From: Mesorhizobium loti
GTDB taxonomy: Bacteria; Pseudomonadota; Alphaproteobacteria; Rhizobiales; Rhizobiaceae
Assembly (NCBI RefSeq): GCF_013170705.1
Contig: NZ_CP033334.1
Location: 744,001-808,000, forward strand
Reading direction: 5' to 3'
Length of the DNA stretch: 64,000 nucleotides
Positions 1 to 64,000 of this stretch are shown here, in pieces. Made by a program: the position numbers and the translations under genes. Position 1 is the stretch's first letter; the number at the start of each line of letters is the position of its first letter. The notes under the pieces were generated by a model that worked only from the letters and a program-made list of their open reading frames with translations, was not told where the DNA came from and made no database searches.

Positions 1-250
1 GGTTGGCGCCGTTCATGATGAAGCGCGCGCCTTCGGCGATGGCGCAGAACTTGCCGATAATGAGCTTGTCGCCGATGAAGGGATAGTGGTGAAGCACGCA
101 TTTGCGCGCGAATTGGTCCGGCCCGTCCGGGTCGTCATAATAGGTGAACTCGCCGATCTCGATGTTCGGCTCCGTCACCAGCGGCTTCAGGAAGCCGACA
201 CGCGTGTGCATCGGGATCGGATGCTTGATGTCGGGGTTGGGTCCGTCCAT
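1..250 (-). CDS. CatB/Vat-type xenobiotic O-acetyltransferase, N-terminal part
   Basis: The gene runs off the left edge; only about 83 N-terminal residues are present, starting at the ATG on the minus strand at 248-250. Seen: a segment PNIEIGEFTYYDD followed by KLIIGKFCAIAEGARFIMNGAN. This is the pattern of the left-handed beta-helix hexapeptide-repeat acetyltransferases of the CatB/Vat class (chloramphenicol and streptogramin acetyltransferases and relatives). Family knowledge: these trimeric cytoplasmic enzymes transfer acetyl from acetyl-CoA to a hydroxyl group. The acceptor here cannot be told; many chromosomal members are not resistance enzymes. The hexapeptide repeats and the catalytic His lie outside the window. 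Confidence 0.8.
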   Translation of the reverse strand, partial: MDGPNPDIKHPIPMHTRVGFLKPLVTEPNIEIGEFTYYDDPDGPDQFARKCVLHHYPFIGDKLIIGKFCAIAEGARFIMNGAN

Positions 251-371
251 ATCGGTTCGTCCGGGAATTGGCAGACAGGCGCATCCGCGGCCGGAGGCGC
301 CTGGTCAAAATAACGTGATCCGCCCTATAGCACCAATCGGCCGGGGAGCCAGTCTCCCGTGGCGAGCAAAC

Positions 372-686
372 TCATTTGTTGCCGCGGCAGATCACGATCG
401 GATTGGACAGCGCGCTGTCGAAACCGCTGCCCTGATAAACGGTGACATTCGAGGCTCCGGGCGGCAGCAGGAAGGTGCCTTCGACGACTTTCTGGTCGCC
501 TGATGCCATGTGGAGAGCCCAGCTAAACGTGCAGAATTGCGGCGGTGCCTTGGGTTCAACGTGGCTGCAGTTCAGTTGCGCGCCGCCCAGCATCGCGGCG
601 CCACCGCAACTGACCGCGTCCTTCGCGACCGCCGCGCCCGGGCACCCGATAAGCGCCGTCACGGCCGCGATCCTGATCCAATTCAT
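372..686 (-). CDS. Small secreted protein of unknown function
   Basis: 104 residues from the ATG at 686. An upstream in-frame ATG would add 20 residues but hides the signal peptide. The N-terminus (MNWIRIAAVTALIGCPGAAVA-K) is a clear Sec signal peptide with an AVA cleavage motif. The mature part is about 80 residues with four cysteines (SCGG, NCSH, FCTF, ICRG), so two disulfides are plausible in the periplasm. I do not recognise the family. It is a single gene between the acetyltransferase and the divergent MarR operon. The signal peptide and the cysteine pattern argue that it is real. Confidence 0.6.
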   Translation of the reverse strand: MNWIRIAAVTALIGCPGAAVAKDAVSCGGAAMLGGAQLNCSHVEPKAPPQFCTFSWALHMASGDQKVVEGTFLLPPGASNVTVYQGSGFDSALSNPIVICRGNK

Positions 687-818
687 CGTCGAAGTCCTTG
701 CCGGAAAATTCGCGCCGCGAGGCGTCTTCTCCGCACCGTGGCCCATGAAATTTTTCTTCCGCGCGGCTTAGTGCGTCTTGCGCGCGCCGTCCAGCAGGAT
801 TATGTGCATGATGATAAT

Positions 819-828
819 GAGCATGCTC
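819..828. promoter_or_regulatory. Candidate MarR operator palindrome
   Basis: GAGCATGCTC is a perfect 10-bp palindrome 34 bases upstream of the marR-type gene, inside a looser symmetric stretch (GTGCATG at 805-811, then CATGCTCAC at 822-830). MarR proteins commonly repress their own efflux operon from such sites. The assignment rests on position and symmetry only. Confidence 0.3.
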
Positions 829-862
829 ACGAAAAGTTGTCCGTAGATCCTGACCTCCTCCC

Positions 863-1327
863 ATGTCCCCCTCGCCAAATATCAGCTTCGTGCTGCACGA
901 CGTTGCGCGCTTGCTTCGGAAGCGGTTCGAGCAGCGTTCCCGGACATCGGGGCTGACCCGCGCCCAGTGGCAGGTGCTGGCCTATCTCTGCCTGCATGAA
1001 GGCATTCACCAGAACAAGCTCGCCGACCTCATCGAGATCATGCCGATCACGCTTGCGCGGCTGCTCGACAAGATGGAGGCGCGCGGCTTCATCGAACGCC
1101 GGCCCGACCCCACCGATCGCAGGGCGTGGCTGCTTTACCTGACCCCGCGGGCCCATCCGCTGCTCGATACCATGCGCGGCAACGGCCAGAAAACCCGAGA
1201 CGAGGCCTTCGCCGGCCTTTCGTCTGAAACACAGCAGCATCTGCTGCAGACCCTAAGCTTGATCAAATCCAATCTGCTCGCGGCTTGCACCCAGCCGGCC
1301 GTCGACCGGGAGAACGTACATGGCTGA
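863..1327 (+). CDS. MarR-family transcriptional regulator of the efflux operon
   Basis: 154 residues, the normal length of a MarR winged-helix dimer. The helix-turn-helix region is seen around residues 35-90 (LTRAQWQVLAYL, then NKLADLIEIMPITLARLLDKME) with the wing residues RRPDPTDRRAWLLYLT. Its 3' end overlaps the start of the HlyD-type gene by 8 bases, so the two are co-transcribed. Family knowledge: MarR proteins of emrRAB-type operons repress until a phenolic or drug-like ligand binds. Inferred role: ligand-responsive repressor of the downstream pump. No strong Shine-Dalgarno is visible before the ATG. Confidence 0.9.
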   Translation: MSPSPNISFVLHDVARLLRKRFEQRSRTSGLTRAQWQVLAYLCLHEGIHQNKLADLIEIMPITLARLLDKMEARGFIERRPDPTDRRAWLLYLTPRAHPLLDTMRGNGQKTRDEAFAGLSSETQQHLLQTLSLIKSNLLAACTQPAVDRENVHG

Positions 1328-2621
1328 ATCAACATCCCCAAAGAAGCCTGCCGAGGATGACCCTTCAACGGGTCGCGCCGGCGACCAGATCATCCTGCTG
1401 GACAGCGAGCGCGAACAGAGGCGCGCCAATGTCGTCATCGACAATGACGAGCTGGAAGCTCCGGTTGCGCTGGAACCCGCGGCACTCGAGGCTCCGGCCA
1501 AGGAGCCGCAGCCACAGCAGGCCCCTGCCGCCCTTGCCCCTCCTGCTCCTGCCCCGGCCAAGCCGAAGCGCGGCCTGACGCGGCCGGTGCTTTTTGCCCT
1601 GCTTCCCGTCGCGCTGGCCGTCGGCGGCTATTATTACGTCACCGGAGGCCAGGTGATGACGACCGACAATGCCTATATCCAGGCGCAGTCGCTGGGCGTG
1701 TCCACCGACGTCTCCGGCACCGTGCAGGAGATCGACGTGCACGAGAACCAGGCTGTAAAGAAGGGCGACGTGCTCTTCCGCCTGCGGCCGGCCTCTTTCG
1801 AAACCGCTCTTGCAGCCGCCCAGGCCCAGCTCGGGACCGTGCGCAATCAGGTACTGACCCTGCAGGCCAGCTACCAGCAATCGCTGTCGCAAATCGAGCA
1901 GGCCGAGGCCGACATTCCCTATTACGAGGCCGCCTTCCAGCGGCAGCAGGATCTGCTCAAGACCTCGACCGCCTCCAAGGCGACTTTCGACAGCGCCCAG
2001 CACGACCTCGTCGCCGCGCGCCAGAAAGTGTCGGTCGCCAAGGCGCAGGCGCAGGCCATGCTTGCCCAGCTGGGCGGCGATGCCAGCCAGCCGGTGGAAA
2101 AGAACCCCTTCTACCTGCAGGCCCAGTCGGGCGTCGATGACGCGCAGCGCAACCTGGGCGATTCGGTGGTCAAGGCGCCGTTCGACGGCATCGTCACCAA
2201 TGTCGACGCGCTTCAGGTCGGCAAGTATCTGCCGGCTTCGCAGCCGGCCTTCAGCCTGGTTTCGTCGACCGATCTGTGGATCGAGGCGGAGCCGAAGGAG
2301 ACCGAACTGACCTATGTGCGGCCGGGACAGACGGCGACGATCAGCGTCGACACCTATCCGGGCGCTGTCTGGCACGGCACGGTCGCTTCGATCAGTCCCG
2401 CCTCGTCGTCGAGCTTCTCGCTGCTGCCGGCCCAGAACACCACCGGCAACTGGGTCAAGGTTGTGCAGCGCATCCCGATGCGGGTGACGGTTGACGATCC
2501 CCAGGGCAAGCCTCCGCTGCGCGGCGGCATGAGCGCCGTGGTCGACGTCGAGACCGGCCATGCGCGCGGCCTGCCGGACTTCGTCACCAACCTCCTGAAC
2601 CGGTACGGACAGAAATCATGA
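1320..2621 (+). CDS. emrA: EmrA/HlyD-type membrane fusion protein of a tripartite efflux pump
   Basis: 433 residues. A hydrophilic Pro/Ala-rich cytoplasmic leader of about 80 residues (longer than in E. coli EmrA) is followed by one membrane anchor near residues 84-105 (PVLFALLPVALAVGGYYYV). Then comes the biotinyl-lipoyl half (TDNAYIQAQSLGVSTDVSG), a helical hairpin around residues 160-260 rich in Ala/Gln, and the second lipoyl half with the beta-barrel (VKAPFDGIVTNVDALQVGKYL). This order is typical of EmrA/HlyD adaptors in the periplasm. It ends 4 bases inside the EmrB-type gene, so translation is coupled. The outer-membrane channel is not encoded nearby and must be supplied in trans. Confidence 0.93.
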   Translation: MAESTSPKKPAEDDPSTGRAGDQIILLDSEREQRRANVVIDNDELEAPVALEPAALEAPAKEPQPQQAPAALAPPAPAPAKPKRGLTRPVLFALLPVALAVGGYYYVTGGQVMTTDNAYIQAQSLGVSTDVSGTVQEIDVHENQAVKKGDVLFRLRPASFETALAAAQAQLGTVRNQVLTLQASYQQSLSQIEQAEADIPYYEAAFQRQQDLLKTSTASKATFDSAQHDLVAARQKVSVAKAQAQAMLAQLGGDASQPVEKNPFYLQAQSGVDDAQRNLGDSVVKAPFDGIVTNVDALQVGKYLPASQPAFSLVSSTDLWIEAEPKETELTYVRPGQTATISVDTYPGAVWHGTVASISPASSSSFSLLPAQNTTGNWVKVVQRIPMRVTVDDPQGKPPLRGGMSAVVDVETGHARGLPDFVTNLLNRYGQKS

Positions 2622-4165
2622 GCAACGCGTCCGCGGCAGGTGCCACACCGGTGGTCGCCAATCGCGGCGCCATCACTGCTTGCGTGATCCTGGCCGTCAT
2701 CATGCAGGCGCTGGACACGACCATCGCCAATGTGGCGCTGCCCTACATCCAGGGCAGCGTGTCGGCCAGCGCCGACCAGATCAACTGGGTGCTGACCTCC
2801 TACATCGTCGCGGCGGCGGTGATGACACCGCCTTCGGGCTACCTCGCAAACCGCTTCGGCCGCAAGCGCATCCTTCTGACCTCGATCACCGGCTTCGTGG
2901 TCGCCTCGGTCCTGTGCGGCTTCGCGCAGTCGCTGCCGCAGATCGTCGGCTTCCGCCTGCTGCAGGGCCTGTTCGGCGCGGCCCTGGTGCCGCTGTCGCA
3001 GAGCATCCTGCTCGATATCTACAGCGTCGAGGAGCGCGGCTCGGCGATGGCGCTGTTCGGCGTTTCGGTGATGGTCGGGCCGGTGCTGGGCCCGGTCATC
3101 GGCGGCTGGCTGACCGAGAATGTCTCCTGGCGCTGGGTGTTTTACATCAACGTGCCGATCGGCGCGCTGGCTTTCGCGGGCGTGTCCCTGTTCGTCCTGG
3201 AAACCAAGCTGGACATCAAGGCAAGGCTGGACTGGCTGGGTTTCGGCATGCTCAGCATCACCATCGCGGCGCTGCAGATGTTTCTCGATCGCGGCGAGCA
3301 GCTCAACTGGTTCTCCTCATCCGAGATCATCGTCGAGGCGTTGATCTGCGCGTCGGCCTTCTACATCTTCCTCGTCCATACCTTCACCGCCAAGAACACC
3401 TTCGTGAACCCGCGGCTCTTCCTGGACAGGAATTTCGCCGTCGGCATGGTCTTCATCTTCATCATCGGCATCACCTATCTCGCCTCGCTGGCGCTGATGA
3501 CACCCTACCTGCAGACGCTGATGGGCTATCCGGTGGTGACGGCCGGCATCGTCATGGGCCCGCGCGGCCTTGGCACGATGGCGTGCATGTTCCTGGTCGG
3601 CAGGCTGATCGGCAAGGTGGATACGCGATGGCTGCTGCTGATCGGCCTGCTGATCACCGCCTGGGCGATGTACGACATGACCGGCTGGACGCCCGATGTC
3701 TCGCAATGGACGATCATCAGCACCGGCTTCGTCCAGGGCGCCGGGCTGGGCTTCCTGTTCGTGCCGCTGACCACCATCACCTTCGCCACCCTGGCGCCGG
3801 AGCGGCGCGCGGAAGGCACCGGGCTTTACAACCTGTCGCGAAACATCGGCTCGAGCGTCGGCATATCGGTGGTCACCGCGCTGTTGACGCAGAATGTGCA
3901 GATCAACCATGCCAACATCGCCACCTATGTGACGCCCTTCAACCAGGCGTTCAGCAACCCGGCGATCGCGCAGGCGATGAACCCCTACACCGCCGCCGGG
4001 CGGGCCGCGCTGGACGGCGTCGTGACGTTGCAGGCGACAATCATCAGCTACATGAACGACTTCAAGCTGATGATGATCCTGTCGCTGGCGGCCATCCCCC
4101 TGGTGCTCCTGCTGCGCAAGCCGGGCACGCCGGCCAAGGTCGACCACAGCGCCGTCATGGAATGA
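2618..4165 (+). CDS. emrB: EmrB-type DHA2 major facilitator drug exporter
   Basis: 515 residues, the usual size of 14-helix DHA2 transporters. Seen: motif D1 region MQALDTTIANVALPYIQ in helix 1, motif A-like GYLANRFGRKRILL after helix 2, and motif C (GPVLGPVIGGWLT) in helix 5. It overlaps emrA by 4 bases (ATGA). Family knowledge: a proton-driven exporter that works with the EmrA adaptor to move hydrophobic or phenolic compounds across both membranes. The actual substrate is unknown; the MarR gene upstream suggests an aromatic or drug-like inducer. The operon ends before the hairpin at 4223-4254. Confidence 0.94.
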   Translation: MSNASAAGATPVVANRGAITACVILAVIMQALDTTIANVALPYIQGSVSASADQINWVLTSYIVAAAVMTPPSGYLANRFGRKRILLTSITGFVVASVLCGFAQSLPQIVGFRLLQGLFGAALVPLSQSILLDIYSVEERGSAMALFGVSVMVGPVLGPVIGGWLTENVSWRWVFYINVPIGALAFAGVSLFVLETKLDIKARLDWLGFGMLSITIAALQMFLDRGEQLNWFSSSEIIVEALICASAFYIFLVHTFTAKNTFVNPRLFLDRNFAVGMVFIFIIGITYLASLALMTPYLQTLMGYPVVTAGIVMGPRGLGTMACMFLVGRLIGKVDTRWLLLIGLLITAWAMYDMTGWTPDVSQWTIISTGFVQGAGLGFLFVPLTTITFATLAPERRAEGTGLYNLSRNIGSSVGISVVTALLTQNVQINHANIATYVTPFNQAFSNPAIAQAMNPYTAAGRAALDGVVTLQATIISYMNDFKLMMILSLAAIPLVLLLRKPGTPAKVDHSAVME

Positions 4166-4222
4166 AGCCGGGCCCGGCTGACTGGGTCGGGACCAGCCAC
4201 GCACATATCCCACAAAAGGAAA

Positions 4223-4254
4223 CCGGGGTCCTGTGAGGGACGACAGGACCCCGG
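4223..4254 (-). terminator. Rho-independent terminator for the fasciclin gene
   Basis: CCGGGGTCCTGT and ACAGGACCCCGG form a perfect 12-bp stem with an 8-base loop. On the minus strand the stem is followed by TTTCCTTTT, so it fits termination of the fasciclin transcript. On the plus strand no T-run follows, but it may still slow emrB transcription. Confidence 0.75.
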
Positions 4255-4360
4255 CCTCGCCGATACGACTTCCCAAGAAACCTGGCACCTCGACGCGAGG
4301 CGGGAACGGCTGGCCGATAAAGCCCCAACGACCTGCCGATACCCCTTTCGCCGGAAGCCG

Positions 4361-4921
4361 CTACTTCGGCAAGAGCACCTTGTTGACGACATGGATGACG
4401 CCGTTGGACTGGTTGACGTCGGCGATGGTCACCTTCGCCATGCCGCCGGACTCGTCCATGATGTAGAGCTTGCCCTTCTTGACCTCGGCGGTGAGCGTGT
4501 CGCCGGAGACGGTCTTCATCTCGTATTTGCCGCCCATAGCCTTGGCCTTCTTCATCATCTCGGCGCCCGAAATCTTGCCGGCCACCACATGCGCGGTCAG
4601 CACCTTGGTGAGCTGGCCCTTGTTTTCAGGCTTCAGCAGCGTATCGACAGTGCCCTTGGGCAATGCCGCGAAGGCTTCATTGGTGGGCGCGAAGACGGTG
4701 AACGGTCCGGCGCCCTGCAAGGTATCGACCAGGCCGGCAGCCTTGACGGCGGCCACCAACGTCGTGTGGTCCTTCGAATTGACGGCATTCTCGACGATGT
4801 TCTTGGTGGTGTACATCGGCGCGCCGCCGACATTCGGGTTCTTGGCGTAGGCAGGAGCGGCAATCGCCACGCCGGCGACAAGGGCCGAAATGGCGATGGT
4901 TCTGAATGATGGCAAGCGCAT
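4361..4921 (-). CDS. Secreted fasciclin (FAS1) domain protein
   Basis: 186 residues from the ATG at 4921, chosen because GGAGGAAG lies just upstream and the protein then begins with a signal peptide (MRLPSFRTIAISALVAGVAIAAPAYA). One FAS1 domain follows: TTLVAAVKAAGLVDTLQ, the H1 motif GPFTVFAPTNEAFAALP, and the H2-like ending NGVIHVVNKVLLP. Family knowledge: FAS1 proteins are extracellular or periplasmic adhesion-type domains. In rhizobia single-domain forms (Nex18/MPB70-like) are common and often stress-linked, but their biochemical role is unclear. It is a single gene between two terminators. Confidence 0.9.
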   Translation of the reverse strand: MRLPSFRTIAISALVAGVAIAAPAYAKNPNVGGAPMYTTKNIVENAVNSKDHTTLVAAVKAAGLVDTLQGAGPFTVFAPTNEAFAALPKGTVDTLLKPENKGQLTKVLTAHVVAGKISGAEMMKKAKAMGGKYEMKTVSGDTLTAEVKKGKLYIMDESGGMAKVTIADVNQSNGVIHVVNKVLLPK

Positions 4922-5043
4922 GTGGTCTTCCTCCGGGTGAGGGCTGATCGGAATTGATAGCCTTTGGAAACGCACACGCAGTCACGTCCCGCGACCGCTC
5001 GCAGTTTCGTCGATCACGGGAACGTGAACGGATATCTTCCCAA

Positions 5044-5072
5044 GAAAAAGCCCGGACAAACCGGGCTTTTTC
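5044..5072. terminator. Bidirectional rho-independent terminator after yidC
   Basis: GAAAAAGCCCGG, loop ACAAA, CCGGGCTTTTTC: a 12-bp perfect stem with A and T runs on both sides, so it can act in both directions. It lies 43 bases after the yidC stop and ends the rpmH-rnpA-yidC transcript. Confidence 0.9.
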
Positions 5073-5114
5073 AGAAGGAGAACTTCTATTCCGCTTTTCG
5101 CGGAAGAAGGGCGG

Positions 5115-6926
5115 TTACTCCGCCGGCGACGGTTTCTTTCGAAAGAGTGCGACCAGATTGTCCCACAGCTCGATCTTGGCGCCCTGGCGCTTCATGATCA
5201 CGCCCTGCTGGAGGATCGAGAGCGTGTTGTTCCAGGCCCAGTAGATGACGAGGCCGGCCGGGAAACCCGCCATCATGAATGTGAAGATGATCGGCATCCA
5301 GGTGAAGATCGCGGCCTGCGTCGGATCCGGCGGCGTCGGATTCATGCGCATCTGCAGGAACATGGTGACGCCCATGATCAGCGGCCAGACACCAATCATC
5401 AGCATATGCGGCAGCGTGACCGGGATAAGGCCGAACAGGTTGAACAGCGACGTCGGATCGGGTGCCGCCAGATCCTGGATCCAGCCGAAGAACGGCGCGT
5501 GGCGCATCTCGATGGTGATGTAGAGCACCTTGTAGAGCGAGAAGAAGACCGGAATCTGCAGCGCCACCGGCCAGCAGCCGGCAAGCGGATTGATCTTCTC
5601 GGTCTTGTACAGCTCCATCATCGCCTGCTGCTGCTTCATCTTGTCGTCCGCGTATTTCTCGCGGATCTCCAGCATCTTGGGCTGCACCTTCTTCATGTTC
5701 GCCATCGACGCGTAGGACTTGTTGGCGAGCGGGAAGAAGATGGCCTTGACGATGACGGTGGTGGCGAGGATCGCCAGGCCGAAATTGCCGAAGAATTTGT
5801 AGAGCGTGTCGATCAGCCAGAACATCGGTTTGGTGATGAAATAGAACCAGCCCCAGTCGATCACCAGATTGAACTGGCGAATGTTCCGGTCCTTCTCATA
5901 GGCGTTGATCTTGGCGACTTCCTTGGCGCCGGCGAAGATCTCGGTCTCGACGGTCGCGGACTGGCCGGCATCGACATTGATCGCATCGGTGAGGAAGTCG
6001 GACTGATAGCGGTGGCGGCCATCCTCGAAAAAGGCATAGCGCGGCTGAAAAGGCTGCTTTTCGGTCGGCACCAGCGTCACGGCCCAGTATTTGTCGGTGA
6101 TGCCGAGCCAGCCGTCGGTCGACTTTCCCGGCGTGACCTGCTTTTCAGACTCGATCTTGGCGTATTTATATTCGGCCAGGCCTTCGGTGCCGGTCACGCC
6201 GATCAGCCCCTCATGCAGCACATAAGTGCTGGCGACGGCCGGCTTGTCGTAGCGGGTGACGCGGCCGTAATTGAACAGCGAAACCGCGCTCGAGCCGGAA
6301 TTCTGCACCGTGTCCGACACCGTGAACATGTAGTCGCCGTCCACGGAGAAGGTGCGCCTGAAGGTCAGGCCCTTGTCGTTGGTGTAGGTCAGCGTCACCG
6401 GCGTCGACGGGGTCAGCGTCGGATTGCCGTCGACACTCCACGCCGTTTCCGCACCGGGCACAGGACCGGTCTTGTCGTTGCCGACGAAGCCGATCTCGGC
6501 GAAATATCCGGTGGGCAGCGCCTGCGGGTTGAGCAGTTCGATCTCGGGCGAATTCTTGTCGACGGTCTCGGTGTAGTGCTTGAGCTTGAGGTCGTCGAGC
6601 CGCGCGCCGGTCAGGTTGATCGAGCCCTCGAGGCTCGGCGTGTCGATCTTGACGCGCTTCGATGCGGCAAGCGCCTGATCGCGGCTGGCCGCGGTGACGG
6701 TATCACCGCCTGGCGCGCTGGGAATGGTGCCTGGTGCAGGTGCCGGTGTTGCAGCACCCGGATTGGCCGCTTCCGCCGCCTTCTTCTGCTCCGCCGCCCG
6801 CTGCTGCTCGATCTTGGCGGCCTCGCGCTGCTGCTCGACGCGCGGGTTCATGTAGAAAACCTGCCACAAAGTCAGGATCAGCACCGACAGCGCGATGGTG
6901 ATGAAGAAGTTCCGGTTGTTTTCCAT
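5115..6926 (-). CDS. yidC: Membrane protein insertase YidC
   Basis: 603 residues, the normal alphaproteobacterial size. The first membrane segment is at residues 5-25 (NFFITIALSVLILTLWQVFYM), then a Glu/Ala/Gln linker, the large periplasmic beta-sandwich domain (about residues 85-350), and the conserved insertase core with five helices (WFYFITKPMFWLIDTLY; NPLAGCWPVALQIPVFFSLYKVLY; PAGLVIYWAWNNTLSILQQ). It inserts Sec-dependent and Sec-independent inner-membrane proteins. It follows rnpA by 14 bases in the classic rpmH-rnpA-yidC order. The GTPase (engB) and argB genes that often follow in rhizobia are absent here; a terminator comes instead. Confidence 0.97.
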   Translation of the reverse strand: MENNRNFFITIALSVLILTLWQVFYMNPRVEQQREAAKIEQQRAAEQKKAAEAANPGAATPAPAPGTIPSAPGGDTVTAASRDQALAASKRVKIDTPSLEGSINLTGARLDDLKLKHYTETVDKNSPEIELLNPQALPTGYFAEIGFVGNDKTGPVPGAETAWSVDGNPTLTPSTPVTLTYTNDKGLTFRRTFSVDGDYMFTVSDTVQNSGSSAVSLFNYGRVTRYDKPAVASTYVLHEGLIGVTGTEGLAEYKYAKIESEKQVTPGKSTDGWLGITDKYWAVTLVPTEKQPFQPRYAFFEDGRHRYQSDFLTDAINVDAGQSATVETEIFAGAKEVAKINAYEKDRNIRQFNLVIDWGWFYFITKPMFWLIDTLYKFFGNFGLAILATTVIVKAIFFPLANKSYASMANMKKVQPKMLEIREKYADDKMKQQQAMMELYKTEKINPLAGCWPVALQIPVFFSLYKVLYITIEMRHAPFFGWIQDLAAPDPTSLFNLFGLIPVTLPHMLMIGVWPLIMGVTMFLQMRMNPTPPDPTQAAIFTWMPIIFTFMMAGFPAGLVIYWAWNNTLSILQQGVIMKRQGAKIELWDNLVALFRKKPSPAE

Positions 6927-6940
6927 CGAGAGCCCTTGGC

Positions 6941-7294
6941 CTATCGTGTTCCGCGAAGTCGGCGGGAGAGTTCGGCCTTCAACTGGCCGAAGGGGGCGCG
7001 CAGCGCATCATCACGCCCGACGATGACATAATCATTGCCGGGCGCCATGTCATCTGCGGCATGGGTGCGGACGGCTTCTCTCAGCCGCCGCCTGACGCGG
7101 TTGCGCACAACAGCGTTGCCGACCTTCTTGGTAACGGTGTAGCCGACACGCGGCACGCCGCCATCGCCGCGGTCAAGGACCTCGACGAGGAAAAACCGTC
7201 CGCGTCGCTTCTCACCACGACGGACGGCCAGGAATTCCGCGCGTTTCAGAAGCCGCTTGGGATTTTGCCCCACTGGCTTGCCGGTTGCGGGCAA
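6941..7294 (-). CDS. rnpA: Ribonuclease P protein component
   Basis: Protein subunit of RNase P, which trims the 5' leader from tRNA precursors. The core is plain: [44 protein letters not shown] (the RNR motif) and [10 protein letters not shown]. No ATG lies near the family's usual start. I place it at a TTG (7294) preceded by GAGACGAGA, giving 117 residues. A GTG at 7273 (VGQNPKRLL) is the alternative. The open frame extends far upstream through rpmH, but that extension is not real because rpmH occupies the other frame. It is co-transcribed with rpmH and yidC. Confidence 0.88.
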
Positions 7295-7308
7295 CGATCT
7301 CGTCTCGC

Positions 7309-7443
7309 TTAGGCGCTGAGCCGCTTGCGGCCGCGGTTGCGGCGAGCCGCGACGACGCCACGACCACCCTTGGTGGCCATGCGGGCACGGAAACCATGCC
7401 GGCGTTTGCGGACGAGTTTGGACGGTTGGTAGGTACGCTTCAT
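7309..7443 (-). CDS. rpmH: 50S ribosomal protein L34
   Basis: 44 codons starting at the ATG on the minus strand at 7441-7443. The protein has the full L34 signature: [20 protein letters not shown] then [23 protein letters not shown]. The length matches the family exactly. It is the first gene of the rpmH-rnpA-yidC operon and lies 122 bases downstream of a consensus promoter. The rnpA start follows 14 bases after its stop codon. Confidence 0.97.
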
Positions 7444-7564
7444 TTGTTTTAATACCGCGGGGTGCGGCCCTTCTTGATTCTGTCACTTTGTAACAGGAGC
7501 TTTGCCGGGCCTGTTTTGGCGCGATCGAAACCGCGCCGGGACGAATGGCCCGAGCGTGAGCGGG

Positions 7565-7593
7565 CTTATAGAAAGAAGGGTTTTGGAAGTCAA
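7565..7593 (-). promoter_or_regulatory. Sigma-70 promoter of rpmH-rnpA-yidC
   Basis: On the minus strand TTGACT (7593-7588) is followed after exactly 17 bases by TATAAG (7570-7565). This is close to the housekeeping consensus with the ideal spacing. It points toward rpmH and leaves a 5' leader of roughly 115 bases. Confidence 0.75.
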
Positions 7594-7723
7594 TCCGGCG
7601 TCTTCGCGACGTGGACGCAGGTTTCATGACGGTAATTTAATGTTCGGACCAAAGGATGAAATTGGCAAAAAAGGCGTAATCGCCTAATCTTGGCCGATCA
7701 AGTGATTGTGAAGACAGAGTCGC

Positions 7724-9211
7724 ATGAGCGAAGCCAGCCAAGCAGGGGAAGGGATCGGCACGGCGCCAGCCGCCGTCCGCACGGTGCCCCTGTCACGCGG
7801 CCTGTCGACGAAACTGCTGCTGTTGACCATCGTTTTCGTGCTTTTGGCTGAAGTGCTCATCTTCCTGCCCTGGATCGCCAGCTACCGGCTGAGCTGGCTC
7901 AAGGAGCGGCTGAGCACGGCCGCCGCCGTGTCGATCGTGCTGGTGCAGGGCGAGTCCACCTCATTGTCGCGCACGGCCCAGAACGACGTGCTGATGGCGA
8001 TCGGCGCCAAGGCGATCGCGGTGCGCGACGGCGGCGTCTCGCGGCTTCTGGTGGTGGCGGACATGCCGCCGCAGGTCGACGAGCACATCGACCTCGCCAG
8101 CGTCGGCATGATCAAGGGCATGACCGGCGCGCTCGACACGCTGTTCTTCGGCGGCGACCGGATGCTGCGCGTCTTCGGACCGGTCGGCGACAGCGACAAG
8201 GAGTTCGAGCTGATCATGCCGGACTACTCGCTACGCAAGGCGATGCTCATCTATTCGCGCAACGTCGCCTTCGTCTCGCTGCTGATCTCGCTGTTCACCG
8301 CCATGCTGGTCTATGCCGCGATCGACCTGATCATGATCGGGCCGATCCGTACCATGACGCGCTCGATGCTGTCCTTTTCCGAGGCCCCGGACGATCCCGG
8401 GCGCATCATCCATCCCGCCGCCCGCGCCGACGAGATCGGCGTTGCCGAACGCGAGCTGTCGCAGATGCAGGAGCGGCTGCAAAAGATGCTCTCCGAGCAG
8501 AAGCACCTTGCCGACCTCGGCCTGGCGGTCTCGAAGATCAACCACGACATGCGCAACATCCTGGCCTCGGCACAGCTGATGTCGGACCGCCTGCGCCAGG
8601 TCAGGGATCCGACCGTACAAGCCTTCGCGCCGAAGCTGCTGCGCGCGCTCGACCGGGCCGTCTCCTATTCGGAAGGCGTGCTTCACTATGGCCGCACGCA
8701 GGAGCCGCCGCCTTCGCGCCGCAGGGTGCGGCTGCGCCAGCTGGTGGAGGACGTGCACGGCCTGCTCGACATCGAGGAGGGCATCGAGTTCATCAACGCG
8801 GTCGAGGCGGCTTTCGAGGTGGATGCCGATTCCGACCAGCTGTTCCGGGTGCTCACCAATCTGTGCCGCAACTCCGTGCAGGCGATGGCGGCGGACACTG
8901 AGAGCGCGTTGGTGCGGCGGCTCGCGGTCTCGGCAGAACGCATGGGCAGTGTCAGCCGCATCGCCGTCACCGATACGGGTCCCGGCCTGCCGCCGAAGGC
9001 GCGCGAGAACCTGTTCGCGGCGTTCCGCGGCTCGGCGCGCAGCGGCGGCACCGGTCTTGGCCTGGCGATAGCGCACGAACTGATCCGTGCCCATGGCGGC
9101 ACGGTGGAACTGGTCGAATCGATTGGCGGGCGCACCACTTTCGCCGTCACCATCCCCGACCAACCGGTGCGGCTCGACCAGGCGCGCGGCAGCCTGCGCC
9201 GTCCGGCGTGA
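7724..9211 (+). CDS. Orphan membrane sensor histidine kinase
   Basis: 495 residues. First membrane segment near residues 30-52 (LLLLTIVFVLLAEVLIFLPWI), a periplasmic sensor part of about 130 residues, a second segment near 188-212, then a HAMP-like linker. The phosphoacceptor region reads LAVSKINHDMRNILASAQLMS (His near 274). The ATPase domain shows the N box (NLCRNSVQAM), G1 (DTGPGLPP) and G2 (GGTGLGLAIAHEL). It autophosphorylates and hands phosphate to a response regulator, but no regulator gene is adjacent, so it is an orphan kinase. The signal it senses is unknown. It is divergent from rpmH. Confidence 0.9.
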   Translation: MSEASQAGEGIGTAPAAVRTVPLSRGLSTKLLLLTIVFVLLAEVLIFLPWIASYRLSWLKERLSTAAAVSIVLVQGESTSLSRTAQNDVLMAIGAKAIAVRDGGVSRLLVVADMPPQVDEHIDLASVGMIKGMTGALDTLFFGGDRMLRVFGPVGDSDKEFELIMPDYSLRKAMLIYSRNVAFVSLLISLFTAMLVYAAIDLIMIGPIRTMTRSMLSFSEAPDDPGRIIHPAARADEIGVAERELSQMQERLQKMLSEQKHLADLGLAVSKINHDMRNILASAQLMSDRLRQVRDPTVQAFAPKLLRALDRAVSYSEGVLHYGRTQEPPPSRRRVRLRQLVEDVHGLLDIEEGIEFINAVEAAFEVDADSDQLFRVLTNLCRNSVQAMAADTESALVRRLAVSAERMGSVSRIAVTDTGPGLPPKARENLFAAFRGSARSGGTGLGLAIAHELIRAHGGTVELVESIGGRTTFAVTIPDQPVRLDQARGSLRRPA

Positions 9212-9231
9212 CGGCCGTGGTGGTGCTTTCC

Positions 9232-9336
9232 TAGAGCATTTCACCGTTTCACGGAAACGGCGAACTGCTCTAACTCATTGTTTTAACGCAACTCCGGACG
9301 GAAAACCGTTTCACACTTTTCCTGGAATTGCTCTAA
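9232..9336 (+). repeat. Intergenic repeat A, copy 1
   Basis: An element of about 105 bases bounded by TAGAGCA and TGCTCTAA, containing TTTCACGGAAACGG, TTGTTTTAACGCAA and CACTTTTCCTGGAATTGC. A second, shorter and more diverged copy lies at 44172-44259 in the same orientation. From memory, very similar sequences are scattered through Mesorhizobium and related intergenic spacers. It has no coding potential. The rest of the spacer 9337-9589 shows nothing I can name. Confidence 0.7.
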
Positions 9337-9589
9337 GGCGCTCGCCTTTCGGGCCTGAGGCTTTTGATGGCCTTCCCCGCGACTTTTCCCGTTCGGATTG
9401 AAATCAGACCGGCTCGTCGGCCGCTTCAAAGCCTCCGGTGCGGGGCTGTCATCGCCAGATGACACACTCACGACAAAACTTTTGCCGGATCGGCTTGCTT
9501 TTCCCAAATTCAGTCGCTAGGGAACTGCACACATTCGTGGCCGGTCCTCAGGATCGGATCGCGGGGCCGTCGAAAACATGGCCTGATGC

Positions 9590-9666
9590 GCGCCCGTAGC
9601 TCAGCTGGATAGAGCACCAGACTACGAATCTGGGGGTCAGGAGTTCGAATCTCTTCGGGCGCGCCA
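9590..9666 (+). tRNA. tRNA-Arg (anticodon ACG)
   Basis: A complete cloverleaf: acceptor GCGCCCG/CGGGCGC, D arm GCTC-AGCTGGATA-GAGC, anticodon arm CCAGA-CTACGAA-TCTGG (anticodon ACG), variable GGGTC, and T arm AGGAG-TTCGAAT-CTCTT. The 3' end carries discriminator G and an encoded CCA. It reads CGN arginine codons after A34-to-inosine editing by TadA. It marks the left border of a patchwork region, but no integrase or duplicated tRNA end is visible nearby. Confidence 0.96.
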
Positions 9667-10093
9667 TTTCATCACACTGAAATCGTTGTATTTTTTGGCC
9701 ATTCGAGATGGGATGTGCCGGCTTAGGTTCTGGAATTTAAGCCGGTTTTGGGTGAAGGCCGATAGCCACCTCAATATACGGGCTGCCCGCGGCGGCCCGT
9801 CGATCACGACAAGATCGACGTTGCGCAGGCACCGGCGGCAAGCCGGCCGGAAGCATCGCGATTCCGAGCCGGATGGCCCGGCAGGACGATCTTGTGGTTG
9901 ACCAGGACGCAAACAGGACGTCGGAGAATCGCCCGGTGCGCAGGGCTTCCAGCATCGTTGCTCGCCCTCACGTCGGCGAAACCGCAGACCGGAATTGGCT
10001 GGCGGCGACACGGCGGAACAGCCACGGCGCGAACGACAAACAGGACGACGAGAATGGTCCAACGGCCGCGCATTCTCTTCCCCCACCCGCGAA
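9667..10093. other. 427-bp spacer without a convincing gene
   Basis: Several overlapping open frames exist but none looks like a protein family. The minus-strand frame 9804-10073 begins with a hydrophobic stretch (MRGRWTILVVLFVVRAVAV) that resembles a signal peptide, directly downstream of the FAD oxidoreductase. The rest of it is Arg/Pro-rich shadow-like sequence. It may be a decayed small secreted protein. I see no RNA gene here. Confidence 0.35.
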
Positions 10094-11491
10094 TTATACC
10101 GTTGGCCGGATGTTCTGGTTCAGGCGGAAGAAATTGCTCGGATCGTATTTGTTCTTCAGCGCTACGAGCCGCGCATGGTTCTCGCCATAAGCCGCGCGGA
10201 CCCGATCCTCCCCTTCATCACCGAGATTGTTCGCGTAGACGCCGCCGGTCGAATAGGGGCTGATGGCGCTCCACAGCTCGCGAGCCCAACGGATATTGGC
10301 CTCGTCGTCCGCCGGGTCGTCCCAGATTGCGAGCGGGAAGCAGTCGTACTGTGCGTGGCGGTTGGCATAGGGAGAGGCGGATGGTGGGACACGGGCGATC
10401 GCGCCGCCAACCTGCTGGAACACCAACAGCGCGGAAGGCGAAGGGGCCTTGGGATAGATTTCCAGGAGCGCGTCGATCGCGCCGTCGCTGATTTCGCCGA
10501 GGAACTGCGCTTTCCAGTAATAGCGCCGCCCGCGCGGGAAAAGACTGTCGCCGGCGGACTGAATCTCAAGGTAAGGACGGATAGCGAGGTTGCTGTCGAT
10601 GGGCGAGCCGAACTTCATCAGCGGAGCGATGATGTCCTCGCCGGCTTCCGGACGGCCGGCATGGCAGGCCGAAATACTGAAGGCTCGTTCACCTGTCGGA
10701 AGGGAGACGAGGGCGGCGTCGACGCTGAGTTCATCGGGGGCTCTGCGGCAGAATTCGTGATAGAATTTCATCGCGCCACGAGCGTGATCGTAGCGGTGAA
10801 GGACCGAGCCGACCAGCAGACCAGGACCGACGGCGTGTAACTGATATTCGAACGCCGTAACGATGCCGAAATTGCCGCCTCCACCCCTCAGCCCCCAGAA
10901 CAGGTCGGGATTTTCCGAGGCGCTGGCGCGCACCATACGGCCATCGGCGGTCACCACGTCGGCGGCGATGAGATTGTCGCAGGTGAGGCCATATTTGCGG
11001 CCTAGCTTGCCGAAGCCGCCGCCCAGTGTCAGCCCGGCAATGCCGGTATCGCCATTGACGCCCATCGTCGTTGCCAGGCCGTGGGCCTGCGTCGCCGCAT
11101 CGAACTCGCCAAGGCTAAGGCCCGCCTCGGCCCGCACGACGCGGCGCACCGGGTCAACCTCGATTGCCTTCATGCGAGACAGGTCGATGACGATTCCGTC
11201 GTCGCAGACCGAGAGCCCCGCAACGTTGTGCCCGCCACTTCGAACGGCTACGGGATTGTTCGTTGTCCTGGCGAATGTCACCGTCTGGATGACGTCGTCG
11301 GCGTTGGCGCAATAGACGATCGCGGCTGGTCGTTTGTCGATCGCCCCGTTCCAGACCTTGCGGGCCTCGTCATATGTGCGGCCTCCCGGCAGGACCAACT
11401 CGCCGCTCAATTTGTGTCGAAGCCAATCGAGCGCCGACATGGCGGGACGGGATTTGCCCGAGACAGAGTCCGTCAGCCGCTTCTGGTCCAT
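10094..11491 (-). CDS. Berberine-bridge-type FAD-linked oxidoreductase
   Basis: 465 residues. The FAD-binding PCMH domain occupies the N-terminal half: VRSGGHNVAGLSVCDDGIVIDLS contains the His that carries 8-alpha-linked FAD in this family, followed by AGLTLGGGFGKLGRKYGLTCD. The BBE motif closes the protein (YDPSNFFRLNQNI). The second covalent-linkage Cys of plant BBE enzymes is not seen at the GGG segment, so a single covalent link is more likely. Family knowledge: these enzymes oxidise alcohols, sugars or alkaloid-like compounds with O2. The substrate is unknown. It is divergent from the LysR gene with a 108-bp shared promoter region, so it is probably that regulator's target. Confidence 0.88.
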   Translation of the reverse strand: MDQKRLTDSVSGKSRPAMSALDWLRHKLSGELVLPGGRTYDEARKVWNGAIDKRPAAIVYCANADDVIQTVTFARTTNNPVAVRSGGHNVAGLSVCDDGIVIDLSRMKAIEVDPVRRVVRAEAGLSLGEFDAATQAHGLATTMGVNGDTGIAGLTLGGGFGKLGRKYGLTCDNLIAADVVTADGRMVRASASENPDLFWGLRGGGGNFGIVTAFEYQLHAVGPGLLVGSVLHRYDHARGAMKFYHEFCRRAPDELSVDAALVSLPTGERAFSISACHAGRPEAGEDIIAPLMKFGSPIDSNLAIRPYLEIQSAGDSLFPRGRRYYWKAQFLGEISDGAIDALLEIYPKAPSPSALLVFQQVGGAIARVPPSASPYANRHAQYDCFPLAIWDDPADDEANIRWARELWSAISPYSTGGVYANNLGDEGEDRVRAAYGENHARLVALKNKYDPSNFFRLNQNIRPTV

Positions 11492-11599
11492 TGGACTAAG
11501 CCTCCGTTCTTGCCGGACAATGGTCTCATGGGAGTGCGATCTGCCGCAAAATCGAAGATTTCAGCTGGTCGATGAGAGAAATTCATCTAGACTGGTAGA

Positions 11600-12505
11600 A
11601 TGAGGAAGCTACCGCCGCTGCGCTCGCTGCACGCCTTCGAGGCGGCCGCGCGGCATGGTAGTTTCAAGACCGCCGCCGCGGAACTTGGTGTGACACCGAC
11701 CGCTATCAGCCACCAAATCCGCTTGTTGGAGGAGCAGTGCGGTCGACTGTTGTTTCAGCGACGGCCGCGACCTCTCACGCTGACGAGCGCGGGGGCAAGC
11801 TTGTTTCCGGCTCTGCGCAATGGCTTCGATGTTCTTGCCGGCGCGATCGCCGCGCTCTCCGAGCCCGATATCCATGGGCCTCTGCGGGTTACAAGCCCGA
11901 GCGCCTTCGCAAGTCGATGGCTTGTTCCGCGTCTGCCGAAGTGGCGAGAAGCAAATCCGGGCGTGCCCTTGGAGATAATAGGGACGGACGCGGTGCTCGA
12001 TCTGCGTGCCGGCGCCGCGGACGTGGCGATCCGCTATGCACGTCAGCCGCCTTTGGATTTCGCCGCGCGGGAGGTCTGTCGTGATGCGTTCTTTCCTGTT
12101 TGCAGTCCGGGTCTATTGATGCGCGAGGCGCGGCCGGTTCAGCGCGTTGCCGATCTGCTGCGCTTTCCGCTGATCCATTTCGATTGGATGAGCCGCGATC
12201 CGGACGCTCCGACCTGGCGGCGATGGCTGGCAATGGCGCGTTCGATTGATCCCGATCTGAAAATGGACAAGGCATGGGATCTGAGCTTTCGCGAGGAGAT
12301 TCATGCCATCGACGCGGTCGTCGCTGGCCAGGGTATTGCGATCTGCAGCGATATCGTCGTCAGCCAGGAATTGGAGAACGGAGTCCTCGTCAAGGCACAT
12401 CCGTTATCCCTGCCGGGATATGGCTTCTACGTCGTCTCGATGCCTCACGGTGCGCGGGCGGCGGCGATCGAGTCGTTCTCGGCCTGGATGAGATCCGTTA
12501 TTTGA
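11600..12505 (+). CDS. LysR-family regulator, GcvA-like
   Basis: 301 residues, the usual LysR length. The winged helix-turn-helix is at residues 5-65 (LRSLHAFEAAARHGSFKTAAAE then VTPTAISHQIRLLEEQCG). The effector domain (residues 90-300) has the GcvA/AmpR-like start GPLRVTSPSAFASRWLVPRL. It is divergent from the FAD oxidoreductase, the classic arrangement for a LysR protein that activates its neighbour and represses itself. The ligand is unknown. Confidence 0.92.
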   Translation: MRKLPPLRSLHAFEAAARHGSFKTAAAELGVTPTAISHQIRLLEEQCGRLLFQRRPRPLTLTSAGASLFPALRNGFDVLAGAIAALSEPDIHGPLRVTSPSAFASRWLVPRLPKWREANPGVPLEIIGTDAVLDLRAGAADVAIRYARQPPLDFAAREVCRDAFFPVCSPGLLMREARPVQRVADLLRFPLIHFDWMSRDPDAPTWRRWLAMARSIDPDLKMDKAWDLSFREEIHAIDAVVAGQGIAICSDIVVSQELENGVLVKAHPLSLPGYGFYVVSMPHGARAAAIESFSAWMRSVI

Positions 12506-12588
12506 GCGGAGATCTCTCCGGCACGATGTAAACACCGCTTCGATATCTATTTCGATTGGAAGCCATCACGCGACCTACCGGCTTGGCG

Positions 12589-12822
12589 ATGTCGGTGGCG
12601 CCCGGCCGGATCGACGTTGACGTCACGACAGACGGCGGTGAGACGCGCCTGGTCTGGCGCGAGACTGGGCGCCCTCAGCCTTCGCTCGGCGCAGCCGCCG
12701 GGTTCGGCAGCCGGCTCGAACGGGGGCTGACAAGCGCATTGGGGGCTGCAATCGAGCGCGACTGGCAGCCGGCGGGGCTGGTCGTGTCTATCGCCGTGTC
12801 GAAGGCGGCGATCTGCGTCTAA
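12589..12822 (+). pseudogene. Fragment of an HWE-family histidine kinase (C-terminal end)
   Basis: The frame reads DGGETRLVWRETGRPQPS followed by GFGSRLERGLTSALGAAIERD and QPAGLVVSI. This is the C-terminal part of the ATPase domain of HWE kinases (family pattern: LxWRExGGP, GFGSRLIERGL, GGxxxxxxxPxGLVxxI). The His box, the N box and the sensor part are missing, and one residue is lost in GSRL(I)ERGL. The nearest upstream gene is the unrelated LysR. This is therefore a gene remnant, not a functional kinase. Confidence 0.7.
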
Positions 12823-13192
12823 CCGGCCGTCAGGTTGCGTGGAGACCGCCTGCGATTGCAGGGAGATGTCAGCCCGCGATTGAGCTGCCTTGCCACCCGT
12901 TCGCTGCTCGCACTGGCACGGCTAATCCGCTCACACGGTCGACATCAACGGGCTGCCTCGCCGCATCCACGCGCCGGCAGCACCTCCTGCCAGGATTCCG
13001 TCCATGACCGACAAACGACCGAACCTGACCCGCGCGACCGGCGCCCGCGAGAGTCCGATCGGTCAGGACGCTGGATCATGAGACGTTCATGCGCTCTGCA
13101 AAAACCAATTGCCAGACAGCGTCAGGCAATCTAGACTGATTGCATAACGCAACCAGCAGCGCGCGGATGTGCCGTGCGAGGAAGGGGAATGT
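12823..13192. other. Non-coding spacer with possible gene debris
   Basis: No intact gene. A frame at 13003-13080 reads MTDKRPNLTRATGA, which faintly resembles the first residues of monofunctional catalases, then stops. It is too short to call. The rest shows no structure I can name. Confidence 0.35.
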
Positions 13193-13723
13193 GTGGCAAA
13201 GCTCGTCTTCGGAATGAACCAGTCCCTGGACGGCTACGTCGACCATACGGGATTTGCGCCACCCCCCACGCTCTTCCGCCACTTCATCGAGGAGGCTCAG
13301 AAGCAGGCGGGCAGCGTGTATGGTCGCCAAATGTATGAGATCATGCGTTACTGGGACGACGATCATCCTGAATGGGATGCGGAGCGACAGGCCTTCGCGG
13401 CGGCGTGGCGAAACCAGCCCAAATGGGTCGTTTCGCGCTCGCTGAAGTCGGTCGGCCCCAAGGCCAGGCTGATCGAGGATGATCTCGAAAGTGCTATCCG
13501 CGATCTGAAGGCCGGGAGCGACGGGGAGATCGAGGTTGCTGGTCCGACCTTGGCGCAAAGCCTCACAGAGCTTGGCCTGATCGATGAATATCGAATCTAC
13601 CTGCACCCCGTCGTGCTTGGTCACGGCAAGCCATATTTCGCCGGCCCCCGACCGCCGCTCCGCCTTCTGACTCACGATCGGATCTGCGAGGACGTGATCC
13701 GGCTGACCTACGTTCCAGCTTGA
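13193..13723 (+). CDS. Dihydrofolate-reductase-like (RibD C-terminal domain) protein
   Basis: 176 residues from a GTG at 13193, chosen because GAGGAAGGGGA lies just upstream. An ATG at 13169 would add eight residues. Seen: AKLVFGMNQSLDGYVD at the N-terminus, VYGRQMYEIMRYWDDD, the NADPH-site-like stretch GEIEVAGPTLAQSLTELGLIDEYRIYLHPVVLGHGKPYF, and the usual ending VIRLTYVP. Family knowledge: RibD_C/DHFR-like stand-alone proteins are NADPH-dependent reductases of unknown substrate, abundant in rhizobia and actinobacteria, not true folate reductases. Its last 87 bases are repeated in diverged form at 20021-20107. Confidence 0.85.
   Translation: MAKLVFGMNQSLDGYVDHTGFAPPPTLFRHFIEEAQKQAGSVYGRQMYEIMRYWDDDHPEWDAERQAFAAAWRNQPKWVVSRSLKSVGPKARLIEDDLESAIRDLKAGSDGEIEVAGPTLAQSLTELGLIDEYRIYLHPVVLGHGKPYFAGPRPPLRLLTHDRICEDVIRLTYVPA
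13637..13723 (+). repeat. DHFR-like 3'-end repeat, left copy
   Basis: The last 87 bases of the DHFR-like gene. They match 20021-20107 at 76 of 87 positions by eye, in the same orientation. The two copies bracket the 6.3-kb segment with the cyclase remnant, the LuxR gene and the five-gene ABC operon. Confidence 0.75.
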
Positions 13724-14100
13724 TTGCGCTAGGGATAACCGAAGACATCATCGCCGGGCTTGGCAAGTTCAGGGGCCTTCTGGTCATTGCGCGGAACTTC
13801 TCCTTCCAGTTCCGCTGGCAAGGCCAATGAACGTGACCGGGGTGGCGGAAAAGCTTGGCGTTAAATACATCGTCGAAGGCAGAGTGCGAAAGACCGGCAA
13901 CCGAGTCAGGTGACTGTGCAGCTGATCGACGCGTCCTCGGCGGTCCATATCTGGGGCGAGCACTACGACCGCGAACTCGACAACATTTTCGCCATTCAGG
14001 ACGACATCACCCGAATGATCGCGGCCCGTTTGGCTCGGCAGGCTAGAACCGCGATCGCGTCGCGCCCCATGCGCACGGACGCTCCTGTTCGGGCTAGGCG
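13723..14100 (+). pseudogene. Broken adenylate-cyclase-associated (TPR type) gene fragment
   Basis: Three pieces in different frames join into one homologous stretch: ITEDIIAGLGKFRGLLVIARNFSFQFRWQ, then VAEKLGVKYIVEGRVRKTGNRVR, then VTVQLIDASSAVHIWGEHYD and ELDNIFAIQDDITRMIAARL. This matches the region just after the class III cyclase domain in rhizobial cyclase-TPR proteins (family pattern LTEDIITELSRFRWLFVIARNSSF). Frameshifts lie near 13828 and 13912. Both the cyclase domain and the TPR tail are missing. The fragment begins exactly at the stop codon of the DHFR-like gene, so that point is a recombination junction. Confidence 0.8.
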
Positions 14101-14237
14101 GCTGGCTACCGGCCATCCTTTACTGGCTAATCGGGATTTGACTCAGAAGAAGGTCGGCATAGAGTCGATGGAGGTTGCCCATCTGCCATCAATTTCGTCG
14201 ACGCAGGCCGGCGAGATGGAAGTTGGAAGGGAAAAGG

Positions 14238-15158
14238 GTGTCGGAAAGTCGAAGCCAGGAAGCGTGGGAAGCGGCAGCCTTTGCGGAGGATTTCCGCGGA
14301 GGTGTCTTCGCCGCGCAGCAGCGGCTGCGTAACCGGCTCCTTGATCGCGGTGTAATCCGACGCGCACAGGCGCGCGATCTAGCCGCCCACATGCTCCTTC
14401 ATCTTGATGACCTTCCAGGCTGCTGGTTCATTGCCACAAACTGGCTGCGAGCCGAGCTTGGATGTCAGCGCGTTGACACCGGTTTTGGATTGCGTGAGGC
14501 TAGGGATTATTTCCCCGGCTTCGCGGAAGCGAAGGACGCGGACTACGACGTTCCCTCTTTCGGCGGTGGCGGGGCTGTCGATAATCGCGATCCTGCGATG
14601 CAGGCCATGTGGCTGGAGCCGCACCCATTGATCTTTGCCGATATCAAGCAGGACAGTCGCATCACGATGCGACTACGACAAAGGATGTCGGGGGCGAGGA
14701 CGAAATCAAAGTTCGCTTGGGCGCTTCGGACCGGACGCGGCAGCTACGGCCTGATTTGCGCTGACTGGACCGAGCACCTTGTTCCTTGGGAATCCGGTCT
14801 CCACGATTGCTTCGAACACACGGTGGTCGATGTCCTCAACCCGATCATCTCCGTTGCCAAGGAGATCGCCGATCACGACACGACGACCGGGAATGGGGAC
14901 GAGGTACGGCGGAGCTATCATTTGGCCTTGTCAGCGCGCCTTACGGGCACAGCGTCGCTGGCAACGCTGACACTATCCGAGATCGAGATCGCCAGACTGG
15001 TCGCAAAGGGCCTGAGCTACAAGGAAATAGCCAGAATTCGCCGCAGGTCTTTCTCCACGATCGATCATCAGCTCAGGAGTATACGGCGGAAAACCGGTGT
15101 CTCCAGCACATCCGCCCTGGTCAGCTTGCTCGCAAGGTCTGACTTCCCCTTGGCCTGA
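14238..15158 (+). CDS. LuxR-type helix-turn-helix regulator
   Basis: 306 residues from a GTG at 14238, preceded by GGAAGGGAAAAGG; the upstream ATG at 14175 has no such site. The C-terminal 60 residues form the LuxR/FixJ DNA-binding domain (LTLSEIEIARLVAKGLSYKEIA, then SFSTIDHQLRSIRRKTGVSS). The N-terminal 240 residues contain no receiver or autoinducer domain that I recognise; a GAF- or PAS-like sensor role is possible. It lies 239 bases upstream of and collinear with the GlcG-hydrolase-ABC operon, so it is its probable activator. The gene has lower codon bias than its core neighbours, in keeping with transfer. Confidence 0.8.
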   Translation: MSESRSQEAWEAAAFAEDFRGGVFAAQQRLRNRLLDRGVIRRAQARDLAAHMLLHLDDLPGCWFIATNWLRAELGCQRVDTGFGLREARDYFPGFAEAKDADYDVPSFGGGGAVDNRDPAMQAMWLEPHPLIFADIKQDSRITMRLRQRMSGARTKSKFAWALRTGRGSYGLICADWTEHLVPWESGLHDCFEHTVVDVLNPIISVAKEIADHDTTTGNGDEVRRSYHLALSARLTGTASLATLTLSEIEIARLVAKGLSYKEIARIRRRSFSTIDHQLRSIRRKTGVSSTSALVSLLARSDFPLA

Positions 15159-15246
15159 AGAACGGTCGGTGTCGCGTTGTAGGCATTCGCGTCCGCAAGC
15201 GGCGGAAAACGCCCTCAATAGGAATGCCCCGCATTCTCAGATTGTT

Positions 15247-15301
15247 GGATCGATAACGCGATCCCTCATCGATCCCAGTTCGCATCGCGAACCTTCGCGA
15301 T
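15247..15301. promoter_or_regulatory. Two inverted repeats upstream of the GlcG-ABC operon
   Basis: GGATCGAT (15247-15254) and ATCGATCC (15268-15275) form an 8-bp inverted repeat with a 13-base spacer. ATCGCGAACCTTCGCGAT (15284-15301) is a second perfect inverted repeat with a 2-base spacer. They sit about 100-150 bases before the GlcG start, where an activator or repressor would bind. The neighbouring LuxR-type protein is the obvious candidate. Confidence 0.5.
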
Positions 15302-15397
15302 AGATGGCGCCCGACGTCCTTTGGTAGATCCGTAAGGCACATGATCGTGCAACGCTGAATCACCTCTCACGGGTGATTTGCCGAGGGAGGAGACGCG

Positions 15398-15910
15398 ATG
15401 ACCAAACGATTGCTTGCGGCAGCAGCGCTAATGGCTTGCTTGCCGACGCTCGGCGTGGCCGAGGGTCTCGGCAGCAAATCCATACTTACCTATGATGCCG
15501 CCGAAAGGATGATCGCGGCCTGCTTCGCTGCTCAGGCCGCCGCCGGCTATCCCAAGGTCAACGTCGTCGTGGTCGACGACGGCGGGCGGCTGATTGCCGC
15601 CGCGCGACAGGATGGGGCCTGCAAGGCCTGCACCGACATCGCTCAGAACAAGGCGATCACCTCCTCCCTCTACGCAGCCCCCACCCGGGCGATGGCCGAT
15701 CTATCGTTCGGCGTGAAGCGCGACGGCGTGGACGCTGGCTTGCCAGGTGCGGCCTTTGTTCCCGGCCTCGTGGCCTTTGCCGGCGGTCTTCCAATCAAGA
15801 CCGTGGCCGGTGACGTCATCGGCGGGATCGGCGTCAGTGGCGCCAGCGAGGATGAGGACGAAGGCTGCGCGCAGGCGGCCGTCGATGCCGTTTCGAAAAG
15901 CCTGAACTGA
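15398..15910 (+). CDS. Secreted GlcG/HbpS-family heme-binding-type protein
   Basis: 170 residues with a signal peptide (MTKRLLAAAALMACLPTLGVA) and one GlcG/HbpS domain: LTYDAAERMIAACFAAQAA, VNVVVVDDGGRLIAAARQDGA, NKAITSSLYAAPT, GDVIGGIGVSGA. An excellent ribosome site GGGAGGAG precedes the ATG by 5 bases, and a small hairpin (AATCACC/GGTGATT, 15358-15378) lies upstream of it. Family knowledge: HbpS from Streptomyces binds heme outside the cell and serves redox sensing; most GlcG proteins have no known role. It is the first gene of the five-gene operon, 10 bases before the hydrolase. It may be a periplasmic substrate or cofactor partner of the importer. Confidence 0.85.
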   Translation: MTKRLLAAAALMACLPTLGVAEGLGSKSILTYDAAERMIAACFAAQAAAGYPKVNVVVVDDGGRLIAAARQDGACKACTDIAQNKAITSSLYAAPTRAMADLSFGVKRDGVDAGLPGAAFVPGLVAFAGGLPIKTVAGDVIGGIGVSGASEDEDEGCAQAAVDAVSKSLN

Positions 15911-15920
15911 GAGCGGCGCG

Positions 15921-16970
15921 ATGGTCGACAATCCGTTCTATGGTCCCGAAACGCAGGGCGACTACAAGCTTCACGATCTCGGCAACCTGATCCTTGAAAG
16001 CGGAGAAACGCTACGCGGCGCAAAGCTGGCCTACCGGACCTTCGGAACACCGAACGCCGAGAAGTCCAATGCCGTCCTGGTGACCACCTGGTTCTCCGGA
16101 ACCGGCAAGGTAATGCAGGACGTTTATGTTGGTCCGGACCATGCGCTTGATCCGAACCGGTACTTCATCGTCATCGTGGATCAACTCGGCAGCGGCGTCT
16201 CGTCTTCGCCGCAGAACACGCCCCCACCACAGGCGATGGCGAAGTTCCCGAAGCTCTGCATCGGCGACGATGTCCGCGCGCAGCATCGTATGCTGACAGA
16301 CCTGTTCGGCATCGAACGGCTGGCGCTCGTGGTCGGCGGGTCGATGGGCGGACAGCAGGTCTATGAATGGGCGGTCGTTCATCCGCGGATGGTTGAACGG
16401 GCGGCGCCGATCGCCGCAACCGCTCGCATTTCGCTGCATCAGCAGGTCTTTGTCGAAACGCTGAAGGAGGCGATCACGTCCGACCCGCGCTGGAACAGCG
16501 GCTGGTATGCCTCGGGCCTTGTCGTGCGCGAGGGTATGGACCGAATGGCGCGGATCGTGGCGACACTCGGCCGGTCCACGCAGTTCTACCAAGAGGAGCG
16601 GTGGCGCAGCGTGGTCGGCATGTCGTCGCTGGATGATTTCATCAATGGCGTGATGAAGGCCTATTTCGAGCCGATGGACCCCAATGTCCTATTGTGTGAG
16701 ATGCACAAGTGGCAGCGGGCGGATGTGTCTCGACACGCGGGAGGTGATCTTGCCGCGGCGCTGGCTCGGGTCGAGGCAAGGACGATGGTCATGCCCATCA
16801 GTCATGACGGCTTCTTCCCGCCGCACGAATGCGAGGCCGACTGTCGCCTTGTACCGGGCGCGCTGTTCCGGGTGATCCAGTCGCCCGAGGGTCACATGGG
16901 CCTGAACGGGTTCGAGCCGGGATACATGGAACAGGTGGACCGCCATCTGAACGAGCTGCTCGCCGCCTGA
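15921..16970 (+). CDS. MetX-like alpha/beta hydrolase or acyltransferase
   Basis: 349 residues. It resembles the homoserine O-acetyltransferase branch of the alpha/beta hydrolase fold: KLAYRTFGTPN, ALDPNRYFIVIVDQLGSGVSSSP, the nucleophile elbow VVGGSMGGQQVYEWAV (Ser near 142), the acid region MVMPISHDGFFPPHE and the catalytic His in SPEGHMGLNGF. No signal peptide, so cytoplasmic. The usual metX partner (metW) is absent and the operon context is import, so I favour hydrolysis or acyl transfer on an imported compound over methionine synthesis. The exact reaction cannot be read from the sequence. Confidence 0.8.
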   Translation: MVDNPFYGPETQGDYKLHDLGNLILESGETLRGAKLAYRTFGTPNAEKSNAVLVTTWFSGTGKVMQDVYVGPDHALDPNRYFIVIVDQLGSGVSSSPQNTPPPQAMAKFPKLCIGDDVRAQHRMLTDLFGIERLALVVGGSMGGQQVYEWAVVHPRMVERAAPIAATARISLHQQVFVETLKEAITSDPRWNSGWYASGLVVREGMDRMARIVATLGRSTQFYQEERWRSVVGMSSLDDFINGVMKAYFEPMDPNVLLCEMHKWQRADVSRHAGGDLAAALARVEARTMVMPISHDGFFPPHECEADCRLVPGALFRVIQSPEGHMGLNGFEPGYMEQVDRHLNELLAA

Positions 16971-16995
16971 CGACACTGCAAACCGAGTTTGACCG

Positions 16996-17019
16996 CCCCT
17001 GAGCGCCATCGCTCGGGGG
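16996..17019. promoter_or_regulatory. Intercistronic hairpin before the ABC genes
   Basis: CCCCTGAGCG and CGCTCGGGGG pair over 10 bp (one G-T wobble) around a CCAT loop in the 96-bp gap between the hydrolase and the ATPase gene. No T-run follows, so it is more likely an mRNA processing or stability element than a terminator. Confidence 0.45.
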
Positions 17020-17066
17020 AACGGAGGGGCACGCCCCGATGACCGCGCCGGAGGACGCGCCAGAAG

Positions 17067-17864
17067 ATGCAACCTACTAAAGACAAGGTGCTGAACGTCA
17101 GAGGCGCCACCAAAACCTATATGACTCAGTCGGGCGACGTTCACGCCCTCAAGGACGTCGATCTGACGGTGCGGCCGGGCGAATTCATCTCGGTTGTTGG
17201 GCCATCCGGTTGCGGCAAGACCACGCTGCTCTGGTCAATCGCCGGGCTTCACAAGCTGACCTCGGGCGCGATCGCACTCGGCGAGGCATGGATTACGCGC
17301 CCGCATCCCAGCATCGGCATGATGTTTCAGGAAGCGAACCTCCTGCCCTGGCGGACCATTCGCCAGAATATCGAGCTGCCGTTCGAAATCCGGAGGCAAC
17401 GCCCGGATGCCGCGCGGATCGATACGTTCCTTGAGCGTGTCGGCCTCGGCGGCTTCGGCGACAAGATGCCCCGCGAATTGTCCGGCGGCATGCAGCAGCG
17501 TGCGTCCATCGTGCGCGCACTGGCGAGCGATCCGACGGTGCTCTTGATGGACGAACCGTTCGGAGCCCTCGACGCCTTCACGCGCGATGAGATGAACAAG
17601 CTGGTCGAGGAGATCTGGCTGGAATCCCGCAAGACGGTGATCCTGATCACCCACTCCATCGCCGAGGCGGTGTTCCTGGCCGACAAGGTCTACATCATGA
17701 GCGCGCGCCCGGGCCAGATCGCGCGAATGGTCGATATCCCGTTTCCGCGGCCAAGGTCGCTCGACCTCATGGAGACGCGCGAGTTCTTCGAACTCGTCAA
17801 CATGATCAAGCACGACATCAAGCACCAGCCGTCGGCGAAGCCTGCGGCCGCCATCGCGGGATGA
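17067..17864 (+). CDS. ABC importer ATPase, SsuB/TauB/ThiZ class
   Basis: 265 residues. Walker A GPSGCGKTTLLWSIAGL, Q-loop MMFQEANLLPWRTI, signature LSGGMQQRASIVRAL, Walker B VLLMDEPFGALDA and the H-loop LITHSIAEAVFLAD are all intact. It powers import by the permease and binding protein encoded next. The permease start lies close to its stop codon. This subfamily drives uptake of sulfonates, nitrate, cyanate, thiamin precursors (HMP) or similar small molecules; the ATPase does not reveal which. Confidence 0.92.
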   Translation: MQPTKDKVLNVRGATKTYMTQSGDVHALKDVDLTVRPGEFISVVGPSGCGKTTLLWSIAGLHKLTSGAIALGEAWITRPHPSIGMMFQEANLLPWRTIRQNIELPFEIRRQRPDAARIDTFLERVGLGGFGDKMPRELSGGMQQRASIVRALASDPTVLLMDEPFGALDAFTRDEMNKLVEEIWLESRKTVILITHSIAEAVFLADKVYIMSARPGQIARMVDIPFPRPRSLDLMETREFFELVNMIKHDIKHQPSAKPAAAIAG

Positions 17865-17875
17865 GGAGGTCCATC

Positions 17876-18691
17876 ATGAGCATAACGACCCAGACCGGTG
17901 CCGGCATCGTCGGCGCAACCGGAGTTGCCAGCGGGCTCGGTGGCCAGGGGGCCAAGGAAGTTGCCGCGATCGTCGCCGTGGCTTTACTCGTCATCGGCGG
18001 AAGCGAACTGCTGCTGCGTCTGTTTGAGGTCCCGCAATTCATCCTGCCCACCCCATCAGCCATCGCCAGCGTGTTCGCCTCGGCCGAAATGCCGACGATC
18101 GCGGAACACTATTCCTACACGCTGATCGAGCTCGTGACTGGCTATGCCATCGGCGCGTCGATCGGATTGGTGCTCGCGGCGGTCATCACGCAGTTCCCCT
18201 TCGTGGAAAAGGTAATCACGCCTTACATACTGTTGCTGGTGACCACGCCGATGCTGGCGCTGGTGCCGCTCTTGATCCTGAACTTCGGCTTTGGGTTCAC
18301 CCCGAGGATCATCGCCGTCGGGCTGGCGTCCGGTCCGATGGTGATGATCAACGCCGCCACAGGCTTCCGGCGTGTCGACGCTATGAAGATCGCGCTTGTG
18401 CGGTCTTGCGGCGCCTCGACACTGCAGATCTTCAGCAAGATACGCATTCCGATGGCCATGCCGATGGTGATCGTCGGCCTGATGATCGGGGCTATCTTCG
18501 GCATGATCACCGCCGTCGGCGCCGAGATGTCGGGCGGTGGATTCGGACTCGGCAGCCGCCTGACGACCTATTCCTCAACGCTTCGGATGCCGGAGTTCTT
18601 CGCGTGCATCCTGATCCTCGCAGTCACCGGGATCACGATCTACGCGTTCTTTTTCTGGCTCGGAAAGAGACTGGCCGGCTGGGAAAGCTGA
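17876..18691 (+). CDS. ABC importer permease, SsuC/ThiX class
   Basis: 271 residues from the ATG at 17876, chosen because GAGGAGG precedes it. An ATG at 17861 overlapping the ATPase stop would put that ribosome site inside the gene. About six membrane segments are visible, with the permease coupling loop near KIALVRSCGASTLQIFSKIRIPMAMP (EAA-type, binds the ATPase). It forms a homodimer in the inner membrane. It is followed after 73 bases by its binding protein. Confidence 0.9.
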   Translation: MSITTQTGAGIVGATGVASGLGGQGAKEVAAIVAVALLVIGGSELLLRLFEVPQFILPTPSAIASVFASAEMPTIAEHYSYTLIELVTGYAIGASIGLVLAAVITQFPFVEKVITPYILLLVTTPMLALVPLLILNFGFGFTPRIIAVGLASGPMVMINAATGFRRVDAMKIALVRSCGASTLQIFSKIRIPMAMPMVIVGLMIGAIFGMITAVGAEMSGGGFGLGSRLTTYSSTLRMPEFFACILILAVTGITIYAFFFWLGKRLAGWES

Positions 18692-18764
18692 CCGAGAGGG
18701 CGAAACGCCGCGTTCGACCTGTGCAATGCAATATCGCGGCCCAACCAATATGGGAGGAGACCCT

Positions 18765-19928
18765 ATGGCTCACCAAATGATGACTCGTCGGCGGCTGCTG
18801 CAAATCAGTGCCGGCGGCCTTGTGACCACCACCGTTCTGGGCGGCGGCGTGCTGACCTCGGGCACTGCCGAGGCCAAGCCCTACAATTCGCCCTTCACCT
18901 GGATTTCGCCGCGCGGCACGATCGAGGTGATGGACGACTACCCTTACTGGGTCGCCAAGGAGATGGGTTACTTCGGGGACCTCGGAGTGGATACGGACAT
19001 GGAGCCGGGCCCATCGGACGGGACCGCTGTGGTGAAGTTCCTGGCGGTGCAACAGGCCGACATCGGCTTCCCCTCGCCGGGCGTGCTTTCCTTTGCGGTG
19101 AATGCGGGCATGGACCTCGTCTCGGTCTTCGGTAGCGGCTTCCTCGATCTCTTTAATGTCGCTTTCCGCAAGGGCCAGGCGGTGAAGAATCTGAAAGAGC
19201 TGGAAGGCAAGACCGTGCTACTGGGATCCGCTGCCTGGCAGTCGATCTGCGACCCGATGTTCGCGGCCGTTGGCGTCGACCCAAAGAAGATCACCTATGT
19301 CGAGGCTGGCTGGCCGACCTGGACGACGGCGCTCGCCGGCGGTCAGGGTGACGCATGCCTCGCATGGGAAGGCCTGCGGGCCGATCTGGGCGCAAAGGGT
19401 CTGGACTTCGACTACTGGCTGGGCATGCGCGGCTCGCCCCTGCCCTCGAACTCGCTCGTGGTGCGGCGCGCCGATCTGGAGGATGCCGAGCGGCTGGAGT
19501 TCCTGAAGAAATATCTCAAGGGCTGGGCGATGGGCAGCGAGTTCGCCGACCGCAACCCACGCGCAGCGACTGCCATCGTGTTCAAGGCCCTGCCCACGAC
19601 CAAGGCCAATTATGGTCCCCGTGCGGGCACAGAAAGCCTGATGCAGATCCACCGCACCTTCAAGGGAGACATGACCAAGCGTGCAGGCTGGGGCGAGCAC
19701 AACATTCCGGCCTGGGACAATTTCTTCAAAATCCTCAAGACCATCGGCCAGTCGAGCATCGACATCGAAACCGCGCGCTACGTCACCAACGATTTCATCG
19801 CCGGCGCGAATGACTTCGACAAGGCGAAGGTGCATGCCGACGCCGATGCCTATGCGCTGCCCGAGGACCTTGCAGCGATCGATATGACCGACGTCGAGGC
19901 GAAGTTCTACAGCAACGTGATCAACTGA
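18765..19928 (+). CDS. NMT1/THI5-like periplasmic binding protein, probable Tat substrate
   Basis: 387 residues from the ATG at 18765, which has GGGAGGAGA in front. The N-terminus MTRRRLLQISAGGLVTTTVL is a twin-arginine-type signal, cleaved near TAEA. The body is NMT1/THI5-like: YPYWVAKEMGYFGDLGVD, DGTAVVKFLAVQQADIGFPSPG, LEGKTVLLGSAAW. Family knowledge: such proteins bind HMP, taurine, nitrate or aromatic sulfonates; the ligand is unknown here. Tat export is unusual for this class and suggests folding, possibly with a cofactor, in the cytoplasm before export. It is the last gene of the operon. Confidence 0.88.
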   Translation: MAHQMMTRRRLLQISAGGLVTTTVLGGGVLTSGTAEAKPYNSPFTWISPRGTIEVMDDYPYWVAKEMGYFGDLGVDTDMEPGPSDGTAVVKFLAVQQADIGFPSPGVLSFAVNAGMDLVSVFGSGFLDLFNVAFRKGQAVKNLKELEGKTVLLGSAAWQSICDPMFAAVGVDPKKITYVEAGWPTWTTALAGGQGDACLAWEGLRADLGAKGLDFDYWLGMRGSPLPSNSLVVRRADLEDAERLEFLKKYLKGWAMGSEFADRNPRAATAIVFKALPTTKANYGPRAGTESLMQIHRTFKGDMTKRAGWGEHNIPAWDNFFKILKTIGQSSIDIETARYVTNDFIAGANDFDKAKVHADADAYALPEDLAAIDMTDVEAKFYSNVIN

Positions 19929-20020
19929 CAGGGCTATGCGCCAGTCGCGGCGCGCAGTCCTGTTAACTCGCCGGGCACAGCCTCCCAGTGCCCGGCGAGA
20001 GGTTGCAATCGGGAGCACCG

Positions 20021-20107
20021 TTCGCTGGGCCCCGGCCGCCGCTCCGCTTTCTGACTCACGATCGGATTGGCGAGAACGTGATCCGGCTGACCTATGTTCC
20101 TGCCTGC
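20021..20107 (+). pseudogene. DHFR-like 3'-end fragment, right copy
   Basis: The frame reads FAGPRPPLRFLTHDRIGENV then IRLTYVPA, the C-terminal end of a DHFR-like protein. It matches 13637-13723 at 76 of 87 bases. Most differences are in third codon positions, so it comes from a sister gene rather than a fresh duplication. No 5' part of the gene is present. The rest of 19929-20229 holds only this and the livH scrap. Confidence 0.75.
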
Positions 20108-20161
20108 TCGTTGGCCTCTTCGGCGTCGTGGTCGGACGCCTGGCGCTGTCACGGCTTTTCG
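20102..20161 (+). pseudogene. Scrap of a livH-type permease gene
   Basis: The frame reads LLVGLFGVVVGRLALSRLFG. 53 of 60 bases match the intact livH at 35071-35130 (there read on the minus strand: LIVGLFGVVVERLALSRLYD). It is fused directly to the end of the DHFR-like fragment. The piece is too short to function and shows that this spacer was assembled by illegitimate joining. Confidence 0.7.
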
Positions 20162-20229
20162 GTTCTGATGATACAGCCGACACTGTCCGTCTGTGTGCGG
20201 CAGGCACGGCCTTTGGAGTAGACCCGACC

Positions 20230-20988
20230 ATGACCCTTCCCCGCATCAAACGCGCCTTGATCACCGGCGCCGGAGCCGTCGACGGCATCGGCTTCGCCAT
20301 TGCCCGCCAGCTTGGCAGCACCGGCAACGCCGTGTTCCTCACCGGCGCCAGCGCGCGTGTGCTTGAGCGCGCCACCGAACTTCGTGCCAAGGGCATCGAT
20401 GCCAGGGCCATGGTCGCCGATCTCACCAAGGCCGCCGATGTCGCGCGGCTGCGGGCAGGTGTCGGCGCCATCGACATACTGGTCAACAATGCCGGCATGG
20501 GCTCGCTGGCATCACCCTCGGCCGACAAGGCGTTTCTCGCCATGACCGAGGCCGATTGGGACCGAGGCATCGATGTCAGCCTGAAGACGGCGTTCTTGGT
20601 CACCCATGCGTTCCTGCCGGCGATGATCGAAGCGGGCTATGGGCGCATCGTCAATGTGGCGTCGGTCACCGGCCCGCTGGTGTCTTTCGAAGGTACCTCG
20701 GCCTATTCGGCCGCCAAGGCCGGCATGGTCGGCCTGACGCGCACGCTGGCACTCGAAGTGGCCAGGAGCGGCGTAACGGTGAATGCGGTGGCTCCCGGCT
20801 GGATCGAAACGGGCGCGTCGAGCGAGATGGAACGGACGGCGGCCTTGCATACGCCGCCGGCGCGGGCGGGCCGGCCGGATGAAGTGGCGGCGGCGGTCGT
20901 GTTCCTGGCTTCCGAAGGCGCCAGCTATGTCAACGGGGCTCTTTTGGTGGTCGACGGCGGCAACAGCCTCCAGGAACACAAGGGCTGA
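20230..20988 (+). CDS. Short-chain dehydrogenase/reductase (FabG-like)
   Basis: 252 residues from the ATG at 20230; the longer open frame upstream runs through gene debris. It has the classical SDR layout: cofactor loop ITGAGAVDGIGFAIA, NNAG motif (ILVNNAGMGS), catalytic Ser in VNVASVTGPLVSFEG, YxxxK as AYSAAKAG, and the C-terminal ending ASYVNGALLVVDGG. A tetrameric NAD(P)-dependent oxidoreductase of a carbonyl or alcohol is expected. The substrate is unknown and it has no operon partner on its strand. Confidence 0.92.
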   Translation: MTLPRIKRALITGAGAVDGIGFAIARQLGSTGNAVFLTGASARVLERATELRAKGIDARAMVADLTKAADVARLRAGVGAIDILVNNAGMGSLASPSADKAFLAMTEADWDRGIDVSLKTAFLVTHAFLPAMIEAGYGRIVNVASVTGPLVSFEGTSAYSAAKAGMVGLTRTLALEVARSGVTVNAVAPGWIETGASSEMERTAALHTPPARAGRPDEVAAAVVFLASEGASYVNGALLVVDGGNSLQEHKG

Positions 20989-21090
20989 AGGTCGGCCGGC
21001 CCTTGCCGCCCTTGCGCCAAGCAGTGGAACCAAACCGCCTGGCGGCGGTTTTCCCCTCGAAGGGACCGCGGACCTCAAGGGTGCGGAACA

Positions 21091-21297
21091 ATGTACGACC
21101 ATCTGGAACTGGAACTGGCGAGAGCCAGGCAGCGCGTCAAGCGCGCGGAATTATTTCTCACGCGAGCGAATGCAATGCTGGACGAGGAGCGTGGCGTCGG
21201 CATCAGCCTGGCCCTGTGCTGCCGGATCAGATCCGAGCAAAAACGTGTGACTGAAGCGCGTTCGCGCCTGCGCCAAATCGATCCCACCACACACTGA
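21091..21297 (+). CDS. Small charged helical protein (68 residues), unknown
   Basis: The frame starts at an ATG at 21091 and reads MYDHLELELARARQRVKRAE, then LFLTRANAMLDEERG. It is strongly helical and charged with a heptad-like spacing of Leu and Ala. I recognise no family. A second tiny helical ORF follows 7 bases later, suggesting a pair. No strong ribosome site is seen. It could be a real small protein or chance. Confidence 0.4.
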   Translation: MYDHLELELARARQRVKRAELFLTRANAMLDEERGVGISLALCCRIRSEQKRVTEARSRLRQIDPTTH

Positions 21298-21304
21298 TTG
21301 TGCC

Positions 21305-21478
21305 ATGACCATGATGCCCTCCGAAAAGAGTGCCGCATATCGCGCCGCAAAGCTTGCCGTGCTGCGAAAGCTGATGGTGAAGCATATCGAGCGCACCGAT
21401 GCCCAAGCGCGGAGTGTCGAGCAGGCGCTGGCGGTATTGGCTGAAGCGACTGCCCAGGCTCGCGGCGCGCATCGGTAG
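21305..21478 (+). CDS. Very small helical ORF (57 residues), unknown
   Basis: From the ATG at 21305 to TAG at 21478: MTMMPSEKSAAYRAAKLAV, then LRKLMVKHIERTDAQARSVE, ending AEATAQARGAHR. It is Ala-rich and amphipathic, tandem with the 68-residue ORF. No homology is recognised. The tandem placement and similar character are the only arguments for it being translated. Confidence 0.35.
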   Translation: MTMMPSEKSAAYRAAKLAVLRKLMVKHIERTDAQARSVEQALAVLAEATAQARGAHR

Positions 21479-21584
21479 CATCGCCGCCGCCGTTCCGGAC
21501 TGTCCCACAAGGGACGCGGAAGCTCGCTCTTCAAGGAAGGGTGGGGCGATCGCGGTCGCGCGGAGCGTGTCGTTGCAATCGCCC

Positions 21585-22382
21585 TCAGGACGCCTTGGCC
21601 AGAAAACCCTGGTAATCCGACTTGGCCTGCAGCAGGCGCAGCACATTCTCGCGTGATCCCCGCACATGGGCACGGGCCAGGGCGCCGGCCCGTGCGGTGT
21701 CCCCGGCGCAGATCGCCTCGACAATCTCGGCATGCTCTTCGCGGGCGATCTTCCATTCGTCGAGCCACAACAATTCGGTCCAGACATAGTGCTGGCACTT
21801 GTCGAGGATGCCGCACAGCATGCCATGCAGCATGGCGTTGCCGCTGATCTGCGCAATGACGCGGTGCAGGTCGATGCCGACCTCCAGTTCCTGGAATTTT
21901 TCCCTGGTGGTGCGGTCGGGAATGGCGGCCAGCCGCTCGCATTCCGCCAGCATGGCACGGAGCCGTGCCTTGTCCTTCTCGGTCGCGGCGGCGGCCGCAA
22001 GTTCGGTCGCATGGCCGTCGAGGAGTTCGCGGATGTCGAAAGCCTCGCGGAACATGTTGATGTCGAACTCGGTGACGACATAGCCCTGGCGCGGCCGGCC
22101 GGTGACGAGGCCGTCGCGTTCGAGGCGGTTGAAGGCTTCGCGCACCGGCGTGCGGCTGACATTGAGCCTGACCGCGATATCGTTCTCGGTGACGCGCGAG
22201 CCGGGTGGAATCTGACCGGTCACGATCATCGCCTTGAGCGAGGAATAGACAGAGTCGCGCAGCGTGTTTTTGGTTTCCTTGGCCAAGTCCGTTTCCAGTT
22301 CTCCGGTCTTTCCGCCGGAAGTCGATGTGGTCTCATAGCTGTATTCAAAGTCGGCTCGATTTGCCACGCCCTGGCACCGCAT
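21585..22382 (-). CDS. GntR-family regulator with FCD ligand domain
   Basis: 265 residues. The winged helix-turn-helix is at about 40-105 (LRDSVYSSLKAMIVTGQIPPGS, then VSRTPVREAFNRLERDGLV). The FCD domain follows with the metal-binding histidines in GIDLHRVIAQISGN, REEHAEIVEAI and ARAHVRGSRENV. FCD proteins typically bind small organic acids and release a TTGTnnACAA-like operator. It is divergent from the ABC/gamma-glutamyltransferase operon, with a perfect palindrome TTGTATACAA between them. It is the likely repressor of that operon and of itself. An N-terminal extension of about 35 residues before the DNA-binding domain is longer than usual. Confidence 0.92.
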   Translation of the reverse strand: MRCQGVANRADFEYSYETTSTSGGKTGELETDLAKETKNTLRDSVYSSLKAMIVTGQIPPGSRVTENDIAVRLNVSRTPVREAFNRLERDGLVTGRPRQGYVVTEFDINMFREAFDIRELLDGHATELAAAAATEKDKARLRAMLAECERLAAIPDRTTREKFQELEVGIDLHRVIAQISGNAMLHGMLCGILDKCQHYVWTELLWLDEWKIAREEHAEIVEAICAGDTARAGALARAHVRGSRENVLRLLQAKSDYQGFLAKAS

Positions 22383-22459
22383 CCTCCCAGCCCTCCGTCA
22401 AGGGCTCCCGGCGATGCCGAGCGCTGTTGACATCGCTGACCGCCAAGCTACACTCAAAA

Positions 22460-22469
22460 TTGTATACAA
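22460..22469. promoter_or_regulatory. GntR(FCD) operator palindrome, site 1
   Basis: TTGTATACAA is a perfect palindrome 53 bases before the binding-protein start and 78 bases before the divergent GntR start. It fits the FCD-type consensus (TnGTnnACnA). A near copy occurs upstream of hyuA at 63871-63880. Confidence 0.6.
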
Positions 22470-22521
22470 AATAGCATGCGAAATCAAAAATAATGGGAAC
22501 ACCGGTTGGAGAGCCGAAAAA

Positions 22522-23562
22522 ATGAACAGGATCAGAAGCGTTAGCGTTGTTGCGGTTGCCGCCCTCATGGCGGCCGGCGCGGCCCCCGCCATGGCGGGCG
22601 ATACCATCACCGTGGCCTCATGGGGCGGCACCTATCAGGAGGCGCAGACCAAGGCCTTCTTCAATCCGACCGCCGACGCGCTCGGCATCACCATCAAGCA
22701 GGACACCACCAACGGCCTCGACGACGTGCGCCTGCAGGTGACCGGCAATGCGGTGAAATGGGATATAACCGAACTCGGCGCCGACGAATGCGCGCGCGGC
22801 TCGAAGGAAGGCCTGTTCGAGAAGCTCGACTTCGGCATCATCGACAAGAGCGGCATCAACCCGAAGCTGGTGCATGACGACTGGGTCGGCATTTCCTATA
22901 CCTCGGTCGTCCTCATCTACCGGACCGACGTCTTCGGCGACAAGGGTCCGAAGACCTGGGCCGACTTCTGGAACGTGGAGAAATTTCCGGGGCGGCGCGC
23001 GCTGAGCGGCAGCCAGTCGACCGAGACGCTGAGCGTCGCCGCACTCGCCTCTGGCCTGCCGATCGACAAGGTCTATCCGGTCGACATCGACGGCGCGCTG
23101 AAATCCGTCGACAAAATCCGCGGCCATGTCGATGCCTGGTGGACATCAGGCGCGCAGGCGATGCAGCTGGTCAAGGATGGCGAAGTCGACATGGCGAGCA
23201 TCTGGAACGGCCGCGCCGGCACGCTGAAGAAGGAAGGCGCGCCGGTCAGCTTCTCCTTCGACCAGGGCGTGCTCACCGCCGACTGCATGGTCATTCCCAA
23301 GGGCGCCAAGAACAAGGAAGCCGCCATGAAGGCGCTGGCGATGTTCGTCAGCCCGCAATTGCAGGCCAATCTGCCGCTCTATGTCGACAATGGCCCGGTG
23401 AACGAGAAGGCTTTCGAGACAGGCAAGATCCCGCCGGAGCGGATCAAGGACATCAACTCGTCGCCCGAAAACGTCAAGAAGCAGGTGCTGCAGGACGCCG
23501 AGTTCTGGCGTGACAATCTGGTGGAGGCGACGGAGAAGTTCAACAATCTGATCCAGCAATAG
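22522..23562 (+). CDS. Spermidine/putrescine-type periplasmic binding protein
   Basis: 346 residues from the ATG at 22522, which begins the signal peptide MNRIRSVSVVAVAALMAAGA, cleaved after AMA. The mature part starts DTITVASWGGTYQEAQTKAFF, the PotD/SBP_bac_8 opening, and continues with KWDITELGADECARG and WNVEKFPGRRALSG. It delivers substrate to the PotABC-type importer encoded downstream. Given the gamma-glutamyltransferase in the same operon, a gamma-glutamyl amine or amino-acid derivative is a plausible ligand (inference). It is first in the operon, after the GntR operator. Confidence 0.9.
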   Translation: MNRIRSVSVVAVAALMAAGAAPAMAGDTITVASWGGTYQEAQTKAFFNPTADALGITIKQDTTNGLDDVRLQVTGNAVKWDITELGADECARGSKEGLFEKLDFGIIDKSGINPKLVHDDWVGISYTSVVLIYRTDVFGDKGPKTWADFWNVEKFPGRRALSGSQSTETLSVAALASGLPIDKVYPVDIDGALKSVDKIRGHVDAWWTSGAQAMQLVKDGEVDMASIWNGRAGTLKKEGAPVSFSFDQGVLTADCMVIPKGAKNKEAAMKALAMFVSPQLQANLPLYVDNGPVNEKAFETGKIPPERIKDINSSPENVKKQVLQDAEFWRDNLVEATEKFNNLIQQ

Positions 23563-23585
23563 GCCGCGGCCGGACCCGAACCACG

Positions 23586-23621
23586 GCAGGGCGGCGCATG
23601 ATGACACAGAACCCGCCCTGC
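23586..23621. promoter_or_regulatory. Hairpin after the binding-protein gene
   Basis: GCAGGGCGG and CCGCCCTGC form a perfect 9-bp stem with an 18-base loop in the 85-bp gap between the binding-protein and ATPase genes. There is no T-run. Such hairpins commonly protect binding-protein mRNA and raise its level over the membrane parts. Confidence 0.45.
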
Positions 23622-23647
23622 TTGCGCCGCCCCCTCACCAGGAGACG

Positions 23648-24739
23648 ATGACCTTGTCCATTGCGCCATCCGCGCTGCCGATCAGCATGCGCCGGATCGA
23701 GAAACGATTTGGCAGCGTGTCGGTGCTGCGCGACCTGAACCTCGATGTCGAGGCCGGCGAGTTCCTGACGCTGCTCGGGCCCTCCGGCTCCGGAAAGACG
23801 ACGCTGCTGATGATCCTGGCCGGTTTCGTCAGGGCCAATGGCGGCTCGATCCGGGTCGGCGATGATGAGATCATCACCACGCCGCCGCACAAGCGCAACA
23901 TCGGCATGGTGTTCCAGAACTACGCGCTGTTTCCGCATATGAACGTCTTTCACAACATCGCCTTCCCGCTGAAGCAGCGCGGCGTGGCGGTCCCGGAAAC
24001 GGCCGAGCGGGTGGAGAAGGCGCTCGAGCTGGTCAAGCTCAAGGGCCTCGGCGAGCGCCGGGTCGACCAGCTTTCCGGCGGCCAGCGCCAGCGTGTGGCC
24101 CTGGCGCGCGCCATCGTCTTCGAGCCGCGCATCGTGCTGATGGACGAACCGCTGTCGGCGCTCGACAAGGGCCTGCGCGAACACATGCAGATCGAACTGC
24201 GCGCCCTGCACCGGCGGCTTGGCATGACGACGGTCTATGTCACGCACGACCAGCGCGAAGCCATCACCATGTCGGACCGCATCGCGGTGATGAACGCCGG
24301 GCGCATCGAGCAGCTCGACAAGCCGGAAACGCTCTACGCCGCGCCGAAGACGCAATTCGTCGCCGGCTTCATCGGCGAATCGAATTTCATTCCGGTCGAA
24401 TGCCGCAACGGGTCGGTCTGGTATGAGGACAGGCGGATCCAGACGGCAGGGGCGCCGCCGGCCGCCGGCCGGCATCTGATGGTGGTGCGGCCGGAGAAGC
24501 TGCGGCTGGTCACGGCGGCCGAGCCGTCGGACGGCATCAATGTGCTCGACGCCACGCTCAGTGACATCATCTACCAGGGCGACAGCTTCGTCTGTTACGC
24601 CTCGCTGCGCGACGGCCGCCAGCTGACGCTGCGCGACTATTGCCGCAGCGATGTGCTGTCCAGGCTGCCGGCCCCCGGCCAGCCGGTCAGGCTTGGCCTC
24701 GATGCAAAGGACACGATCCTGGTGGAGGCAGAGGGATGA
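23648..24739 (+). CDS. PotA-type ABC importer ATPase
   Basis: 363 residues. Walker A GPSGSGKTTLLMILAGF, Q-loop MVFQNYALFPHMNVFHNI, signature LSGGQRQRVALARAIV, Walker B IVLMDEPLSALDKGL, and the C-terminal TOBE-type domain from about residue 280 are all present. It drives uptake through the two permeases that follow. Its stop overlaps the first permease start by 4 bases (ATGA), so translation is coupled. Confidence 0.94.
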   Translation: MTLSIAPSALPISMRRIEKRFGSVSVLRDLNLDVEAGEFLTLLGPSGSGKTTLLMILAGFVRANGGSIRVGDDEIITTPPHKRNIGMVFQNYALFPHMNVFHNIAFPLKQRGVAVPETAERVEKALELVKLKGLGERRVDQLSGGQRQRVALARAIVFEPRIVLMDEPLSALDKGLREHMQIELRALHRRLGMTTVYVTHDQREAITMSDRIAVMNAGRIEQLDKPETLYAAPKTQFVAGFIGESNFIPVECRNGSVWYEDRRIQTAGAPPAAGRHLMVVRPEKLRLVTAAEPSDGINVLDATLSDIIYQGDSFVCYASLRDGRQLTLRDYCRSDVLSRLPAPGQPVRLGLDAKDTILVEAEG

Positions 24740-25659
24740 ACGCGCCATCCGCCCTCCTCGACGAGGCCGCCGGCGCGGGCCGGGACCTCAACGCGCGGTC
24801 GCTGCGTGCCGATGCGCGGCGCGAGCAGCTCAGGCTGCTGGCGCTTCTGTCACCCAGCCTGTTCCTCGTCTTCGCCATCATCATCGTGCCGATCGGCTGG
24901 CTGTTCTGGCTGTCGCTGTTCGACGAAGCCGGGGCCTTCAGCGCGTCCAACTATGCGCGCTTCTTCGAGCAGGCCTCCTACATCAAGACCTTCATCACCA
25001 CCTTCAAGGTAGCCTTCATCGTCACCGGCGCCTGCGTGCTGCTCGGCTATCCCCTGGCCTACATGCTGTCGCAGCTGCCGCGCCGCGCGGCGTCGATCTG
25101 CCTGATCTTCGTCATCCTGCCGTTCTGGACATCGGTGCTGGTGCGCACCTATGCCTGGCTGGTGATCCTGCAGCGCAAGGGCCTGATCAACAGCTGGCTG
25201 ATCGACCTCGGCGTGATCAGCCAGCCGCTGCCGCTCGCCAACAATCTGTCCGGCGTCGTCATCGGCATGACGCATATATTGCTGCCCTTCCTGGTGCTGC
25301 CGCTCTACGCCTCGATGAAGACCATCGACACCGACTGCCTGCGCGCCGGCATGAACCTTGGCGCCGGCCCGGTCGCCACCTTCCGGCAGATCTTCTTTCC
25401 GCTGTCGCTGCCCGGCCTCGCCTCGGGCGTGGTCATCGTCTTCGTGCTCTGCCTCGGCTTCTTCGTCACGCCTGCTCTGATGGGCGGCGGCAAGGTGATC
25501 ATGTGGGCGATGCGCATGGAGCAGACCACCAGCCTCTATTCCAACTGGGGTGCGGGCGCGGCGCTTGGCGTCGTGCTGCTGTTGGTCACGCTGGCGCTTC
25601 TCGGTCTCTTCCAATGGCTGCTCGGCGCGCGCGCCATCGGTGTATGGAGTTCGCGATGA
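24736..25659 (+). CDS. PotB-type ABC permease
   Basis: 307 residues from the ATG at 24736 that overlaps the ATPase stop. About six membrane segments start near residue 37 (LLALLSPSLFLVFAIIIVPIGWLFW). The coupling loop CLRAGMNLGAGPVATFRQIFFPLSLPG is the EAA motif that contacts PotA. It overlaps the next permease by 4 bases. Confidence 0.93.
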   Translation: MNAPSALLDEAAGAGRDLNARSLRADARREQLRLLALLSPSLFLVFAIIIVPIGWLFWLSLFDEAGAFSASNYARFFEQASYIKTFITTFKVAFIVTGACVLLGYPLAYMLSQLPRRAASICLIFVILPFWTSVLVRTYAWLVILQRKGLINSWLIDLGVISQPLPLANNLSGVVIGMTHILLPFLVLPLYASMKTIDTDCLRAGMNLGAGPVATFRQIFFPLSLPGLASGVVIVFVLCLGFFVTPALMGGGKVIMWAMRMEQTTSLYSNWGAGAALGVVLLLVTLALLGLFQWLLGARAIGVWSSR

Positions 25660-26456
25660 GCGGGGATGTCGGCCTGCCGATCTCGCACCGGCAACGTCTG
25701 TGGCTCTACGCGCTGGGCGGCCTGGTGCTGTTGTTCCTGATCGCGCCGTCGGTCATCATCGTCATCATGTCGTTTTCGGATTCGACGCTGCTGCAGTTCC
25801 CGCCACGGCAATGGTCGCTGCGCTGGTACCAGAGCTACTTCCAGTCGCTGGAATGGCGCGACGCGACCGTCGTATCGGTCAAGGTGGCCGTCATGACCGT
25901 GCTGGTGGCGACGCCGCTCGGCACCGCCGCCGCCTATGCGATCAACCGGGGCACGCTGCGCTTCAACGGTACCATCAACGCGCTATTGACGGCCTCGCTG
26001 ATCATACCGGTGATCCTGATCGGCATCGGCACCTTCTTCCTCTATGCGCGCATCGGCCTCAACAACACGCTGACCGGCCTGGTCATCGCCCATACGGTGC
26101 AGGCGCTGCCCCTGGTGGTGCTGACCGTACTTTCGGGATTGCGCTCCTACGACATGAACCAGGAGCGGGTGGCGCGCAGCCTGGGCGCCGGGCGCATCGG
26201 CGCCTTCTGGCAGGTGACCATGCCGCAAATCCGCTTCTCGATCGTCTCGGGCGCGCTATTCGCCTTCATCACTTCCTTTGACGAAGTGGTGGTTTCGCTG
26301 TTCATATCGGGCGGCGAGACGACGACATTGACACGCCGCATGTTCAACGCGCTGCGCGACCAGATCGATCCGACCATCGCCGCCATCTCGACCTGCCTGA
26401 TCGTGCTTTCCGTTCTGCTCCTGTCGGTGGCGCAGATCTTCGGGCGGCGGCATTGA
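25656..26456 (+). CDS. PotC-type ABC permease
   Basis: 266 residues starting at the ATG of an ATGA overlap with the first permease. The first membrane segment is LWLYALGGLVLLFLIAPSVIIV. The EAA-type loop ERVARSLGAGRIGAFWQVTMPQIR is present. It pairs with the PotB-type subunit as a heterodimeric channel. The gamma-glutamyltransferase gene follows after 30 bases. Confidence 0.93.
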   Translation: MSGDVGLPISHRQRLWLYALGGLVLLFLIAPSVIIVIMSFSDSTLLQFPPRQWSLRWYQSYFQSLEWRDATVVSVKVAVMTVLVATPLGTAAAYAINRGTLRFNGTINALLTASLIIPVILIGIGTFFLYARIGLNNTLTGLVIAHTVQALPLVVLTVLSGLRSYDMNQERVARSLGAGRIGAFWQVTMPQIRFSIVSGALFAFITSFDEVVVSLFISGGETTTLTRRMFNALRDQIDPTIAAISTCLIVLSVLLLSVAQIFGRRH

Positions 26457-26486
26457 TTTCCATCAGACCAATTCGCTGAAGTGACC

Positions 26487-28091
26487 ATGGGATATCCAGA
26501 CAGAATGCGTGATTTCCAGTTTCCCGGCCGCTCGCCGGTTCGTGCCACGGAGGCGGTTGCCGCGACCTCGCATCCGCTCGCCACCCTTGCCGCGATCGAC
26601 ATGCTGCGCGCCGGCGGCAACGCCATGGACGCCGCCGTCTGCGCCGCCGCCGTGCAAGGCGTCGTCGAGCCGCAATCGACCGGCATCGGTGGCGATTGCT
26701 TTGTCCTTTACTGCCCGAAAGGGCAAGGCGACGTGCTGGCCTTCAACGGTTCCGGCCGAGCGCCCGCGGGCGCCACGGTCGACTGGTATCTGGACAAGGG
26801 TTTCAGCGAGCTTCCCAAACAGGGGCCGCACGCGGTGACCGTGCCGGGCGCCATCGACGCCTGGTGCCGGCTGCTGGAGGATCATGGACGCAAGAGCCTG
26901 GCCGAGGTTCTGGTGCCCGCCATCCATTATGCCGAGAACGGCTATGTCGTGCATGACCGCGTCGCCTTCGACTGGGCCGAGCCGGAAACCGACCTGTCGG
27001 CCGACGAACACGCCGCGCGCATCTTCCTGCCGGACGGCAAGGCGCCGAAGGCCGGCGATATCCATCGCCAGCCGGAACTCGCCGCCACCTTGCGGGTGAT
27101 CGCAAGGCAGGGCCGCGCGGGGTTCTATGAAGGTGCCGTCGCCGACGACATGGTGCGCCGGCTCAATGAACTCGGCGGGCTGCATTCGCACGAGGATTTC
27201 GCAGCGACCAAGGGCGACTATGTGGCGCCGGTCAGCACCTCTTATGGCGGCCATGACATCCACCAGATGCCGCCGAACAACCAGGGGCTGACGGCGCTGT
27301 TGATGCTGAACGTGCTGTCGGGCTTCCGGCTCGACGGGCTCGATCCCAACGGTGCCGAGCGGCTGCATCTCGAAATCGAGGCCGGGCGCCTCGCCTACCA
27401 GGACCGCGACCGCTACCTCGGCGACCAGGACCATGTTCCGGTGCCGGTGAGAGAGCTTCTGTCCAGCGCCTATGCCGACCGGCTGCGCGCCGAAATTCAT
27501 CGCGACCGCGCCATGACGCATCTGCCGCGCCTGGACCTGCCCGGCAGCGACACGGTCTACATCTCGATCGTCGACCGCGACCGCAACGCGGTCTCCTTCA
27601 TCAACTCGACCTATTATTCGTTCGGCAGCGGTGTCGTCAGTCCGAAGACCGGCGTCGTGCTGCAGAATCGCGGCTCGAGCTTCCGGCTCGACCCGGCACA
27701 CCCGAACGCGATCGCGCCCGGCAAGCGGCCTATGCACACGATCATGCCCGGCATGGCGACGAAGAACGGCCGCGTGGTGATGCCGTTCGGCGTCATGGGC
27801 GGCGGCTACCAGCCTTTCGGCCATGTCCATCTTTTGACCAACATGATCGACTTCGGCATGGACCCGCAGCAGGCGCTGGATGCGCCGCGCGTGTTCTACA
27901 ATGACGGCGTTGTGGAGGCCGAGCGCAACGTTCCCGGCGAGGCGCTCGAAGGCCTGCGCAAGCGCGGCCATCGCGTCGTCGAACCGCAGCATCCGCTTGG
28001 CGGCGGGCAGGCGGTGCTGATCGACTGGGAGAAAGGCACGCTGACCGGAGCCTCCGATCCGCGCAAGGACGGGGTGGCGCTTGGGTATTGA
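26487..28091 (+). CDS. Gamma-glutamyltransferase family hydrolase, cytoplasmic
   Basis: 534 residues from the ATG at 26487; a GTG two codons upstream is possible. Seen: VAATSHPLATLAAIDMLRAGGNAMDAAV (family N-terminus), STGIGGDCF, PPNNQGLTALLMLN, the processing site GSDTVYISIVD with the nucleophile Thr near residue 355, GSGVVSPKTGVVLQNRGSSF and GVMGGGYQPFGHV. It is an Ntn-hydrolase that cuts itself in two. The usual TTH at the nucleophile reads TVY here. No signal peptide is visible, so unlike the classical periplasmic enzyme it should act in the cytoplasm, on what the importer brings in. Confidence 0.9.
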   Translation: MGYPDRMRDFQFPGRSPVRATEAVAATSHPLATLAAIDMLRAGGNAMDAAVCAAAVQGVVEPQSTGIGGDCFVLYCPKGQGDVLAFNGSGRAPAGATVDWYLDKGFSELPKQGPHAVTVPGAIDAWCRLLEDHGRKSLAEVLVPAIHYAENGYVVHDRVAFDWAEPETDLSADEHAARIFLPDGKAPKAGDIHRQPELAATLRVIARQGRAGFYEGAVADDMVRRLNELGGLHSHEDFAATKGDYVAPVSTSYGGHDIHQMPPNNQGLTALLMLNVLSGFRLDGLDPNGAERLHLEIEAGRLAYQDRDRYLGDQDHVPVPVRELLSSAYADRLRAEIHRDRAMTHLPRLDLPGSDTVYISIVDRDRNAVSFINSTYYSFGSGVVSPKTGVVLQNRGSSFRLDPAHPNAIAPGKRPMHTIMPGMATKNGRVVMPFGVMGGGYQPFGHVHLLTNMIDFGMDPQQALDAPRVFYNDGVVEAERNVPGEALEGLRKRGHRVVEPQHPLGGGQAVLIDWEKGTLTGASDPRKDGVALGY

Positions 28092-28190
28092 GGGATGGGG
28101 CAAGGCCGACCGAGTATAGCGACCGGGAGAAGGACACTGTCGCGAATGATTTCGCCAGTCGCCAGCGTTGCAAGGTAAGCGCCGACGTTG

Positions 28191-28260
28191 CTGTCAGCCC
28201 TTTTTCCCCGTCACCATACGGGGAGAAAGGGCTGACAGGGCAATGAGGGGCGGCGGCGCC
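28191..28260. repeat. Intergenic repeat B copy 1 with a long hairpin
   Basis: Positions 28191-28211 and 28218-28238 form a 21-bp stem (one mismatch) around a CACCAT loop, with CCCCGT/ACGGGG at its tip, followed by GAGGGGCGGCGGCG. A related copy is at 57786-57850. The hairpin lies between the gamma-glutamyltransferase and the CoA-ligase genes and could attenuate read-through. Confidence 0.65.
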
Positions 28261-28332
28261 CTCTACAATTGTCCAGGGTCGGCGTCGTCCGCTGGACTTC
28301 CAAAAGCAGTCGTTTGAACATAGCCGGTGACC

Positions 28333-29859
28333 ATGACCCAAGCTGAAGCCCACCCCGACCTCTCCCTCCGCCTCGCCGCCGGCGCCGACGACGCTCCGGC
28401 GATCCTGGCCCCCGAGAGAACCACACTCACCCATGGCGGGCTGCGGAGCCTGATCCAGGCCACGGCCGAGCGGCTGCATGCGCTCGGCATCGGCCGAGGC
28501 GACAGGGTGGCCATCGTGCTGCCGAATGGGCCGGAGATGGCCACCGCTTTCGTCGCCGCGGCCGCGGCCGCCTCGACGGCGCCGCTCAACCCGGCCTACC
28601 GGGCAGACGAGCTCGATTTCTACCTCACCGACATCGGCGCCAAGGCGATCCTCGTCGCGGAGAACGAGGCCGGGCCGGCGGTGGCGGTGGCTGAACGCCT
28701 CGGCATCGGCGTGTTGAGGCTCATCGTGCAACCCGACGCGCCTGCCGGCAGTTTCACCATCGAAGGCGCGGCGGTCGGCCCGCAAGCGGCGCCCGACATG
28801 GCAGGGGACGGCGACATCGCGCTTTTGCTGCACACGTCAGGCACGACATCGCGTCCGAAGCTGGTGCCGCTCAGCCATGCCAACATTGCCGCTTCCGCCC
28901 GTCATATCGGCGCGACGCTCGGCTTGAGCGCCGACGACCGCTGCCTCAACATCATGCCGCTGTTCCACATCCATGGCCTGATCGCGGCGGTGCTGTCGTC
29001 GCTGGCAGCGGGGGGCAGCATCTTCTGCACGCCGGGCTTCAACGCCCTGCGCTTCTTCCAGTGGTTGGGCGACGCCAGGCCGAGCTGGTACACGGCGGTG
29101 CCGACCATGCACCAGGCGATCCTGCCGCGCGCGGCGCGCAATGCGGAGGTGCTGGCGGCGGCGCGCCTGCGCTTCATCCGCTCCTCCTCGGCGTCGCTGC
29201 CGGCGCAAGTGATGGGCGAGCTCGAGACAACCTTCGGCTGTCCGGTGATCGAATCCTACGGGATGACCGAGGCCGCGCACCAGATGGCGTCGAACCGGCT
29301 GCCGCCGGGCCTGCGCAAGCCGGGAAGCGTAGGGGCTTCCGCCGGCCCCGAAGTGGCGGTGATGGCGCCGGACGGGCGGCTGCTGACAGCCGGCGAGACC
29401 GGCGAGATCGTCATTCGCGGTCCCAATGTCACCGCGGGCTATGAGAAGAACCCGGACGCCAACGCCACGGCCTTCGCGCATGGCTGGTTCCACACCGGCG
29501 ACCAGGGCGTGCTCGACGAGGACGGTTATCTCCGCGTCACCGGCAGGCTCAAGGAGATCATCAACCGTGGCGGCGAGAAGATCTCGCCGCTCGAGGTCGA
29601 CGACGTGCTGATGGACCATCCGGCGGTGGCGCAGGTGGTCACCTTCGCCATGCCGCATGACAAGCTCGGCGAGGATGTAGCGGCGGCGGTCGTGCTGCGC
29701 GAAGGCATGAGCGCCACCGAAAGCGATATACGCGCTCACGCCGCGACGCGGCTCGCCGACTTCAAGGTGCCGCGCAAGGTGCTGATCCTGGACGAAATCC
29801 CCAAGGGCGCGACGGGCAAGCTGCAGCGCATCGGGCTTGCCGCCAAACTCGGACTTTGA
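28333..29859 (+). CDS. Pcs60/AAE3-type acyl-CoA (oxalyl-CoA) ligase
   Basis: 508 residues. ANL-superfamily motifs: P-loop LLHTSGTTSRPKLVPLSHAN, IESYGMTEAAHQM, WFHTGDQGVLDEDGYL, GRLKEIINRGGEKISPLEVD, PKGATGKLQRIG. Several stretches (MPLFHIHGLIAAVLSSLAAGG, WYTAVPTMHQAIL, RSSSASLPAQVM, MTEAAHQMASNRLPPGLRKPGS) follow the oxalate-CoA ligase subgroup (yeast Pcs60, plant AAE3) closely, so oxalate or a similar short diacid is the best guess. It forms acyl-AMP then the thioester. It overlaps nothing upstream but is followed after 2 bases by the reductase gene. No oxalyl-CoA decarboxylase is in the window. Confidence 0.8.
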   Translation: MTQAEAHPDLSLRLAAGADDAPAILAPERTTLTHGGLRSLIQATAERLHALGIGRGDRVAIVLPNGPEMATAFVAAAAAASTAPLNPAYRADELDFYLTDIGAKAILVAENEAGPAVAVAERLGIGVLRLIVQPDAPAGSFTIEGAAVGPQAAPDMAGDGDIALLLHTSGTTSRPKLVPLSHANIAASARHIGATLGLSADDRCLNIMPLFHIHGLIAAVLSSLAAGGSIFCTPGFNALRFFQWLGDARPSWYTAVPTMHQAILPRAARNAEVLAAARLRFIRSSSASLPAQVMGELETTFGCPVIESYGMTEAAHQMASNRLPPGLRKPGSVGASAGPEVAVMAPDGRLLTAGETGEIVIRGPNVTAGYEKNPDANATAFAHGWFHTGDQGVLDEDGYLRVTGRLKEIINRGGEKISPLEVDDVLMDHPAVAQVVTFAMPHDKLGEDVAAAVVLREGMSATESDIRAHAATRLADFKVPRKVLILDEIPKGATGKLQRIGLAAKLGL

Positions 29860-29861
29860 CG

Positions 29862-30842
29862 ATGAAGATCACCATTTTCGGCGCCGGCGCGATCGGCGGC
29901 TATCTCGCGGCCAAGCTGGCCATCGCCGGCCGAACCGACCTGTCGATCGTCGCACGCGGCGCCCACCTCGAAGCGGTCAAGGCAAACGGCCTGCGCCTGA
30001 TCGAGGACGGCCAGGAATCGGTGGCGCCGGTGAGAGCCGCCGCGAAGGCCGAGGAACTCGGCGTGCAGGACACTGTCGTGCTGGCGCTGAAGGCCCACTC
30101 GCTCACCCCGGCACTGGACCAGATCGCACCACTGCTTGGAGACCACACATCAGTCGTCACCATGCAGAACGGCGTGCCGTGGTGGTATTTCCATGGCGTG
30201 GTCGGGCCGCTCGAAGGCACCAGGCTGAACGCGGTCGATCCCGGCGGCGCGATCTGGCAGCGGATCGGGCCGGAGCGCGTCGTCGGCTCGGTCGTCTATC
30301 CCGCCGTCGAGGTCGACGCGCCCGGCCTCATCCGCCATGTCGAGGGCAAGCGCTTCTCGCTTGGCGAACCCTCGGGCGAGCGCAGCGAACGGGTGACGCG
30401 TCTGGCGGAGGAAATGGTCAAGGCCGGCCTGCAGGCGCCGGTGCGCGAGGATATCCGCAGCGAAATCTGGGTGAAGCTGTGGGGCAACCTCTCCTTCAAC
30501 CCGATCTCGGCGCTGACCGGCAGCACGCTGGCGGGAATCGTCGCCGACGAAGGTACCCGCCAGCTTGCCCGCACCATGATGCTGGAGGCGCAAGCGATCG
30601 GCGAAAGCCTGGGCGTGCGTTTTCCGATCGGGGTCGACCGCCGCATCAAGGGCGCTGGCGACGTCGGCGAGCACAAGACCTCGATGCTGCAGGATTTGGA
30701 GCGCGGGCGCCCGATGGAGATCGACGCGCTGGTAACAGCGGTACAGGAACTTGGCCGGCTGACGGACAAGCCGACGCCGACGATTGATGCCGTGCTGGCG
30801 CTGGTGCGGCGGCTGGCGGTGCAGCGCGGGTGCTATGGGTGA
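29862..30842 (+). CDS. Ketopantoate reductase-like (ApbA/PanE) dehydrogenase
   Basis: 326 residues from the ATG at 29862. The NADPH Rossmann motif is KITIFGAGAIGGYLAAKLA. The C-terminal ApbA domain has the catalytic Lys in EIWVKLWGNLSFNPISALTG and the E-containing DVGEHKTSMLQDLERGRPMEID. The family reduces 2-dehydropantoate, but many paralogs act on other 2-oxo acids. Its place 2 bases after a CoA ligase and in an ABC/GGT locus suggests a catabolic paralog rather than coenzyme A synthesis. Confidence 0.88.
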   Translation: MKITIFGAGAIGGYLAAKLAIAGRTDLSIVARGAHLEAVKANGLRLIEDGQESVAPVRAAAKAEELGVQDTVVLALKAHSLTPALDQIAPLLGDHTSVVTMQNGVPWWYFHGVVGPLEGTRLNAVDPGGAIWQRIGPERVVGSVVYPAVEVDAPGLIRHVEGKRFSLGEPSGERSERVTRLAEEMVKAGLQAPVREDIRSEIWVKLWGNLSFNPISALTGSTLAGIVADEGTRQLARTMMLEAQAIGESLGVRFPIGVDRRIKGAGDVGEHKTSMLQDLERGRPMEIDALVTAVQELGRLTDKPTPTIDAVLALVRRLAVQRGCYG

Positions 30843-30974
30843 GGGGACGACGGGCTGAGCCTCGAGGCGCCGGCGATGCGTCCGCCACTACGGCATCTTA
30901 CGAATATGTATTCCAGCGGAAATGCGCGGGAAACATAAATGGCTCATTGCTTCGCGGAGAATGGAGTCATCTCA

Positions 30975-31226
30975 ATGAACAGGATCGCTGAAACCTTCTG
31001 GATTGCGTCCGCGCTGGTTCTAGGCGCGGCCCTTGCAGCCGTAGCGGTACCGATCGTTGCCATCGTTTGCTTTTTGGCGCTCGCGCTTCCTGTGGCAATG
31101 CGGAGGATTCAGCGGCACCGCTATTGCGGCGATGTCGTTTCTCGCTCCACTCGAAAAGGCCCGGCTGATCGGTCCGGTGTTCCTCTGACCATAGAGACGA
31201 CCTACACCGTCGTTCGGCGATCGTAG
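30975..31226 (+). CDS. Small membrane protein, unknown
   Basis: 83 residues from the ATG at 30975 (MNRIAETFWIASALVLGAAL); an upstream ATG at 30939 is less likely. One long hydrophobic segment covers residues 8-40, followed by a basic tail (MRRIQRHRY). Predicted single-pass or hairpin inner-membrane protein. No family recognised. Confidence 0.5.
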   Translation: MNRIAETFWIASALVLGAALAAVAVPIVAIVCFLALALPVAMRRIQRHRYCGDVVSRSTRKGPADRSGVPLTIETTYTVVRRS

Positions 31227-31339
31227 TCCTGTCTGCGGTGGCAACGATGGCCGCTGGCGCCATGGCGCCGGGCACGTTTCGGACACTACCGCATCGAACT
31301 GGCATCCTGGGTATCGCCCGCAATAAAAAGCGACAATGA

Positions 31340-32134
31340 ATGTTGGATGAAGAAGCCCAGGGGCCGCCCGCAACGCCATTGGTTCCACAGATTGACAGAT
31401 GCGGCGGAAACGATAGCCTTGCATTCCAAGGTGCGCCTGGCCGGCATCTGGCACCATCAGGTCCATCCGTCGTCGAGACACTCGATGGCATAGGCACTAT
31501 TGGCCTGCACAACTTTATTGCGCAACAGTTTTCCATGCCGGAGGGCATGTGCGGACGTGCTGCTGGGGCAGTCATGGGCCTGATAAATCACCTGCCCAAC
31601 AGGCGGGCCATCGAACGATTGGGCATCGGCGAGCGGGATGACGTGCTTGAAATAGGCTTTGGGCCGGGTTGGGCGCTCAAGAAAATGGCCAGACTTGCGC
31701 ATAGCGGTACGGTTACGGGGGTGGACCGGTCGCCGACGATGTTTCGTCAGGCCCAAATTCGAAATCGAGCCGCAATTCAAGACGGAAAGCTGAAGCTGAT
31801 CCAGGGTACCTTCGAGCGGCTGCCAGTGGAAACCGCCTCAATGGACAAGGTTCTTGCCGTCAACGTGATTTACTTCTGCTCGCCGACCGGAACCGCCCTG
31901 GCGGAAGCCCACAGGGTTCTACGTCCGGGCGGAACAATGTCGATCTATGCGACAGATTGCTCTTCAATGAAGAGGTTGCAATTCGTTGGCCCCGAAACCC
32001 GACAAACATTTGATCTAAAGGGACTTGAGGATTTCCTCGGCAAGAGTGCATTTGCGTCGGATCACATCGATATTCAAATGATTTGGTTGCCATTCGGCTT
32101 TCGCGGCCTGGTGGCGCGACTGTGCAAGCGGTGA
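31340..32134 (+). CDS. Class I SAM-dependent methyltransferase
   Basis: 264 residues if started at the ATG at 31340. The catalytic fold begins near residue 68: MCGRAAGAVMGLINHLPNRRAIE, SAM motif I DVLEIGFGPGWALKKMA, VTGVDRSPTMFRQA, post-motif LPVETASMDKVLAVNVIYF and LRPGGTMSIY. Relatives usually start only a few residues before the segment LHNFIAQQF (residue 56), so the first 50 residues are doubtful: either an extension, or a sign of a lost start codon or frameshift. The substrate is unknown; close relatives are annotated as lipid or small-molecule methyltransferases. Confidence 0.75.
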   Translation: MLDEEAQGPPATPLVPQIDRCGGNDSLAFQGAPGRHLAPSGPSVVETLDGIGTIGLHNFIAQQFSMPEGMCGRAAGAVMGLINHLPNRRAIERLGIGERDDVLEIGFGPGWALKKMARLAHSGTVTGVDRSPTMFRQAQIRNRAAIQDGKLKLIQGTFERLPVETASMDKVLAVNVIYFCSPTGTALAEAHRVLRPGGTMSIYATDCSSMKRLQFVGPETRQTFDLKGLEDFLGKSAFASDHIDIQMIWLPFGFRGLVARLCKR

Positions 32135-32369
32135 CGTGGTGCACAGGGTCCGCGCGCCAACTGACCGTCTTCGAAGCACCCGCGTGGCCGGTGCCGACCA
32201 TCGATTGCCGCCACGACTGTGCCCAAGAACGCGACCCCCCTCTGCAACACCGATCGGTGCCAACCAGTTCTGGACCGAGGGTCGAGCGGCAGCCGGGGGA
32301 TTGACCGGCAGGGATTCACCCTGACCAAGCCCGGTAGCCTGAACGGCTGCGCTGCTCTGCGGAGGGCAA

Positions 32370-32657
32370 ATGCCCAATAACGCGCGATTGCGACTGCTGG
32401 GCGCTTTCACGGCCGTTGTCGTTGGGGTTGGGTATTATGTCCTCGGCGAATATCGAACGCACCAGCATGGAAAAGAAGCGACGTTGCAGCAACTGGTGGA
32501 TAAAGCGCTGCGGCAGGGGTGCCTCGATGACTTTAACGCCACGCTCTCAATCCCGCCGGACCACCCATATGAAGTCGCGAACTGCCTCCGAATGGGCTAT
32601 TTAAGCGAAGCCGAGGTAAAAAGTCGGGAGGATTACCTTGGCATCCCACTGCGCTAA
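32370..32657 (+). CDS. Small membrane-anchored protein, unknown
   Basis: 95 residues from an ATG with GGAGGG just upstream. An N-terminal hydrophobic stretch (LRLLGAFTAVVVGVGYYVLG) is followed by a polar part with two cysteines (QGCLDD, ANCLRM). Probably anchored in the inner membrane with the tail in the periplasm. No family recognised. The good ribosome site makes it credible. Confidence 0.6.
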   Translation: MPNNARLRLLGAFTAVVVGVGYYVLGEYRTHQHGKEATLQQLVDKALRQGCLDDFNATLSIPPDHPYEVANCLRMGYLSEAEVKSREDYLGIPLR

Positions 32658-32789
32658 ACGCAGGAAATTTTGGCCCGGCAGTCCGATGCCGCCATGCTGG
32701 GCCCACAACAGGTGGAAACGAGCTTGCATCGAGAGCGATCCCTGTAACCAGGCGACTTGATCCAATACTAACATGAGGCAGGCGAAACG

Positions 32790-33344
32790 ATGCCAAACAA
32801 GCTTGTAATGATCATCCGTCATGCCGAAAAGCCGGTCCCAGGTGGTCCGGACCTCGGAGTCACCGAACAGGGCGAAAGTGATCCCGCATCACTGACGGTG
32901 CGAGGCTGGCAACGCGCGGGAGGCCTTTGCCGATTTTTTTACGAGCCGCCTCTACCTCTGGGCAGACCTGCATCAATTGTTGCGTCAGGCATGATCAAAA
33001 GAGACGATTCCGGCACTCGGAGCAAGCGGCCTAGCCAGACAATCACTCCACTGGCAAGGCGTCTTGGCCTTGAACCGGATGTCACTCATTCAAAGGGCCA
33101 AGAGCAGTTAGCGGCGGATGCCATCCGCACAGCCCAATCACCTGTGTTGGTTAGCTGGCAACACGAGTCTATTCCTGCTCTGACGGCTGCGCTTGTCGGT
33201 GGCACAGGGACCGCTCCGCAATCATGGCCCGATGACGATTTCGACAGCATCTGGGTACTGGAAGCAGACGAGGCAAATGTCTGGTCTTTCTCGCGGGAAC
33301 GCCAAGCACTCCTGGATGGTGACGGCACCGGTCAATTGAGTTGA
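32790..33344 (+). CDS. Histidine phosphatase (phosphoglycerate-mutase-like) family protein
   Basis: 184 residues. The branch-1 RHG motif appears as VMIIRHAEKP at residues 6-15, then LTVRGWQRAGGL, a middle part with SKRPSQTITPLARRLGL, and the second His in PVLVSWQHESIPAL. These are the two catalytic histidines of the fold. Likely a cytoplasmic phosphatase of unknown substrate. It is a single gene, convergent with the liv operon. Confidence 0.8.
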   Translation: MPNKLVMIIRHAEKPVPGGPDLGVTEQGESDPASLTVRGWQRAGGLCRFFYEPPLPLGRPASIVASGMIKRDDSGTRSKRPSQTITPLARRLGLEPDVTHSKGQEQLAADAIRTAQSPVLVSWQHESIPALTAALVGGTGTAPQSWPDDDFDSIWVLEADEANVWSFSRERQALLDGDGTGQLS

Positions 33345-33477
33345 GGGTCTGCCTTGGATCAACAGGGGAACGGCAGCTTCTACTTTCGGCCCATTTCAAG
33401 ACGTCTGCACATCGGCGCCTGGCGTCCTTCGAGCGCGCGGCCGGTCCGCTCATCGCGCCCATCCAATCCGGCGCTGA

Positions 33478-34470
33478 TCAATCCTTCCCCTCCCGCCCGA
33501 GCAGCCGCGCATAAAGCTCCCCGACGATGCCGCGGCGGAAGACCAGCACGCAGACCATGAAGATGAGCCCGGTGGCGATGGTCACCGGGAAACCGGAGGT
33601 GGCGAGCGTGTTTTCAAGGCCGACGACGAGGCTGGCGCCCACGATCGGCCCGACCATCGTGCCGATGCCGCCGAGCAGCGTCATCAGGATCACCTCGCCC
33701 GACATCTGCCAGGTGACGTCGGTGAGCGTGGCGAACTGGAAGACGATCGCCTTGAGGGAGCCCGCCAGCCCGGCCAGCGCCGCCGACATGACGAAGGCGC
33801 CGAGCTTGTAGTTGGCGACGGAATAGCCCAGCGAAATGGCGCGGTTCTCGTTTTCGCGGATCGAGCGCAGGATCATGCCGAAGGGCGAATTGACGATGCG
33901 CCAGATGGCGAAGACGCCGACCAGGAACACGACAAGCACGAAGTAATACATATTCAGCGAGACGTTCAGGTCGAGGACGCCAAGCAGCATGCCGCGCGGC
34001 ACGCCTTGAATGCCGTCCTCACCCTCGGTGAAGGGCGCCTGGACGCAGAAGAAGAAGAACATCTGCGACAGCGCCAGCGTGATCATGGCGAAATAGATGC
34101 CTTGCCGGCGAATGGCGAAGAAACCCATGACAAGGCCGAGCAAGGCTGCGCCCGCAATGCCGAGCAGGATGCCGGCTTCCGGCGGCCAGCCCCAGACCTT
34201 GACGGCATGCGCGGTGAAGTAGGCGGCGCCGCCAAAGAAGGTGGCATGGCCGAACGACAGCAGGCCGGTATAGCCGAGCAGGAGATTGAACGCGCAGGCG
34301 AACAGCGCGAAACACAGCATCTTCATCAGGAAGATCGGATAGACCAGGAAGGGCGCCACCAGCAGCGCCGCGATGCCGAGCCCGACCAGCGTCCATTCGA
34401 GCCATGCCGGGGTGCTGGCTGATGTCTCGCGAAGCGTCAGCCCGGCCATGTCGGGTGTCCCTTGCGCCAT
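33478..34470 (-). CDS. livM: Branched-chain amino-acid ABC permease LivM
   Basis: 330 residues, about nine membrane segments beginning at LEWTLVGLGIAALLVAPFLVY. The LivM hallmarks LLGYTGLLSFGHATFFGGAAY and GMILRSIRENENRAISLGY are present, ending VRRG-like (VCVLVFRRGIVGELYARLLG). It is the last gene of the livJGFHM operon, starting 1 base after the livH stop. It forms the channel with LivH for Leu/Ile/Val or related amino acids or amides. Confidence 0.93.
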   Translation of the reverse strand: MAQGTPDMAGLTLRETSASTPAWLEWTLVGLGIAALLVAPFLVYPIFLMKMLCFALFACAFNLLLGYTGLLSFGHATFFGGAAYFTAHAVKVWGWPPEAGILLGIAGAALLGLVMGFFAIRRQGIYFAMITLALSQMFFFFCVQAPFTEGEDGIQGVPRGMLLGVLDLNVSLNMYYFVLVVFLVGVFAIWRIVNSPFGMILRSIRENENRAISLGYSVANYKLGAFVMSAALAGLAGSLKAIVFQFATLTDVTWQMSGEVILMTLLGGIGTMVGPIVGASLVVGLENTLATSGFPVTIATGLIFMVCVLVFRRGIVGELYARLLGREGKD

Positions 34471-34471
34471 G

Positions 34472-35359
34472 TCAGGCGTCCCTTCCGAACAGGCCGGCCG
34501 GCCGGACCAAGAGCACGATCGCCATGATGACGAAGACCACGAGGTTGGAGGCCTCGGGGTAGAAGACCTTGGTCAGGCCTTCGGCGAGGCCAAGCATGTA
34601 ACCGGTGACGATCGCGCCGAGGATCGATCCCATGCCGCCCACCACGACGACCGCGAAGACGACGATGATGAGATCCGATCCCATCAGCGGGCTCACCTGA
34701 TAGACAGGCGCCGCCAGAATTCCGGCCAGCCCGGCAAGGGCGGAACCGAGGCCGTAGGTCAGCGTCAGGAGCAACGGCACATTGACGCCGAAAGCCTGGA
34801 CGAGACGGGGATTCTCGGTTGCCGCGCGCAGATAGGAACCGAGCCTGGTCTTCTCGATCAACGCCCAGGTCCCGAAACAGACAATCAGCGAGGCGACCAC
34901 GACCCAGCCGCGATAATTGGGCAGGAACATGAAGCCGAGATTGGTGCCGCCCGAAAGCAGCGGCGGCACGGCGTAGGGATTTCCCGACACGCCGTAAGAG
35001 TAGCGGAATATGCCTTCGAGCACGAGCGCCAGGCCGAAGGTGAAGAGCAGGCCGTAGAGCGGATCGGTGTCGTAAAGCCGTGACAGCGCCAGGCGCTCGA
35101 CCACGACGCCGAAGAGGCCGACGATCAGCGGCGCAAGGATCAGAGCGGGCCAATAGCCGATGCCGAGATAGGTGAGCAGGAGATAACCTGTGAAGGCGCC
35201 GAGCATATACTGGGCGCCATGGGCGAAATTGATGACACGCAGCAGGCCGAAAATGACGGCCAGGCCCAGGCTCAGCATGGCGTAGAAAGAGCCGTTGATC
35301 AGGCCGACCAGCAACTGGCCAAGGAAGGCCTGGACGGGGATGCCGAAGATCATCGTCAT
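34472..35359 (-). CDS. livH: Branched-chain amino-acid ABC permease LivH
   Basis: 295 residues from the ATG at 35359; an in-frame GTG at 35374 would overlap livF. Typical features are AFLGQLLVGLINGSFYAMLSLGLAVIFGLLRVINFAHG and the coupling loop SYLRAATENPRLVQAFGVN. 60 bases of this gene (35071-35130) recur almost unchanged as a scrap at 20102-20161, so a relative of this gene was once broken and copied there. Confidence 0.93.
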   Translation of the reverse strand: MTMIFGIPVQAFLGQLLVGLINGSFYAMLSLGLAVIFGLLRVINFAHGAQYMLGAFTGYLLLTYLGIGYWPALILAPLIVGLFGVVVERLALSRLYDTDPLYGLLFTFGLALVLEGIFRYSYGVSGNPYAVPPLLSGGTNLGFMFLPNYRGWVVVASLIVCFGTWALIEKTRLGSYLRAATENPRLVQAFGVNVPLLLTLTYGLGSALAGLAGILAAPVYQVSPLMGSDLIIVVFAVVVVGGMGSILGAIVTGYMLGLAEGLTKVFYPEASNLVVFVIMAIVLLVRPAGLFGRDA

Positions 35360-35366
35360 GGCGTCA

Positions 35367-36077
35367 TCATACACCCAGAATGTCGTGGAGCTGCGTCATG
35401 CGGTCCGCCAGCTCACCGGTCGGAAATCCGGCGACGACCTTGCCGTGCTCCATCAGGTAGAAACGGTCGGCGACACGGCTGGCGAAGCGGAAATTCTGCT
35501 CGACCAGCAGGATCGTCATGCCGCGCTTCTTCAATGTCACCAGCAGCTCGCCGATGCGTTGCACGATGACTGGCGCGAGGCCCTCGGTCGGCTCGTCGAG
35601 AAGCAGCATCTTCACACCGGTCCTGAGCATGCGCGCGATCGCCAGCATCTGCTGTTCGCCGCCCGACAGCCTTGTGCCAGGGCTGTTGCGACGCTCCTTC
35701 AGATTGGGGAAAAGATCGAATATTTCCGCGACGCTCATGCCGCCTTCGGCGACGACCGGCGGCAGGACCAGGTTCTCTTCCACGGTCAGCGTCGCGAAGA
35801 TGCCGCGCTCCTCCGGCACGAAGCCGATGCCCTGGTGCGCGGTGCGGTGCAGCGGCAGACGCATCAGGTCCGTGCCGTCGAAAACGACCTCGCCCGTTCG
35901 CCTGCGGATCAGCCCCATGATGGCGCGCAGCGTCGTCGTCTTGCCGACGCCGTTGCGGCCGAGCAGCGTGACCGTTTCGCCGCGAAATACCTCCAGGTCG
36001 ACGCCATGCAGCGCATGGCCCTCGCCATACCAGGCGTTGAGACCGCGGACCACCAGCAGGGGCGCGGCATCAGTCAT
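35367..36077 (-). CDS. livF: Branched-chain amino-acid ABC ATPase LivF
   Basis: 236 residues from the ATG at 36077, which overlaps the livG stop by 8 bases; the frame stays open upstream but only inside livG. Walker A GRNGVGKTTTLRAIMG, signature LSGGEQQMLAIARML, Walker B MLLLDEPTEGLAP, and the LivF-type end LVEQNFRFASRVADRFYLMEHG are present. One of two ATPases that drive the Liv importer. Confidence 0.94.
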   Translation of the reverse strand: MTDAAPLLVVRGLNAWYGEGHALHGVDLEVFRGETVTLLGRNGVGKTTTLRAIMGLIRRRTGEVVFDGTDLMRLPLHRTAHQGIGFVPEERGIFATLTVEENLVLPPVVAEGGMSVAEIFDLFPNLKERRNSPGTRLSGGEQQMLAIARMLRTGVKMLLLDEPTEGLAPVIVQRIGELLVTLKKRGMTILLVEQNFRFASRVADRFYLMEHGKVVAGFPTGELADRMTQLHDILGV

Positions 36078-36849
36078 CGGCGGTGCCCATATAGGCGACC
36101 TTGACGCGTTCGTCGCGGCTGACTGTGGCGTAGTCGCCGGCCGCAAGCACCTCGCCGCGCTGCATGACCGTGATCCAGTCGCAGAGATCCGCGACGACCG
36201 TCAGATTGTGCTCGACCATCAAGACGGCGCGGTCGCTGGCCACCGAGCGAATGATGGCCGAAACCGTGGCCACGTCCTCATGCCCCATGCCGGCCATCGG
36301 CTCGTCCAGCAGCAGCACTTTCGGATCGAGCGCCAATGTGGTGGCGATCTCGAGCACACGTTTCCTGCCATAGGAAAGATCGCCGGCCAGCCTGTTCCTG
36401 GCATCGTCGAGACCGACCGACCGCAGCAGCTCGATCGCACGCGGCGTCAATCGGTCGAGCGCGGCAAGCGAGCGCCAGAACTGGACGCCGAGCCCAGCCG
36501 GCCGCTGCAGCGCGACGCGCACATTGTCGAGCACGCTGAGATGCGGAAAGATCGCCGATATCTGGAACGAGCGCACCAGCCCCATCCGCGCCACCTTCGC
36601 CGGCGAGGTGCGGGTGATGTCGTGGCCGAGCAGTTCGATCCTGCCGCTGGTCGGCGCCAGGAACTTGGTGAGCAGGTTGAAGACCGTAGTCTTGCCGGCG
36701 CCGTTGGGACCGATCAGGGCATGGATGTTGCGGTGGCGGACATCGAGGTCGACATTCCTGACGGCGACGAAGCCGGCGAAATCGCGCTGCAGCCCGCGGG
36801 CGGACAGCACCACGGGCGGTTCGCTCCCGTCGAGTTCAGGCGGCGCCAT
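36070..36849 (-). CDS. livG: Branched-chain amino-acid ABC ATPase LivG
   Basis: 259 residues. Walker A GPNGAGKTTVFNLLTKF, the LivG-type segment GLVRSFQISAIFPHLSVLDNV, Walker B VLLLDEPMAGMG and H-loop MVEHNLTVVADLCD are present. The signature motif reads LSYGRKRVLEIATTLA, the usual LivG variant. It lies 12 bases after livJ and overlaps livF. Confidence 0.94.
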   Translation of the reverse strand: MAPPELDGSEPPVVLSARGLQRDFAGFVAVRNVDLDVRHRNIHALIGPNGAGKTTVFNLLTKFLAPTSGRIELLGHDITRTSPAKVARMGLVRSFQISAIFPHLSVLDNVRVALQRPAGLGVQFWRSLAALDRLTPRAIELLRSVGLDDARNRLAGDLSYGRKRVLEIATTLALDPKVLLLDEPMAGMGHEDVATVSAIIRSVASDRAVLMVEHNLTVVADLCDWITVMQRGEVLAAGDYATVSRDERVKVAYMGTADD

Positions 36850-36861
36850 CGGCCGCGCCGA

Positions 36862-38070
36862 TCACTGTGCCGCCGTTGGGCAGCCGCTTTCCTTCTCGCT
36901 CAGGAAGGCCTCCTTGCCGGGGATGGTGGCGAGATACTTGTAGTAGTCCCAATCCTTCGTGCTCTCGCCGGGCGCCTTGACCTGGTAGAGATACATGTCG
37001 TGGACCATGTTGCCATCCGACTGCACCTTGCCGTTGGTGGTCACGGCGTCGTCCACCGGCAACGAATGCAATTGCCTGGCGACGGCCTCGGTCTCGTCGG
37101 TGCCGGCCTTATCGATCGCTTTCAGATACTGCGTCACCGCCGAATAGGTCGCGGCCTGGATCATGTTCGGCATGCGGTTGGTGCGCTTGAAGAAGCGCTG
37201 TCCGAATTCGCGGCTCTTGTCGTCGCGATCCCAGTAATAGCCCTCGGTCAGGACGACGCCTTGCGCGGCCTGGAGACCCAGCCCATGCACCTCGGCCAGT
37301 GTGAACAGAAGCGCCGCGAGACGCTGGCCGCCCTGGACGATGCCGAATTCGGCGGCCTGCTTGATGGAATTGGACGTGTCGAGGCCGGCATTCGCCAGCC
37401 CGATGACCTTGGCGCCCGAAGACTGCGCCTGCAGCAGGAAGGATGAGTAATCGGTAGACCCAAGGGGATACCGCACCTCGCCCAACACCTTGCCGCCATG
37501 GCTTTCGACGAATTTGGCGGTCTGTTCCTTGAGCGAATAGCCGAACGCATAGTCAACGGTGACGAAGAACCAGCTGTCGCCACCCTGCTGCACGAGGGAA
37601 CCGCCGGTTCCCACCGCCTGCGAATGGGTGTCATAGGCCCAGTGGAAGCCGTAGGGCGAGCACTGCTTGCCGGTAAGGTCGGTGGTCGCGGCACCCGTGA
37701 CGATGTCTATCTTCTTCTTTTCCTTGGAAATCCCCTGGACGGCGAGCGCGACCGATGAGGTCGTCAGTTCCATGATGGCGTCGACCTGTTCGGTGTCGTA
37801 CCACTGCCTTGCGATGTTGGAGGCGATGTCGGGCTTGTTCTGATGGTCGGCGCTGATGATCTCGATCGGCGCGCCCTGCACCTTGCCGCCGAAATCCTCG
37901 ACCGCCATCTTGGCCGCCTCGACCGACCATTTACCGCCGAAATCGGCATAGACGCCGGATTGGTCATTGAGGATGCCGATCTTGACTTTCCCATCGGAAA
38001 TTCCGGCGGCCGAGGCGGGGATCGCGGTCGCGGCGAGAAGCGCGGCCGAAACGAAACAGCATGCCTTCAT
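36862..38070 (-). CDS. livJ: Branched-chain amino-acid-type periplasmic binding protein
   Basis: 402 residues with signal peptide MKACCFVSAALLAATAIPASA. The mature protein is a type I periplasmic binding protein: VKIGILNDQSGVYADFGGKW, ISADHQNKPDIASNIARQW, KVLGEVRYPLGSTDYSSFLLQ. First gene of livJGFHM. This subgroup often binds amides, aromatic or hydroxy acids rather than Leu, so the ligand is uncertain. It is divergent from the polysaccharide cluster. Confidence 0.9.
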   Translation of the reverse strand: MKACCFVSAALLAATAIPASAAGISDGKVKIGILNDQSGVYADFGGKWSVEAAKMAVEDFGGKVQGAPIEIISADHQNKPDIASNIARQWYDTEQVDAIMELTTSSVALAVQGISKEKKKIDIVTGAATTDLTGKQCSPYGFHWAYDTHSQAVGTGGSLVQQGGDSWFFVTVDYAFGYSLKEQTAKFVESHGGKVLGEVRYPLGSTDYSSFLLQAQSSGAKVIGLANAGLDTSNSIKQAAEFGIVQGGQRLAALLFTLAEVHGLGLQAAQGVVLTEGYYWDRDDKSREFGQRFFKRTNRMPNMIQAATYSAVTQYLKAIDKAGTDETEAVARQLHSLPVDDAVTTNGKVQSDGNMVHDMYLYQVKAPGESTKDWDYYKYLATIPGKEAFLSEKESGCPTAAQ

Positions 38071-38412
38071 TCTCTATTTCCTCCCGTGATGAATCCGACC
38101 GTCCCCCCAAACGATCACCAGCAAGCGGTATTGAACATGTGCAAGATGAGGATGAACGGCAAGGGGGCGGCTTGCGGATTTCACGTTCGAAGCCTGGCAG
38201 GCTCTTGCTCGCCGGGCGGCGGCACGGCCGATTGGCCAGCCGGAAGCTCGGAAGCGGCACGGCCATGTTAGCCGTGACGGCCGGCAAGGCTGAACCAGCG
38301 TACACATCGTCCCAGTCTTAGTTCAGGGGAATGGACTCGACCGCCAGAGCCGTAACGCTTAGATTGCGTATGGATAGCCAGCCTGCAGGGGGAAGCCAAC
38401 TGGGATATCAGG
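38071..38412. other. 342-bp divergent spacer between livJ and the glycosyltransferases
   Basis: Must carry the livJ and glycosyltransferase promoters. A small hairpin CACGGC/GCCGTG lies at 38258-38276. I see no consensus promoter or small gene. Confidence 0.4.
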
Positions 38413-39300
38413 ATGGCTTTAGTAATGAATAGATCGATAACCGCCGTTACCGTGACGCACAACAGCGCGCATACTGTGCGCGGCGCGCTCGCTTGCTTGC
38501 CCCCGGGCATCGAGATCGTGTGCGTCGACAACGCAAGCACCGACGATCTTTCCGCCGCGCTATCCGGTTTTGCCGTTCATCGCATCGATAATCCTGCAAA
38601 CCTCGGCTTTGGGCGTGCCTGCAACATCGGGGCGGCGGCGGCATCGGGAGAGTATTTGCTGTTCGTCAATCCCGATGTGCGCCTTGGCGCGGACGCCGTC
38701 GACGCGCTCATGCAGGCGGCTGAACGCTACCCGAATTGCGGCGTCTTCGTGCCGCGCACGAACACGGTGGATGGGCGCCTGTGGTTTCGCGACCAGAGCG
38801 AAATCGATCGCCTTTCCGGTGTGTCGCTGCCCACACGTATCCGGCAGGTCTGGGGGGATTGTTGCGTGCGCTTCGTCAATGGCGGCGTGTTCATGATCAG
38901 AAGAACACTCTTCCTCGATACGGGAGGCTTCGACGAGGATATCTTCCTGTATTTCGAAGATGACGATCTCTCTTATCGGCTGCTGCAGCGTGACGAACCC
39001 ATGATCCTTGTCAGTAGCGCGCATGCTGTCCACGACGTTGGCACTTCGGTTGCACAATCAACCCGGTCACGGATCTTCCGATATCGGTCCAAGATGCGAT
39101 CGGAGATCCACTTGCGCAGGAAGTACGGCATAGCCTATAGCCCATTTGTGGACATACTCCGCTATCTGACGAAGATAGGCTTCTACTGCCTTACGCTTAA
39201 TCGAAATAGACTGATCAATTCCCTGGGCCGGCTGATCGGCATATTTGACAGCATCCTTGACCGATCGCACGCGAATCGGAACAGCGGCTATGTCGCCTGA
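38413..39300 (+). CDS. GT2-family glycosyltransferase, rhamnosyltransferase-like
   Basis: 295 residues; an ATG at 38425 is a possible alternative start. GT-A fold: TAVTVTHNSAHTVRGALACLP, IVCVDNASTDDLSAAL, RIDNPANLGFGRACNIGAAAASGEYLLFVNPDVRL (DxD-equivalent), then CVRFVNGGVFMIRRTLFLDTGGFDEDIFLYFEDDDLSYRL, the usual acceptor loop of WbbL/RfbF-like enzymes. Cytoplasmic or membrane-associated, acting on lipid-linked sugar. The next gene starts inside its 3' end. Confidence 0.9.
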   Translation: MALVMNRSITAVTVTHNSAHTVRGALACLPPGIEIVCVDNASTDDLSAALSGFAVHRIDNPANLGFGRACNIGAAAASGEYLLFVNPDVRLGADAVDALMQAAERYPNCGVFVPRTNTVDGRLWFRDQSEIDRLSGVSLPTRIRQVWGDCCVRFVNGGVFMIRRTLFLDTGGFDEDIFLYFEDDDLSYRLLQRDEPMILVSSAHAVHDVGTSVAQSTRSRIFRYRSKMRSEIHLRRKYGIAYSPFVDILRYLTKIGFYCLTLNRNRLINSLGRLIGIFDSILDRSHANRNSGYVA

Positions 39301-40618
39301 CGCTATCGACACGAGGCTTGTTCCGCCCGATGTCCTGCCCTGCGAACCGCGAAAAGGCGACGCATATGGCGTAGACCGAAGCGGTGCGCCGAGCGAAATC
39401 CACATCCACACGCCGGGACGCTACATCGTCGAGCTTTCTCCAACAGAGAGGCGGATGCCGTTTCTCCGGCTCAATGTTCGCCGCCCGGGACAGGCCGACA
39501 AGATCGTCTATGTGCCTGTCACCAGCCGGACGTCCTATCTGCTTAAAAGCAGTGAAGGCGGCCTGGTGCTGCGGTTTGACAGAAGCGACGTCGTTGCGGC
39601 GAGCGCTCGCCCCCTAAGCATCAGGGATGTTGGCACGCTGTTGAGTCGGCGCCGTCGCCACAGGCGATTTCAACTGCCGCTTGGCCACGGGATCGTATTG
39701 CAGCCTCTTTTGCACATTTCAGGGGCGGAAGGGCGCGAGTTGGCCCGTGCCCTTGGCAGCCTTGCCGGTTGGGGTTTTGGCACGGCGAGCGACAATCTGC
39801 AGAAAACCCTGTCGCGGCACTTTGATGGTCCGCCAGCCGAGGCCCCCGAACGCCGGCCCACCGCCAAACCCAGGATCGCCGTAGCGCTTCATCTGCATTA
39901 CCCCGATCTCTGGCCCGAATTCGAGGCGCTGCTGGCGAGGATCGATCGCCCTTTCCATCTCATCCTCACACTGACCGAGCCCGACGTGGCACTCGCGCAG
40001 CGCGTCCAGGCGAGATTTCCGGATGCCGAGGTGGTGGTTTATGACAATCGCGGTCGCGACGTCGGCCCTTTCATCCAATTGCTTCGTGAAGGAAGGCTCG
40101 ATCCCTTCGACCTGATCTGCAAGCTGCATGGCAAGAAGTCCGGGCCGCGCGGGCCGCGCATGGTCCTCGGTGATATCTGGCGCCAGGCGAGTGCGTTCGA
40201 CCTGATCGGATCCCGCGAGATGGTTGACCGCATCATCGCCGAGTTCGAGCGTTCGCCCGACACCCAGATGATTGGATCCAGACGCTTTCGGTTGCCCAAT
40301 GAATGGAAGGGGGAGAAGGCTGCGTGGGGGGAGAACAGGGCGATGGTCCTCAACTTGCTGGAGACGATGGGGCTGCCCTCCAGCTCTCGTCTCGACTTCT
40401 TTGCCGGGACGATGTTCTGGGTTCGCCGCGGCGCGCTGGAACCGCTCATGCGGCTTGATCTGCCTATGGCAGTCTTCCCCGAAGAGGCAAGCCAACAAGA
40501 CGGCACGTTGCAGCATGCCCTAGAGCGTGTGCTTGGAATGATCTGCACAAAGATCTCCGGCGTTACCTGGGATGACGACATGGCGCCGGATTCCCGGGAG
40601 GCAGACCCGATTGGATAG
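39290..40618 (+). CDS. RgpF-like rhamnan-synthesis protein
   Basis: 442 residues from the ATG at 39290, which overlaps the GT2 stop by 11 bases; a TTG at 39245 is less likely. The N-terminal 190 residues are not recognised. The C-terminal half is the rhamnan synthesis F domain: IAVALHLHYPDLWPEFEALLARI, VVVYDNRGRDVGPFIQLL, DLICKLHGKKSGPRG, RLDFFAGTMFWVRRGALEPL. In streptococci RgpF adds side-chain sugars to rhamnan. Here it suggests a rhamnose-containing surface glycan. Confidence 0.85.
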   Translation: MSPDAIDTRLVPPDVLPCEPRKGDAYGVDRSGAPSEIHIHTPGRYIVELSPTERRMPFLRLNVRRPGQADKIVYVPVTSRTSYLLKSSEGGLVLRFDRSDVVAASARPLSIRDVGTLLSRRRRHRRFQLPLGHGIVLQPLLHISGAEGRELARALGSLAGWGFGTASDNLQKTLSRHFDGPPAEAPERRPTAKPRIAVALHLHYPDLWPEFEALLARIDRPFHLILTLTEPDVALAQRVQARFPDAEVVVYDNRGRDVGPFIQLLREGRLDPFDLICKLHGKKSGPRGPRMVLGDIWRQASAFDLIGSREMVDRIIAEFERSPDTQMIGSRRFRLPNEWKGEKAAWGENRAMVLNLLETMGLPSSSRLDFFAGTMFWVRRGALEPLMRLDLPMAVFPEEASQQDGTLQHALERVLGMICTKISGVTWDDDMAPDSREADPIG

Positions 40619-43600
40619 ATCCCAACTCCAGATCTTCGTAGGATCGCTCGTCAGCAGAAGGCGATGGAAGATATTCCGAACCTGGCAACGAATTCGCGCC
40701 AGCGGGCTGTTTGATTTGTCGTGGTACCTGGCCCAGAATCCGGATGTAGCCAGGAGCGGAAAAGATCCGATCCTGCATTACATCAGGCACGGTGCCGCCG
40801 AGTCGCGAAACCCGAGTCCTGACTTCGACAACGAATACTACCTGGCGAAGTATCCCGACGTGACTGCCACGTCGATGAATCCGTTGGATCACTACATTCG
40901 TTTCGGCAAGATTGAGGGGCGCAGCACCCGGCGTGCTCCAGGCACAAATGCCGGCGCCCCCCAGAGACCCGCCACCTATGTGCCGCGATCCGGCGAGGGG
41001 CGACCAGCCGCTTTGAGGGCGCGCCTCATTGCATTTTATCTGCCGCAGTTTCATCCGATTCCTGAAAATGACGCCTTCTGGGGAAAGGGCTTCACGGAAT
41101 GGACGAATGTGACGCGGGCCACGCCGCAGTTCGACGGTCATTACCAGCCCAGGCTCCCGGCGGATCTTGGCTTCTACGACCTGCGAGTGAAGGACATCCA
41201 GAAGGAGCAGATCGAGATTGCCCTTCAGTATGGCCTCTCGGGATTCTGTTTCCACTTCTACTGGTTCAACGGCAAGCGCGTCCTTGAGATGCCGATCGCC
41301 CAATTCGTCGAGAACGACGCACACGAGATGGGCTTCTGCATCAACTGGGCAAACGAGCCGTGGAGCCGCCGTTGGAATGGGCGCGAACAGGAAGTCTTGA
41401 TCCCGCAATCGCACTCGCCCGAGGACGACCTGGCCTTCATCCGATACGTAGCCGGCTATTTCCGTGACAGAAGATACATCCGTATCGGCGGCAAGCCACT
41501 GCTTATGGTTTATCGGCCCGGATTGTTTCCGTCGGCGGCTGAAACGGCACAGCGCTGGAGGACCCATTGCCGGGAGGCCGGCATCGGCGAGATTTTTCTT
41601 GCCTATCCGCAGTCGTTCGACTCGGGCGATCCCGCCGAATTCGGATTCGACGCCGCCGTCGAGTTCCCACCGAATCTTGGACGACTTCCCGAGATCAGCG
41701 CCGGCATGCCAACGCTCAGGAGCGGCTTCAGGGGGAAGGTCTACGACTGGACAGAGCTCCTCAATCGCAGCCGCGCGTACCCGCAGGTTCCCTACACGCT
41801 GTTTCGCGGGCTTTGCCCTTCCTGGGACAACACGGCGCGGAGGATGGAGGCCGCCTACATTCTGGTGAACGCATCGCCGTCCCGCTACAAGCAATGGCTC
41901 GCCAACGCGGTCGTCGATACATGCGATCGTTTTGCCGATTTCGACAGCCGGCTGATCTTCGTCAATGCCTGGAACGAGTGGGCTGAGGGAGCCTATCTCG
42001 AGCCCGATGCCCGCTATGGCTACGCCTATCTGCAGGAGACGCGGGACGTCCTGTCGGCACGGCCAGCGGCCGGCAGATCACCCGGGAAGCCGTCGTGGCG
42101 CGTTTTGTTCGTGTCGCACGATGCGGCTCTCGGCGGAGCGCAGGCATCGTTGATCAACATCATCCAATGGCTGCAATCGCACACCAATCTGGAGATCAAG
42201 GTCCTGTGCCTGGCAGGGGGTCAACGGCTCGAAGAGTTTCGACGCCTCGCCGATACCGTCGTTCTGGATGATCTGGCTTCAGAGGCAGAGACGCCCGCCT
42301 CGAAGTTGGCCCACATTACGGAATGGTGCGGTGGCATACCGGACCTCATCTATTGCAACAGCCTTGCGACCGGCCGTGCGCACGCGCTGCTTGCTGAACT
42401 GGAGCGGCCAATCCTGACGCATGCCAGGGAGTTGGGAACGAGCGTTGCCCGATACGCAAAGGACAATATGGGCGATGTCGTTTCCCGCACGCGAAGATTT
42501 GTGGCGTGTTCCCGAAGTGTCCGGGACTATCTGGTGTCCGAGCACAACGTTGCAGCGGGCGCCATCGATGTCATCCCAAGCGCGGTTCCGCAACCCAACG
42601 CCGATCAAAACCTCACGGAAATCCGGCGCCTTGAAAGCCGCCGCCTTGCCGGCTGGCCGACGGACAAGGTCATCGTCCTGGGTTCGGGCATCGGCATGCC
42701 CTTCCGCAAGGGTGCCGACCTCTTTATCGAGGTCGCCCGGATCCTTCGGGCACGCGGGGTTGAAGACTATCATTTCTACTGGCTCGGCTCGTTTCCGGGG
42801 CGGGAACGAGATGAGGTTCTCGGTACATGGTCGCAGCAACTCGGCAGATTGCGGGCGGACGGGTTGGACGAGAAAGTCACATTTCTGGGTGATGTCGACG
42901 ATGTGGGGGCTTACCTGCGGCGGGCCGACCTGTTTCTTCTGACCTCCCGCGAAGAGCCGTTCGGCCGCGTCATGCTGGAGGCTGCCTTCGCCGAATTGCC
43001 GGTGATCTGCTTCGCCGAGAGCGGTGGGGCTCCGGATTTCGTCGAAGATGATGCCGGCATCATCGTCGGATTGGCTGATCCCGTAGCTATGGCCGATGCG
43101 ACGCTGAACCTGATCCGGGACAAGCCCCTGCGGATGCGGCTTGGCAGGCAGGCGAGCGCCAAGGCAAGGCTAAATTTTTCCACCGATCGGGTCTTTCCGC
43201 GACTGCTGTCGACCATGCGGAAGGTCGCAAACAAGCCGCCGGCGGTCTCGATCATCGTGCCGAACTACAATTACGCCCGCTATCTGCGGGAGCGTATGGA
43301 TAGTATCCTGGGGCAGTCGTTTCAGGATTTTGAACTCATCATCCTGGACGATGCCTCGACCGACGATAGCCGATCGATCCTGGATTATTATGCCGGCGTC
43401 CATGGCACCCGTGTCATCGTCAATGACAGGAATTCCGGGGCGCCCTACCCCCAGTGGTTCAAAGGCATGTCGCTTGCAAGGGCCGACTTGATCTGGATCG
43501 CCGAAGCCGATGACGTATCAGACCCGAGTTTCCTCGAAACACTGGTGCCCTTGTTCCGCGATCCAGGCGTGAAGTTTGCCTTTTGCGCATCGAAGATCAT

Positions 43601-44168
43601 CAATGATCGAAGCGAGACCGTCGGCGACTATCTGTCCAGCCCGTACCTCACCGATCTCTCCAATTTCAAATGGAAGCGCAGCTACCAGGTTTCGGCGGCG
43701 CGGGAGGTCAACGAAGGGCTGGGTGTCAAGAACACGGTCATCAATATCAGCGCGGCGGTTTTCCGGAAGTTCGACATCACGCCGGATTTCGTCGCGCAGG
43801 TCCTGTCCCTGCCGGCGGGCGGCGACTGGTACTTTATCCTCGAGGCAATCCGCAACGGCTCCGTCGCCTATGAGGCTGCGTTGCTCAATCATCACCGTCT
43901 GCACGGCGACAGCGTGACCAGCATCATCACGTCCTCCCGTTCCGAGGCACTGCTGCGCACGCGGCAGATGATCCATCAGCATGTCTTGCACACATATGAA
44001 ACGGATTTGGCCATCAAGCTGAAAATGGCCGAACATGTCGTGCAGCTCTGGAACCAGCTCTTTCCCGGTCGCCCTGCCGGAGAGATGGAAAGCTTGTATT
44101 CGCTAACCAAATTGGGCGAGTTCCCTGCGAGAAGCCCGAAAATCCGTGAGGTTGCTTTCGAGCAGTAG
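40572..44168 (+). CDS. Three-domain WbsX-GT4-GT2 glycan synthesis protein
   Basis: 1198 residues from the ATG at 40572; a TTG at 40611 with GGGAGG nine bases upstream is a real alternative. Residues 45-115 hold two short repeats ([13 protein letters not shown] and [13 protein letters not shown], each with HYIR..G). Residues 150-500 are a WbsX/GH99-like domain ([57 protein letters not shown]). Residues 507-870 are a GT4 domain ([40 protein letters not shown]). Residues 885-1198 are a GT2 domain ([36 protein letters not shown]). One protein thus offers two sugar transferases and a possible glycosidase-type domain for surface polysaccharide assembly. Confidence 0.9.
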   Translation: [1198 protein letters not shown]

Positions 44169-44171
44169 CTG

Positions 44172-44259
44172 TCTCACGGAAACGGTGGCTTGCTCCAACT
44201 CTTTGTTTTGACGCAATTGCGCACGGAATCCGCTTCCCACTTTTCCTGGAATTGCCTTA
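44172..44259 (+). repeat. Intergenic repeat A, copy 2
   Basis: Shares TCACGGAAACGG, TTGTTTTGACGCAA, GCACGGA and CACTTTTCCTGGAATTGC with 9232-9336. It lacks the first part of copy 1 and its ends are eroded. It sits between two convergent operons. Confidence 0.65.
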
Positions 44260-46059
44260 GTTACCGGCAGCGACGAGATGGCCGTTGCCGACATCTTGCA
44301 AGGCCAGCTTCAGCGGCGCCTCGCCGATCTTGCGAGTCGCGCTCGGGATCTCCTGATCGAGCCGAGCAAAGCGGCTCCTGCGCCTGGCCGGATCAGGCAC
44401 CGGCACGGCCTCGATCAGCCGTTTCGTGTAGGGGTGACGCGGGTTGGAAAAGACCTGGTCGCGCGTGCCCATCTCGACGATCTGGCCGAGATACATGACG
44501 GCGACGCGGTCGGAAATGTTCTCGACCACCGCCATGTCGTGCGAGATGAAGAGGTAGGCGACGCCGAATTCGCGCTGCAATTCCTTCAACAGGTCGAGCA
44601 CGCGTGCCTGCACAGAGACGTCAAGCGCCGATACGCTTTCATCCGCGATGATCAGTTTCGGCCGTAGCGCCAGCGCGCGCGCAATGCAGACCCGCTGTCG
44701 CTGGCCGCCGGAGAATTCGTGCGGATAGAGCTCCATCTGGTCCGCCGACAGGCCGACACGCTCGAACAATGCCGCCACGCGCTCCCGCCTCTCGTCCTTC
44801 GAGGCGATGCCATGGATGACGAGCGGCTCGGCGACAAGATCGCCGACGCGCATGCGCGGGTCGAGCGAGGCAAAGGGGTCCTGGAAAATCATCTGCACGT
44901 CGCGGCGCACCGCCTTGCGTTCGTCGCGACCCAGGCCCGACAAATTGCGTCCACCGACAACGATGTCGCCGCTGTACGGCACCAGCCCGGCCAACGCCTT
45001 CGCGGTGGTCGACTTGCCGCAGCCGGACTCGCCGACCAGCGCCAGCGTCTCGTTGGGCGCGATCGAGAAACTGACGCCTTCGACGGCGTGAACACGGCGG
45101 TTGACCCTGCCGAGGACGCCGCCGCGCAGGTCGAAGCGGACATGCAGATCCTTGACCTCGGCGACATTGGCCAGCGTTAGCGCTTGTGCATCCCTGGATT
45201 TTTGCCGCCCGACGCCGCTGCCGATGCGCGGTACAGCGGCCAGCAGTTCGCGGGTGTAGTCGGCCCGCGGTCGGGCAAAAATGTCCGATGTCCTGCCCTC
45301 CTCGATCATGCGGCCATGCCGCATGATGATGACGCGATCGGCCATCTCGGCAACCACGCCCATGTCGTGAGTGATGAGGACGACGCTGGTGCCGTGCTGG
45401 CGCTGCAGGTCACGCAGCAGTTCCAGTACCTCGCCCTGCACGGTGACGTCGAGTGCCGTCGTCGGCTCGTCGGCGATCAGCACGTCGGGCTCGAGCGCCA
45501 ACGCCATGGCGATCATCACCCGCTGGCGCATGCCGCCGGAGAGTTCGTGCGGAAACTGCCTTAGCCGGCTTTCGGCTTCCGAAATGCGGACCGCCTTCAG
45601 AGCCTCGATGGCACGCTGGCGGGCCTCGGCTTGCGACAGGCTGGTATGCGCCTCGATGGATTCGGTGAGCTGGCGTCCGATCGACAGCACAGGGTTCAGC
45701 GAGGTCATCGGCTCCTGGAAGATCATGGCGATGCGGTCGCCGCGAATGCGTCGCATCTGGCGCTCGTCGAGATCAGTCAGCTCGGTTTCACCGAGGCGGA
45801 TGGTGCCGGAGGATATGCGGGCGGCAGGCTGCGGCAGCAATTGCATGATCGCCAGCGCCGTCATCGATTTCCCGGAGCCGGACTCGCCGGCGATGCAGAG
45901 CGTTTCGCCGCGAGCAAGCGTGAACGACAGGTCGGAAACAACCTCGCGCCCGCCATCCTCGCCGCGCACGCTGACCGACAGGCCGGTAATATCGAGCACC
46001 GGTCCCGCCGTCACCGGAGCGGCAACCCCGGTCCGCTTCTTGCCCGCGCCGGCGTTCAT
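44257..46059 (-). CDS. Fused DppD-DppF-type ABC ATPase
   Basis: 600 residues with two complete ATPase domains. First: GESGSGKSMTALAIMQLL, LSGGMRQRVMIAMALAL, VLIADEPTTALDV. Second: GESGCGKSTTAKALAGL, FSGGQRQRVCIARALAL, LIIADESVSALDV. The arrangement is that of YejF/GsiA-type oligopeptide, glutathione or microcin importers. The start overlaps the formamidase stop by 4 bases. It closes the amide operon and energises the two permeases. Confidence 0.94.
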   Translation of the reverse strand: MNAGAGKKRTGVAAPVTAGPVLDITGLSVSVRGEDGGREVVSDLSFTLARGETLCIAGESGSGKSMTALAIMQLLPQPAARISSGTIRLGETELTDLDERQMRRIRGDRIAMIFQEPMTSLNPVLSIGRQLTESIEAHTSLSQAEARQRAIEALKAVRISEAESRLRQFPHELSGGMRQRVMIAMALALEPDVLIADEPTTALDVTVQGEVLELLRDLQRQHGTSVVLITHDMGVVAEMADRVIIMRHGRMIEEGRTSDIFARPRADYTRELLAAVPRIGSGVGRQKSRDAQALTLANVAEVKDLHVRFDLRGGVLGRVNRRVHAVEGVSFSIAPNETLALVGESGCGKSTTAKALAGLVPYSGDIVVGGRNLSGLGRDERKAVRRDVQMIFQDPFASLDPRMRVGDLVAEPLVIHGIASKDERRERVAALFERVGLSADQMELYPHEFSGGQRQRVCIARALALRPKLIIADESVSALDVSVQARVLDLLKELQREFGVAYLFISHDMAVVENISDRVAVMYLGQIVEMGTRDQVFSNPRHPYTKRLIEAVPVPDPARRRSRFARLDQEIPSATRKIGEAPLKLALQDVGNGHLVAAGN

Positions 46060-47000
46060 TCGAAGACGCAGCGCGGGAAGTAGAACGAGACCACCCAGTT
46101 CGGCATGTCGACGATCTCGCTGATGCGCAGGTCGCCGCAGACCGAGGCCAGCATGTAAGCCTCGACCGGATCGAGCTTGTAGCGCCCGGCGAGCAGGTCG
46201 ACCATTTGCGCAACGGCCTCCTTCGCGCCCGTCATCAGGTCCGGCCCGATGCCGGTCGTCACCTCATAGCCCTTGGCGTCGAGATGGCGCGTCACCGGGC
46301 CCGGCGTGGTGAAGCGCGGCGTCTTCAGCCTCGCGTCCTTGACCAGGTCGAGCTTGAGCACGACGTCCATCGGGCTTTCGATCGCCGTGCCGCAGACCTC
46401 GCCGTCGCCTTGCGCGGCATGGGTGTCGCCGACCGAGAACAGCGCACCAGCCACTTCCACCGGCAGATAGAGCGTGGTGCCGGCGGCGAGATCGCGGATG
46501 TCGAGATTGCCGCCGACGCGCCTGGGCGGAACCACCGAGTGATGGCCCATCTCGGCCGGTGCGTTGCCAATGGTGCCGGCAAAAGGTTTTAGCGGCACAC
46601 GCGCATTCTTGCCGAACAGCGCCGGCTCGAGCGAGGCTGCGTCATATTTCCAGATGTTCAGCGCCGGCTCCATGAAATCGTCGGCGAGCAGCCCGAAGCC
46701 CGGAATGTTCGCCGTCCAGCCGAAGCCGGACGGTTTGAACATCTCGATCGTCACCTTCAGCGCGTCACCCGGTTCGGCACCCTCGACGAAGATCGGCCCG
46801 GTCACCGGGTTGATCGTTGCGAAGTCGAGCTTGGCGATATCGCCAACCGTGCTGTCGGCCTTCAGCTGACCGCCTGAGGAGTCGAGGCACTGGAACTCGA
46901 TGGTCGAGCCGGGCGCCACACGTTCGGCCGGGACGAAGGAATTGTCCCAGCCGAAATGGTGATGGCGCCCGTGGATAGTGTAATCGCAGTTATTGCACAT
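46056..47000 (-). CDS. fmdA: Acetamidase/formamidase
   Basis: 314 residues of the FmdA_AmdA family: GRHHHFGWDNSFVPAERVAPGS, GPIFVEGAEPGDALKVTIE, GDTHAAQGDGEVCGTAIE, YMLASVCGDLRISEIVDMPNW. Family knowledge: zinc-type amidases that split formamide or acetamide into ammonia and the acid. No signal peptide, so cytoplasmic, acting on imported amide. It overlaps the binding-protein gene by 11 bases and the ATPase gene by 4. The neighbouring AmiC/AmiR genes agree with a short-chain amide substrate. Confidence 0.92.
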   Translation of the reverse strand: MCNNCDYTIHGRHHHFGWDNSFVPAERVAPGSTIEFQCLDSSGGQLKADSTVGDIAKLDFATINPVTGPIFVEGAEPGDALKVTIEMFKPSGFGWTANIPGFGLLADDFMEPALNIWKYDAASLEPALFGKNARVPLKPFAGTIGNAPAEMGHHSVVPPRRVGGNLDIRDLAAGTTLYLPVEVAGALFSVGDTHAAQGDGEVCGTAIESPMDVVLKLDLVKDARLKTPRFTTPGPVTRHLDAKGYEVTTGIGPDLMTGAKEAVAQMVDLLAGRYKLDPVEAYMLASVCGDLRISEIVDMPNWVVSFYFPRCVFE

Positions 47001-48633
47001 CTTTTACGTACACATTGTCATAGTTGATCGGGATATGGACCGGGTCGACATAGAGGTTGTCGGCGCCGCCCATGCGGGCCGATTTCATGGTGAACCGCTG
47101 TTCGTTGAAGACCGGCGCCCAGGGCGCGTCCTCCATCACCTTGCCGTAGATGGCGCTCCACATCTTGTCGCGTTCGACGGCCTTTGAGGGATCGACCACC
47201 GAGTCGGCCTCGGCCGCCTTGGCGTCGAGATCCTTGTTGCAGTACCACGACCAGTTCCAGCCGCCCGGCACGGCACCGGCGCAGCCGAGGATCGGGCCGT
47301 AGAAGTTCGACGGATCCGGGAAGTCGGCGATCCAGGCCATGCCGCCCGACCAGATCATCGGCGCGCCGGCCTTGTCGCCGCCGGCGGCAATGACATTGGC
47401 CTGGGCGAGCGACTGGATGCTGGCCTTGATGCCGATCGCCGCCAGATCCTGCTGGATCGCCTGGGCTATGCGCGGGTTGGGGTCGGTGTTCATGGCGAAC
47501 AGTTGCGTGTCGAAACCATCGGGGTGGCCGGCCTCGGCAAGCAGCGCCTTGGCCTTGGCGACATCATAGGGATAGCCCTTGTATTCCTTGTCGTAGCCCG
47601 GCATGGACGGCGGCAGCGGCTGGTTGGCCGGCACGGCGCGGCCGTTGATGATCTGGATGACGCGCGCCTTGTTGATGGCCATGTTGACGGCCTGGCGCAC
47701 CTTCACATTGTCGAACGGCGCCATGGTGGTGTTCATGGTGACATAGCCGGTGTGCAGCTGGCCGCCTTCGACGACACGCGCCTTCTGCTCGGGATCGGCC
47801 ATCACTTCCTGGAACTTCGCCGGCGGAATGCCGTCGCCGGGCACGTCGATCTCGCCCTTCTGCAGGCGCAGCAGCGCCACGATCGGCTCCTGGCCGATCT
47901 CGAAAGTGATCTTGTCCAGATGCGGCAGGCCCTTGTGCCAATAATCCGGGTTGCGCTCGAAGACGATGCGCTGTCCCAACGTCCATTCGGCAAGCTTGAA
48001 GGCGCCGGTGCCGACCGGATGCTTGCCGAAATCGGCGCCGTATTTCTCGACCTCTTCCTTCGGCACGACATGGGCGAAGTTTATGGCCATGACATGCAGG
48101 AAGGTGGCGTCGGGGCGGGTCAGTTCGAACTTGACCGTGTAGGGGTCGACAACGGTTACGCCGGAGAGCGTCTCGGCCTTGCCAGCGGCGACGTCATCGT
48201 AGCCCTTGATCGAGCCGAAGAAGCCCGCGCCAGGGCTCTGCGTCTTCGGATTGGTGACGCGGTCGAGCGAGTATTTCACATCGTCGGCGGTCATTTCGCG
48301 GCCGTTGTGGAATTTCACGCCATGGCGCAGCTTGAAGGTGAAGGTCTTGCCGTCGGGCGAGATCTCGTAGCTCTCGGCAAGGTCGGGCTTGAGGTTGGTG
48401 GTGCCAGGCTCGTAGTCCATCAACCCGTCGAACAGGCTCTTGATCATCGACCAGTTCTGCCAGTCATAGCCGATCGCCGGGTCGAGGGTGGCGACATCGT
48501 CCTTGTAGGTGATGGTGATGGCGCCGCCCTGCTTGGCGTTGGGATCGATCGTGTCCTCGGCGCGGGCGCTCGTCATGCCGAGCATCAGCGCCAGCGCCGA
48601 TGCCGCTACCGTGGATATGAGATACTTTTTCAT
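46990..48633 (-). CDS. Family 5 (peptide/nickel-type) periplasmic binding protein
   Basis: 547 residues with signal peptide MKKYLISTVAASALALMLGMTSARA. SBP_bac_5 features: ITITYKDDVATLDPAIGYDWQNW, LAESYEISPDGKTFTFKLRHGVKFHNGREMTADDV and VRQAVNMAINKARV. It delivers substrate to the DppBC-type permeases. The operon holds a formamidase and AmiC, so an amide-bearing compound is likely, though these proteins usually bind larger ligands than acetamide. It starts 45 bases after the DppB-type gene. Confidence 0.92.
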   Translation of the reverse strand: MKKYLISTVAASALALMLGMTSARAEDTIDPNAKQGGAITITYKDDVATLDPAIGYDWQNWSMIKSLFDGLMDYEPGTTNLKPDLAESYEISPDGKTFTFKLRHGVKFHNGREMTADDVKYSLDRVTNPKTQSPGAGFFGSIKGYDDVAAGKAETLSGVTVVDPYTVKFELTRPDATFLHVMAINFAHVVPKEEVEKYGADFGKHPVGTGAFKLAEWTLGQRIVFERNPDYWHKGLPHLDKITFEIGQEPIVALLRLQKGEIDVPGDGIPPAKFQEVMADPEQKARVVEGGQLHTGYVTMNTTMAPFDNVKVRQAVNMAINKARVIQIINGRAVPANQPLPPSMPGYDKEYKGYPYDVAKAKALLAEAGHPDGFDTQLFAMNTDPNPRIAQAIQQDLAAIGIKASIQSLAQANVIAAGGDKAGAPMIWSGGMAWIADFPDPSNFYGPILGCAGAVPGGWNWSWYCNKDLDAKAAEADSVVDPSKAVERDKMWSAIYGKVMEDAPWAPVFNEQRFTMKSARMGGADNLYVDPVHIPINYDNVYVKDVQ

Positions 48634-48678
48634 TGTTATGTTCCCTTTCTCTGTTTGTTTTCGGTCATGTCCTGATTG

Positions 48679-49599
48679 TCATCTGAGCTTGATGCGGGGA
48701 TCGATGAAGGGCGCGATGATGTCGGCCAGGAGATTGCCGAGCACGATGGCAAAGGCCGAGACCAGCGTGACGCCCATGATGATCGGGATGTCGACGCGCT
48801 GGATGGCCTGCCATGCCAGCTGGCCGATGCCGGGCCAGCCGAACACGCTTTCGACGACGACGATGCCGCCCATGAAGATGCCGATGTCGATGCCGATCAT
48901 GGCGATAATCGGCAGGATGGCGTTGGGCAGTGCGTGGCGGAAGAGGATGGCACCACGCGCCAGGCCTTTCGCACGCGCGGTGCGGACGTAGTCCTGACGC
49001 AGCACGTCGATCATCGACGAACGCATCATGCGCGCGTACCAGCCGGCGCCGAGGATGCCCATGGTGAGCGACGGCAACACCAGATGGCGCCAGGTGCCGT
49101 AGCCGCCGATCGGAAACCAGCTCAGCCGCACGGCAAAGACGTAAAGCAGCAAGAGGCCGACGACGAATTGCGGCGCCGAGACACCGACGAAGGATGCGAC
49201 CATCAAGGTCTGGTCGGTCGCGGTGCCGCGCTTGACGGCGGCGATCAGGCCCATGGAGAGGCCGATCAGCAACTCGCACAGGATGGCGCCGACCATCAAC
49301 AGCAGGCTCGCCGGCAACCGCGAGACGATCAGCTCGGTAACTTCGGAGCGCTGGATGTATGAGCGGCCGAGATCGCCGCTGACGAGCCTGGTCAGATAGT
49401 GCCAGTACTGGACGACGAAGGGCTGGTCGAGGCCGAGCTGCTGGCGGATGTTCTCGACCGTCTGTGGCGTGGCGCTGCGCCCGGCGATCTGGCGCACCGG
49501 ATCGGCCGGCAACAGGTAGAGCAGCGCGAAGGTGATCAGCGAGACGCCGAGCAGGATGAGCAGCGACTGGATCAGCCGGCGGCCGAGATAGGCGATCAT
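48679..49599 (-). CDS. DppB-type ABC permease
   Basis: 306 residues. First membrane segment LGRRLIQSLLILLGVSLITFALLYLLP, then the DppB periplasmic loop and the coupling segment DYVRTARAKGLARGAILFRHALPNAILP. Near the end: FGWPGIGQLAWQAIQRVDIPIIMGV, a DppB hallmark. It overlaps the DppC-type gene by 4 bases. Confidence 0.94.
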   Translation of the reverse strand: MIAYLGRRLIQSLLILLGVSLITFALLYLLPADPVRQIAGRSATPQTVENIRQQLGLDQPFVVQYWHYLTRLVSGDLGRSYIQRSEVTELIVSRLPASLLLMVGAILCELLIGLSMGLIAAVKRGTATDQTLMVASFVGVSAPQFVVGLLLLYVFAVRLSWFPIGGYGTWRHLVLPSLTMGILGAGWYARMMRSSMIDVLRQDYVRTARAKGLARGAILFRHALPNAILPIIAMIGIDIGIFMGGIVVVESVFGWPGIGQLAWQAIQRVDIPIIMGVTLVSAFAIVLGNLLADIIAPFIDPRIKLR

Positions 49600-50504
49600 G
49601 CCCGGCCCCTTTGCGTCGGATCGAGGATGTCACGCAGCGCGTCGCCGATCAGGTTGAAGGCCAGCGCCAGCGCCAGGATCGCCGCGCCGGGGAAGAACAC
49701 CAGCCAGGGCGCTGCCTGGAAATAGGTCTGGTTCTCGAAAATGATGTTGCCCCAGGAGGCCGTCGGCGGCTGCACGCCGATGCCGAGGAAGGAGAGCGTA
49801 GCCTCGAGCAGCACCGTCGTCGAAATGCCGAGCGTGCCCCAGACGATGATGGTCGGCAGGAGATGCGGCAGGATGTGGCGAAACAGAATGCGCGGCGCAC
49901 TCGCCCCGATGGTGCGTTCGGCGTCGATGAACTCGCGTTCGGCGAGCGAGGAGGTTTCGGTGTAGATGACGCGCGCGGTCTGCACCCAGTTGACCAGAGC
50001 GATGACCATGGCGACGATCCACAGGCTGGGCTCGAACACCGCCGCCAGGCAGATGGCGAGCAGCAGCGCCGGAAACGCCATCATCAGATCGGTGAAGCGC
50101 ATCAGCGCGCTGCCGATCCAGCCGCGGAAATAGCCTGCCGTGACGCCGACCAGCGTGCCGATGAACAGCGCAACGCCATTGGCGACGATGCCGATGATCA
50201 GCGAGGTACGGGCGCCGTAGAGAATGCGGGTCAGCAGGTCGCGGCCAAGCAGGTCGGTGCCGAGCCAGAATTTGGCATTCGGCGGCAAGGGCGAGCCCTC
50301 GATGGTCAGGCCGTCGAACATCTGTTCGTTGGGGTCATAGCCGGTCAGCCATGGCGCCAGCACGGCGCCGGCGACCACGATGGCGACGATGACCAGGCCG
50401 AGCATCGCCAGACGGCGCTTGACCAGCCGGCGCCAGACGCCCGCGCGGGGCCTGGCCGGCATGCGCGCGGGCGCGATGAGATCAGGCGCGATGGGACTGG
50501 TCAT
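49596..50504 (-). CDS. DppC-type ABC permease
   Basis: 302 residues. KRRLAMLGLVIVAIVVAGAVLAPWLTGYDPNEQ is the DppC/OppC start; GTDLLGRDLLTRILYGARTSLIIG and DAERTIGASAPRILFRHILPHLLP (coupling loop) follow. Its start lies 23 bases inside the amiR 3' end, so the regulator and transporter are made from one message. Confidence 0.94.
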   Translation of the reverse strand: MTSPIAPDLIAPARMPARPRAGVWRRLVKRRLAMLGLVIVAIVVAGAVLAPWLTGYDPNEQMFDGLTIEGSPLPPNAKFWLGTDLLGRDLLTRILYGARTSLIIGIVANGVALFIGTLVGVTAGYFRGWIGSALMRFTDLMMAFPALLLAICLAAVFEPSLWIVAMVIALVNWVQTARVIYTETSSLAEREFIDAERTIGASAPRILFRHILPHLLPTIIVWGTLGISTTVLLEATLSFLGIGVQPPTASWGNIIFENQTYFQAAPWLVFFPGAAILALALAFNLIGDALRDILDPTQRGRA

Positions 50505-51096
50505 CGCCGCCTTCCTCGCCTGTTTCCTCGCTCATCATCGCCACGATCCGGCGTGCGGCATCCTCGACGCTGATCTGCCAGCTCATCGCCAGCGAGCGCA
50601 GTTGCGCATAGGCGCGCTCGTCGTCGGTGCCTTTCGACAGTGCCGCCACCGCACGCACGATCGTCTGGCGCTCGGCGACACGCTGGCGCAGCGAGGCAAT
50701 TTCGCCGGCTAAATTCTTGCGCGCCTCGAAACTCTGCCGTGCGATCAGCAACGCGCTGTAGACGCCGGCGGTGCCGACCGGCTTCAAAAGCTGGGCGTCG
50801 GCCTTGTGCGACAATGCCCATTCGATGCGGCCCGGCGCCTCCGACCCGATCAGCGCCACCAGTGGCATCGGCGCCTCGCCCGGCTTCCAGGGGAATTGCT
50901 CGTCGAAACCGAGATCGGTGTCGAAGAAGACGAAATCGGCGGCGAGCGCCTCGGGCGGCAGTTCCGGCCAGCAGTCGAGCGTGACGAGGCCGATGGCCGA
51001 CAATTGTCTTGTGATGGCCTGCACCGTCGGATGCGGGCGATGCAGGATGAAGGCCTTGGCGCCGCCGAGATTGGGGATGCGCGGGGTTCGGGTCAC
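50482..51096 (-). CDS. amiR: AmiR/NasT-type ANTAR antiterminator
   Basis: 204 residues. The N-terminal half is a degenerate receiver (FILHRPHPTVQAITRQLSAIGL, VFFDTDLGF, LLKPVGTAGVYSALLIA). A coiled coil (NLAGEIASLRQRVAERQTIVRAVAAL) leads into the C-terminal three-helix ANTAR RNA-binding domain, whose last part AYAQLRSLAMSWQISVEDAARRIV is seen. In Pseudomonas AmiR binds the amidase leader RNA and prevents termination; AmiC holds it inactive until amide binds. It overlaps amiC by 4 bases, matching the AmiC-AmiR pair. Confidence 0.88.
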   Translation of the reverse strand: MTRTPRIPNLGGAKAFILHRPHPTVQAITRQLSAIGLVTLDCWPELPPEALAADFVFFDTDLGFDEQFPWKPGEAPMPLVALIGSEAPGRIEWALSHKADAQLLKPVGTAGVYSALLIARQSFEARKNLAGEIASLRQRVAERQTIVRAVAALSKGTDDERAYAQLRSLAMSWQISVEDAARRIVAMMSEETGEEGGDDQSHRA

Positions 51097-52187
51097 GACA
51101 CCACCCTCAGGCGCGGGCGGCCGAACGTCTTGGCGGGGTCGTAGCGCGACAGATAGGGATCCGGCGCGACCTCGTGCTGCCGGCTGACGACCTCGAAATA
51201 GCCGTCGGCGATCCGGCCGATGATGACCGGCAGCGTCGCGTGCTGGGTGTGGGCGTCGATGGCGATCGGCCCCAGACGGGTGGAGAAGCGCGTTTCGGCG
51301 AACGCTTTGGAGAATTCCGCCGGACCGGCGTCGGGATCTCGCGACAGGACGTCGGCCATCACCTGCACGGAGGCATAGGCGGAGGCCTCGAAGGAGGACG
51401 CGAAAGCCGCCGGCCGTGGTGCGAAATAAGGCCCGACCGACAGATGTCCCTTGCCCGTTTCGCCGATCGCCGGCAGCTCGCCCTCGGTGAGGTTGCAGGA
51501 GATGACCGGGCAGGTTTGCGGGCTGAAGGCAGGATCCTCATCGCCCAAATCGCGATAGGCGGCCAGGAAGGCGTAGGACGATGTGCCGATCAGATTGTTG
51601 AGGATGAAGTTCGGCCGCGTCGCCCGGATTTCCCCGATCAGGCGCGACACGTCGGTCTCGCCGATGCGCAGATAGCGTTCGCCCAGGACCTTGCCGCCGG
51701 CGTCCGCGATCAGGTCGCGCGCGACACGGTTCATCTCCCAGCCCCAGATATAGTTCGAGCCAAGCAGGAAGCCGTTGGCGCCGAAGCGCGGCACGACATG
51801 GGCCATCAGCGGCACCAGATGCTGATTGGGGCAGGCGTGCATGTAGACGACATGCTCGTTGGCCTCGAAGCCCTCATAGGGGCAGGCGTACCAGAGCATG
51901 CCGCCAGCCTTCTCCAGCACCGGGATCGTCTCCTTGCGGCTCCAGGATGTGACGCAGCCGACGACATGGCGGGCACTGCTGGTCTTGAAGATGTCCTCGC
52001 AAAGCGTCGCGTAGCGATCGGCATTGCTTTGCGGATCGCGTTCGACGGGCACGAGCTCGATGCCCGAGCCGCGATCGGCGTTGATGTCGGCGATGGCGCG
52101 CATGGCGCCCATGCGGCACGCATCGGAGACGAGCTGATAGCTCCCCGAGCGGGAATAGAGGATGCCGATCTCGATGCGCCGTTTCAA
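51093..52187 (-). CDS. amiC: AmiC-type amide sensor (binding-protein fold)
   Basis: 364 residues from a TTG at 52187 (LKRRIEIGILYSRSGSYQL); an ATG at 52250 would add 21 Pro/Gly/Cys-rich residues unlike a signal peptide. Type I binding-protein fold with AmiC-like motifs: VERDPQSNADRYATLCEDIF, VVGCVTSWSRKETIPVLE, MLWYACPYEGFEANEHVVYM, FLLGSNYIWGWEMNRV, TEGELPAIGETGKGH. The lack of a signal peptide fits a cytoplasmic sensor. Family knowledge: AmiC binds short amides and releases AmiR. It is first in the operon. Confidence 0.87.
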   Translation of the reverse strand: MKRRIEIGILYSRSGSYQLVSDACRMGAMRAIADINADRGSGIELVPVERDPQSNADRYATLCEDIFKTSSARHVVGCVTSWSRKETIPVLEKAGGMLWYACPYEGFEANEHVVYMHACPNQHLVPLMAHVVPRFGANGFLLGSNYIWGWEMNRVARDLIADAGGKVLGERYLRIGETDVSRLIGEIRATRPNFILNNLIGTSSYAFLAAYRDLGDEDPAFSPQTCPVISCNLTEGELPAIGETGKGHLSVGPYFAPRPAAFASSFEASAYASVQVMADVLSRDPDAGPAEFSKAFAETRFSTRLGPIAIDAHTQHATLPVIIGRIADGYFEVVSRQHEVAPDPYLSRYDPAKTFGRPRLRVVS

Positions 52188-52475
52188 ACAGGACCCCAGA
52201 AATGACAATGCCCCGCAGCCAGCGCCGCAAGGGCGAGGCATACGAGGCATTCTTGCCGCCCGGCGATCAGAGCCGGTATTTCGTTCTAGGGTATTCGGTC
52301 CGGCTGGTCAGTCAAGCGGGAAAGTGGTCCGCCTGCAATTGCTTGCGGCGCCAACTCGCGCGGGAGAGAAGTCAGATCTCACCTCGATGAGGTTCTCCAG
52401 CAGCTCAAGCAACTGCTCCAGACGCTCTTGGCCGCGCGCCGTCCATGCCGGCCTCGTCCACGTCAACATCCGTAG

Positions 52476-52517
52476 CCACCGGATCGCAGCGCGGTGCCGC
52501 CGCGATCGATCCGGTGG
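52476..52517. promoter_or_regulatory. Long GC-rich hairpin in the amiC-metQ spacer
   Basis: CCACCGGATCG (52476-52486) and CGATCCGGTGG (52507-52517) form a perfect 11-bp stem. Inside it CGCGG and CCGCG (52490-52504) add a second 5-bp stem around a TGCCG loop. It lies about 290 bases upstream of amiC and 160 upstream of metQ, within a 491-bp spacer (52188-52678) that has no convincing gene. It could belong to either leader. No T-run follows on either strand. Confidence 0.5.
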
Positions 52518-52678
52518 TGTCCTGTGCTCCCTTCCCTGGAATTTTTGAGAGAATATTCCCTGCTTCTCCGAGACCAGCGAAACACGTTCTTTGATAAAAC
52601 CGATAGAATTCCGGACGATATGACCAAGCTTGGGCAATCCGCCCTGGCACCGTGACTTCACAACCGCAGAGATCAATC

Positions 52679-53533
52679 ATGCCTGACGTCAACAGCACTT
52701 TGCCATCTTCCCTTTGGTCAATCATCAACCGGCGCGGTGGCCTGGCTCTGCTGTTCGCATCGGCCGTCGCGGTCGGCGGCCTGATGGCGCCGCATGCGTC
52801 CTTCGCCGAAGACAAGAAGGCGATCAAGGTCGGCATCATCAGCGGCGAGGATGAGGACGTCTGGCGCGTCGTGGTCGCCCAGGCGGCCGAAAAGGGCCTG
52901 ACCGTCGAGACCGTGGTGTTCAACGACTACACCCAGCCCAACGAGGCGCTGGAGCGCGGCGAAATCGACGCCAACGCCTTCCAGCACCAGCCCTATCTCG
53001 ACAACCAGATCAAGACGCAAGGCTACCATATCGTGCGGGTCGGCTACACCGGCGTCTGGCCGATCGGCCTCTATTCGAAGAAATACACGAAAGTCGCCGA
53101 TCTGCCCGAGGGCGCGGTCATCGGCGTGCCGAACGACCCGTCCAATGAAGGCCGGGCGCTGCGCGTGCTGCAGAACGAAGGCGTGATCAAGCTGAAGGAC
53201 GGCACCGGCATCCTGGCCACCACCGCCGACATCGCGGAGAACCCCAGGAAGGTCGAGATCAAGGAGCTTGACGCCGGCATCGTCGGCCGCTCGGTCGAGG
53301 ATCTCGATGCCGCCGTGGTCAACACCGACTGGGCGCTGAAAAGCGGCCTGACGCCGGAAAACCGCATTGCCCAGGAGCCGATATCCGACAATCCGTACCG
53401 CAATTTCATCGCGGTCAAGGTCGGCAACGAGAACGAAGCCTGGGTGAAGACACTGGTGGCTTCCTACCAGAACGACGCGGTCAAGGCCGAATTCGACAAG
53501 GTCTACAAGGGCACCGGCCTCAGCGCCTATTGA
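52679..53533 (+). CDS. metQ: Methionine ABC importer binding protein MetQ (NlpA family)
   Basis: 284 residues from the ATG at 52679; a longer start at 52652 is possible. Signal peptide RRGGLALLFASAVAVGGLMA ends at ASFA-E, with no lipobox Cys, so this is a free periplasmic rather than lipid-anchored MetQ. Family motifs: VEFN-like VVFNDYTQPNEALERGEIDANAFQHQPYLD, VGYTGVWPIGLYS, VIGVPNDPSNEGRALRVLQ. It binds methionine or a related thio-compound. Confidence 0.92.
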   Translation: MPDVNSTLPSSLWSIINRRGGLALLFASAVAVGGLMAPHASFAEDKKAIKVGIISGEDEDVWRVVVAQAAEKGLTVETVVFNDYTQPNEALERGEIDANAFQHQPYLDNQIKTQGYHIVRVGYTGVWPIGLYSKKYTKVADLPEGAVIGVPNDPSNEGRALRVLQNEGVIKLKDGTGILATTADIAENPRKVEIKELDAGIVGRSVEDLDAAVVNTDWALKSGLTPENRIAQEPISDNPYRNFIAVKVGNENEAWVKTLVASYQNDAVKAEFDKVYKGTGLSAY

Positions 53534-53622
53534 TCGCCCGACGTCCAGTTCGAGAGCAAAAGCGGTCCGCGCCTGAGCGCGGGCCGCAATTGCGTTTTGC
53601 GATGGCGAGAACAGGGAACCGC

Positions 53623-54720
53623 ATGAACCAACATATCACGGCGCCCGGGGAAATCGCCGGTCCGACCCACGCCCGACCGGACGCGCCGCAGGACCTGGTG
53701 CGCCTTGTCGATCTGAAGCGTCGCTTTGGCGCCACAGCGGCGCTCGACGGCATTTCGCTCACCGTACGCAAGGGTGAGATCCTCGGCATTATCGGCCGCA
53801 GCGGCGCCGGCAAATCGACGCTGATCCGCTGCCTGAACGGGCTGGAGCGGCCGGATTCCGGTGAGGTGTTCATCGAGGGCCGCGAGATCAGCCGGCTCGG
53901 CGAGCGCGACCTGCAGCCGTTGCGGCGGCGTATCGGCATGATCTTCCAGCATTTCAACCTGCTGTCGGCCAAGACAGTGGAGGACAATGTCGCGCTGCCG
54001 TTGAAGATCGAGGGCCGGCCGAGGGCCGAGCGTCTGGCACGGGCGGCGGAGCTGCTTGAACTCGTCGGCCTGTCGGACAAGGCCAAGGCCTATCCAGCAT
54101 CGCTGTCGGGCGGCCAGAAGCAGCGCGTCGGCATTGCCCGGGCACTGGCCGCGCGGCCGGCGCTGCTGCTGTCGGATGAAGCGACCTCGGCCCTCGACCC
54201 GGAGACGACGCGCTCGATTCTCGCGCTGCTGAAAGACATCAACCGGAAGCTTGGCCTGACCATCTTGTTGATCACCCACGAGATGGAGGTGATCCGCTCC
54301 ATCGCCGACCGCGTGGCGGTGATCGATGCCGGGCGCATCGTCGAGGACGGGCCGGTGTGGTCGGTGTTCGCCGAGCCGCAGTCCGACGTCACACGCAGCC
54401 TCCTTGGCGCCATCCGACCACAATTGCCGGCCGAGTTGTCGGCGCGCCTGCTGCCGGCGGCCGGCGCGCACACGATCCTGCGCGTCGACGTGGCCGGCGA
54501 AGCCGCGAGCGGCCCGCTGCTGTCCGACCTTGCCGCGTCCGTTCCAGGCTCCTTCCGCCTCGTCCATGGCGGCATCGACCATATCCAGCAGCAGCCCGTC
54601 GGCACGCTGTTCCTCTCCGTTCCCGGCAGCGACGCGAGCCACCTCGCTGAAATCATCTCATTCCTGAAATCCCGGCAGGCGCGGGTGGAGGTGCTTGGCC
54701 ATGTCGCCAATCCTGTTTGA
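53623..54720 (+). CDS. metN: Methionine ABC importer ATPase MetN
   Basis: 365 residues from the ATG at 53623; the frame is open from 53530 but GGGA precedes this start. Walker A GRSGAGKSTLIRCLNGLE, FQHFNLLSAKTVEDNVALPL, signature LSGGQKQRVGIARAL, Walker B LLLSDEATSALDPET. The C-terminal 100 residues are the NIL/ACT-like domain that binds methionine and inhibits transport. It ends 20 bases inside metI. Confidence 0.94.
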   Translation: MNQHITAPGEIAGPTHARPDAPQDLVRLVDLKRRFGATAALDGISLTVRKGEILGIIGRSGAGKSTLIRCLNGLERPDSGEVFIEGREISRLGERDLQPLRRRIGMIFQHFNLLSAKTVEDNVALPLKIEGRPRAERLARAAELLELVGLSDKAKAYPASLSGGQKQRVGIARALAARPALLLSDEATSALDPETTRSILALLKDINRKLGLTILLITHEMEVIRSIADRVAVIDAGRIVEDGPVWSVFAEPQSDVTRSLLGAIRPQLPAELSARLLPAAGAHTILRVDVAGEAASGPLLSDLAASVPGSFRLVHGGIDHIQQQPVGTLFLSVPGSDASHLAEIISFLKSRQARVEVLGHVANPV

Positions 54721-55357
54721 GCTTCTGCTGCGATCGATCTGGGAAACGGTGCTGATGACGGCCGCCTCCGGCCTCATCTCGCTGGTCTTCGGCCTGCCGC
54801 TCGGGCTGGCATTGATCGCCACCGAACGCGGCGGCATCGCCGAAAGCCTGTGGGTCAATCGCGTGCTCGGCGCCGTCATCAACGGCTTCCGCTCGGTGCC
54901 GTTCATCATCCTTCTGGTGGCGCTGATCCCGCTGACGCGGCTGATCGTCGGCACCTCGATCGGCACCTGGGCGGCCATCGTGCCGCTGTCGATCGCCGCC
55001 ACGCCCTATTATGCACGCATCGCCGAAGTGTCGCTGCGCGAGGTCGACCACGGCCTGATCGAGGCGGCGCGCGCCATGGGCGGCAACCGCTGGGCGATCA
55101 TCCGCGAGGTGCTGGTGCCCGAGGCGCTGCCCGGCATCGTCGCCGGCTTCACGGTGACCCTGGTGACGCTGATCGGCGCCTCGGCCATGGCCGGCGCCAT
55201 CGGCGCCGGCGGCCTCGGCGATCTCGCCATCCGTTACGGCTATCAGCGTTTCGAGACGTCGGTGATGGTCGCCGTGGTGATCGTGCTGATCATTCTGGTC
55301 TGCGGCATCCAGTGGGCGGGGGACCGGCTGGTGGCGCGGCTCGATCGGCGGGGGTGA
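54701..55357 (+). CDS. metI: Methionine ABC importer permease MetI
   Basis: 218 residues, five to six membrane segments. Family motifs: LLLRSIWETVLMTAASGLISLVFGLPLG, FRSVPFIILLVALIPLTR, EAARAMGGNRWAIIREVLVPEALPGI (coupling loop) and GAIGAGGLGDLAIRYGYQRF. It starts inside metN, so translation is coupled. The window shows no methionine-synthesis gene beside it. Confidence 0.94.
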   Translation: MSPILFELLLRSIWETVLMTAASGLISLVFGLPLGLALIATERGGIAESLWVNRVLGAVINGFRSVPFIILLVALIPLTRLIVGTSIGTWAAIVPLSIAATPYYARIAEVSLREVDHGLIEAARAMGGNRWAIIREVLVPEALPGIVAGFTVTLVTLIGASAMAGAIGAGGLGDLAIRYGYQRFETSVMVAVVIVLIILVCGIQWAGDRLVARLDRRG

Positions 55358-55424
55358 TGGGCCGGCTGAATATTCGGATCGGCCGGACCCCCACGAGCGC
55401 GACATCACCTTCTGGCGCCGCAGT

Positions 55425-56036
55425 TCACCGTCTCGGCAGTAGGACTAAGTCGGCCGCCTCCTCTGCGTCTTTGAGCAGCGGCTTGCGCGGCATGCCCATC
55501 TGCGCACGCATGGTGAGACCGCGCGACAGGTCGAGGACCTGGCTCGCGCGCGCGGATACCGGAAAGTCAGACGGCACCTCTCCCGCGCTGATCGCGTCGT
55601 AGAATCGCCGTTCTACCAGCGCCATCCCGCCAGCCGCGGCGTCCTGCAGGAACTGCCGGACCTCGGCATCGTCCACGAGCGGCGCAACGCACACCAGAAG
55701 ACAACCAGGGGCTGATCCTTCCTCGGTCGCACTTTCTACGGCGTGCCTCATGAAGCCGGCGAGCGAATCGCGAAGAGTCGTCGGCGAGAAGAGCGCCTTC
55801 GCAGCGCGAGCACCCTTCGCTTCAGCGTACGCCCGAAGGGCACGCAAAAATATCGTCCGCTTGTCGCCGAAGACGGAATACAGGCTTGGCCGTCCCACAC
55901 CCATGCCCGCGACGAGATCGTCAATGGTCACGCCGTCGTAGCCTTTCGACCGGAACACCCGGGTCGCCTTTTCCAAGGCGTCCTTCTCGTCGAAGCTACG
56001 GGGGCGACCACGAGGCCTCTCGGCATTTTGAAACAT
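55425..56036 (-). CDS. TetR-family repressor
   Basis: 203 residues. DNA-binding domain GRPRSFDEKDALEKATRVFRSKGYDGVTIDDLVAGMGVGRPSLYSVFGDKRTIF is at residues 10-65, typical of TetR. The C-terminal ligand domain is of the AcrR/YcdC-like type. It is divergent from an SDR gene across 122 bases containing a promoter and two TAGTTC half-sites. It probably represses that SDR and itself. Confidence 0.9.
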   Translation of the reverse strand: MFQNAERPRGRPRSFDEKDALEKATRVFRSKGYDGVTIDDLVAGMGVGRPSLYSVFGDKRTIFLRALRAYAEAKGARAAKALFSPTTLRDSLAGFMRHAVESATEEGSAPGCLLVCVAPLVDDAEVRQFLQDAAAGGMALVERRFYDAISAGEVPSDFPVSARASQVLDLSRGLTMRAQMGMPRKPLLKDAEEAADLVLLPRR

Positions 56037-56092
56037 TTAGTTCTAAACTCCTTGACCCCTATCCTTTACACCAATATATAATCGAGTAGTTC
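56036..56092. promoter_or_regulatory. Promoter and TetR operator candidate of the SDR gene
   Basis: On the plus strand TTGACC (56052-56057) is followed after 17 bases by TATATA (56075-56080). An inverted repeat TTTAG-TT-CTAAA (56036-56047) overlaps the start of the tetR gene, and TAGTTC recurs at 56087-56092 on the other side of the promoter. This is the layout expected for a TetR-controlled divergent promoter. Confidence 0.55.
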
Positions 56093-56158
56093 AAAAATCA
56101 CAAGGCGGCCCTACACTGTGGGACTCCTTCGACCTTAACCTTCACCAAGGAGCCGCCC

Positions 56159-57151
56159 ATGAACCATTCGGTCGCCCTCGTCACTGGCGCAACCTCCGGG
56201 CTCGGTTATGCAGCAGCCCGCTCTCTTGCCGAAGAGGGCTGGGGCGAGATCATCATCACCGGACGCAGACTGGCTCAGGCCAAGGAAGCGGCCGCTCAAC
56301 TGGCAGCGGAAACCAAAAGACAGACCTTCACGCCTCTGGAACTGGAGTTGGACACGCCGGCTAGCGTCCGGTGCGCGCTCGCCGAGCTGGTCACACAAGC
56401 TCGGCCGGTCGATTTCCTGCTGCTCAATGCCGGATTGGTCCCAACCAAGAAGCGCGTGATCACTGCGGCGGGCATTGAGGCTTCTGAGGCCCCGCTGATC
56501 GGCCATCATCAGCTGACTGTCGGGTTGCTTCGCGCCGACCTTCTCAGCCCCGACGCGCGGATCGTTATCACCAGTGCGGAGCCTGCCCGCGGGGGCGTAC
56601 CCATGTTCAAGTACACCGACCTGCCAACCTTCGCGGCCAAGAGTTTCCAAGGTAACCGAACCGCCGCTGTTGAAGCGCTGATTCGCAACGGGCCGAACGT
56701 GAAGTACGCGCCCAACAATGCGTATGCCGACGCGAAGCTCATCATCGCTTGGTGGGTCGCGGCGCTGGCGCGCAGGCTACCCTCCGGCATGGCCGTGTAC
56801 GCTGTCTCCCCCGGTGCGTCGAACGACACCAAGGTGGCGCGAAACGCTGGCCTGTTGGTGAAGTATCTGATGATTCCAATCGTGAACCTCATTCCCGGTA
56901 TGAATCAGAAGCCGGAGACCGCGGCCCGTCGTTACCTCCAGGCGTCGGAGTTCGGAACCGACGTCTCAGGGCAATTCTTCGCCTCGGCTCAAGGGAAGTT
57001 CTCAGGCCCAATGGAGGTGCAGCGCCAACCACACCTCCACGATCGCGCCAGCCAGGAAGCCGCGTGGCAGGCCGTCGTCAAGGTCTCCGGTATCGACTTG
57101 TCTAACCCAGCACCCTTGCGTCCACAGGATCCTGAAATAGTTTCGTACTAA
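56159..57151 (+). CDS. Short-chain dehydrogenase, extended type
   Basis: 330 residues. Cofactor loop ALVTGATSGLGYAAARSLAEEG, dinucleotide contact TGRR, NAG motif FLLLNAGLV, Ser in RIVITSAEPARGG, and YxxxK as AYADAKLII. About 75 residues longer than classical SDRs, with the tail GMNQKPETAARRYLQ as in protochlorophyllide-reductase-like or WWOX-like members. The oxidised substrate is unknown. Its TetR neighbour suggests induction by a toxic or reactive compound. Confidence 0.9.
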   Translation: MNHSVALVTGATSGLGYAAARSLAEEGWGEIIITGRRLAQAKEAAAQLAAETKRQTFTPLELELDTPASVRCALAELVTQARPVDFLLLNAGLVPTKKRVITAAGIEASEAPLIGHHQLTVGLLRADLLSPDARIVITSAEPARGGVPMFKYTDLPTFAAKSFQGNRTAAVEALIRNGPNVKYAPNNAYADAKLIIAWWVAALARRLPSGMAVYAVSPGASNDTKVARNAGLLVKYLMIPIVNLIPGMNQKPETAARRYLQASEFGTDVSGQFFASAQGKFSGPMEVQRQPHLHDRASQEAAWQAVVKVSGIDLSNPAPLRPQDPEIVSY

Positions 57152-57188
57152 ATAGTTACAAATATCATTGACCGTCGTCTCTGCACCG

Positions 57189-57604
57189 CATTATCATACA
57201 AAGCAGTTCACAAATATCCAGAAGCTCGCGCCGCTGATCAATCGCGGCTCAGTCGTCCTCACGACCTCTGTCGCCAACGTCAAGGCACTGCCCGGGCAAG
57301 CCACCTACGGCGCCGCCAAGGCTGCGCTGCGATCCTTCGCCCGCTTGCTCGCAACCGAGCTCCTTCCCAAGGACATCCGCGTCAACGCGGTGTCGCCCGG
57401 TCCCATCGAGACGGGCAGCCTCGAAAAGGTGTTTCCACCGAAGAGATGCGGGCCCACGTGAGGGGGCACACACTCGGCATCATCCCGATGAAGCGCTTCG
57501 GGACCTCGGAGGAGATCGCGAAGGCCGTCCTCTTCCTCGCGTTCGACGCGACCTTCACGACCGGCCTTGAGATTCCGGTCGATGGGGGTTGGTCACAACT
57601 GTGA
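57189..57604 (+). pseudogene. Broken SDR gene, C-terminal half only
   Basis: The first frame reads [51 protein letters not shown] and VSPGPIETG; a one-base loss near 57438 shifts to [19 protein letters not shown], then [19 protein letters not shown] and IPVDGGWS. The N-terminal Rossmann half is absent. This is a truncated and frameshifted classical SDR, of a different subtype from the intact gene beside it. Confidence 0.8.
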
Positions 57605-57785
57605 GGGCATCATCGACTGCAAGCTGCGTCGCGGACGGTCTTCAATATCTCTCCATGAGGCAGCTTATACAGTAGCACTGCGCCAGTGGGGTCCGGTGAC
57701 CATCACAACTCGCCAACCTGGAATGCTGCGACAGTTACGTGCAGAGCGCGTTTATTTTCCAGCGGAAAAAATACGCTCTAGCTGT

Positions 57786-57850
57786 TCCCTCTCCCCGTCA
57801 CTGTACGGGCAGAGGATGCCGGCAGGAAGGTCAGGGGCGGCGCCGGCGGC
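57786..57850. repeat. Intergenic repeat B, copy 2
   Basis: Contains CTCTCCCCGTCACTGTACGG, then GCAGAGGATGCCGGCAGGAA and TCAGGGGCGGCGCCGGCGGC. It matches the layout at 28198-28260 (CCCCGTCAC-AT-ACGGG tip, GGGGCGGCG tail). The stem is weaker in this copy. No gene lies in 57605-57867. Confidence 0.6.
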
Positions 57851-57867
57851 TGGCCACAGTGAGGCTG

Positions 57868-58995
57868 CTAGGCCCGCAACCTCGCCCCTTCGGGATCGAA
57901 GAACGGCATCGGCGCCACGACCGCGCGAGTCGGCTTGCCATCGATATCGATGCTGAGTTCGGTACCGATCGCGGTGAACGGCAGGCGCAGATGCGCGGTC
58001 GCCAGCAGCTTGCCGAGTGAATAGCCGTGATCGCTGTAGGTGACGACGCCGGCATCTTCACCATCGGCCAGTACACGGGCGTTCGTCGCAGCCGGTTTGT
58101 CGCCGTCGAGGATCAGCCCGGTCCAGCGTTCATCGAGTCCCTTGTCGCGCACCTTGAGCAAAGCCTCGCGGCCGACGAAATCGCCTTTGTCGAACTTGAT
58201 CCAGCGGTCGAGGCCGACATGGAACGGCGTGCGACTCTCATCCATGTCGATGCCATGCGCTGGATAGGCCTTTTCCAGCCCGAGCGTGAACATCGCCAGC
58301 ACGCCATAGGGTTTCAGGCCGAAGTCCGCTCCTGTCCGCATCAGCGCCTCCCAGACGGAGGCGGCCTCGTCGGCCGGCACGAAGAGTTCGAAGCCGAGTT
58401 CACCGGTCACGCCGGTGCGCGAGATCAGCACCTTTGTCTCGCCGACGCGCCCCGATGTGAACGCCCAGCGTTTCAGGCCGTCCAGATCGGCATCATAGAC
58501 CAGCGCCTTCAACAATTGGCGCGAGCGCGGACCCTGGATGGTCGGAAAGGCGACGGCGGCGGTGATGTCGGTGACATAGGCCTTGCGCCCCTGGGCATGG
58601 TGCTGCAGCCAGGGCAGCATCTTCAGGCGATTGACCGAGCCGGTGACCAGCATGAAATGCTCCGGTCCCAGCCGGAACACGGTGAGGTCGTCCATGATGC
58701 CGCCATCCTCGCGACAGACCGTGGAATAGCGGACCTGGCCCGGTTTCATCGCCGCGGCGTCGTTGACGATGACATGGTTGACCAGCGCCTCGGCGTCCGG
58801 CCCCTTGATGTCCATCTTGCCCATGGTGCTGAGGTCCTGCACGCCGACATTCATGCGGGTGTTCAGGTGCTCGTCGGCGATGCCGGAATAATATCTGGCC
58901 GAGATGAAATCGCCGCCGACCCGACCCATGGTCGCGCCCAGCCCGACGATGCTGCTGTAGAAAGGGGAACGCCGCTCAGCCAAGGATATCTCCAT
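57868..58995 (-). CDS. GcvT/DmdA-like folate-dependent aminomethyltransferase
   Basis: 375 residues from the ATG at 58995. GcvT fold: ARYYSGIADEHLNTRMNVGVQDLSTMGKMDIKGPDAEALVN, GGIMDDLTVFRLGPEHFMLVT, GVTGELGFELFVPADEA, GREALLK. The glycine-cleavage partners (gcvH, gcvP) are absent, so this is a stand-alone relative that passes a methyl or methylene group to tetrahydrofolate from a compound such as sarcosine, dimethylglycine or DMSP. It is last in the hyuA-hyuB-SBP operon. The match to a specific substrate is open. Confidence 0.85.
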   Translation of the reverse strand: MEISLAERRSPFYSSIVGLGATMGRVGGDFISARYYSGIADEHLNTRMNVGVQDLSTMGKMDIKGPDAEALVNHVIVNDAAAMKPGQVRYSTVCREDGGIMDDLTVFRLGPEHFMLVTGSVNRLKMLPWLQHHAQGRKAYVTDITAAVAFPTIQGPRSRQLLKALVYDADLDGLKRWAFTSGRVGETKVLISRTGVTGELGFELFVPADEAASVWEALMRTGADFGLKPYGVLAMFTLGLEKAYPAHGIDMDESRTPFHVGLDRWIKFDKGDFVGREALLKVRDKGLDERWTGLILDGDKPAATNARVLADGEDAGVVTYSDHGYSLGKLLATAHLRLPFTAIGTELSIDIDGKPTRAVVAPMPFFDPEGARLRA

Positions 58996-59053
58996 CGTTC
59001 GTAAAAAAATCGGCAGCGCCGGGTGGCGCCGCCGAGGTCGATTGGTGCCGGGA

Positions 59054-59830
59054 TTAACTCCCGTAGACGTCGAACGAAAAGTACTTGTCGTTGATTTCCT
59101 TGTATTTTCCATTGGCGCGCAGCGCGTCTATGGCGGCATTGAACTTGTCAGCCAGTCCCTTGTCGCCCTTCTGCAGCGCGATGCCGACGCCGGGGCCGTG
59201 GATGGCCGGATCGGCCGTCAGTGTGCCGAGCAGCTTGCAGCAGGCGCCGTCCGGTTTCTTCAGCCATTCGGTCAGGATGATCGAGCCGTCCATCATCGCA
59301 TCAAGCCGGCCGTTGGCCATGTCGGTACGAGCATCGTCGCCGGTCGGGTAGGCCTTGACGGTCGAGCCCGAATATTTCTGCTCGGCGAATTTCTGGTGGA
59401 TGGTGGCGGTCTGCACACCGAGCGCCTTGCCCTTCAAATCGTCCGGCGAAGTGCCTGCAATGGCGGAATCCTTCGGCACGGCGATGGCCGGCGGCGTCTG
59501 GTAGTATTTGTGGGTGAACTCGACCTTCTCGGCCCGCTCGGGCGTGATGGTGATGTTGATGATGGCATCGAACTTGCCGGCCTGCAGAGCGGGGATCGAG
59601 CCGTCGAAATCCTGCACGCTGAATTCGCACTCAACTTTCATTTCGGCGCACAGCGCCTTGCCGAGATCGATGTCGAAGCCGCCCAGCGTGCCGTCGGCGC
59701 TGACGTAGTTGAAGGGCGGATAAGCGCCCTCGGTGCCGATCCTGAGCTTCTTGTCCTGGGCGGAAGCAGCACCGGCAGCAAGGGTAAGGGCGACGGAAGC
59801 AGCAAGCACGAAACGACCGAAAAGACGCAT
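59054..59830 (-). CDS. Orphan polar amino-acid binding protein (SBP family 3)
   Basis: 258 residues with signal peptide MRLFGRFVLAASVALTLAAG, cleaved after ASA. Family 3 signature: KLRIGTEGAYPPFNYVSADGTLGGFDIDLGKALC, VEFTHKYYQTPPAIAVP, LGVQTATIHQKFAEQKY. HisJ/ArgT-like proteins bind Lys, Arg, Orn or octopine-type derivatives. No matching HisQMP-type permease or ATPase gene is nearby, so it must work with a transporter encoded elsewhere. 123 bases after hyuB and 58 before the GcvT-like gene. Confidence 0.9.
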   Translation of the reverse strand: MRLFGRFVLAASVALTLAAGAASAQDKKLRIGTEGAYPPFNYVSADGTLGGFDIDLGKALCAEMKVECEFSVQDFDGSIPALQAGKFDAIINITITPERAEKVEFTHKYYQTPPAIAVPKDSAIAGTSPDDLKGKALGVQTATIHQKFAEQKYSGSTVKAYPTGDDARTDMANGRLDAMMDGSIILTEWLKKPDGACCKLLGTLTADPAIHGPGVGIALQKGDKGLADKFNAAIDALRANGKYKEINDKYFSFDVYGS

Positions 59831-59953
59831 GTTCCAGATCTCCGTTGACCTCGGAAGTCTACGGGCTTTCGTGCCACCGGCGGTGACGGAAACGACATGT
59901 GCTGCGGCGATCACGGCGCTGTGACCGCTCTGTGTCATGGCGCTTGGCGGTGT

Positions 59954-61702
59954 TTAGCCGGCGCGCTGCCTGTCCGTCGCCTTGCGGTCAATTGTCAGAC
60001 CGTCCGCCGACAGGACCACGCCGAATTTTTGGGCGGCTTCCTCGGAGGTGTAGTACCCCAGCGCCACGTCGCGCTGCACCTGATCGGCGTCGCGCTCGCG
60101 CGGATCGCCATAACCGCCGCCGCCAGGCGTGCCGACGCGCACGCGGTCGCCGGCCTTGAGCGGGATGTCCTGCTCCTTGGAGAGATGCGGCGGCACATGT
60201 TCCTCGCCATTGCGGAAGACGGTGACGGTGTTGACCGCGCCATCCCCGCCGCCGAGCGCGCCTTGCGGGCCGAAGCGGCCGTGATCCATGACGAAGGAGG
60301 CGCGCGCATCGCCGCGCAGGATTTCCACCTCATAGGCGAGGCCGAAACCGCCGCGATGCTTGCCGGCGCCACCGGAGCCTTCGCGCAAGGCATAGTGGCG
60401 ATAGAGCACGGGAAAAGCCTGCTCCATGATCTCGACCGGCGGCGATTTGGAAATGCCGATGGTCGAGCAACCATTGGTCAGGCCGTCATGGCCCGAATTG
60501 CCGCCATAGCCGCCGCCGGAGATCTGGTACATGACGTAATCGCGGCCGCGCGCCGGATCGTTGCCGCCAAGCGCGAAATTGCCGCTGGAGCCGGCGGGGG
60601 CGGCCGTCACCTTGTCCGGCAGCGCCTGCACCATGGCCGCGAAAACCGCCTCGGCGATGCGCTGCGAGACTTCCGCCGCACAGCCCGAGACCGGGCGTGG
60701 GTATTTGGCGTCCAGGAAAGTGCCTTCCGGCCGCTTGACGATCAAGGGTTCGAAGGCCCCGGCGCTAATCGGCACATCCGGGAAGATGTGCCGCATGGCG
60801 AGATAGACCGATGACAGGGTCGTCGCCAGCACGCTGTTCATCGGCCCGGCGCAAGGTTTCGACGAACCGGTAAAATCGAAGGTCAGCGTATCGCCCTGCT
60901 TTTCGACGGCGAGCGCGATGGTCAGCGGTTCATTGACCACCCCGTCGGAATCGACAAAGGCTTTCGAGCGGTAGGTGCCGTCGGGAATGGCCGCGATGTT
61001 GGCGCGCATCTGCTCGGCGGCACGGCGGCGCAGCTCGGCGATCGCCTCGACAACAGTTTCGTCGCCGTAACGATCAAGGATTCCGTTGAGCCTGTCCTGC
61101 CCGATCAGCAGCGCCGCGGCCTGGGCCCTGATATCGCCGATGCGCTGGTCGGCGACACGGATGTTGGAACAGATGATGGCGTAGATCTCGGGATCGAGCA
61201 CGCCCTTCTTGAACAGTTTTACCGGCGGCAGCCGCAGGCCTTCCTGCTCGACGGCAGTGGCGGAGGCGGAAAAGCCGCCCGGCACCGAGCCGCCAATATC
61301 AGGCCAATGGCCGGTGTTGGATAGCCAGCAGAAGATCTTGCCGCCCCGGTAGACCGGCATGACGAAGCGCACATCCATCAGATGCGTGCCGCCGAGATAG
61401 GGATCGTTGACGATGTAGATGTCGCCAGGCTCCGGAGCCAGGCAGCGGCCGTCGGCGATCATCTCGATCACCGTTTTGGTCGAATACTGCATGACGCCGA
61501 CGAACACCGGCAGGCCCTGGCTGCCCTGTGCGATCAGCGAACCGTCGACCGCCGAATAGATGCCGTCGGAGCGGTCATTGGCCTCGGCGATGACCGGCGA
61601 GAAGGCGGCACGGGAAAAGGTCAGGTCCATCTCGTCACAGACCTGCTGCAAGGCGGCCTGGAGAACCGAAAGCGTGATGGCGTCGAGCTTTGCCTCGGGC
61701 AT
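59954..61702 (-). CDS. hyuB: Hydantoinase B/oxoprolinase subunit (HyuB)
   Basis: 582 residues. HyuB features: TLSVLQAALQQVCDEMDLTFSRAAFSPVIAEANDRSDGIY, DIYIVNDPYLGGTHLMDVRFVMPVY, GHWPDIGGSVPGGFSASAT, and near the C-terminus YRHYALREGSGGAGKHRGGFGL and VGTPGGGGYGDPRERD. With HyuA it forms an ATP-dependent ring-opening amidohydrolase for 5-oxoproline, N-methylhydantoin or relatives. It starts 1 base after the hyuA stop. Confidence 0.93.
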   Translation of the reverse strand: MPEAKLDAITLSVLQAALQQVCDEMDLTFSRAAFSPVIAEANDRSDGIYSAVDGSLIAQGSQGLPVFVGVMQYSTKTVIEMIADGRCLAPEPGDIYIVNDPYLGGTHLMDVRFVMPVYRGGKIFCWLSNTGHWPDIGGSVPGGFSASATAVEQEGLRLPPVKLFKKGVLDPEIYAIICSNIRVADQRIGDIRAQAAALLIGQDRLNGILDRYGDETVVEAIAELRRRAAEQMRANIAAIPDGTYRSKAFVDSDGVVNEPLTIALAVEKQGDTLTFDFTGSSKPCAGPMNSVLATTLSSVYLAMRHIFPDVPISAGAFEPLIVKRPEGTFLDAKYPRPVSGCAAEVSQRIAEAVFAAMVQALPDKVTAAPAGSSGNFALGGNDPARGRDYVMYQISGGGYGGNSGHDGLTNGCSTIGISKSPPVEIMEQAFPVLYRHYALREGSGGAGKHRGGFGLAYEVEILRGDARASFVMDHGRFGPQGALGGGDGAVNTVTVFRNGEEHVPPHLSKEQDIPLKAGDRVRVGTPGGGGYGDPRERDADQVQRDVALGYYTSEEAAQKFGVVLSADGLTIDRKATDRQRAG

Positions 61703-61703
61703 C

Positions 61704-63788
61704 TCAGGCCTCGCCTATGTCGATGATGATGTTGCCGTCGGCATCCGAGCGCGCTCGATCGCCGGGTTCAAGCACGGTCGTGGCGTCCATCTGTTCGAGG
61801 ATCGCCGGGCCTTGGATGACGGCATCGAGCGGCAGTTTTTCCCTGATATAGACCGGCGTGTCGTGCCAACGCCCGGCATACCAGACCGGGCGGATCTCAC
61901 GCCGTGCCTCGTCCAGCGTTTTCGCGCGCCCCGCCGGATCGATCAGCCGCGACAGGTCGATCGCCGGGCGCACGCCGGTCACCGAGGTGTTGAGGTTGAC
62001 CAGGTTGGCGCGGATCTCCGGCAGCTCGACCTTGAAGCGGGCGAAATAGGCTTTTTCGAACAGGGCCTGCAGCTCGTTGCGACTGACTGTCGAGGACGGC
62101 AGCGGCACGTTGATGATGTGGGTCTGGCCGACGAACTGCATGTCGGCGGAATGGGTGACGCGTATCGTCTCCGGCTTCACCGCTTCCTTGCCGATCAGCT
62201 CCTCACCTTCGTTTCGGTGCCGTTCCAATACAGCGTGAAGTTGGGTTTCATCGAGCACGGCCACGGGCTGGTTGACGGTGTTGACGAAGTCGTGGCGCAG
62301 GTCCGCGACGACGCAGCCTAGCGCATTGGTGATGCCGGGGCGCGCCGGCACCAGCACCTTGGGCAGGCCGAGCTCGCGAGCGAGCGCGGTGGCGTGCAGG
62401 GGACCGGCGCCGCCGAAGGCGAACAGCGCGAAATCGCGCGGGTCATGGCCGCGCGACACCGACACCATGCGGATGGCGCCGGCCATCTTCATGTTGCCGA
62501 GCCTGAGCACCGCACCCGCCGCCTCGACGCCGGACAGGCCCGTCGCCCTGCCGATCCTGTCTTCGAAGATGCCGGTGACGCGCTCCACGGTGACTGGGTT
62601 TTCGACGGCCAGCAGCTTCTTCGGCGCGAGCCGGCCGAGCACCAGATTGGCGTCGGTGATGGTCGGCTCCAGGCCGCCGCGGCCATAGCAGATCGGGCCG
62701 GGATTGGCGCCGGCGCTTTCCGGGCCGATCTGGATCAGGCCGGCGGCATCGACGCGCGCGATCGAACCGCCGCCGGCGCCGACCGTGTGCACCGCCACCA
62801 TCGGCACGTGGATCGGCATGGCATATTCGATCTCGATCTCGTTCGAGACCGCCGGCTCGGCGTTGCGGATCAGCGCCACGTCGGTCGAGGTGCCGCCCAT
62901 GTCGTAGGTGACGAGGTTTTCGAAGCCGGCGCGCTTGCCCGTATAGGCAGCGGCAATCACCCCGGAGGCCGGACCGGACATGACGGTCTTGGCCGATTCA
63001 CGTGTGACGAAGCGGGCCGAGATCATGCCGCCATTGCCGTTCATGATCAGGAAGTCGCGGGCATAGCCTTTGGCGGCCAATTCCTTGCGCAGCCGCTCGA
63101 CATAGCGCTCGAGGATCGGCTGCACCGAGGCGTTGACCGAAGCGGTAACGCCGCGCTCGAATTCGCGCGCTTCCGACAGCAGCGCATGGCCCGTGGTGAT
63201 GTAGCCGTTCGGCCAGAGCTCGGCGGCGATCTCGGCGGCGCGCCGCTCGTGCGAAGGGTTGGCGTAGGCGTGCAGGAAATGGATGACGAGGGATTCGCAG
63301 CCGGCCGCGATCAGCGTCTTCACCGCTTCACGCATCCCGGCCTCGTCGAGCGGCGTGCGCACCGCACCCGAAGCCTCGACGCGCTCCGACACTTCGAGCC
63401 TGAGATTGCGCGGGATGACGGGAACGAAGGTGCCAGTCATGCCATAGGGTTGCGGCCGTGTGCGCCGGCCAAGCTCGATCACGTCGCGAAAACCAAGCGT
63501 GGTGATCATGCCGGTCCTGGCCAGCCGGCGCTCGAGCACCGCATTGGTCGTTGTGGTGGTGCCATGGACGATGAGGTCGATGCCGTCGATGGGAAATCCG
63601 GTGGCGCCGAGTGCCGAAACCACGCCGAAGGCCTGGTTGTCGACCGTGGTCGGGGTTTTGGCGATGTGCACCTTGCCGCCGTGCCTGCCGTCGATCAGAA
63701 GCAGGTCGGTGAAGGTTCCGCCGACATCGATGCCGGCCACGACGCTGCCCAGGGAATCCGGCGGCTGCACCGAAAAATTCTCTTTCAT
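61704..63788 (-). CDS. hyuA: Hydantoinase A/oxoprolinase subunit (HyuA)
   Basis: 694 residues. N-terminal actin-like part: VVAGIDVGGTFTDLLLIDG and GATGFPIDGIDLIVHGTTTTTNAVLERR. Middle: MISARFVTRESAKTVMSGPASGVIAAAY, YDMGGTSTDVALI, HTVGAGGGSIARVDAAGLIQIGPESAGANPGPICYGRGG. The ATP-binding subunit, family range about 680-700 residues. Target is 5-oxoproline or a hydantoin; the sequence alone does not decide. It is first in its operon, with a GTATAC palindrome about 85 bases upstream. Confidence 0.93.
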   Translation of the reverse strand: MKENFSVQPPDSLGSVVAGIDVGGTFTDLLLIDGRHGGKVHIAKTPTTVDNQAFGVVSALGATGFPIDGIDLIVHGTTTTTNAVLERRLARTGMITTLGFRDVIELGRRTRPQPYGMTGTFVPVIPRNLRLEVSERVEASGAVRTPLDEAGMREAVKTLIAAGCESLVIHFLHAYANPSHERRAAEIAAELWPNGYITTGHALLSEAREFERGVTASVNASVQPILERYVERLRKELAAKGYARDFLIMNGNGGMISARFVTRESAKTVMSGPASGVIAAAYTGKRAGFENLVTYDMGGTSTDVALIRNAEPAVSNEIEIEYAMPIHVPMVAVHTVGAGGGSIARVDAAGLIQIGPESAGANPGPICYGRGGLEPTITDANLVLGRLAPKKLLAVENPVTVERVTGIFEDRIGRATGLSGVEAAGAVLRLGNMKMAGAIRMVSVSRGHDPRDFALFAFGGAGPLHATALARELGLPKVLVPARPGITNALGCVVADLRHDFVNTVNQPVAVLDETQLHAVLERHRNEGEELIGKEAVKPETIRVTHSADMQFVGQTHIINVPLPSSTVSRNELQALFEKAYFARFKVELPEIRANLVNLNTSVTGVRPAIDLSRLIDPAGRAKTLDEARREIRPVWYAGRWHDTPVYIREKLPLDAVIQGPAILEQMDATTVLEPGDRARSDADGNIIIDIGEA

Positions 63789-63870
63789 TGTCGAAACCCG
63801 AAATGCTGGGACTACGGATACGGCACAGTTTGGAAAGGTGTTTCGCGACGGTATCTTGACGCAAATATCG

Positions 63871-63880
63871 TTTGTATACT
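63871..63880. promoter_or_regulatory. GntR(FCD) operator-like site 2, upstream of hyuA
   Basis: TTTGTATACTA surrounds the palindrome GTATAC. The reverse strand TTAGTATACAAAC aligns with AATTGTATACAAAA at 22459-22472. It sits 83-92 bases before the hyuA start, where a repressor would act. The remaining 63881-64000 shows nothing I can name. Confidence 0.5.
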
Positions 63881-64000
63881 AATAAATTCCGGACACAAGA
63901 GCTTACCGCCTTGGAGTGTGCGAGCAGCACGCCGGAACCTGAATGGTTCGGGCGCGCAGGAAAAGGTTTGGCGCCAGCGCCCCGGTTGGGCCAGAAAGTT

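What the first reader, a model, noticed from the sequence alone, without database searches (positions are those of the whole stretch)
14238..19928. Unfamiliar import module: LuxR, GlcG/HbpS, MetX-like hydrolase, NMT1-type ABC importer
I know of no described system that combines a secreted GlcG/HbpS protein, a MetX-like alpha/beta hydrolase and an SsuABC/ThiXYZ-type importer. The single orientation, tight spacing, strong ribosome sites and dedicated regulator argue for one job: capture of a small molecule, import, then hydrolysis or acyl transfer in the cytoplasm. The GlcG protein may present or stabilise the ligand, or bind heme. The binding protein carries a twin-arginine-like signal.
Basis: inference. 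Interest (0 to 1): 0.75.

Follow-up and report, generated by a model that had tools for sequence, protein, structure and literature searches.

The report
Ester-uptake operon tied to dihydroxyacetone
A soil bacterium carries a small switchable gene cluster that seems to import an unknown small ester and cut it inside the cell; in most of the related loci found, a dihydroxyacetone kinase gene sits right beside it, which hints at what the ester contains.

Summary
In detail: LuxR-type regulator, HbpS-like protein with a signal peptide, MetX-fold hydrolase and a three-gene NMT1-type ABC importer lie co-oriented at 14238-19928. The set recurs in Rhizobiales, Rhodobacterales and one Burkholderiales genome. 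The five-gene picture needs three corrections. (1) HbpS is optional: intact in 4 of 9 loci where the LuxR-hydrolase interval is readable, a remnant in a fifth. (2) The hydrolase belongs with PRK07581/MekB-type esterases, not MetX. (3) The missing partner is an ATP-type dihydroxyacetone kinase (DhaK-DhaL), beside the module in 10 of 12 loci and in 0 of 72 loci of the nearest paralogous importer family. The window itself lacks it; its genome has one elsewhere. I also found a palindrome, ATCGCGAA-NN-TTCGCGAT, at 15284-15301: exact in 7 of 9 loci, one mismatch in an eighth, absent from the ninth, one exact copy in the 6.87-Mb genome. Best reading: a dedicated activator switches on import of an acyl ester of dihydroxyacetone or a similar small ketose; the esterase frees the ketose, the kinase traps it. 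The ligand is inferred, not shown. The few paper searches made found no description of this gene set.

The parts
14238..15158 (+). LuxR-type regulator, probably the activator: C-terminal GerE HTH; N-terminal ~240 aa without Pfam match (GAF-like by eye only)
   Evidence: homologue in 9 of 9 readable loci, in L037 divergent and 42% alike
15284..15301 (.). Palindrome ATCGCGAA-CC-TTCGCGAT, proposed operator
   Evidence: exact in 7 of 9 loci, one mismatch in L032, no match within 3 mismatches in L037; one exact copy in the whole genome
15325..15330 (+). -10-like box TAGATC, 23 nt after the palindrome. In the 8 loci with the palindrome a TA starts 22 or 23 nt behind it; T at the sixth place in 7 of 8, not in the window
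   Evidence: counted by hand; inference. The sigma-70 scan does not list it
15398..15910 (+). HbpS/GlcG-like (PF03928) protein with a signal peptide read by eye; optional member
   Evidence: intact in W, L036, L039, L152; C-terminal remnant in L033
15921..16970 (+). Esterase-type alpha/beta hydrolase (PRK07581; MekB-like), GGSMGG nucleophile motif
17067..17864 (+). ABC importer ATPase
17861..18691 (+). ABC importer permease
18765..19928 (+). NMT1/THI5-like substrate-binding protein with twin-arginine-type signal

Best explanation
A dedicated LuxR-type regulator binds one palindromic site in front of the operon and, when its signal is present, turns on a high-affinity importer for a small acyl ester. 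A Tat-exported NMT1-type binding protein hands the ester to the ABC permease; the MekB-like esterase hydrolyses it in the cytoplasm; the freed hydroxyketone (dihydroxyacetone or a close ketose such as erythrulose) is phosphorylated by an ATP-dependent DhaKL kinase, encoded beside the module in most relatives and in trans here. The HbpS-like protein, where kept, is an accessory that may bind or buffer a reactive carbonyl in the periplasm. Shown: gene linkage, kinase linkage in relatives, conserved palindrome, protein families and kept sequence motifs. Inferred: that LuxR binds the palindrome and activates, the ester substrate, the identity of the ketose, use of the kinase in trans, role of HbpS.
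For: DhaKL beside the module in 10 of 12 loci (behind the binding protein in 8, in front of LuxR in 2) and in 0 of 72 loci of the ~60% paralogous importer family, read with flanks of up to about 8 kb, some shorter. Base rate by my arithmetic: 4 Dak1 genes in 6.87 Mb make about a 1% chance per 16-kb stretch. The kinase matches Citrobacter DHA kinase 1un9 (E 1.2e-147); its three substrate-site motifs are kept in 7 of 7 fused module copies checked, and in slightly changed form in the split copy of L037 and the trans copies of G000 and G1278. Similar DhaKL genes (about 66% to that of L032) end LacI-SBP-permease-permease-ATPase-ATPase clusters in 3 of 4 plasmid regions opened. Both genomes whose module lacks the kinase (G000; G1278, the genome of L040) have a fused DhaKL elsewhere, 52-57% alike. 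Hydrolase relatives 5e4y, 5d6o; its 48.6-53% plasmid homologues directly follow an NAD(P)/FAD-dependent oxidoreductase gene in 3 of 4 regions opened, as in ketone monooxygenase-esterase pairs (recalled). Divergence: hydrolase-DhaKL r=0.95, LuxR-DhaKL r=0.91, ATPase-DhaKL r=0.89 over 21 pairs. Palindrome.
Against: No DhaKL in the window itself. Measured from the aligned start, DhaKL stands 125-170 bp behind the binding-protein gene in 8 loci (86 bp by the annotated start in L116), so it may have its own promoter. Divergence of binding protein and permease tracks DhaKL poorly (r=0.47 each), and the distant L037 drives much of the high values. The kinase tree is mostly unresolved. G1249 (genome of L032) has an adjacent DhaKL and also a second, 39% alike fused kinase elsewhere, so trans copies are not a clean substitute pattern. 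DhaKL genes are common in rhizobia. Dha kinases accept other ketoses (recalled). The closest solved binding proteins by profile are 4nmy and FAMP-binding 3ix1, which point to heterocycles. No natural source of such an ester is known to me.
Confidence: 0.45

Rival explanations
1. Same logic, but the kinase substrate is a C4-C5 ketose or another hydroxyketone and the imported compound is not a simple ester (for example a lactone or ketose conjugate).
For: Dha-type kinases for erythrulose are recalled from the literature; the motifs kept only require a small hydroxyketone (recalled mechanism).
Against: Kinase is closest to Citrobacter DHA kinase; hydrolase relatives are esterases (recall).
Confidence: 0.25
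2. Ketone or aromatic-ester catabolism in the MekA-MekB manner; the DHA kinase link is a by-product of sharing a catabolic island.
For: 50-53% hydrolase homologues directly follow an NAD(P)/FAD-dependent oxidoreductase gene in Methylibium and two Rhodococcus plasmids; the paralogous importer cluster carries a monooxygenase-like gene (by eye). A berberine-bridge-type FAD oxidase gene lies at 10094-11491 (-), 2.7 kb before LuxR.
Against: That oxidase is another family than the ketone monooxygenases; the kinase is found on either side of the module in different loci. Monooxygenase genes around the 12 loci were not searched for systematically.
Confidence: 0.12
3. Vitamin-precursor (HMP/thiamin-like) uptake with hydrolytic salvage.
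For: Profile hits of the binding protein are 4nmy (thiamin-bound by recall), FAMP-binding ThiY 3ix1 and, weakly, THI5.
Against: No thi gene among the neighbours that were annotated or Pfam-scanned, but none was searched for systematically; a DHA kinase has no known place in HMP salvage; NMT1 is a broad family.
Confidence: 0.08
4. HbpS-centred heme or redox sensing with a borrowed importer.
For: HbpS-like domain with a signal peptide. A histidine-kinase-type ATPase domain gene stands at 7724-9211, 6.2 kb before HbpS with several genes between.
Against: HbpS is not intact in 5 of 9 readable loci that keep the rest.
Confidence: 0.03

Closest known systems
MekB / acetyl esterases of the homoserine transacetylase family (PDB 5e4y, 5d6o; these names recalled)
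   Same: Full-length match, E about 1e-105, shared GGSMG nucleophile region and C-terminal His region
   Different: Sits with an importer and, in relatives, a DHA kinase rather than behind a monooxygenase
ATP-dependent dihydroxyacetone kinase of Citrobacter freundii (1un9; organism recalled)
   Same: Dak1+Dak2 fused, substrate-site motifs kept
   Different: Encoded beside an esterase-ABC module in relatives; not in the window
SsuABC / TauABC / nitrate importers; ThiXYZ
   Same: NMT1 binding protein, one permease, one ATPase
   Different: Every NCBIfam cut-off shown was missed (for the ATPase the best 25 of 188 were shown); ThiXYZ not tested beyond the PDB profile hits; other partner genes
EfgA, HbpS, NahX, and 2a2l (Klebsiella OrfY by recall), PF03928
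   Same: Fold family; EfgA residues K57, S114, D121 kept by hand reading of the alignment (residues from a passage of PMC8153426)
   Different: Signal peptide by eye, while EfgA is cytoplasmic (passage); heme binding untested

Membership tests
PRK07581 hydrolases | Curated NF005757 cut-off 332 bits | tested here: met
   436.8 bits
MetX homoserine O-acetyltransferase | TIGR01392 cut-off 500 bits | tested here: not met
   177.3 bits
HbpS-like (PF03928) | Gathering score 25 bits | tested here: met
   97.4 bits
HbpS-like (PF03928) | Heme binding or degradation | not testable with these tools
   needs purified protein
EfgA formaldehyde sensor | Pocket residues K57, S114, D121 | tested here: met
   hand reading, numbering set by the evolved sites named; the paper calls these residues largely conserved in DUF336 homologues, so this does not single out EfgA
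EfgA formaldehyde sensor | Cytoplasmic location | tested here: inconclusive
   signal peptide read by eye; no predictor run
SsuABC/TauABC/nitrate importers | NCBIfam cut-offs | tested here: not met
   taurine ATPase 211.5 vs 357, nitrate ATPase 211.6 vs 291.8, SsuC permease 61.6 vs 347, TauC 53.1 vs 342, SsuA family 44.5 vs 163.5 bits
NMT1/THI5-like binding proteins (PF09084) | Gathering score 20.5 bits | tested here: met
   67.6 bits
LuxR-family regulators (PF00196) | Gathering score 23.5 bits | tested here: met
   24.2 bits, narrowly
Acyl-homoserine-lactone LuxR receptors | Autoinducer-binding domain | tested here: not met
   no such family among the 9 listed for 30 members at E 0.1
ATP-dependent DHA kinase (partner gene in relatives) | Dak1 and Dak2 over cut-off | tested here: met
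   4 of 4 fused module copies scanned (L032, L033, L039, L116) and the G000 trans copy
ATP-dependent DHA kinase (partner gene in relatives) | Substrate-site motifs GGGSGHEPAH, K[NS]YTGD, GIHGE | tested here: met
   7 of 7 fused module copies checked. Trans copies of G000 and G1278 read GGGAGHEPSH, L037 reads GGGSGHEPLH and YSGD; the histidines are kept
ATP-dependent DHA kinase (partner gene in relatives) | Gene adjacent in the window | tested here: not met
   copy in trans at G000:C1:231896

The most novel reading that the evidence does not exclude
An undescribed, horizontally moving catabolic unit for a natural acylated ketose (an acyl-dihydroxyacetone-type ester) that no one has looked for in soil and sea water, with its own LuxR-type sensor and operator and with a periplasmic DUF336 protein acting as a carbonyl binder or guard.
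Probability: 0.3. Interest if true: 0.65.

Novelty: new variant of a known kind. Interest (0 to 1): 0.5.

Why it matters
It turns a list of genes into a testable pathway with a specific kinase end point and a specific candidate operator. If right, it reveals a small ester or ketose conjugate that is common enough for some rhizobia and marine bacteria to keep a dedicated uptake route, and gives a clean reporter (the operator) for finding it.

Tried and rejected
Rejected: MetX identity; HbpS as a core part; the SDR at 20233-20988 as a member (at 45% identity or more only in W and L040 of 12 loci; in L040 it lies about 2.2 kb away with two predicted genes between); a wider regulon for the palindrome (in the own genome only one further site, with one mismatch, in a region with glycosyltransferase- and methyltransferase-like genes by eye). 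The phylum-wide search for the hydrolase at E<=1e-100 gave 3 of 398 genomes, the own one and two at 53% and 47%; the neighbourhoods of those two were fetched but not analysed. The kinase tree (12 rows) is mostly unresolved; the five downstream copies form one side of a branch at 77/100 support, so single versus repeated recruitment is open. Of 15 reading frames searched for remnants of HbpS, one in L033 stood out; the others in L032, L040, L116 and L037 were not better than shuffles, and a second frame of L033 reached 4 of 200. Paper searches: aimed at the gene combination or the kinase in these hosts; at single parts. Listings only were seen (15 of 55 for, 10 of 24), plus passages of three papers. 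Fold search and ligand-pocket comparison were not possible because structure prediction is off.
Full report
What is there. The window (G000:C1:744001-808000, 6.87-Mb genome) lies in a Mesorhizobium-like genome (inferred from the labels of named relatives). Six co-oriented genes at 14238-19928 match the finding. The hydrolase meets the PRK07581 model (436.8 vs 332 bits) and misses the MetX model; best solved relatives are 5e4y and 5d6o. The depositors label them homoserine O-acetyltransferase; that they are acetyl esterases, 5e4y being MekB, is recalled. The HbpS-like protein matches NahX, EfgA, HbpS and 2a2l; 2a2l is Klebsiella OrfY by recall, and the EfgA paper used Klebsiella OrfY, a DUF336 protein, as its search model (passage).

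Does it travel as a unit? I counted loci whose binding protein is at least 75% identical to the window's or that have a hydrolase at least 60% identical beside a related importer. Those are 12 distinct loci, the window included: W, L032, L033, L034 (same contig as L121, L151), L035, L036, L037, L038, L039, L040, L116 (Sagittula plasmid) and L152. One search kept 80 of 152 confirmed stretches, so the list is not complete. Nine show the region from LuxR to the importer, and 9 of 9 have LuxR, hydrolase, ATPase, permease and binding protein (in L037 LuxR is divergent and 42% alike). L034 has neither LuxR nor hydrolase and only a piece of the ATPase, with other genes upstream; L035 and L038 are cut by contig ends. 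HbpS is intact in 4 of the 9 (W, L036, L039, L152), and a 33-residue C-terminal remnant stands in L033 (score 72, shuffle maximum 43, 0 of 200 as high; one of 15 frames tried). The module is an accessory: hydrolase at E<=1e-120 in 3 of 146 genomes of the genus, own one included (by coordinates the other two are the genomes of L032 and L040); binding protein at 83% or more in 3 of 394 family genomes, own one included; in the class sample, apart from the own genome, only 58-62% relatives in 3 of 385.

The missing partner. A fused DhaK-DhaL kinase gene, or a split pair in L037, lies beside the module in 10 of 12 loci: behind the binding protein in L032, L033, L034 (cut by the contig end), L035, L037, L038 (in two reading frames), L039, L116; in front of LuxR in L036 and L152. 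L036 and L152 share flanking genes, so they are probably one event. Among 72 loci of the paralogous ~60% importer family (L031, L041-L111, flanks up to about 8 kb, some short), 0 have a kinase hit or a hydrolase hit; 67 of 72 carry a Gfo/Idh-type gene, named by eye, usually behind the binding protein. With 4 Dak1 genes in the 6.87-Mb own genome, a 16-kb stretch would hold one in about 1% of cases (my arithmetic). The kinase is closest to Citrobacter DHA kinase 1un9 and keeps its substrate-site motifs in 7 of 7 fused copies checked. The window and L040 lack it. Both genomes have a fused DhaKL elsewhere, 52-57% alike (G000, L115/L162; G1278, L178), with GGGAGHEPSH in place of GGGSGHEPAH; in G000 it follows an SBP-permease-ATPase-ATPase set. 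G1249, the genome of L032, has its adjacent copy and one further, 39% alike fused kinase. A related Bradyrhizobium cluster, blr3566-3577, is described as ABC plus PTS-type DHA kinase genes (passages of PMC5017801).

Palindrome. The interval in front of the first structural gene holds ATCGCGAA-NN-TTCGCGAT exactly in 7 of 9 loci and with one mismatch in L032; the ninth, L037 with its divergent LuxR, has no match within 3 mismatches. In the own genome there is one exact copy, plus one site with one mismatch in an unrelated region. In the window it is the only match at up to 2 mismatches, chance mean 0.05. In the 8 loci with the site a TA starts 22 (L039, L116) or 23 nt (the other six) behind it, with T at the sixth place in 7 of 8 (counted by hand). 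That would put the palindrome near -44, where LuxR-type activators often work (recalled). The automatic promoter scan does not list this box. That LuxR binds it and activates HbpS-hydrolase-importer is inference.

Mechanism and limits. Put together: import of a small ester, hydrolysis, and kinase trapping of the hydroxyketone product. The ester nature rests on the hydrolase family and the ketose on the kinase; neither the ligand nor any activity was tested. Divergence of hydrolase and kinase goes in parallel (r=0.95, 21 pairs), but that of binding protein and permease against kinase much less (r=0.47 each), and L037 weighs heavily. The binding protein may have been exchanged, or specificity may differ between loci. 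The nearest solved binding proteins by profile are 4nmy and 3ix1, which keeps a heterocyclic ligand possible. The EfgA residues S114, D121, K57 (passage) are kept in this HbpS, which allows, but does not show, carbonyl binding; the paper calls them largely conserved in the family.

Novelty. Four paper searches aimed at the combination or at the kinase in these hosts listed no description of this gene set; five more on single parts did not either. Lists were capped and the library lacks most subscription papers. ABC importer plus hydrolase plus kinase is a known kind of catabolic operon; this combination and its palindrome appear new as far as these searches go.

Changes made on checking: the operator count is now given over nine loci, the hydrolase-homologue range is 48.6-53%, two genes near the window that bear on rivals (FAD oxidase, histidine-kinase-type) are named, the G1249 comparison is weakened, and the EfgA location test is inconclusive.

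Noticed in passing
G000:C1:1051306-1052427 (L031): A 60% paralogue of the binding protein in the same genome lies in a different conserved cluster (by eye Gfo/Idh-type, amidase-like, monooxygenase-like with an extra N-terminal domain, RpiR-like and amidohydrolase-like genes), parts of which recur in many of 72 loci; its ligand is also unknown.
   Followed up: partly
L036:11748-12048: Three pieces matching the DhaL part of the kinase downstream of the module: a decayed second kinase copy.
   Followed up: no
L039: Contig is labelled Acidimicrobiales MAG but carries a module otherwise found in proteobacteria, at 47.8% G+C against 62-67% in seven other module loci; possibly mis-binned.
   Followed up: no
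window:20233-20988: SDR gene behind the importer; its 87% homologue in L040 is about 2.2 kb away from the module. Both loci that lack an adjacent kinase have it.
   Followed up: partly
window:9590-9666: tRNA-Arg gene about 4.6 kb upstream of a module that is rare in the genus; the region may be a variable island.
   Followed up: no
window:21585-28091: GntR/FCD regulator gene divergent from an SBP-ATPase-permease importer, followed by a gamma-glutamyltranspeptidase gene: a separate uptake cluster.
   Followed up: no
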